Positions 1 through 24,579 of a DNA stretch of 24,579 nt are shown here, in pieces. A program made the position numbers and the translations under genes. Numbering within the stretch: position 1 is the first letter of the stretch; every line of letters starts with the position of its first letter. Source of the DNA: a virus; the IMG/VR virus record IMGVR_UViG_3300009149_000262, positions 1 to 24,579 of that record; one strand, given 5' to 3'. The notes below the pieces were generated by a model. The model worked only from the letters and a program-made list of their open reading frames with translations, was not told where the DNA came from and ran no database searches.

Positions 1-2
1 AC

Positions 3-260
3 TACACCATGAATCGTTTGGGCATGGCCGTGGCCGGAACTGACGGTGTCACTCCGCCTGACATTGATCCCAAGTCATGGTTTGGCAAGCACAAAACCGT
101 GCATCCCTACACCCAGGAAGAATCTGACATGCTGAAACTGGCCTATAGGGCCGTGGGTGCTGACTTCAAAGATCTCAACGGTGGCGACATGGAGTCACAA
201 GAACCACCCGGCGGCAATGTCACTAGTCCGATCAAACCATTCCGAGGATATCTAAGATGA
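3..260 (+). CDS. 3' end of an unknown conserved phage protein (partial at left edge)
   Basis: The frame is open to the left edge of the window, so this is probably the C-terminal part of a longer protein. An in-frame ATG lies at 9, but no ribosome binding site can be seen before it. The visible 85 residues are hydrophilic, with glycine- and proline-rich segments (GVTPPDIDP near the start, EPPGGN near the end) and no membrane segment or catalytic motif that I recognise. From memory, similar C-termini occur in marine T4-like phage proteins without known function. The stop overlaps the next start as ATGA (257-260), so the two genes are probably co-transcribed and translationally coupled. The reading frame is secure; the function is unknown. 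Confidence 0.6.
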   Translation, partial: YTMNRLGMAVAGTDGVTPPDIDPKSWFGKHKTVHPYTQEESDMLKLAYRAVGADFKDLNGGDMESQEPPGGNVTSPIKPFRGYLR

Positions 261-697
261 AAACAATTATTGCTGCTATTACCGTGTACTGTGTGATGCT
301 GGCAGCCGCAGTGGCCAAGACTCCTGACGGGGTGACCTATGACACCACGATCTTACGAGTCAGCGACGGTGATACCATCGTGATCTCCGCTCCATATCTA
401 CCTGCACCACTCAAACCACAGCTGGCCGTGCGTATTTTTGGTGTGGACACTCCGGAAAAAGGCCGTCGGGCTCAGTGTGACAAAGAAGCAGCTCAAGGCG
501 AAAAAGCCAGTGCCTGGACCAAGAAACTGGTAGCATCAGGGCAACGGTTCCAGGTCACCTTGTACGGCTGGGACAAGTTTGGCGGACGTGTGCTTGGCGA
601 CATTCTAGTGGATGGTCGCAGCGTACGACAAGGCCTGATAGCAGCGGGTCTAGCTCGTGAGTACTACGGCGACAAGAAAAAATCCTGGTGTGAATGA
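257..697 (+). CDS. Secreted staphylococcal-nuclease-like endonuclease (SNase/TNase domain)
   Basis: Probable Ca2+-dependent sugar-nonspecific nuclease of the thermonuclease family. A hydrophobic N-terminus (residues 4-20, ending in AAAVAK) looks like a Sec signal peptide, which suggests export to the periplasm or outside. The SNase fold follows: the DGDT motif at 37-40, then RIFGVDTPE at 59-67, giving the Arg-Asp-Glu set R59, D64 and E67 (matching SNase Arg35, Asp40, Glu43), and R111 in the WDKFGGR segment (matching Arg87). All catalytic residues are present, so it should be active. At 146 residues it is a single-domain enzyme. The start ATG overlaps the previous stop, with GAGGA at 244-248 as a plausible ribosome binding site. 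It also overlaps the next gene by 4 nt. A phage-encoded exported nuclease could scavenge nucleotides or degrade competing DNA; that is inference. Confidence 0.85.
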   Translation: MKTIIAAITVYCVMLAAAVAKTPDGVTYDTTILRVSDGDTIVISAPYLPAPLKPQLAVRIFGVDTPEKGRRAQCDKEAAQGEKASAWTKKLVASGQRFQVTLYGWDKFGGRVLGDILVDGRSVRQGLIAAGLAREYYGDKKKSWCE

Positions 698-894
698 AAC
701 TGAAAGAATTGTGCCATCTGGCCGGTATACCTACAGAATCTAGCTTGCCTGCTCTGCAGGGCAGCAACGTCAGTGTCACTGGGTCAGAAAAACGTCGCAT
801 AGAACGCGAACTCCACATCCAACCTGGCACCCCTGAATGGTTCCAGCTCTGGTTCAGCCTTCCTTACCTCACCGGCGAAAAACCGGTTAAATAA
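694..894 (+). CDS. Small conserved hypothetical protein
   Basis: A 66-residue protein whose ATG overlaps the nuclease stop codon (ATGA at 694-697), a coupling typical of real genes in this genome. It has a charged central part (EKRRIERE near residues 32-39) and an aromatic C-terminal segment with PEWFQLWFSLP at about 47-57. No signal peptide, catalytic motif or zinc ligands are visible, and I do not recognise a family with a known function. The gene ends inside the late-promoter-like element TTAAATA that precedes the next gene. An antisense frame covers the same bases but has no start context, so the plus-strand frame is preferred. Confidence 0.6.
   Translation: MKLKELCHLAGIPTESSLPALQGSNVSVTGSEKRRIERELHIQPGTPEWFQLWFSLPYLTGEKPVK
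887..893 (+). promoter_or_regulatory. T4-type late promoter element TTAAATA
   Basis: TTAAATA at 887-893 matches the T4 late consensus TATAAATA at most positions. T4 late transcription starts about 6 nt after the last A, which puts +1 at about 899, the first base of the ATG of the radical SAM gene. It overlaps the stop codon of the upstream gene. No -35 element is expected for this promoter class. Confidence 0.5.
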
Positions 895-898
895 TCCA

Positions 899-2041
899 AT
901 GGAATTCAAACACTGTGCAGCTCCCTGGCGCGGCCTGCACATCAATTTCCGCGGCGATGTCAAGACCTGTTGTGCAGGAGATCCCAACATGCTGGGAAAT
1001 CTAAACACCCAATCTATTGTTGACATAGTTCACGGGCCAATGCTTCGTGACATACGCAAGACTATCAGCTCGGGTCAATTGCATGCTGAGTATTGCAGCA
1101 ATTGTATCAAGGCAGAAACGTTTGGTCGCAGTGAAAGACACTGGCACAACGATGTCAATGCTGATTTTGATGTGACCCATGCTGCGTTGGATGATTTTGA
1201 TCCAACCATCATTGACATAAGATGGAATACCACTTGCAATCTCAGCTGCAACTATTGCGGAGAATATTGCAGCAGCAAATGGCAGAGCATCAAATCGTCA
1301 ACTCCGGTGAAAAACAGTGTCAGGCCTTATTATCAACAGGTTTGTGATTTTTTAGCACAGCATGCCACAGACATCAGAGAGGTGGCCATGGTCGGTGGCG
1401 AGCCGTTGCTGTTACCTGAAAATGAAAGATTGTTAGATGTGATACCCACCGACTGCATTGTTACATTGATAACCAATACCACTGTAAATTTTGAAAACAA
1501 CAAGATATTCCAAAAATTGCGTGATCGCAAACGAGTAGGATGGTCGATGAGTTTTGACAACATAGGACAAAGATTTGAATATGTACGGCACGGGGCTACC
1601 TGGGATAAATTGTGTCACAACATTGATCTGATCCAGTCATTGATGCGTGACCACGAGCATTGGGGCGGAGTACATGCAGTGTACAATATCTATAATTGTA
1701 CACGGTTGGTAGAGTTCAGAGAATGGATCCAAGATCGGGGGTTGACAGTGGTTTGGCAAAATCTTTTCCAGCCCGAAATGCTGGACCCCTTGCGGCACAG
1801 CCGATCTCTCAGAGATCTGGCCATCCATGAATGTCAACGCATGCTGGATCTGGACTATATCACGCCTGTGGAGCGAGATTTTTTTTCAAACGCGGCCAAT
1901 AATCTAAATCAAGACAGTGACCAACACAAAGACTATGGCAAACTGCTGCAAGAACACATTGGCATCATCGAACAGGTGTATCATCCAGATCAAAAACACT
2001 ATTTTGCAAGACTGTGGCCCGAGCTGGGAACAGTGTTATGA
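899..2041 (+). CDS. Radical SAM protein with N-terminal twitch/SPASM-like domain
   Basis: A 380-residue radical S-adenosylmethionine enzyme. The core motif CxxxCxxC is C113, C117 and C120 (CNLSCNYC), which should hold the SAM-binding 4Fe-4S cluster, and GGEP at 166-169 is the SAM amino-group motif. An auxiliary cysteine set lies before the core: C6, CC at 24-25, and CSNC at 66-69. This layout, SPASM/twitch-like cluster first and radical SAM domain second, matches the N-terminal-twitch radical SAM family that is frequent in marine phages. The substrate is unknown; SPASM/twitch enzymes often modify peptides or proteins. A late element sits directly upstream and no Shine-Dalgarno is seen. It overlaps the SGNH hydrolase gene by 4 nt, so the two probably act together or are at least coupled. 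Sampled base composition is lower in G+C than the terminase downstream. Confidence 0.85.
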   Translation: MEFKHCAAPWRGLHINFRGDVKTCCAGDPNMLGNLNTQSIVDIVHGPMLRDIRKTISSGQLHAEYCSNCIKAETFGRSERHWHNDVNADFDVTHAALDDFDPTIIDIRWNTTCNLSCNYCGEYCSSKWQSIKSSTPVKNSVRPYYQQVCDFLAQHATDIREVAMVGGEPLLLPENERLLDVIPTDCIVTLITNTTVNFENNKIFQKLRDRKRVGWSMSFDNIGQRFEYVRHGATWDKLCHNIDLIQSLMRDHEHWGGVHAVYNIYNCTRLVEFREWIQDRGLTVVWQNLFQPEMLDPLRHSRSLRDLAIHECQRMLDLDYITPVERDFFSNAANNLNQDSDQHKDYGKLLQEHIGIIEQVYHPDQKHYFARLWPELGTVL

Positions 2042-2835
2042 AACGAGAAGATAACTGGCAGGCCTATGCCAGGTCCTATCCATGGGCCCCACCTCCCTAT
2101 CGCTGTTGGGTGGACGCCCACGAGCAAGCCAATTACTTGTCACACATGGCCGATCCTGTGCGTAGAAAACAGCTGGCATCTCTGGGATGGGACAGCGAAG
2201 ATTCGGTGATCTATGAGTGGAACCGGTTTGGATTCCGTGCTCCTGATATTCCAGAGCACACAGATATGTTATGCCTTGGCTGCAGCCTTACCTTTGGTCA
2301 TGGCTTGCCTCAGCAGCTGATCTGGCCCGTTATCTTGTCCCAGCAACTTGGTGTCAACTATGTAAATCTGGGCATGGCCGGCTGTAGCCCTGACGGTATG
2401 TTTCGTGTGGCACGATTTTGGATTCCTGAACTGCGCCCGCACACAGTGGTAGTGGCCGAAACCTATGGACAGCGTTGGGAAATCTGCGAACTTGATCAAG
2501 ATGCAATCAATAGCCAGCGTTGGACACCGCCTGCGTTTGACACCACGCGCATGGGTCTAACATTGGAACCCGTCACAGATGGCATATGGAAAAAATGGAT
2601 GTGCAACAGCATCAATCATGAATTGCATCTAGATCGGGCTCGAAGGGCCATACAGCAGTTGTGTGCCGAATCAGGCAGCAGAGTAGTTTTTGTTGATGCT
2701 GCAGGAATGGCCACTCGGGCACTGGAGTCAAATCCCAATGACCTGGCCAGAGATCTCATGCACCCAGGCAAGCAATATCAGGCAGATATGGCAGCGGCCT
2801 TTGCTAGACAGCTGGAGGTTCCAGATGGCCGATGA
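2038..2835 (+). CDS. SGNH/GDSL-like hydrolase
   Basis: Probable esterase or acyl-hydrolase of the SGNH superfamily, 265 residues from the ATG at 2038, which overlaps the radical SAM stop (ATGA). A longer frame begins at 2014, but the overlapping ATG is the better start. The nucleophile block is LGCSLTFG (residues 80-87, Ser83), and the C-terminal catalytic DxxH is D239 and H242 (DLMHPG). Both ends of the catalytic triad are thus present and at the usual separation. No signal peptide or membrane helix is visible, so it should be cytoplasmic or virion-associated. It overlaps the terminase start by 11 nt and belongs to the radical SAM-hydrolase-terminase operon. Possible roles are O-acetyl removal or transfer on a glycan; the substrate cannot be read from sequence. 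Confidence 0.75.
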   Translation: MKREDNWQAYARSYPWAPPPYRCWVDAHEQANYLSHMADPVRRKQLASLGWDSEDSVIYEWNRFGFRAPDIPEHTDMLCLGCSLTFGHGLPQQLIWPVILSQQLGVNYVNLGMAGCSPDGMFRVARFWIPELRPHTVVVAETYGQRWEICELDQDAINSQRWTPPAFDTTRMGLTLEPVTDGIWKKWMCNSINHELHLDRARRAIQQLCAESGSRVVFVDAAGMATRALESNPNDLARDLMHPGKQYQADMAAAFARQLEVPDGR

Positions 2836-4384
2836 CATAAATCTGGTTCGGTCGCCACATGTCAAGAGTGTGTTCACAGATCAGCAGATACAAGAATTCG
2901 CGGCCTGTGCCGATGCCAGCACTGGTGCCATCTATTTCATGGAAAATTTCTTTTATATCCAGCATCCAGTCAAAGGTCGTATGCAGTATCATCCTTTTGA
3001 GTATCAACGCAGACTGATCGCGACATATCACAACTATCGTTTTTCCATCAGCATGATGCCACGCCAGACCGGCAAATCAACATCGGCTGCTGGGTATCTG
3101 TTGTGGTATGCTATGTTCATTCCTGACTCTACTATCTTGGTGGCAGCACACAAATACCTGGGTGCACAAGAAATCATGCAACGTGTGAGATATGCCTATG
3201 AAAATTGTCCGGATCATATCAGAGCCGGTGTCACGAGTTACAACAAAGGTAGTCTAGAATTTGATAACGGTAGCCGCATCGTGAGCCAGACCACCACGGA
3301 AAACACTGGCCGAGGTATGAGTATATCGTTGTTGTACGCAGACGAATTTGCCTTTGTGCGCCCCACCATAGCCACTGAGTTTTGGACCTCGATATCGCCC
3401 ACCTTGGCCACTGGTGGTAAGGCCATTATCACATCAACTCCCAACAGCGACGAAGATCAGTTTGCTCTCTTATGGAAGGGAGCCAACAAGATGGAAGATG
3501 AATACGGCAATCCCACTCAGGTTGGCATGAATGGTTTCCGTGCTTATCGATCATTCTGGAACGAACATCCCGATCGTGACGAGACCTGGGCTCGACAACA
3601 ACAAGCAGCCCTGGGCATGGATCGTTTCAGGCGAGAGATGAATTGCGAATTCGTCATTGCTGATGAGACTCTGATTGCCCCCGCCAAACTCCTAGACCTT
3701 GTGGCAGTAGATCCTTTGTTCAAGACCGGAGAAGTCAGATGGTATAAACGACCCGAACGCGGCCGCATCTATGTGGTAGGCATGGATCCCAGTCTGGGAA
3801 CCGGCGGTGATCCTGCTGCCATACAGGTTTTTGAAGCCAACACCACCCAGCAAGTGGCTGAGTGGCGGCACAATCGGAGTGACATACCCACTCAGGTGCG
3901 TGTGCTGAGAGACATCATCAAGGAATTGCATGACGTGGTACAGGATGCGCAAAGTATCTACTACAGTGTAGAAAACAACAGCATTGGTGAAGCAGCTTTG
4001 ATATCTATAGCCGAATACGGTGAAGAAAATATCCCAGGCTATTTTCTCAGTGAAAGCCATAGCAACCAGCGTGGGAGATTCCGCAAAGGCTTCAATACAA
4101 CCAACAAGCCCAAACTGGCAGCTTGTGCCAAGCTCAAACACCTGGTTGAAAGTGGTCGCATGCGGTTGCACAGCGCCAATCTAGTGAGTGAGCTCAAAAA
4201 CTTTGTGGCTTCGGGCGCAGGCTATGCTGCCAAGACCGGCGAGACCGACGATTTGGTGATGTCTACCTTGTTGGTCATACGCATGATGCAGACCTTGCAG
4301 AGCTATCACAACGAACTGGACATACAGATGCGTGATCATCAGGATACCATCATTGAGCCTTTGCCCTTTGTAATGACCATGTAG
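2825..4384 (+). CDS. 17: Terminase large subunit, ATPase-nuclease (T4 gp17-like)
   Basis: The DNA-packaging motor and headful nuclease, 519 residues from ATG 2825; a longer frame from 2690 only reads through the end of the hydrolase gene. ATPase domain: adenine-binding region near HPFEYQ (56-61), Walker A RQTGKS (80-85), Walker B LLYADE with D173 and E174, and coupling motif TSTPN (203-207). Nuclease domain: D321 in VVGMDPS, E383 in YYSVEN and D475/D476 in ETDDLV, the three acidic metal-binding positions of the gp17 RNase-H-like nuclease. The protein is shorter than T4 gp17 (610 residues), mainly at the N-terminus, as in marine relatives. It should act at the procapsid portal with a small terminase and the portal protein; neither is in this window. 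It is the third gene of the late operon starting at 899. Confidence 0.97.
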   Translation: MADDINLVRSPHVKSVFTDQQIQEFAACADASTGAIYFMENFFYIQHPVKGRMQYHPFEYQRRLIATYHNYRFSISMMPRQTGKSTSAAGYLLWYAMFIPDSTILVAAHKYLGAQEIMQRVRYAYENCPDHIRAGVTSYNKGSLEFDNGSRIVSQTTTENTGRGMSISLLYADEFAFVRPTIATEFWTSISPTLATGGKAIITSTPNSDEDQFALLWKGANKMEDEYGNPTQVGMNGFRAYRSFWNEHPDRDETWARQQQAALGMDRFRREMNCEFVIADETLIAPAKLLDLVAVDPLFKTGEVRWYKRPERGRIYVVGMDPSLGTGGDPAAIQVFEANTTQQVAEWRHNRSDIPTQVRVLRDIIKELHDVVQDAQSIYYSVENNSIGEAALISIAEYGEENIPGYFLSESHSNQRGRFRKGFNTTNKPKLAACAKLKHLVESGRMRLHSANLVSELKNFVASGAGYAAKTGETDDLVMSTLLVIRMMQTLQSYHNELDIQMRDHQDTIIEPLPFVMTM

Positions 4385-4391
4385 CTAAATA
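4385..4391 (+). promoter_or_regulatory. T4-type late promoter element CTAAATA
   Basis: CTAAATA at 4385-4391 begins just after the terminase stop. The predicted transcription start (6 nt after the last A) is about 4397, 2 nt before the ATG at 4399. No Shine-Dalgarno fits in that leader. Confidence 0.6.
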
Positions 4392-4398
4392 ATACATC

Positions 4399-5691
4399 AT
4401 GGAATATACAGTACGCTCACAGATTTTTGACTTTCTTGTCACGAAAAACCTAGATCCTGAAACATTGGATGCCAAAGGTCAGCCCACACAAGATACCCAG
4501 CAAGCCGACCTTATAAGTTTTGACTACAAAGTCGACAACAGGGACTACGGCACAGTGGTATTGGCCTTCCTTGACGAAAACAAATTAGAAATATACTACG
4601 GAGACAATCTGGGTAGATCCATGGAAAGCCAAGATCGCGGCCAATGGTATGACATGTTGGCACAGCTCAAACAGATAGCTGCTAGAAACCTTGTAAATTT
4701 CAATATCGCTAATCTCAGCAGGCTCAAGTATACCATGAAAAACATGAGCACTATCAAAGAAGGCCTGTTTGAAAGTTTTTATGGTCGCAAACGCACCAGC
4801 TATGCTGATCAGCCAAACGGTGCCAGGATCGTGATCCAGCATGATCGCGATATCGCAGAAGGCCAGCCTAGACATCGTGCCATTGACAAGATCTATATCG
4901 AAACCGCGCAGGGCGAGCGTTTCTTGGTGCCCAGTCGCAGTCTCATGCATGCCAAAATGCTGGGACGACATGTCAGCGAAGGAGGCACGCCCTATGATGC
5001 TTTTGGTCAGCATATCAATCAACTGGTCATTGAAATGAACACTCTGAGCAAGTTTATCCGTGCCACCAATGGTCGCGAATATGAAAACGAGGCTCAATCA
5101 TTGGCCGAAGCTGCCAGGACACATTATCGTAATCTACGATCCAAAGCTCGAGAAATGATAGGTCGTCGGGGATATCGCCTGAATTTTGAGTCTTTTGATC
5201 CCATGCGCACGGACAGTCATGATGTCGATCTAGATCGCATTCGTGAGATGTTTGTTGATCGGCAGGTGGATGAGAGGATCGAGCAGGCTTTGCCGTTGCT
5301 AGAAAAACTGAAATCTACGATCATGCCCGAAGTGTCTGAATTTGACTCTTGGACCAGCCAAGTCATTGAAGGCACGTGGAGCTTGCCTGATTCCAGCCAG
5401 CGATTTGACGAACTCAAATCACTGATGGCAGATCCGTTGCCTGTGGGACCAGATGCTCTAAATGCTACCGAACTGCTGTATGATCTGGTAGGGGACGATG
5501 AACTGTTTGACAGTCTCGAAGATCTGGCCAAAGTAGATCCAGATGCCGATGCTCGTCCATTGATTCTCGATCGGCTTGGAAAATTGGGATACAACATCAA
5601 ATCATTGTCCGACCGCATCCAGGACACAGCCACCGAGGATCTTGATGTGGACGGTGTTATGATGACACGTGCTTCTAACATGAGCAGCTGA
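4399..5691 (+). CDS. Conserved phage protein of unknown function, 430 residues
   Basis: I do not recognise a characterised family, though from memory proteins of this type follow the terminase in other marine T4-like phages. The N-terminal part (about 1-110) is mixed alpha/beta with a GDNLGRSME segment near 68-76. The middle (about 120-230) contains an FYGRKRTSYADQP motif. The C-terminal half is strongly helical and charged (about 235-430), with acidic stretches near the end (ELLYDLVGDDELFDSLEDL). No membrane segment, signal peptide or nucleotide-binding motif is visible. A late promoter element lies immediately upstream, which argues for a virion, assembly or late-regulatory role; that is inference. 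The next gene starts 1 nt after the stop. Confidence 0.8.
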   Translation: MEYTVRSQIFDFLVTKNLDPETLDAKGQPTQDTQQADLISFDYKVDNRDYGTVVLAFLDENKLEIYYGDNLGRSMESQDRGQWYDMLAQLKQIAARNLVNFNIANLSRLKYTMKNMSTIKEGLFESFYGRKRTSYADQPNGARIVIQHDRDIAEGQPRHRAIDKIYIETAQGERFLVPSRSLMHAKMLGRHVSEGGTPYDAFGQHINQLVIEMNTLSKFIRATNGREYENEAQSLAEAARTHYRNLRSKAREMIGRRGYRLNFESFDPMRTDSHDVDLDRIREMFVDRQVDERIEQALPLLEKLKSTIMPEVSEFDSWTSQVIEGTWSLPDSSQRFDELKSLMADPLPVGPDALNATELLYDLVGDDELFDSLEDLAKVDPDADARPLILDRLGKLGYNIKSLSDRIQDTATEDLDVDGVMMTRASNMSS

Positions 5692-5692
5692 T

Positions 5693-6484
5693 GTGGTAAC
5701 CGTTGCTGCGGTACTGACTTATCCTGCACATTTTTTACATACCTCACTAACCCTTGCCAGTATAAAAAAATTCCACCTAGAAATTGATGCATTGGTGGTG
5801 ATCCTGGACGACACCAGCAATCTCTGTTGGCCTGGCTACATCAAGGATGCCGGGAATTTTTACAAACAACACGGTGCCGATATCCTGTTGGCTAGCCAAC
5901 TGCCTTTCATGCGCTATCTCACACATCCATGGGTACGACAGCAGACCATCAAGCTCTATATGGATCAACTATTGGATTGCCACGAATGGTTCTATTCTGA
6001 TGGCGATTGTGTGTTGCTTGACCGTTGGCCTGATCATGTGATATCTGCACATCCTGTACCTTGCACAGATCTTTCCTGTGCGTTTCGTCACTATGTTTCT
6101 GAGATGTTGTCTTTACCGGATTGGCCAGGATTTTTGGATGCACAGGCACGCTTGATCACTTCATCAGCGCCGCCGGTGAGATACATGAGCAGCGATGTGC
6201 TACAGGATCTGCGAAGACATGTTCATGGCATACACGGAGCGGAGATCTGGGAGATACACAATCAAAACATGCGAATGCCCCATTATCGGCCCACTGAGTG
6301 GGAGCTGATAGATTGCTATCGTAGCCAGATACGACATGAACCGGAAGATTTCCAGAATCTCAGACATATGATCCGCATGGGGTGGGACGCAGACAAGCAG
6401 CATGATATAGAGTGGTGGCATGCTCAGGGCGTATCAGTTGACAAGGATGTCTGGCAAAAATTGCCTCTGGCAAGATATATTTAA
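5693..6484 (+). CDS. Glycosyltransferase-like protein with DxD motif
   Basis: A 263-residue protein that looks like a small GT-A type glycosyltransferase. It has an N-terminal beta-rich part (VTVAAVLTYPAHF, then IDALVVILDD at 31-40) and a DxD-like metal site, YSDGDCVLL, with D103 and D105. The C-terminal third is rich in tryptophan and histidine. The sugar donor and acceptor cannot be read. The start is GTG at 5693; the nearby ATG at 5690 is out of frame and meets a stop after two codons. The gene starts 1 nt after the previous stop and has no visible promoter of its own. It may be an outlying member of the glycan genes found after 12 kb. Assignment to a named GT family is uncertain. Confidence 0.7.
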   Translation: MVTVAAVLTYPAHFLHTSLTLASIKKFHLEIDALVVILDDTSNLCWPGYIKDAGNFYKQHGADILLASQLPFMRYLTHPWVRQQTIKLYMDQLLDCHEWFYSDGDCVLLDRWPDHVISAHPVPCTDLSCAFRHYVSEMLSLPDWPGFLDAQARLITSSAPPVRYMSSDVLQDLRRHVHGIHGAEIWEIHNQNMRMPHYRPTEWELIDCYRSQIRHEPEDFQNLRHMIRMGWDADKQHDIEWWHAQGVSVDKDVWQKLPLARYI

Positions 6485-6491
6485 AAAAGCA

Positions 6492-6520
6492 TTGACAATA
6501 CTAAATATCTCGCGCATACT
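6492..6520 (+). promoter_or_regulatory. sigma70-like promoter with embedded late element, upstream of gene 32
   Basis: TTGACA (6492-6497, perfect -35), a 17-nt spacer and CATACT (6515-6520, four of six -10 matches) form a host-type promoter with +1 at about 6527. Inside the spacer, CTAAATA (6501-6507) is a T4-type late element with predicted +1 at about 6513. The gene would thus have an early or middle start and a late start 14 nt apart. Confidence 0.6.
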
Positions 6521-6561
6521 AACAAGGTATGCGTTAGGCATACACATAGGCTAAAATAGGC
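6513..6561 (+). promoter_or_regulatory. Gene 32 leader: mutually exclusive hairpins and TAGGC repeats
   Basis: GTATGC at 6527-6532 can pair with GCATAC on either side. Upstream pairing is CGCATAC 6513-6519 with GTATGCG 6527-6533 (7 bp, 7-nt loop). Downstream pairing is GTATGC 6527-6532 with GCATAC 6538-6543 (6 bp, 5-nt loop). The two cannot form together. TAGGC occurs at 6535, 6547 and 6557, 12 and 10 nt apart. A ribosome binding site AAAGGA (6566-6571) follows, 8 nt before the ATG. T4 gp32 is known to repress its own translation through a leader pseudoknot; this leader may serve the same purpose (inference). Confidence 0.5.
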
Positions 6562-6579
6562 AACGAAAGGAAACAAATT

Positions 6580-7587
6580 ATGGCATCTTTAGCAGAAATA
6601 CCGGCACGACTCCAAGCCGCAGAGTCAAAAGGTCCCGGTCAGTCACAGGGCGGCGACAACGCGATTTACCCTCACTGGAACATGGACGAAGGACACTCAG
6701 CCACGCTGCGTTTCCTGCCTGACAGTGATACAAAAAACACTTTTTTCTGGGTGGAACGAGCAATGATCCGCTTGCCCTTCGCCGGCATCAAAGGCGAAGC
6801 AGACTCTAAACAAGTGATGATACAAGTACCTTGTGTAGAAATGTGGGGTGATGCATGTCCGATCTTGGCTGAAGTCAGGACTTGGTTCAAAGACAAGAGT
6901 CTAGAAGACATGGGACGCAAATACTGGAAGAAACGCAGCTACATCATGCAAGGTTTTGTGCGCGAGAATCCACTCACCGAAGACAGGTCTCCAGAAAATC
7001 CCATCCGAAGGTTCATCATCGGACCACAGATCTTTACCATCATCAAATCGGCCTTGATGGATCCCGAACTGGAAGAATTACCCACCGATTACGAACGTGG
7101 TCTAGATTTTCGTATCAGTAAATCCAGCAAGGGCGGATATGCGGATTACAACACCAGCAAGTGGGCTAGAAAAGAATCAGGGTTGACCGATGTGGAACAG
7201 GCAGCCATTGAACAGTTCGGTCTGTTCAATCTCAATGATTTTCTACCCAAACGCCCCACAGATGTGGAACTGAGAGTGATCAAAGAGTTGTTTGAAGCTA
7301 GCGTAGATGGACAGGCCTATGACACCGAACGCTGGGGGCAGTACTTCCGGCCGGCTGGTGTGGCAGCACCCAGCGGTGCCGAATCGGACACTCCGGTTGC
7401 CAAACACACAGTGGACGGCCACGGTGATGTGCATGAGGTCAAGACAGCTGCCAAGCCAACAATCAGCTCGTTTGACGAGGACGAGCCAACAGAAGCAGCT
7501 GGACCGGTCACAGCACCCACAGCAGGATCAAACAAAAATGCCCAGGACATCCTGGCCATGATCCGAGCTCGTCAAAACAAACAGTGA
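6580..7587 (+). CDS. 32: Single-stranded DNA-binding protein (T4 gp32-like)
   Basis: Coats single-stranded DNA at replication forks and recombination intermediates and recruits UvsX, UvsY and helicases. The 335-residue protein has a basic N-terminal arm (residues 1-20), the OB-fold core (about 35-215) with the conserved WGDACPI, RKYWKKRSY and NPIRRFIIGPQIF segments, and an acidic tail with SFDEDEPTE before a short basic end (ARQNKQ). The acidic tail is the protein-interaction domain in T4. Only two cysteines are visible in the region matching the T4 zinc site (His-Cys-Cys-Cys), so the zinc may be absent, as I recall for marine relatives. ATG 6580 follows AAAGGA at 8 nt. A UUCG hairpin separates it from uvsX. 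Confidence 0.93.
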   Translation: MASLAEIPARLQAAESKGPGQSQGGDNAIYPHWNMDEGHSATLRFLPDSDTKNTFFWVERAMIRLPFAGIKGEADSKQVMIQVPCVEMWGDACPILAEVRTWFKDKSLEDMGRKYWKKRSYIMQGFVRENPLTEDRSPENPIRRFIIGPQIFTIIKSALMDPELEELPTDYERGLDFRISKSSKGGYADYNTSKWARKESGLTDVEQAAIEQFGLFNLNDFLPKRPTDVELRVIKELFEASVDGQAYDTERWGQYFRPAGVAAPSGAESDTPVAKHTVDGHGDVHEVKTAAKPTISSFDEDEPTEAAGPVTAPTAGSNKNAQDILAMIRARQNKQ

Positions 7588-7591
7588 CAAA

Positions 7592-7620
7592 ACAGGGACT
7601 TCGGTCCCTGTCCTTTATAT
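7592..7620 (+). terminator. UUCG-tetraloop hairpin between gene 32 and uvsX
   Basis: A perfect 8-bp stem (7592-7599 with 7604-7611) is closed by the loop TTCG (7600-7603) in the very stable C(UUCG)G context. The tail CCTTTATAT is only weakly T-rich, so this may be a partial terminator or an RNA-processing/stability barrier that sets the gene 32 to uvsX ratio. T4 uses UUCG hairpins between genes in the same way. Confidence 0.75.
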
Positions 7621-7633
7621 CTAAAGGTACGAC

Positions 7634-8695
7634 ATGGCCAAACCGTTTGATGTTTCAAAATTCCGTAAGGAAATAACCAAATCAATTGATGGACTATCAA
7701 TTGGATTCAATGATCCCACAGACTGGATCTCCACAGGCAACTATGCCCTCAACTATCTCATAAGCGGCGATTTCAATCGAGGTATTCCCCTGGGCAAGGT
7801 CACGGTGTTTGCCGGTGAAAGTGGTGCAGGTAAGAGCTATATCTGTTCCGGTAATGTTGTTCGACATGCTCAGGAACAAGGTATCTTCGTGGTGCTGGTA
7901 GACACAGAGAATGCTCTGGATGAAACTTGGCTGCATGCCCTAGGGGTGGACACCAGCGAAGGCAAACTGTTGAAACTGAGCATGGCCATGGTAGATGATG
8001 TGGCCAAGACTATCTCCACCTTCATGGCCGACTACAAGGCTTTACCAGATGGGGAGCGCCCCAAGGTCTTGTTCGTGATTGATAGTGTGGGCATGTTGCT
8101 CACGCCCACTGATGTAAATCAGTTTGAAGCCGGCGACATGAAAGGTGATCTTGGTCGCAAGGCCAAGAGCCTCACAGCCTTGGTACGCAACTGTGTGAAC
8201 ATGTTTGGTGCCTACGGTGTGGGCATGGTGTGTACCAATCACACATACGCCAGTCAAGACATGTTCGATCCCGATGACAAGATTTCCGGAGGCCAAGGAT
8301 TCATTTATGCATCATCGATAGTGGTGGCCATGAAAAAGCTCAAGCTCAAAGAAGACGAGGACGGCAACAAGATTTCTGATGTCATGGGCATCCGTTCGGC
8401 CTGCAAGGTCATGAAGACTCGCTATGCCAAACCGTTCGAAGGTGTGCAGGTCAAGATACCTTACTCAACCGGTATGAGTCCCTATTCCGGCATGGTGGAC
8501 CTGGCTGAGAAAAAAGGCCTGCTTAAAAAAGATGGTAATCGCCTGGCTTTCACTGCCTCAGATGGCGAGATCATCAAGCAGTTCCGACGGGCCTGGGAAT
8601 CCAACGAGGATGGATGTCTTGATCGTGTCATGGCTGATTTTCAAAATCAGCGCGTAGAAATAAGTACTTCCGGCTCAACCGAACAAGGAGAATAA
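7634..8695 (+). CDS. uvsX: RecA-like recombinase UvsX
   Basis: Strand-exchange ATPase for recombination-dependent replication and repair; it works with gp32 and UvsY. The 353-residue protein has a RecA core: Walker A GESGAGKS at 61-68, a catalytic-carboxylate segment DTENALDE around 97-104, and Walker B LFVIDSVGML around 146-155. After these come a loop L1-like region (QFEAGDMKGDLGRKAK) and a loop L2-like region around GGQGFIYASS. The C-terminal 100 residues carry the usual small helical domain. It is slightly shorter than T4 UvsX. ATG 7634 is preceded by AAAGG (7623-7627). It follows gene 32 after the UUCG hairpin and is 3 nt before the next gene, so it is likely co-expressed with both. Confidence 0.95.
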   Translation: MAKPFDVSKFRKEITKSIDGLSIGFNDPTDWISTGNYALNYLISGDFNRGIPLGKVTVFAGESGAGKSYICSGNVVRHAQEQGIFVVLVDTENALDETWLHALGVDTSEGKLLKLSMAMVDDVAKTISTFMADYKALPDGERPKVLFVIDSVGMLLTPTDVNQFEAGDMKGDLGRKAKSLTALVRNCVNMFGAYGVGMVCTNHTYASQDMFDPDDKISGGQGFIYASSIVVAMKKLKLKEDEDGNKISDVMGIRSACKVMKTRYAKPFEGVQVKIPYSTGMSPYSGMVDLAEKKGLLKKDGNRLAFTASDGEIIKQFRRAWESNEDGCLDRVMADFQNQRVEISTSGSTEQGE

Positions 8696-8698
8696 TCG

Positions 8699-8935
8699 AT
8701 GGCACTAGATTTAGCCCATGAAATCTGGAGCGAACTCAAACGTCATATTCCAACAGTGGATCGCAGCGATGCCGCAGAAACCATTGTCAATGTCATGATT
8801 GACAACGGATTTGAAATCACCGAAATCCGCGATGCCTTTACAAAAGACACTGACATCAAACGAATCCTGTCAGCATACATCGATGACATTGACACCGAAG
8901 AAAACGAAGATTTTGACGACGATGACCAGTACTAG
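8699..8935 (+). CDS. Small acidic conserved protein downstream of uvsX
   Basis: A 78-residue protein with a predicted all-helical body (residues 1-60) and an extremely acidic tail (DDIDTEENEDFDDDDQ). A clear ribosome binding site AAGGAG (8685-8690) lies 8 nt before ATG 8699, inside the end of uvsX. No catalytic motif is seen and I do not know its function. From memory, a short helical protein with an acidic tail follows uvsX in other marine T4-like phages. The acidic tail resembles DNA-mimic or protein-docking tails such as that of gp32, so a recombination accessory role is possible (inference). Confidence 0.75.
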   Translation: MALDLAHEIWSELKRHIPTVDRSDAAETIVNVMIDNGFEITEIRDAFTKDTDIKRILSAYIDDIDTEENEDFDDDDQY

Positions 8936-8973
8936 CATGCTGGGAGTGTCTCATAAAAAGTGACATTTTTTTC

Positions 8974-11073
8974 GTGACCCTGCCATGGTGGGACAATCTG
9001 ATCCCACCGTGTGCACCTGGAGTCCTCAAAGGCATAGTCGAGAGCCAAGGATACTCCATGCAACTCTACGACAGCAACATTGATTTGCAGTGGACGATTT
9101 GCAACAATAATCCACAGCTTTACAACAAGTTGGTCAATTATTTCACTGTGCCTAGTCCAAATTTTGAATATCAACCGGAGATTGATAGATTTTATGCACA
9201 TGTGATCGAAAAAATACAACAGCAACAAACAAGATTTTTAGCATTCAGTGTTTTTAGTGTATACACCCACCGGGCTACCTACGATATCTTGAACAAACTA
9301 CGTCCGATAACTCAAACACCCATCGTGTTGGGTGGGCGTGGACTAACGACTCGACCCAATCTTTCTATCACTGATTCGTTGACTCCTATCGAAAAGTTAT
9401 CTAACTTTTCTGATGTGATCAAAAAAAGAGCGTTGGCTGATTATCTGATTCTCGGCGATGGAGAAGATGTGATCATTGATTTATTGGACGGTACCTATTC
9501 AGCCTACAATCTCACACACCATGTGGCACAAAAAACATTCCTGGACTACCCTTTCAGCAATTTTGACGGCCTGCAGCTGGACAAGTATCAAGGTCTGGGC
9601 GGAGTCAAACAATTACCTGTGATCAGCAGCAAAGGGTGTGTGAGATCTTGCGATTTCTGTGATGTAGCTGCTCAGATGAAAAAATTCCAAAGCAAGAGCG
9701 GAAGCAGATTGGCACAAGAAGTGATCCATCTTGCTGATAAATATGATATCTCCGAATTCGCTTTAGCAGATTCCATTGCCAATGGAAACATGAAATCTCT
9801 GACAGAATTCTGCGAAAAATTGGCCGAACACAATGCCACGAGTGAGCCGGCTAAACGAATCACCTGGTCCGGCAATTGGATAGCTCGACCTCCGGGCGCA
9901 ATCAAACCACCGTTCTATGACTTGATGGCACGATCTGGATGTAATTCGGTCACGGTTGGTGCCGAGCATGCCAGCAATCGAGTACTGGCAGCCATGGATA
10001 AAAAAACCGTTGTAGAAGGATTGCAATTTGATCTGGATCAATTTGATCGCACCGGAATCAAGGCAATATTAAATATCATCGTTGGTCATTGGTCAGAAGA
10101 GTTTGATGATTTTGTCAAGCTCTATGATTTCTTATTGGCTCAAGGTCGATACATGGCCAACGGCACCATCAATGCTTTTCACACCTCAGTTTATAATGCA
10201 TTAGACAACACTCCGGCAGTTGATCACGGCAATCTAAATCAGTTGGTCAGAGCCGACGACAATTTCACAATGCTATGGTACACAGAAAAAAATCCTAAAT
10301 CTACAATCAAGATACGCCTAGCAAGATGGCTTATCCTCATGGAGCTGTATGATTTTTTGAATTTTTTCAAAACCGAACATTGGCATATTCTCCAAAATCT
10401 TTTGCATCGTATCAAAGACTCCGGCTCTGCGTGGGAGGAATTTTTTGATCAGTCAGTTGCGGATCCCAGCAAGCATATCACTTGCAAGCAAACACTGGAT
10501 TTCATGCAAACCCATCACATGCATTTGATGGATTCAATGAAAGTGATGTTTCCCAGTACATCATTGAAGCTCACAGTGGATGCTTCGCATTGTCGTGGTG
10601 CACCCTGCTTGTTTATCAAACTCAATGGCAAAGATCTTTATCGATCCAGCATGGATCAAGGATCTAGTACCGTCTTGCTAGATATTCCCAATGATTTTGA
10701 CAGTATTTCTGTGCTTGAAATAGGAATGACCAACAAAGATGCCGGAGATACTGTGGTTGATGACCTTGGAAACATACTACAAGATAAAAAAATATTGATC
10801 ACTGGTCTAGAAATGGACACCGTTGATGTTTTTCAAGATGCCAATTATTTTTATCACCAACTTGAGTATATCGAACACGGATGCCAGCGCACACCAGCGC
10901 CTGGATTTTTTATCAATGATTCATCATTGAAAATCAGCTATCAAGGCACCTTTTGGCAGCATTATTTGTCTTCACAACAGGCCTCAACTTGGCGGATTGA
11001 CGAAGAAAAAAGAAAACAAATGCCCGAGCTTGTGGCTGAACTGAAATCTTTGATCGACAGGCTAAAATACTGA
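8974..11073 (+). CDS. B12-binding-domain radical SAM protein (start uncertain, possible frameshift)
   Basis: A radical SAM enzyme of the cobalamin-binding class, 699 residues from GTG 8974. The N-terminal part (1-170) has a B12/Rossmann-like layout (PPCAPGVLKGIVESQGY, IVLGGRG, LGDGED). The radical SAM cluster motif is C222, C226 and C229 (CVRSCDFC). The C-terminal 250 residues have no recognised domain. The GTG start is doubtful: the frame continues upstream as SDIFF, completing the first strand DIFFVTLP, but without a start codon. ATG 8937, 1 nt after the previous stop, would join this frame if the run of five A at 8955-8959 had one A fewer. Sampled G+C is low (about 35% at 10321-10380), suggesting later acquisition. 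Its stop overlaps the next start (TGATG). Confidence 0.85.
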   Translation: MTLPWWDNLIPPCAPGVLKGIVESQGYSMQLYDSNIDLQWTICNNNPQLYNKLVNYFTVPSPNFEYQPEIDRFYAHVIEKIQQQQTRFLAFSVFSVYTHRATYDILNKLRPITQTPIVLGGRGLTTRPNLSITDSLTPIEKLSNFSDVIKKRALADYLILGDGEDVIIDLLDGTYSAYNLTHHVAQKTFLDYPFSNFDGLQLDKYQGLGGVKQLPVISSKGCVRSCDFCDVAAQMKKFQSKSGSRLAQEVIHLADKYDISEFALADSIANGNMKSLTEFCEKLAEHNATSEPAKRITWSGNWIARPPGAIKPPFYDLMARSGCNSVTVGAEHASNRVLAAMDKKTVVEGLQFDLDQFDRTGIKAILNIIVGHWSEEFDDFVKLYDFLLAQGRYMANGTINAFHTSVYNALDNTPAVDHGNLNQLVRADDNFTMLWYTEKNPKSTIKIRLARWLILMELYDFLNFFKTEHWHILQNLLHRIKDSGSAWEEFFDQSVADPSKHITCKQTLDFMQTHHMHLMDSMKVMFPSTSLKLTVDASHCRGAPCLFIKLNGKDLYRSSMDQGSSTVLLDIPNDFDSISVLEIGMTNKDAGDTVVDDLGNILQDKKILITGLEMDTVDVFQDANYFYHQLEYIEHGCQRTPAPGFFINDSSLKISYQGTFWQHYLSSQQASTWRIDEEKRKQMPELVAELKSLIDRLKY

Positions 11074-11525
11074 TGTGGTATTCACGAATCACTGCTGACC
11101 TAGGTGCTATCCCGGACTTTATTGCTTGGTACGAGCAAGAACTGGCGGCCGCCAAGGCTGAAGTGCGATTGGGCGGCCTTGTGGAACGAAACATACGTGA
11201 CTTGCCTGGCGTCACCGAACACAGATTCAATCAGCTGCAAGAGATCGAAGCTGTGCTCAACTATCTCAATATCCAACTGAGAAAGATACGACGTCGACAT
11301 TTCCAAAAATATCTAGAAAATTATGCCCGTGCGCTCACAGCACGTGATGCAGAGAAATATGTGGACGGTGAAGATGAAGTCATTGACTTTGAAACTATCA
11401 TCAACGAGGTGGCCTATCTGCGCAATCGTTGGCTGGGCATCATGAAAGGTCTTGATTCCAAGAGCTGGATGAGTGGGCACATCGTGCGCTTGAGAACTGC
11501 CGGCATGGAGGACGTACAGATATGA
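11073..11525 (+). CDS. uvsY: UvsY-like recombination mediator (tentative)
   Basis: A 150-residue, mostly helical, charged protein. The central part has a basic helix (LRKIRRRHFQKYLENYARAL, about 70-89). An acidic spacer (VDGEDEVIDFE) follows, then a final helical segment (LRNRWLGIMKGLDSKSWMSGHI). This order resembles T4 UvsY, where a basic central region is followed by a D-K-D segment and a helix ending in RGFAIKHI. UvsY loads UvsX on gp32-coated DNA, and uvsX lies 2.4 kb upstream in the same direction. I have no alignment and the similarity is by pattern, so another small replication protein remains possible. Its start overlaps the previous stop by 1 nt, and its stop overlaps the next ATG (ATGA). 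Confidence 0.55.
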   Translation: MWYSRITADLGAIPDFIAWYEQELAAAKAEVRLGGLVERNIRDLPGVTEHRFNQLQEIEAVLNYLNIQLRKIRRRHFQKYLENYARALTARDAEKYVDGEDEVIDFETIINEVAYLRNRWLGIMKGLDSKSWMSGHIVRLRTAGMEDVQI

Positions 11526-12289
11526 TGCCAGACTGGTTTGCCGACGGTGCTGCCAGTCATGCGCACAGCCTTGAAACTCTCACTGCCTTGTATGAATATG
11601 ATGATTTCATGCAAAGCATTGGAATCATGGCCGATATGGGCTATGGCAACGGCTACGATCTTGAATGATGGGCCACCAGGACCACACGAGATGATACACC
11701 AAAGCCGTTGAACATCAAATGCTACGGCATAGATCGAAATGAGCACAATCGCCGCATAGGCTCTCTGCCCAATGTCAGCTACATCCACCAGGATTTCGAA
11801 CAAGAAATCGTGACAGGGCCACGCAAGAAATTTGATGTGATTTATTGCCACGACAGTTTCCAGTATGCTGTGAATCCGTTGCAGACCCTACGACACTGGT
11901 ATCATGCCATCAGTGACGGAGGTATGCTGGTATTGGTTTTGCCGCAAACCACCAATCTTGAATACAATCGGCAGAAGTTTGAACAAAGAGACGGAGTCTA
12001 CTTCCATTGGACCATGGTCAGTGTCATGCATGCTTTGGCCGTGTCGGGTTTTGATTGTTCTTCAGGTTTTTTCTTGAAGAAAGTGCAAGATCCTTGGATA
12101 CATGCTGTGGTCTATAAAAGTCAGCACGCACCGTTGGACCCGCAGACCACTCGTTGGTACGATCTTGTGGATCGACAACTGCTGCCTGTGAGTGCAGTTG
12201 ACAGCATAAAACGATGGGGCTTCCTAAGGCAGCAGGATCTACTTTTACCGTGGTTGGATCGCATGCTCTATGGCATGTCCGATCATTGA
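11522..12289 (+). pseudogene. SAM-dependent methyltransferase interrupted by an in-frame TGA
   Basis: From ATG 11522 (overlapping the UvsY-like stop) one frame runs to the stop at 12287-12289, broken only by TGA at 11666-11668. The 48 codons before it encode the start of a class I methyltransferase ending in motif I, ADMGYGNGYDLE (D38, G40, G42, G44). The codons after it continue with WATRTTRDD, then GIDRN (the end of strand beta2), FDVIYCHDSFQ (motif IV) and GGMLVLVLPQT (motif V region), typical of the Methyltransf_11 group. With the TGA read as an amino acid the protein would be 255 residues, a normal length. A tryptophan codon (TGG) at this site is the likely ancestral state. No internal ATG would restore a full SAM site, so without readthrough the product is inactive. 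The end overlaps the convergent gene by 45 nt. Confidence 0.8.
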
Positions 12290-13075
12290 TTCTAGGTCTG
12301 CCTGCAACCATTCTTTGTGACAAAGTTCGTTGAACCATTGATTCCTGTCAGGTCGCAGCGGCTGCTCAATATTGGCTAGATCAAAATTGGCCACAGCCGC
12401 TGCCCGGCTATCTTTGTGGACAAAAGCCGGAACACCGTTGAGAATTGCTTCAACTCCGGGATTGCTGTTGTGATTGATCACTGCCCAGGTATCGGCAATA
12501 CATGACACAAAATCAAATTCATCGTAGGTACCTGACACATGCTGCGCATGCATGACCTGTGCACCAGGTACATGAGCTATGTTGGGACCTCTGGGATGGG
12601 GTCTCACTATGATGGGTCGATCTGTGTGTTGTCTTAGTTGATCCACTTGCTGACGGCACCAAACCTCAATGGCAGGCATGTTCTGCCATTGCAGACTTTC
12701 ATGGCGTTGTAAGGCAATCACCACGTGCTGTCCTTGATCATTCCAGGGTTTGAGATCTAATCCTATGCGAACAGATCGATCGGTCATTGGCGGCAACGCA
12801 ATATCTTTGCCGTTGACCAGTATCCGCCAAGTCAATGACCGTTTGAGTCCAACTTCTATGGCCATGACCGAACGACCAGTGCGCCGGTAGTGGTGCCATA
12901 TCTGCTGGTTGGCCGACATCCGGCCTGCCCAAAGATGGCTCCAGATAACCGCGATATCTGCTTCTGTGTCATGTACCACCCGGTGACCAGCATGTCGAGC
13001 GCCACGCTCAAAGGCCTGGAACAACGGAGCACTGTTTAGGGCTCCAGATCTCGTGTACAAGCTCAAGGTAGTCAC
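12245..13075 (-). CDS. Capsule/teichoic-type polysaccharide transferase-like protein, paralogue 1
   Basis: One of three related proteins in this island. Visible motifs are YTRSGALNSAPLFQAFERGA at the N-terminus, RPHP (in IIVRPHPRG) in the middle, and INHNSNPGVEAILNGVPAFV followed by PLRPDRNQWF in the last third. The R-x-H-P motif and the NS-x-P...GVP block are like the donor-binding half of KpsC/KpsS and TagF-type GT-B transferases, which use CMP-Kdo or CDP-polyols. The acceptor is unknown. I take GTG 13075 as the start (276 residues), which aligns best with the paralogues; a TTG at 13102 would add nine residues and overlap the divergent gene. Its 3' end overlaps the methyltransferase by 45 nt. 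Confidence 0.75.
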   Translation of the reverse strand: MTTLSLYTRSGALNSAPLFQAFERGARHAGHRVVHDTEADIAVIWSHLWAGRMSANQQIWHHYRRTGRSVMAIEVGLKRSLTWRILVNGKDIALPPMTDRSVRIGLDLKPWNDQGQHVVIALQRHESLQWQNMPAIEVWCRQQVDQLRQHTDRPIIVRPHPRGPNIAHVPGAQVMHAQHVSGTYDEFDFVSCIADTWAVINHNSNPGVEAILNGVPAFVHKDSRAAAVANFDLANIEQPLRPDRNQWFNELCHKEWLQADLESMIGHAIEHAIQPR

Positions 13076-13081
13076 TAAATA
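13075..13081 (+). promoter_or_regulatory. T4-type late promoter element CTAAATA
   Basis: CTAAATA at 13075-13081; predicted +1 about 13087, giving a 4-nt leader before ATG 13091. The element overlaps the GTG start of the divergent gene on the other strand. Confidence 0.6.
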
Positions 13082-13090
13082 TCTTTCGTC

Positions 13091-13930
13091 ATGGATCGTC
13101 AATTTTCAGTAGTTACCACATTCAATGCATCGGGCTACAAACTCTACGGAAGCAAAATGATTGACACATTTTTGGTAAACTGGCCCAAAAATGTGTCGCT
13201 CACGGTGTATGCCGAAGATTGCCCGGTCGTACAAACAGCAAGCAATCTCACCGTGTTGGATTTCAACCAGAGCTTGCCGGCCGCCGTTGCATTCAAACAA
13301 AAATGGCAGCACGATGCTCGAGCTTCAGGTAGACTCGCAACCGGCCCGGCTGACAGCAAAGGCAAACAACCGGGCATAGGATTCAAATGGGATGCTGTGA
13401 GATTTTGTCACAAGGTCTATGCTGTGTGCGATCATGCCAGACACAATCTTGACAAAACTGTGCTATGGATGGATGCTGACATGGTGTGTCATAGCCCCAT
13501 AGATCACCCGACTCTGTGTGAGATGATGCCCAACGATTTCGCTCTAGCATTTTTGGGTCGACAAGGCAAGTACACCGAATGTGGACTGTACGCGCTGGAC
13601 ATGAGAAATCGTATAACTCAGCACTTTATTACACTTTTCCAGAATGCCTACGACGAACCCGAATTCGGAATTTTTGCAATGGAGGAATGGCATGACAGTT
13701 TTGTTTTTGATCAACTACGTAGATTGGTCGCGGCAGCCAATCCAGCGTGGAAACAGCTGGATTGGAGTCGTGGATTGGTCACGGGCGAAGGCCATCCTTT
13801 GATCAACAGTGGATGGGGAGCATACCTTGATCATCTCAAAGGCAAAAGAAAAAACGCAGGAATGAGTCTGGCCAAAGACATCAAGACTGATCGTCCAGAG
13901 GCCTATTGGCGATCTCTTCGCGCATCCTAG
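13091..13930 (+). CDS. Glycosyltransferase-like protein (GT-A, DxD motif)
   Basis: A 279-residue protein with a GT-A type layout: an N-terminal strand (FSVVTTFNASGYKLYG), FKWDAVRFCHKVYAV at about 98-112, then the metal-binding LWMDADMV with D128 and D130. A later EEWHDSFVFD motif and a NSGWGAYLDHLKGKRK region near the C-terminus complete it. The donor sugar and acceptor cannot be inferred. From memory, proteins with this FKW...DAD...EWHDSFVFD order occur in other marine T4-like phages. The gene has its own late promoter element and only a few leader bases, with no Shine-Dalgarno. Its 3' end overlaps the convergent GT25-like gene by 50 nt. Confidence 0.8.
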   Translation: MDRQFSVVTTFNASGYKLYGSKMIDTFLVNWPKNVSLTVYAEDCPVVQTASNLTVLDFNQSLPAAVAFKQKWQHDARASGRLATGPADSKGKQPGIGFKWDAVRFCHKVYAVCDHARHNLDKTVLWMDADMVCHSPIDHPTLCEMMPNDFALAFLGRQGKYTECGLYALDMRNRITQHFITLFQNAYDEPEFGIFAMEEWHDSFVFDQLRRLVAAANPAWKQLDWSRGLVTGEGHPLINSGWGAYLDHLKGKRKNAGMSLAKDIKTDRPEAYWRSLRAS

Positions 13931-14591
13931 CCCACATCTGTGTTTTGGTCAAACTCTTTTTTTGGTCAGCTTCGCCCACTGCAGCTCGACCCATGAGATG
14001 GGTGTGGCATTCTAAGTTGACTACTCGACTGCTCAATGCATTGTCAGCAGGAAGATAATAATTCTTGTAGTGATTGACCAGAATTTCTGCGCCTTGGGGA
14101 GTCAATCCATAACCCACTGCTCCGGGCATGGTATGTCCGGGAAAAGCAATGGTTTGTGGTTGTCCGTCATGGGGTAACAGCTTCCTTGCGTACCATGGTT
14201 GTTGATATACACTTTTTCCGGTGGCTATCAGCAGAACATGCTTCCATTCAACCGGCCACCATCCTTGGGTGAAAATCACATCGTCTTCAAAGATCAGAAT
14301 GGACTCATTGAGATTTTGGCAGTGTTTCCATAAGGCATAATGGCTCAGGAAACAGCCCATGACCCCGAGTCTACCAGCCAATCTTTTTCCGCGTTCGTCG
14401 ATGAGGTATCCTTTTAGTCCGTAGGGATAGACCACACGATTTTCTTTTTCTATGATGTCGGGCGCATCTACACCATATACACCTTCGCTGAGCACGGCAT
14501 CTAGATCGTAAGAGCGTAGTTTTTCCAGTACTCTGACACTGGTTTCTGCGCTGGCAGGTATCATGCTGAGACTGATCACAAAGGCCTTCAT
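13881..14591 (-). CDS. LPS-type glycosyltransferase, family 25-like
   Basis: A 236-residue protein of the LPS biosynthesis glycosyltransferase family 25 type, which usually adds galactose or glucose from UDP-sugars to lipopolysaccharide cores. Its signature is visible: MKAFVISL at the N-terminus, LGVMGCFLSHYALWKHC at about 75-91, and ILIFEDDVIF with the acidic EDD at 102-104. A GAVGYGLTPQGAEIL segment lies in the second half, as in other family members. A perfect TATAAATA late element lies on the minus strand just upstream (14607 down to 14600), giving a predicted leader of about 3 nt. It is transcribed back-to-back with the GT2 gene at 14621 and runs into the gene at 13091 at its 3' end. Confidence 0.88.
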   Translation of the reverse strand: MKAFVISLSMIPASAETSVRVLEKLRSYDLDAVLSEGVYGVDAPDIIEKENRVVYPYGLKGYLIDERGKRLAGRLGVMGCFLSHYALWKHCQNLNESILIFEDDVIFTQGWWPVEWKHVLLIATGKSVYQQPWYARKLLPHDGQPQTIAFPGHTMPGAVGYGLTPQGAEILVNHYKNYYLPADNALSSRVVNLECHTHLMGRAAVGEADQKKSLTKTQMWARMREEIANRPLDDQS

Positions 14592-14599
14592 ATCGGAAA

Positions 14600-14607
14600 T
14601 ATTTATA
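14600..14607 (-). promoter_or_regulatory. T4 late promoter, exact TATAAATA (minus strand)
   Basis: The plus strand reads TATTTATA here, so the minus strand carries the exact T4 late consensus. Predicted +1 is about 14594, 3 nt before ATG 14591. It is 2 nt from the plus-strand element at 14610-14616, so the two promoters are back-to-back. Confidence 0.75.
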
Positions 14608-14609
14608 GA

Positions 14610-14616
14610 CTAAATA
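14610..14616 (+). promoter_or_regulatory. T4-type late promoter element CTAAATA
   Basis: CTAAATA at 14610-14616; predicted +1 about 14622, which coincides within one base with ATG 14621 and would exclude the in-frame GTG at 14618 as the start. Confidence 0.6.
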
Positions 14617-14620
14617 TGTG

Positions 14621-15361
14621 ATGACGCCTTTTATCAGTGTACTGTTGCCCACACGCAAACGCACACAACTAGTTCAAACCAGTCTTGCCACTCTGTTAGA
14701 CAACTCCGCTGTGCCGGGCTCCATAGAAATCCTCATCGCCTATGACGAGGACGACAACGAAAGTGATGTTTATTTTCAAAGTCAACAATGGCAAGATTAT
14801 CTGGCACGATGGTCAGCATCAGCACAAGTGCATCGCTGTCCCAGTTGGGGGTACTACCATCTCAACAACTACATAAATCTTTTGGCACATGCCAGTCTGG
14901 GCGAATGGATTCTTTTTTGGAACGACGATGCAGTCATGCTCACAGCCGGCTGGGATGATGCAGTCAGAGAGCATCGAGATCATCTAGGAGTATTGCACAT
15001 GCCTTGTACCAATGTGGCCAAGCACACTATTTTTCCGCTGATACCCAGGACATGGTTGGATATTTTTCCTGTGGTCAGCATGCATGCCAGCTCGGACTCT
15101 TGGATACAAGATATCTGCAAGCATGCCGCTGCCAAGCTCACTATTCCGGTTCAGGTCATGCATGATAGATTTTCAGAAACAGGCAACAACAACGACGAAA
15201 CCTATCAGCAACGCCGCTATGACAAACGTGGATGGAAAAATGCTGCATGTGTGGCCGAACGTAGACGGTGGGCCACACACCTGGCCACTGTTAGACGAAC
15301 TGGCGTATATGAGCCCATGCTCGGCCCGTTTCCCAATCTGCAAAACTCCAATGACTCATAG
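14621..15361 (+). CDS. Glycosyltransferase family 2-like protein
   Basis: A 246-residue GT-A fold glycosyltransferase. FISVLLPTRKRTQLVQTSL at the N-terminus is the classic GT2 nucleotide-binding start, EILIAYDEDD (about 36-45) is the next strand and acidic loop, and ILFWNDDAVML carries the DxD-type metal site (NDD at about 101-103). Family members transfer sugars from nucleotide donors onto growing glycans; the specific donor is not readable. I prefer ATG 14621 over GTG 14618 because of the late promoter position. The last 71 nt overlap the convergent gene at 15291-16217, and both proteins appear intact through the overlap. Confidence 0.85.
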   Translation: MTPFISVLLPTRKRTQLVQTSLATLLDNSAVPGSIEILIAYDEDDNESDVYFQSQQWQDYLARWSASAQVHRCPSWGYYHLNNYINLLAHASLGEWILFWNDDAVMLTAGWDDAVREHRDHLGVLHMPCTNVAKHTIFPLIPRTWLDIFPVVSMHASSDSWIQDICKHAAAKLTIPVQVMHDRFSETGNNNDETYQQRRYDKRGWKNAACVAERRRWATHLATVRRTGVYEPMLGPFPNLQNSNDS

Positions 15362-16217
15362 CTATTTTGTACAACCATTGCTGTCGATCTGGCATGATTG
15401 GGGCTTCGATCAATGCCAGATCTGTGGCTGCTATTTCTCTGCATTGACTTCTCACCGGATCAGTGACAAACACCGGTACGCCTTCTATGGCTGCACCCAC
15501 AGCCGGACTTGAATTATGGTTCACCACTGCCCAACAGTGCTTCAAATCATCTACTAGACTGCTGCCTGCCGCGCTGATACCCACGTTGGCAAGCTCGCCA
15601 GCTTGATGGAATTCGCCGATATAACTGGGAGCATCCTTGTCACCGGGATGTGGACGCACCACGATGGGTCGATCTGAATGCTGCCTTATCTTGATTATGA
15701 CCTTGGCCAACCAAGTGACAACACTGGTCTTGCCCATGCTCCATCCACCGTTGCGTTGGCAACAGATCAATATGTGTGATCCTTTTTTTCGCCATGGTTT
15801 TAGGATTATTCCATGATCTCTGGCGATATCTTGCCAGCGGCAAGGATCCACTCTACTGTCGAAATATTCGCCATCGTTGGGAAACACATCGTCAAAACTG
15901 TAGCGGAGATAATTGTGAGGATTGCGTGGGTCCATGTACAAAAATAGATTGCTGTCAGCTATCAGAGTTCGATTACCGTTGGCTTTCTGATATTGGATTA
16001 TGTTGCGTCTCAACTCCAGATGCCGGCTTTTGCTGCTGCGTTCATGTACCCATCCCTGGATAACCGCAACATCACAGCGACGAAGTTGTGAACCATGCAC
16101 CAGATCTGCTTGATCTCCGGTTGTTCGAACACCTGTGATCACAGTTGGAAGAATTTGACTCTTTTGCGGATTCTTGTTTTTTGGAGGCACACAGTCTTGG
16201 TAAGCAATCACCTGCAT
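15291..16217 (-). CDS. Capsule/teichoic-type polysaccharide transferase-like protein, paralogue 2
   Basis: A 308-residue protein, last gene of the minus-strand operon 18675 to 15291. It shares its C-terminal half with paralogue 1: SDRPIVVRPHPGDKDA, then CWAVVNHNSSPAVGAAIEGV, then APIMPDRQQWLYKIA, with the same spacing. The R-x-H-P and NS-x-P...GVPVFV blocks suggest a KpsC/KpsS or TagF-like GT-B transferase. A conserved NGGWSMGK segment lies in the middle; it is not a Walker A motif. The N-terminal third differs from paralogue 1, as expected if the acceptors differ. The start is 1 nt from the stop of paralogue 3. The C-terminus (HWSFADWETGRAW) lies within the 71-nt overlap with the GT2 gene and still matches paralogue 1, so the overlap is real coding sequence. 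Confidence 0.75.
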   Translation of the reverse strand: MQVIAYQDCVPPKNKNPQKSQILPTVITGVRTTGDQADLVHGSQLRRCDVAVIQGWVHERSSKSRHLELRRNIIQYQKANGNRTLIADSNLFLYMDPRNPHNYLRYSFDDVFPNDGEYFDSRVDPCRWQDIARDHGIILKPWRKKGSHILICCQRNGGWSMGKTSVVTWLAKVIIKIRQHSDRPIVVRPHPGDKDAPSYIGEFHQAGELANVGISAAGSSLVDDLKHCWAVVNHNSSPAVGAAIEGVPVFVTDPVRSQCREIAATDLALIEAPIMPDRQQWLYKIAMSHWSFADWETGRAWAHIRQFV

Positions 16218-16218
16218 G

Positions 16219-17214
16219 TTAGATCCTTTCCAGCACAGGAACTAGGCTTGAAAAGCAGGTACCTGACTCCATCTCTGCGCGACTCCATTGGCAAGTGCTG
16301 AGTTCACGCAACCATGTGTCCACTGTTTCTTTTTTGGCTACACGCACATTTTCCACTTGTTTCACTGATCTACTGCTGATGGGCCATGCAAAGTTGCCTG
16401 AATCTCCACAGATCACAGGCACACCAGCAAGCACACTGTCGACTGCCATACCACTGCTGTAGACCACCGAACACCAAGCGTTTTTCAGATCTTTGTCTAT
16501 GCTCTTGACAGCACCATGGCTGTATTCTATGTTTTTAAAACCGGCCAATGTGATTCTACCAACCAGGCGATAAAAACCATCTATGGCCTTGTCACTGACC
16601 AATGGGTGATTCCTGACTGTGATTTTGCGATCAGTCACAGATCTCATGTCTTGGATCACATCATAGGCCCATTCATAGATGTCGATACCTCGCAGACTGG
16701 CATCTCCCGGAATCTGCAGTCCCAACAAGATATGACCTTTGGCATCGTTTTTCCAGCCTTGCCAACTTTCTATGCCCATGCTCTTCAATCGATCTTCGGC
16801 TTCGTCCTTGGCAAGACCGGCCCATCTTGCATCTCTGGACAAGTATCCGTTCACGCCTACACGCCAATGGGAATTTTCTTTGTCGGTACGGCGATTCAAC
16901 AGTGCGGTTTCGATCACTATAAACCGCATGGCGCTATTTGCCACACTGGTACGAACCACATGATGAGATTTTTCTCGGGGTTTCCAGCTGCCATATATCA
17001 CAGCCACATCACAGTTGGTGTAAAGTTCATCCCACACATATTCAACATGAAAACTGGGATAATTGGTGCGACACCGATCAACACTGACATGGTCTGATTC
17101 GGTGACCGATGCAGTCAACTGACCAAACACCAGCTCGATGCCTGTGCCCATGCTTTTCAAAAGTTCTTGCTCGAGATAGTTGCCTGCACTGGCCATGAAG
17201 ATTTTCACATGCAT
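16219..17214 (-). CDS. Capsule/teichoic-type polysaccharide transferase-like protein, divergent paralogue 3
   Basis: A 331-residue minus-strand protein between the transferase at 17219 and paralogue 2, separated by 4 nt and 1 nt. It has the same plan as the other two but is more diverged: TDRKITVRNHPLVSDK replaces the RPHP segment, SSGMAVDSVLAGVPVICGD replaces the NHNS block, and ETVDTWLRELSTCQWSRAEMESG matches the C-terminal tryptophan segment. The N-terminus begins with a beta strand (MHVKIFMASAGNY) like the others. The first HP-containing motif has N in place of P (RNHP), so the donor site may differ. The function as a GT-B type polysaccharide transferase is inferred from the shared motifs. 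Confidence 0.7.
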   Translation of the reverse strand: MHVKIFMASAGNYLEQELLKSMGTGIELVFGQLTASVTESDHVSVDRCRTNYPSFHVEYVWDELYTNCDVAVIYGSWKPREKSHHVVRTSVANSAMRFIVIETALLNRRTDKENSHWRVGVNGYLSRDARWAGLAKDEAEDRLKSMGIESWQGWKNDAKGHILLGLQIPGDASLRGIDIYEWAYDVIQDMRSVTDRKITVRNHPLVSDKAIDGFYRLVGRITLAGFKNIEYSHGAVKSIDKDLKNAWCSVVYSSGMAVDSVLAGVPVICGDSGNFAWPISSRSVKQVENVRVAKKETVDTWLRELSTCQWSRAEMESGTCFSSLVPVLERI

Positions 17215-17218
17215 GACT

Positions 17219-17905
17219 TCAGTCCTTGAGCTTGGTATTAAGGCAGTCTTTGAGGTACTGTTTCCAGATCTTGTGATATTCGCAGCGTCGGTAACGTTTG
17301 AACCAAGGACCTCCTTCAGTGTAGTGCAGAGCTCTTGGATCCCCGTCTTCGGGTTCTTGATACCAGCCCACCAGCCAGTTCCAGGTTTTGTCTATGCTGC
17401 CGATTTCATGATCTTGCAACCATTGAAAACGGTGTAGATACTGCCCGGACTGAGTGTTGATCAAGTCCGGCGTCAATGCACGATTGGAGGCATGGGCGCA
17501 GTTCCAGAGTATCATGCTAGACCAGTTTTTTCGAGGGTACACGGTTTGTCTACAGTTGTCCATCTTGATTGTTGCAGGAGGCCGATAATCATGTTTGACC
17601 ACCATCACAGCATATCGATCGTCGGCTTGTTTCCACAAAGCATCTACATCTGATAGCCACAAAAAATCACAGTCGCAAAACAAGGCCCATCCGCGATATT
17701 CCTGGAGATATGGAACCAAGAATCTTGTGTAGGTAAACTCTGTGGTGCTTAGTGGATCTCGAGGACGATTGTACAAGCCACTGTCGTGTAGCTCACGTAG
17801 GTCCAGGGCTTCGATCTTGATGTCTGGTGTGTGTGCTTGTAAACTGTATTCGCAGACTTGATAAGCGATGTCTTCTCTTATATCATAGCCTATAAATGCT
17901 TTCAT
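17219..17905 (-). CDS. Glycosyltransferase-like protein (GT8-like)
   Basis: A 228-residue GT-A type protein. The N-terminus MKAFIGYDIREDIAYQV is typical of GT8-like proteins, where the strand-G-Y-D-x-R-E motif contacts the nucleotide. FTYTRFLVPYL at about 57-67 precedes ALFCDCDFLWLSDVD, the metal-binding DxD (D78, D80). HYTEGGPWF near the C-terminus gives the usual histidine-containing metal ligand segment. Such enzymes transfer glucose or galactose from UDP-sugars, but the donor cannot be confirmed here. Its ATG overlaps the stop of the fusion gene upstream (4 nt), so it is the second gene of the minus-strand late operon. Confidence 0.85.
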   Translation of the reverse strand: MKAFIGYDIREDIAYQVCEYSLQAHTPDIKIEALDLRELHDSGLYNRPRDPLSTTEFTYTRFLVPYLQEYRGWALFCDCDFLWLSDVDALWKQADDRYAVMVVKHDYRPPATIKMDNCRQTVYPRKNWSSMILWNCAHASNRALTPDLINTQSGQYLHRFQWLQDHEIGSIDKTWNWLVGWYQEPEDGDPRALHYTEGGPWFKRYRRCEYHKIWKQYLKDCLNTKLKD

Positions 17906-18675
17906 CCTAACCTTTCAATGTCGTCTTCGTCGGTGGCATCACCGTATTGTATCTCTATCACCTTCAACGGATATTTTTGGCTGGAGTTGCACAACTGATG
18001 CCATTGATCGCTGTGTATATGCAGACTCTGATGTGCGATGTATTGACCCAGGTCTTCGACATCAGTGCTGGCCATGTTGATACTGTAGATACGAGCTATA
18101 CCTTCGGCCACAAACCAATGTTCGCTCCTGTGTTTATGGCGCTGCATGCTGAGACTGGCACCGGGATTCACTGTGAGTTCTTTGACCTTAACTCTGGGAT
18201 TGGGTGTGTGTAACACGCGATAGTACCCCCAAGGGCGAAGTGTTTTTGGAGCTTTCCATTCTTCCAAGATCCATGAACTGGAATTGGTTTTTTTGGTGCC
18301 GCCAACAGCAAATCGGAATTCTAGATTGGGATCCTTGACATCCATCTCTGGTATGTTGGCACTCACACGGTCGCCGCCGTTGGCAAATATGAGACGGGCA
18401 CCGGGATAGCGTACACGTACCTGATGTATCGCGTCTCTGCTGCTGCCATCTGTGTCATCATAGTCTATGATTTCGTCCACGAATTTCAGGCTGGCAACAA
18501 TCTCGCAGCGTTCTGCATAAGGCAGGAAGCTGCGTCCTTTTTTCCGCTGCAACCATGAATCCGAATTTACGCCCGCTATCAATCGATCTCCGAGAGCTCG
18601 TGCGCTGCGTAGATAAGCGATATGACCACTGTGTATGGGATCAAACCCACCGGTGACTATTACAATATTTTCCAT
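17902..18675 (-). CDS. Fusion: nucleotidyltransferase (HxGH) plus mannose-6-phosphate-isomerase-like cupin
   Basis: A 257-residue two-domain protein. Domain 1 (about 1-130) is a cytidylyltransferase-like nucleotidyltransferase: GGFDPIHSGH at 9-18 contains the HxGH motif, followed by GVNSDSW (35-41), as in RfaE/HldE-C and TagD. It would activate a sugar phosphate or polyol phosphate with ATP or CTP. Domain 2 (about 140-257) is a cupin like the C-terminus of type II mannose-6-phosphate isomerases: RPWGYYRVL, then the metal motif HKHRSEHWFV (H180, H182, E185 region). It starts the minus-strand operon, with GATAAATA directly upstream. The enzyme could supply an activated precursor for the linked transferases; this is inference. 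No lesion is seen in either domain. Confidence 0.88.
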   Translation of the reverse strand: MENIVIVTGGFDPIHSGHIAYLRSARALGDRLIAGVNSDSWLQRKKGRSFLPYAERCEIVASLKFVDEIIDYDDTDGSSRDAIHQVRVRYPGARLIFANGGDRVSANIPEMDVKDPNLEFRFAVGGTKKTNSSSWILEEWKAPKTLRPWGYYRVLHTPNPRVKVKELTVNPGASLSMQRHKHRSEHWFVAEGIARIYSINMASTDVEDLGQYIAHQSLHIHSDQWHQLCNSSQKYPLKVIEIQYGDATDEDDIERLG

Positions 18676-18680
18676 GTAAA

Positions 18681-18688
18681 TATTTATC
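18681..18688 (-). promoter_or_regulatory. T4-type late promoter element GATAAATA (minus strand)
   Basis: The plus strand reads TATTTATC. Predicted +1 is about 18675, exactly the A of the fusion-gene ATG. It should drive the four-gene minus operon 18675 to 15291. Confidence 0.65.
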
Positions 18689-18702
18689 TAGTAATATTAT
18701 CA

Positions 18703-18709
18703 GTAAATA
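18703..18709 (+). promoter_or_regulatory. T4-type late promoter element GTAAATA
   Basis: GTAAATA at 18703-18709; predicted +1 about 18715, leaving a 4-nt leader before ATG 18719. With 18681-18688 it forms a second back-to-back late promoter pair. Confidence 0.5.
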
Positions 18710-18718
18710 TCTTAGATC

Positions 18719-19450
18719 ATGCGTGTGCACAATAGATGTCTTGATGTGGCTTGTGTCATTTACGGCGACGCCTATCACTGGGATTACGTCCAGAATCTTT
18801 ATGCCATGATCACTCGCAACATTGATTCGGATGTGAGATTCCATGTTTTCACTGAACCTACACGGTTGGTCCCTGCGCCATTTGTACGCCATGATTTGAT
18901 AGAATGGCCGTCGGCTGCAAACCTGCGGGCTTGGTGGTACAAGATGCAGATGTTTGATCCACGGCATGGTCTGACTGGACCGTTGCTGTATCTAGATCTT
19001 GATGTGGTGATCACCGGAGATCTAGATTGGATAGCGCAGCTCGATCAAACCGCGTTTTGGACCATACGGGATTTCCGATATCTTTGGCGCCCTTCATGGA
19101 AGGGCATGAACAGCAGTTTTTTGTACTGGAATCCGGCACGATATGCGCAAGTATGGAAAATTTTCTGCGAAAAACCAGTGAGCCATTGGGCCAAACAGTT
19201 TCCAGGCGATCAAGACTTTCTCACACATTATGTTCCTGGCACAGATATCAGATTCGTGGATCAGGACATTGTTAGAAGCTACAGATGGCAAATCAAGGAC
19301 GGCGGCATGGATCCAGTCACGCGGCAATACCGCCGCCCTGGCGCAGGCGCTGTGATCCCTGCCAGTTGCCGTATCATGGTGTTCCACGGATCTCCAAAAC
19401 CCGCTGATGTGGCGGACATGACCGTGCTATCTTTGTGGAATCATAAATAA
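18719..19450 (+). CDS. Glycosyltransferase-like protein (GT8-like)
   Basis: A 243-residue GT-A type protein. The first strand CLDVACVIYGDAYHWDYVQNL is followed by FHVFTEP (41-47), AWWYKMQMFDP (71-81) and LLYLDLDVVITG, whose D93 and D95 form the DxD site. MNSSFLYWN and a late VFHGSPKP segment, supplying the usual metal-binding histidine, complete the fold. It resembles proteins I recall from marine phages and bacterial polysaccharide loci; donor and acceptor are unknown. It is transcribed away from the minus-strand operon and its stop codon lies inside the late element for the next gene. Confidence 0.82.
   Translation: MRVHNRCLDVACVIYGDAYHWDYVQNLYAMITRNIDSDVRFHVFTEPTRLVPAPFVRHDLIEWPSAANLRAWWYKMQMFDPRHGLTGPLLYLDLDVVITGDLDWIAQLDQTAFWTIRDFRYLWRPSWKGMNSSFLYWNPARYAQVWKIFCEKPVSHWAKQFPGDQDFLTHYVPGTDIRFVDQDIVRSYRWQIKDGGMDPVTRQYRRPGAGAVIPASCRIMVFHGSPKPADVADMTVLSLWNHK
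19442..19449 (+). promoter_or_regulatory. T4-type late promoter element CATAAATA
   Basis: CATAAATA at 19442-19449 overlaps the stop codon of the previous gene. Predicted +1 is about 19455, giving a 13-nt leader that contains GGGAG (19455-19459) as ribosome binding site for ATG 19468. Unlike the glycan genes, this leader carries a Shine-Dalgarno. Confidence 0.6.
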
Positions 19451-19467
19451 CCTTGGGAGAACCACCG

Positions 19468-20025
19468 ATGACCACACGAACTTTTCAACAACAGCTACAG
19501 GGCTTTGGCAATGAGCCCGTGACCATATCTGCTTCCATTGACGGGGCTGCAATTTATTCGGGCGCAATAGACACTACCACGGATCCTTTTCCGTCGCTGC
19601 CAAACGATGAGAACTATGGTGTAGTTGCCTTTGAATGGACCAAAGACATTGCCTTTGCCGGACAAGTGACCATGACTATCACGCACACCGGCGATTCGGG
19701 GCTGGCCCTGGTCACTGATACATGGGCAGACTGGAGTTGCACATATCCAGTGGATCCTGCCACAGGCAACATGTATGTGACAACCAGTGGCGCTGAAAAT
19801 TATGTGCAGTATTGGTATGAAACAGCAGAGGATGCTCAAGGAGAATTTATTGAGAGTGATCCTTATGCCAGCGTGACCATCAACGGTTACAATGTGCAGC
19901 AGATGCCAACACGAGACAGGGCCGGGCAACAATACTACACACTGACTCCGGGCGACGTGATCACTGCTGTGATCAACATAGATGCAGGCTATGCCAATGT
20001 GAATCCACCGCCAAGTGCGCCATAG
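19468..20025 (+). CDS. Conserved phage protein of unknown function, possibly virion-associated
   Basis: A 185-residue protein from ATG 19468, chosen over an in-frame TTG at 19453 because GGGAG lies 8 nt before it. Composition is rich in threonine, glycine, alanine and aromatic residues with few lysines. Alternating patterns (VTISASIDGAAIYSG, VTMTITHTGDSG, YASVTINGYNV) suggest an all-beta, Ig- or carbohydrate-binding-like fold. No signal peptide or membrane helix is present. A strong late promoter and its own Shine-Dalgarno suggest abundant late expression, as for structural or decoration proteins; this is inference. I recall similar unnamed proteins in marine phages. A strong terminator follows at 20046. 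Confidence 0.7.
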   Translation: MTTRTFQQQLQGFGNEPVTISASIDGAAIYSGAIDTTTDPFPSLPNDENYGVVAFEWTKDIAFAGQVTMTITHTGDSGLALVTDTWADWSCTYPVDPATGNMYVTTSGAENYVQYWYETAEDAQGEFIESDPYASVTINGYNVQQMPTRDRAGQQYYTLTPGDVITAVINIDAGYANVNPPPSAP

Positions 20026-20045
20026 TCGCGTCAAACATGCAATCT

Positions 20046-20073
20046 AAAAACCCTGCCTAGAGCAGGGTTTTTT
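20046..20073 (+). terminator. Rho-independent terminator
   Basis: A GC stem CCCTGC (20051-20056) pairs with GCAGGG (20062-20067) across the loop CTAGA, flanked by five A and six T that extend the stem. It ends the late transcription unit of the gene at 19468 and separates it from the early-type ATPase gene. Confidence 0.88.
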
Positions 20074-20077
20074 GTGG

Positions 20078-20106
20078 TTGACCAATAAATCTGCTATGTG
20101 TACAGT
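20078..20106 (+). promoter_or_regulatory. Candidate weaker sigma70-like promoter
   Basis: TTGACC (20078-20083), a 17-nt spacer and TACAGT (20101-20106) lie directly after the terminator. Four of six -10 bases match, so this is only a candidate; it would give a leader of about 120 nt for the ATPase gene. Confidence 0.35.
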
Positions 20107-20162
20107 AGACAATAAGCTGTCCAGCAACAGACATCGCAAAGTCAGTGCTTACTAACCAACAA

Positions 20163-20177
20163 ATCAACCTGGTTGAT
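20163..20177. promoter_or_regulatory. 15-bp palindrome overlapping a -35 element (possible operator)
   Basis: ATCAACC (20163-20169) and GGTTGAT (20171-20177) form a perfect inverted repeat around one T. Its right arm covers the first five bases of the -35 hexamer at 20173-20178. That position suits a repressor site, but a chance palindrome or RNA hairpin in the longer transcript is possible. Confidence 0.4.
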
Positions 20178-20201
20178 CACTAATTCGCGATCGCATATAA
20201 T
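20173..20201 (+). promoter_or_regulatory. sigma70-like promoter for the AAA+ ATPase gene
   Basis: TTGATC (20173-20178), a 17-nt spacer and perfect TATAAT (20196-20201). Predicted +1 about 20208, leaving a 26-nt leader with the strong ribosome binding site AAAGGAG (20220-20226), 7 nt before ATG 20234. Confidence 0.75.
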
Positions 20202-20233
20202 TATTAGACAATAAACGCTAAAGGAGCTAGCAC

Positions 20234-21262
20234 ATGACTCAAGTGATATTTCGTAGTGGTACCTACCGCAATCAAGATATTGCCGGATACCAGTTCACGC
20301 TGTTGCGTGATTACCAGACTGATGCCCGCGGCGGCAATGTTGTAGTGGCCAATGAAGGTACATTTCCGGGCATGCCGGAGCAGATCCGGGTGCGTGTTTC
20401 TAGCCTAGATGACATCCAAGTGGTGTCGGGAGAACGTGTGGAAAACACAGTAAAGTTTGAAAAACGTGCGGAACAACCCGCGGAGTCCGACGAGGCGATC
20501 ATGACTCGCATCCGTGAACGCTTTGACATCCTCACAGAGATGACCAAGGCCTGTATCGCAGGCGACATCCGGGCCATGATCGTGTCCGGCCCACCCGGAG
20601 TTGGCAAGAGCTTTGGTATTGAACAAGAAGTGGAAAAGGCCCAGCTGTTTGATACCGTTGCCAACAAGCGGCTCCGGGTGCAGGTTGTAAAAGGCTCAGC
20701 CACCGCCATCGGCTTGTACCAGACACTGTACCATCATTCAGATGCCAACTGCATGTTGGTGTTTGACGACTGTGACAGTATCTTGCTGGACGATGTGAGT
20801 TTGAACTTGCTGAAAGGCGCCCTGGACTCAGGCAAGAAGCGTACCATTTCGTGGCTTTCGGAAAGCTCGGCTCTGCGCCGCGAAGGCATCCCTGACAGAT
20901 TCGAGTTCAAGGGCTCGGTGATTTTCATCACCAATCTCAAGTTTGATCAAATGAAGAGCCAAAAACTGCGGGATCACTTGGATGCACTGCAGAGTCGTTG
21001 CCACTATCTTGATCTTACCCTGGATACCATGCGCGACAAGATCCTGCGCATACGCCAGATCGCCCAAGACGGCATGCTGTTTTCCAACTATGACTTCACC
21101 GACGCCGAGCAAGAAGAGATTGTACAGTTCATGAACCAGAATCAGAATCGCCTGCGTGAGATGAGCCTGCGAATGGCACTGAAGATTGCAGACTTGCGTA
21201 AACTCAGTGCCGACCGTTGGACCAGATTGGCTGAAACCACCTGCATGAAAGTGGGTGGCTAA
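20234..21262 (+). CDS. AAA+ ATPase of unknown role
   Basis: A 342-residue cytoplasmic P-loop ATPase. Residues 1-80 form a beta-rich N-terminal part (IAGYQFTLLRDY, IRVRVSSLDDIQVV). The AAA+ core has Walker A GPPGVGKS (119-126), Walker B LVFDDCD (175-181) and sensor 1 VIFITN ending at N234. A helical C-terminal lid follows (about 285-340). It is not the T4 gp44 clamp loader, because the RFC-type N-terminus and SRC motif are missing. Similar ATPases occur in other marine T4-like phages; the partner is unknown. It has its own early-type promoter, a strong ribosome binding site and a terminator, so it is a one-gene unit placed before uvsW, consistent with a DNA metabolism role. Confidence 0.85.
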   Translation: MTQVIFRSGTYRNQDIAGYQFTLLRDYQTDARGGNVVVANEGTFPGMPEQIRVRVSSLDDIQVVSGERVENTVKFEKRAEQPAESDEAIMTRIRERFDILTEMTKACIAGDIRAMIVSGPPGVGKSFGIEQEVEKAQLFDTVANKRLRVQVVKGSATAIGLYQTLYHHSDANCMLVFDDCDSILLDDVSLNLLKGALDSGKKRTISWLSESSALRREGIPDRFEFKGSVIFITNLKFDQMKSQKLRDHLDALQSRCHYLDLTLDTMRDKILRIRQIAQDGMLFSNYDFTDAEQEEIVQFMNQNQNRLREMSLRMALKIADLRKLSADRWTRLAETTCMKVGG

Positions 21263-21315
21263 AGATAGCAGTACCTGGTCGCCACATAGTCTAGCTCCTA
21301 GGCGACTGGTTTTGA

Positions 21316-21344
21316 GGATGGTAGAAATACCATCCTTTTTTTTT
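21316..21344 (+). terminator. Strong rho-independent terminator (GAAA tetraloop, T9)
   Basis: Stem GGATGGTA (21316-21323) with TACCATCC (21328-21335), loop GAAA of the GNRA type, followed by nine T (21336-21344). The last two T also begin the -35 hexamer of the uvsW promoter, so terminator and promoter are fused end to end. Confidence 0.93.
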
Positions 21345-21370
21345 GACTTTTGTAAATATCAGTTTATAAT
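21343..21370 (+). promoter_or_regulatory. sigma70-like promoter for uvsW
   Basis: TTGACT (21343-21348), a 16-nt spacer and perfect TATAAT (21365-21370). Predicted +1 is about 21377, the A of the uvsW ATG, so the mRNA would be leaderless; no Shine-Dalgarno precedes the ATG. A late-like GTAAATA also lies inside the spacer. Confidence 0.75.
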
Positions 21371-21376
21371 GTACGT

Positions 21377-22843
21377 ATGAGAAAAGCCCGGATCGTCGTG
21401 CGCGACGAAGTTAATGTCAAGATCGAGGGACTAGAACTGGATGCCAGACGTAAACTTGTAAACACTTTCAAGTACGACGTGCCCTATGCACGCTACCTTC
21501 CGGCAGTGCGGTTGGGACGCTGGGATGGCAAAGTCAGTTACTTCCAGTTAGGCGGCAGCACCTGTGTGAATCTCCTGCCTGAGATCATGCCCATCTTAGA
21601 GGACTTCAATTACGACATCGAGCTCGATGATCAACGCGAATATCGGACCATGTTTGAGTTTGAACCTGTGGCAGAAGATACCTACAGCCGTATTGCATGG
21701 CCCAAGAATCACCCTGCCGAGGGCGATCCGATACAGTTGAGAGATTATCAGGTAGACATCATCAATCAGTTCTTGGCCAATCCGCAGTGCCTGCAGGAAG
21801 TGGCCACCGGTGCCGGCAAAACCATCATGACGGCCGCTCTCAGTGAACGTGTGGAACAGTATGGTCGTTCGATCGTGATCGTGCCCAACAAGAGTCTCGT
21901 GACACAGACCGAACGAGACTACAAGAACATGCAGTTGGATGTGGGTGTGTTCTTTGGCGACAGAAAAGAATTTGCACATCGGCACACCATCTGTACCTGG
22001 CAGAGTCTCAATGTGCTGTTGAAAAACACACGCAACCAGGCAGCAGATATCACCATACAAGAATTTTTAGAGGACGTGGTCTGTGTGATCGTGGACGAAG
22101 TACACATGGCCAAGGCCGATGCTCTCAAGACCTTGCTCACCGGTGTCATGGCGCAAGTGCCGATCCGATGGGGTCTCACAGGAACCATACCCAAGGAAGC
22201 ATTTGAAAGCCAGGCTCTGCTGGTAAGTCTAGGACCCGTTATCAATCGATTGGCAGCAGTTGACCTGCAGGATCAGGGCGTGTTGGCACAGTGTCATGTC
22301 AACATCGTGCAGCTGGTGGACGCGGTAGAACACAGCAACTACCAGAGCGAACTCAAATATCTCTTGGAAGAATCCGGCAGACTGGATGCCATGGCCAGCC
22401 TCATACGCGAAGTGAACGAGACTGGCAACACCTTGGTTCTAGTGGATCGCATCTCGGCCGGACAAGAGCTAGTCGCTCGATTAAATAATGCAACATTCAT
22501 TTCCGGAGCCACCAAGGCCGGGGAAAGGCAAGAACACTATGACGAAATCGCTGATGCAGATGGCAAGATCATTGTGGCCACTTACGGCGTTGCCGCTGTG
22601 GGTATCAACATACCTCGTATTTTCAACCTGGTGCTTGTGGAGCCTGGCAAGAGTTTTGTTCGGGTGATACAGAGCATCGGTCGCGGCATCAGAAAGGCCG
22701 AAGACAAAGATCATGTACAAATCTGGGACATTACCTCTACCTGCAAATTCGCGAAAAGGCACTTGACCAAACGCAAAGTTTACTACAAAGAAGCACGATA
22801 CCCTTTCACACAGGAACGACTAGAATGGCAACAGATCAAATAG
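21377..22843 (+). CDS. uvsW: DNA/RNA helicase UvsW (SF2)
   Basis: A superfamily 2 helicase that unwinds branched DNA and R-loops; in T4 it switches replication from origins to recombination and regresses stalled forks. The 488-residue protein has an N-terminal substrate-recognition domain (1-115), Q-like motif IQLRDYQ (119-125), Walker A ATGAGKT (143-149), motif II DEVH (240-243), motif III LTGT (267-270), motif V VAAVGINIP and motif VI QSIGRGIRK (432-440). All helicase motifs are present, so it should be active. Its length is close to T4 UvsW (503). The start has no leader or ribosome binding site. The convergent HNH gene overlaps its last 8 nt. Confidence 0.95.
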   Translation: MRKARIVVRDEVNVKIEGLELDARRKLVNTFKYDVPYARYLPAVRLGRWDGKVSYFQLGGSTCVNLLPEIMPILEDFNYDIELDDQREYRTMFEFEPVAEDTYSRIAWPKNHPAEGDPIQLRDYQVDIINQFLANPQCLQEVATGAGKTIMTAALSERVEQYGRSIVIVPNKSLVTQTERDYKNMQLDVGVFFGDRKEFAHRHTICTWQSLNVLLKNTRNQAADITIQEFLEDVVCVIVDEVHMAKADALKTLLTGVMAQVPIRWGLTGTIPKEAFESQALLVSLGPVINRLAAVDLQDQGVLAQCHVNIVQLVDAVEHSNYQSELKYLLEESGRLDAMASLIREVNETGNTLVLVDRISAGQELVARLNNATFISGATKAGERQEHYDEIADADGKIIVATYGVAAVGINIPRIFNLVLVEPGKSFVRVIQSIGRGIRKAEDKDHVQIWDITSTCKFAKRHLTKRKVYYKEARYPFTQERLEWQQIK

Positions 22844-23650
22844 TTTTGCAATTGTCTCCGTGCCAGCGATCGTAGTTTGATCTCCCACCAATTATTTTGC
22901 TACAGTGTGGGCAAGTAAATTTAGGTTTTGAGACTCGGAGTTTGTTTTTTGTTTCTTCGGTCCTGGGAATGCCTTTGCTGTGTCCAGGTTTGCCTTTAAG
23001 CCATGTAGGAACTCGGCCCCTAAGAGTCTGAGATATTTTATTTTTTGTCTCAATTGAATGGATTACTGTTTTTCCTTTGTTGCCATTGGATATCTTTTCT
23101 TTAGTTTCAGATGAATGACGATAGTATTTCCGAGATTCTAATATTTTGTTTACGGTGTCGGAAGAAACAGTTTTGCCTTTATGAGCGCTTGATAGTTTTT
23201 TCCTTGATTCGATAGAGTGTGTTTTTCCTTTAAATGAAGATGATCTTCCTCGACACGATTTAGATATTTTTTCTCGAGTTTCTTTAGATACTATCTTTCC
23301 TTTATGTAATCGAGAAGAATTTTCAGCCACCTTTATTTTAGCCATTTCGAACGCGCTACCTTGAGAGATGGTTCTATGTTGATTTTTATTTTTAGTTCTC
23401 AACATCATCCACAATGCATACCACATGCTTTTTGTGTGTGCAGCATCGATAGTCATGCGTGGTAATAAGATGTGTGCTACCGGTGTTCTTTTGCAGTCAG
23501 TTCTACTAAATTTGTGGAATCATTAGTTCCTCCTAAACTACGAGGTATAATGTGATGCTTTTCGGTATAAATTTCTTTCGCTAACACTCTTGACTTTGCG
23601 CGATCGATGATGTTATAGTAACATTTAGTATATTTGTTCTGTAAATACAC
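22836..23650 (-). pseudogene. HNH homing endonuclease with NUMOD3 repeats, frameshifted
   Basis: The minus strand encodes a free-standing homing endonuclease split by a frameshift. Part 1 reads from GTG 23650 through YNIIDRAKSR, YTEKHHIIPRSLGG (the HH of the HNH site) and NLVELTAKEH, then hits a stop. Part 2, one frame over, continues VAHILLPRM, MWYALWMM and at least five NUMOD3-type HKGK...S.ETREKIS repeats, and ends in a CPHC...H..NC zinc motif. The junction is at about 23481-23485, where one base seems missing. GAGGAA (23660-23665) lies 9 nt before the GTG and supports that start. Two sampled lines have about 30-32% G+C, well below the neighbours, so it is a recent insertion between uvsW and the next gene. 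The ORF 22836-23456 alone would lack the catalytic histidines. Confidence 0.85.
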
Positions 23651-23659
23651 TGCTAATAG

Positions 23660-23665
23660 TTCCTC
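23660..23665 (-). promoter_or_regulatory. Ribosome binding site GAGGAA deciding the HNH start
   Basis: On the minus strand GAGGAA is 9 nt before GTG 23650. No in-frame ATG exists between the upstream stop (TAG, 23698-23696) and the HNH motif, so this site supports the GTG start. A CATAAATA late-like element on the same strand (23721-23714) could serve as promoter. Confidence 0.5.
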
Positions 23666-23718
23666 ATAAACTGTTAGATCAGATGGTAGTTGCCACTACG
23701 CGATCTGCACTTTTATTT

Positions 23719-24234
23719 ATGCAGGTGAAGAAAATTCGAATACTGACCTTAGAAAACTTGGCCTACGAGCTTGATACCCTGCCCGAAGAGATCGACGACA
23801 TGCGGTTCTCGATACTGGACAACTCAGATCCCACCAATCCGGATTACTACTGTATTCCATTGATATTTCTCGAAAGTTTCAACTGCCCAGCACTGGTTCT
23901 GAGAATTGGAGAGCATGTCATCAAGATGCCCATGGATTGGCATATCTTGATCGGAGAGCCCGACTTTGGCGATCTTGAAATGCTGCCTCTGACATCCATC
24001 AATGATCGCGGATTCACGGTATTTGAATTCAATCCAATGAGCAGTTTCAGACCCAGTTTTCCCGAGGTAGAAATCATCGATGTCTATCAGGAAGTCACGT
24101 GGTACAGCCCCAAACTCAAGAACGGGCAGATTCTATGTGTTCCGTTGAACAGTGATCCACGGCCCGAGTGTGTGTACTTTGCCAAAGAAATAAGCCGTAA
24201 CTGTGAAATAGTGGATTACAATCAGGCCTGGTGA
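23719..24234 (+). CDS. Conserved phage protein of unknown function
   Basis: A 171-residue protein from ATG 23719; an in-frame ATG at 23683 would add 12 residues, but those lack conserved character and overlap the endonuclease promoter region. The N-terminus (MQVKKIRILTLENLAYELDTLPEEIDDMRF) looks like a regular alpha/beta start. The body is acidic, with MPMDWHILIGEPDFGDLEMLPLTSI in the middle and repeated prolines and aromatics near the C-terminus. No catalytic motif, membrane segment or zinc site is seen. From memory, similar proteins occur near DNA metabolism genes in marine T4-like phages. The next gene begins 8 nt after the stop, so the two are likely co-transcribed. No clear ribosome binding site is visible. 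Confidence 0.7.
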   Translation: MQVKKIRILTLENLAYELDTLPEEIDDMRFSILDNSDPTNPDYYCIPLIFLESFNCPALVLRIGEHVIKMPMDWHILIGEPDFGDLEMLPLTSINDRGFTVFEFNPMSSFRPSFPEVEIIDVYQEVTWYSPKLKNGQILCVPLNSDPRPECVYFAKEISRNCEIVDYNQAW

Positions 24235-24242
24235 AATCAAAC

Positions 24243-24579
24243 ATGGACAAGCTCGGTATCGCCAATGAAATGGCACAGTTCGATCGCAAGAATCGTGGAT
24301 TCTATGACGAGCTCACAGAGGAAGAACGTCGTAAATTTTCCAATTATCTCATGATCAGATGGGGGTCTTCGGTAGAGGGCACGCGCGAAGTTCAGGAATA
24401 CTATGTACAAAGCACCAATCATTATCTGAATCGACATTTTTTCGCAATCAATCGTCATCCCAAGCTACAATGGTTGTGTGCCACGGCCGTGAGCCCGGCT
24501 CTGGGCACACATCGGCATCCCTGGATCGCCCCCAAGAAAAAAGATGGCGGGTCCGGGCCAATTAAAAAAACACTGATGG
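24243..24579 (+). CDS. 62: Clamp-loader small subunit gp62-like protein (partial, right edge)
   Basis: An open frame from ATG 24243 to the end of the window, 112 codons without a stop, so the C-terminus is missing. The visible part starts MDKLGIANEMAQFDRKNRGF and contains TEEERRKFSNYLMIRW, a TNHYLNRHFF segment and KLQWLCATAVSP...HRHPWIAPKK. This helical, tryptophan-containing pattern resembles proteins I remember being annotated as phage clamp loader A subunit in marine T4-like phages; it is not visibly similar to T4 gp62 itself. gp62 would assemble with gp44 to load the gp45 sliding clamp. The identification is tentative, but the reading frame is secure because base composition and coding character match the gene before it. 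Confidence 0.6.
   Translation, partial: MDKLGIANEMAQFDRKNRGFYDELTEEERRKFSNYLMIRWGSSVEGTREVQEYYVQSTNHYLNRHFFAINRHPKLQWLCATAVSPALGTHRHPWIAPKKKDGGSGPIKKTLM

Follow-up and report, generated by a model that had tools for sequence, protein, structure and literature searches.

Two overlapping predicted promoters and alternative 5' hairpins in the gp32 leader of uncultured T4-like phages

The sequence of a T4-like phage and those of its relatives suggest that its gp32 mRNA has two alternative, overlapping start sites, and that a different hairpin is rooted at each. We analysed a stretch of 24,579 nt (hereafter the window; positions 1 to 24,579 of IMG/VR record IMGVR_UViG_3300009149_000262), which is a fragment of a T4-like phage record, together with the leaders of related gp32 genes. 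Two features are generally kept across the family, namely a predicted late start at the foot of a hairpin and a set of AGGCA-type repeats. The arrangement suggests that the early and late gp32 messages are stabilised or controlled differently. We see about an even chance that this is an autoregulatory leader, in which early and late promoters overlap, the choice of promoter sets the 5' hairpin and the repeats act as the operator.

The protein gp32 is a classic example of autogenous control, in which a DNA-binding protein regulates the mRNA that encodes it, and its control beyond the close relatives of T4 is described in reviews as unstudied (PMC3014915, PMC535899). We found no report on the present gp32 leaders in the open-licence literature that was searched. 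A large and mostly uncultured branch of the T4-like phages has a conserved leader that covaries, in which AGGCA is a new repeated unit and two predicted promoters stand in a fixed relation to two 5' hairpins. Because the UUAAA operator of T4 and the putative AGGCA operator could be compared, the recognition by gp32 of its own mRNA would become directly testable, and the leader itself would be a compact way to link the timing of transcription to mRNA structure.

The locus and its relatives

The features of the locus are collected in Table 1. Sequences nearest to the gp32 protein came from uncultured IMG/VR contigs, with identities of up to 82%, and the nearest isolated relatives, all jumbo phages, did not exceed about 51% identity. 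No DNA similarity to isolated phages was found, and an Rfam search of the leader gave no match. A strong terminator-like hairpin, ACAGGGACTTCGGTCCCTGT, lies at 7592-7611 between gp32 and uvsX. The recombination genes are adjoined by an ORF of 699 aa (8974-11073) that had no match in the PHROG search; it carries a CxxxCxxC motif (CVRSCDFC) like that of a radical-SAM enzyme.

Table 1. Positions of the gp32 leader elements and neighbouring genes in the window
Feature	Position	Strand	Evidence
Sigma70-type promoter TTGACA-N17-CATACT, predicted start 6526-6528	6492..6520	+	Best of 14 sigma70-like matches in the first 12.3 kb of the window; also present in relatives, with constant spacing
T4-late-type promoter octamer ACTAAATA, predicted start 6513	6500..6507	+	A/C/T-TAAATA in 154/156 leaders; Aeh1-type variant; gp55-like sigma in relatives
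Hairpin P1, 9 pairs (6512-6520 with 6526-6534)	6512..6534	+	Fold; positional conservation in 87/99 leaders; arm swap p=2e-8; pair counts
Hairpin P2 (6527-6532 with 6538-6543), at the predicted sigma70 start, excludes P1	6527..6543	+	Fold probability ~1.0; 84% of class A; arm swap p=0.003
AGGCA-type repeat 1 (TAGGCATAC), within P2, free when P1 forms	6535..6539	+	Sequence, fold, repeat counts
AGGC-type repeat 2 (TAGGCTAA)	6547..6551	+	Sequence, repeat counts
AGGCA-type repeat 3 (TAGGCAAC)	6557..6564	+	AGGCAAC enrichment in leaders
Shine-Dalgarno AAAGGA of gp32	6566..6571	+	Sequence
gp32-type single-stranded DNA-binding protein, 335 aa	6580..7587	+	PHROG profiles phrog_1192 (E=5e-64) and, more weakly, phrog_224 (E=1.5e-7); relatives
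UvsX-like recombinase, gene after gp32	7634..8695	+	phrog_97 (E=8e-69)

We gathered 167 distinct gp32 leaders, of which 156 remained after removal of the isolated phages and one mis-started entry. Statistics were calculated on 99 dereplicated leaders, with the window included as L081. The leaders fell mainly into two phasings. In class A (62 leaders, including the window), the late box is located in the sigma70 spacer, 7-9 nt before the -10 element. In class B (27 leaders), it is located upstream of the -35 element, 26-27 nt before the -10 element. In a small class C the hairpin is a separate one, and only 3 of its 8 leaders had a hairpin foot exactly at the predicted late start. On the gp32 tree, well-supported branches forced at least 4-6 changes of class, a count that recombination between leader and gene could inflate.

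Two promoters and the hairpin at the predicted late start

The sigma70-type promoter consists of TTGACA (6492-6497), a spacer of 17 nt and CATACT (6515-6520), with 10 of 12 positions matching, and this places the predicted start at about 6527. The octamer of T4 late promoters occupies -13 to -6 (PMC2988020). Because ACTAAATA at 6500-6507 is such a TATAAATA-like octamer and was numbered in the same way, the late start was placed at 6513. Its A/G-C at -13/-12 is a late-promoter variant reported for Aeh1 (PMC2988020). The sequence-only reading had put the two starts on the first bases of GTATGC and of CGCATAC; all of its coordinates were exact, and the T4 numbering of the box agreed with its late start. 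An A/C/T-TAAATA box lay 5' of gp32 in nearly all of the 156 distinct leaders (Table 1). A gp55-like late sigma factor was encoded in 5 of 9 large contigs of the relatives, the window itself being a fragment, and two of these five proteins were searched against PHROGs, both with E ~5e-74. The presence of this factor in relatives supports the use of the predicted late box. The box therefore resembles T4-type gp55 late promoters in its octamer, in the Aeh1-like variant and in the sigma factor of the relatives, but differs from them in that it overlaps a sigma70 promoter and keeps a fixed offset, by class, to the -10 element.

The predicted late start is the foot of P1, the 5' arm of which contains the sigma70 -10 element; in the window, CGCATAC (6513-6519) is complementary to GTATGCG (6527-6533). 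A hairpin of -5 kcal/mol or lower with its foot at the predicted late start (offset -1 to +1) was found in 87 of the 99 leaders, compared to 13.8% of dinucleotide shuffles, which places the base of a stem a few nucleotides or less from the predicted late 5' end in these leaders. This placing was found in both main phasings (57/62 in class A and 25/27 in class B). In class B, the stem is extended outward by TGACRC, which pairs just before the first AGGC and thereby brings the foot to the late start again. A hairpin at every late promoter was considered and rejected, since 44 other TAAATA sites near genes had no hairpin peak at their start; the hairpin thus belongs to gp32 rather than to late promoters generally.

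The arms of P1 remained complementary in relatives, as the sequence-only reading would have it, and the compensating changes it proposed to look for were strongly supported. When the arms were swapped among class A leaders, the folding energy changed from -8.0 to -3.8 kcal/mol, a loss of half (p=2e-8, where this and the other covariation p-values assume independence among the leaders, which does not fully hold). MAFFT alignment of all hairpins misaligned the 3' arms because the loops vary in length, and the pairs were therefore counted in an equal-length subset. In this subset, 96.8% of cells were paired and 19 cells had changed on both sides, compared to 6.0 in shuffles. The covariation score of 0.48 (0.27 in shuffles) was reached by 0 of 500 shuffles, and versions in which the pairing was slid scored at most 0.18. 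The stems of class B also beat arm swaps (p=0.002; outer half alone, p=0.049).

The repeats and the second hairpin

The most specific feature of the leader is the series of TAGGC/AGGCA repeats, to which the sequence-only reading gave a passing mention, although its positions (6535, 6547 and 6557, before the ribosome binding site) were exact. The density of AGGCAAC was 14.7 per kb in the 130 nt preceding gp32, compared to 0.22 per kb elsewhere on the same strand of the same loci, an enrichment of about 68-fold. Two or more copies of AGGCA were present in 82 of the 99 leaders and in 0.3% of shuffles. It is mainly such counts in relatives, for the repeats as for the hairpins at both starts, that exclude a chance arrangement. 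The repeats extend to the Shine-Dalgarno sequence, and the distance from the last copy to the start codon of gp32 is usually 10-26 nt. Many of the AGGCAAC copies outside leaders fall in the coding sequence of uvsX, and an apparent second AGGCAAC site downstream was rejected because it proved to be such coding sequence. The repeats were absent from isolated jumbo phages with a related gp32 (GAP32, RaK2, PA5oct, PBECO4, Atu_ph07 and others), among which Atu_ph07 alone has a borderline repeat of a different unit. Three leaders (L331, L336 and L064) have one or two extra hairpins with a common loop, TAGTTG, and with GTAGGCA directly after each (GATACG-TAGTTG-CGTATC and GAGTAG-TAGTTG-CTACTC).

The second hairpin, P2, shares its 5' arm with the 3' arm of P1, in that GTATGC at 6527-6532 is also complementary to GCATAC at 6538-6543. 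In predicted folds of the window leader, P1 had a probability of 0.95-0.99 when the RNA began at 6513, and P2 a probability of ~1.0 when it began at 6527. With the late start moved to 6514, P1 and P2 had probabilities of 0.73 and 0.27 for the leader up to the start codon, and P1 recovered to 0.98 when a stretch of coding sequence was added; the outcome is not very sensitive to the exact start. A 5' hairpin at the sigma70 start was found in 84% of class A leaders, which are of the window type, compared to 17% of mononucleotide shuffles. The idea that early and late mRNAs form exclusive hairpins thus holds for the predicted folds of the window, but it fails as a rule for the family. In class B and in a sub-group of class A with T-runs, the hairpin before the AGGCA repeats is separate and does not compete with P1. 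Because this is true of many relatives, the exclusive switch, as judged from the leader sequences, is confined to the part of the family to which the window belongs.

It is possible, though we hold it only tentatively, that P1 alone matters: it would protect the late gp32 message from decay that depends on the 5' end, and P2 would be a by-product of the resemblance of the 3' arm of P1 to the complement of AGGCAT. The complementarity of P2 may indeed be such a by-product in part, because its 3' arm overlaps the AGGCAT motif. P1 is present in every promoter phasing, and its covariation is far stronger than that of P2, for which the compensating changes in relatives were modest (arm swaps, -5.9 compared to -5.0 kcal/mol). 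Stem-loops at the 5' end are cited as stabilising mRNA in E. coli (Emory 1992; Bouvet and Belasco 1992, cited in PMC3997798), and the mRNA of T4 gene 32 is the most stable T4 message (PMC3014915). The stem-loops of ompA and papA offer a parallel, to go by the references in PMC3997798, in that the predicted late message opens directly with P1; however, P1 would be present on only one of the two predicted messages of the gene, and its stabilising role is putative. Against P2 as a mere by-product, its arms beat swapped arms (p=0.003), most clearly in the window, L001, L009, L026, L031, L076 and L078, and in both class A and class B a hairpin has its foot at the sigma70 start. We consider that P2 is real in the window and in its nearest class, as far as these predicted pairings indicate.

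Proposed control and its precedents

In the autoregulatory leader that we favour, a sigma70-type early promoter and a gp55-type late promoter would overlap, and transcription from each would begin at the base of its own hairpin. The late message would begin with P1 as a 5'-terminal stem-loop, whereas the early message would start inside P1, which then could not form, and would form P2 instead in the window and its nearest class. Both messages would carry the AGGCA repeats up to the ribosome binding site. These repeats take the place that the UUAAA repeats have in T4 gene 32, and probably serve as the unstructured portion of an operator for autogenous control of translation. In the late message, P1 may confer a long life while all three AGGC units stay unpaired; in the early message, the first unit may be tied up in P2. 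The sequences themselves show the promoter boxes, the phasing of the hairpins, the covariation and the enrichment of the repeats, whereas the start sites used, the binding of gp32 and any difference in stability or repression belong to the proposal. A more doubtful extension is that the choice of promoter is a timing switch, in which P2 hides one unit early and P1 later exposes the full AGGCA operator behind a protected 5' end, so that gp32 output would be retuned at the onset of late transcription.

We infer an autogenous operator because the layout of the leader is the same as that of T4 gene 32, with another unit and with hairpins. In T4, translation of gp32 is repressed by the protein itself, which binds first to a 5' pseudoknot and afterwards covers the UUAAA repeats cooperatively as far as the ribosome binding site (PMC535899, PMC3014915). 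The window leader belongs to the same gene and likewise has a folded element near its 5' end, followed on the 3' side by a short repeated unit that reaches the ribosome binding site. This precedent for the layout, together with the unusual stability of the T4 message, argues by analogy for an autoregulatory leader (PMC3014915, PMC535899). However, T4 and RB69 have a pseudoknot with UUAAA/UAAA repeats, where the present leader has hairpins with an AGGCA(AC) unit and a 5' structure that would depend on the promoter used. A T4-like pseudoknot was not supported in these leaders, since pairing of the loop with downstream sequence averaged 2.3 bp compared to 2.4 bp in swaps, and the window has one possible pairing of 4 bp. 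The stable 5' end of the T4 message, at -71, is made by RNase E, whereas here the predicted late start is itself at a hairpin foot.

A leader switch that depends on the promoter had been thought new, and this was only partly so. Such folding is known for the T4 genes e, soc, 49 and I-TevI, in which the long early message is silenced (PMC3014915); it is not known in gene 32, and the polarity here is opposite. The likeness is that the choice of promoter sets the structure of the leader and that the late promoter overlaps one arm; in our case the alternative folds, from 6513 and 6527, are computed predictions. In the T4 genes, however, it is the longer early message that folds and is silenced, the late one being open, whereas here the longer late message would carry the 5' hairpin. 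Moreover, P1 and P2 end by 6543 and do not sequester the Shine-Dalgarno sequence or the start codon.

It is unlikely that P1 is an intrinsic terminator for upstream transcription in which the gp32 promoter is nested, with gp32 transcripts starting past it. A T-run follows P1 in 35 of the 85 class A and B leaders tested. A separate terminator-like hairpin lies upstream in only 3 of these 35, compared to 22 of the 41 class A leaders that lack a T-run, which speaks for this role; against it, none of the 9 class B leaders that lack one has a separate hairpin of this kind upstream. The combination of a G+C stem and a T-run is absent from the window, where P1 is followed by TAGGCATAC, and the T-run is absent from most class A leaders, so that termination was rejected as the general role of P1. 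Where there is a T-run, P1 could terminate transcription, but this is hard to reconcile with a late message, which has to pass P1, because a terminator about 30-45 nt past the late start would silence the late promoter. Termination is at most an added role in some lineages, the window not among them. A terminator-like P1 with a T-run, and with the gp32 promoter inside it, is present at L141, L142, L145 and L148-L172, and at class B loci such as L005 and L029. Finally, a DNA operator for a repressor of the sigma70 promoter is very improbable and was rejected, because although the inverted repeat is centred between -10 and +1, a usual place for an operator, the arms vary widely in sequence with compensation that keeps them complementary, as expected of a self-folding nucleic acid rather than a protein site, and the foot follows the late start when the promoters move apart.

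At some other late-type TAAATA boxes, a long gene begins so soon after the box that the late message, as predicted, would have almost no leader. In the window, these are at 4385-4401 (ATG at 4399, +3), 887-901 (start codon at 899, +1) and 13075-13093 (start codon at 13091, +5). In relatives, the structural gene 5' of gp32 has a late-type box in 30 of 47 cases, and the ATG is at about +3 in 25 of these 30. With its long structured leader, gp32 is an exception to this pattern.
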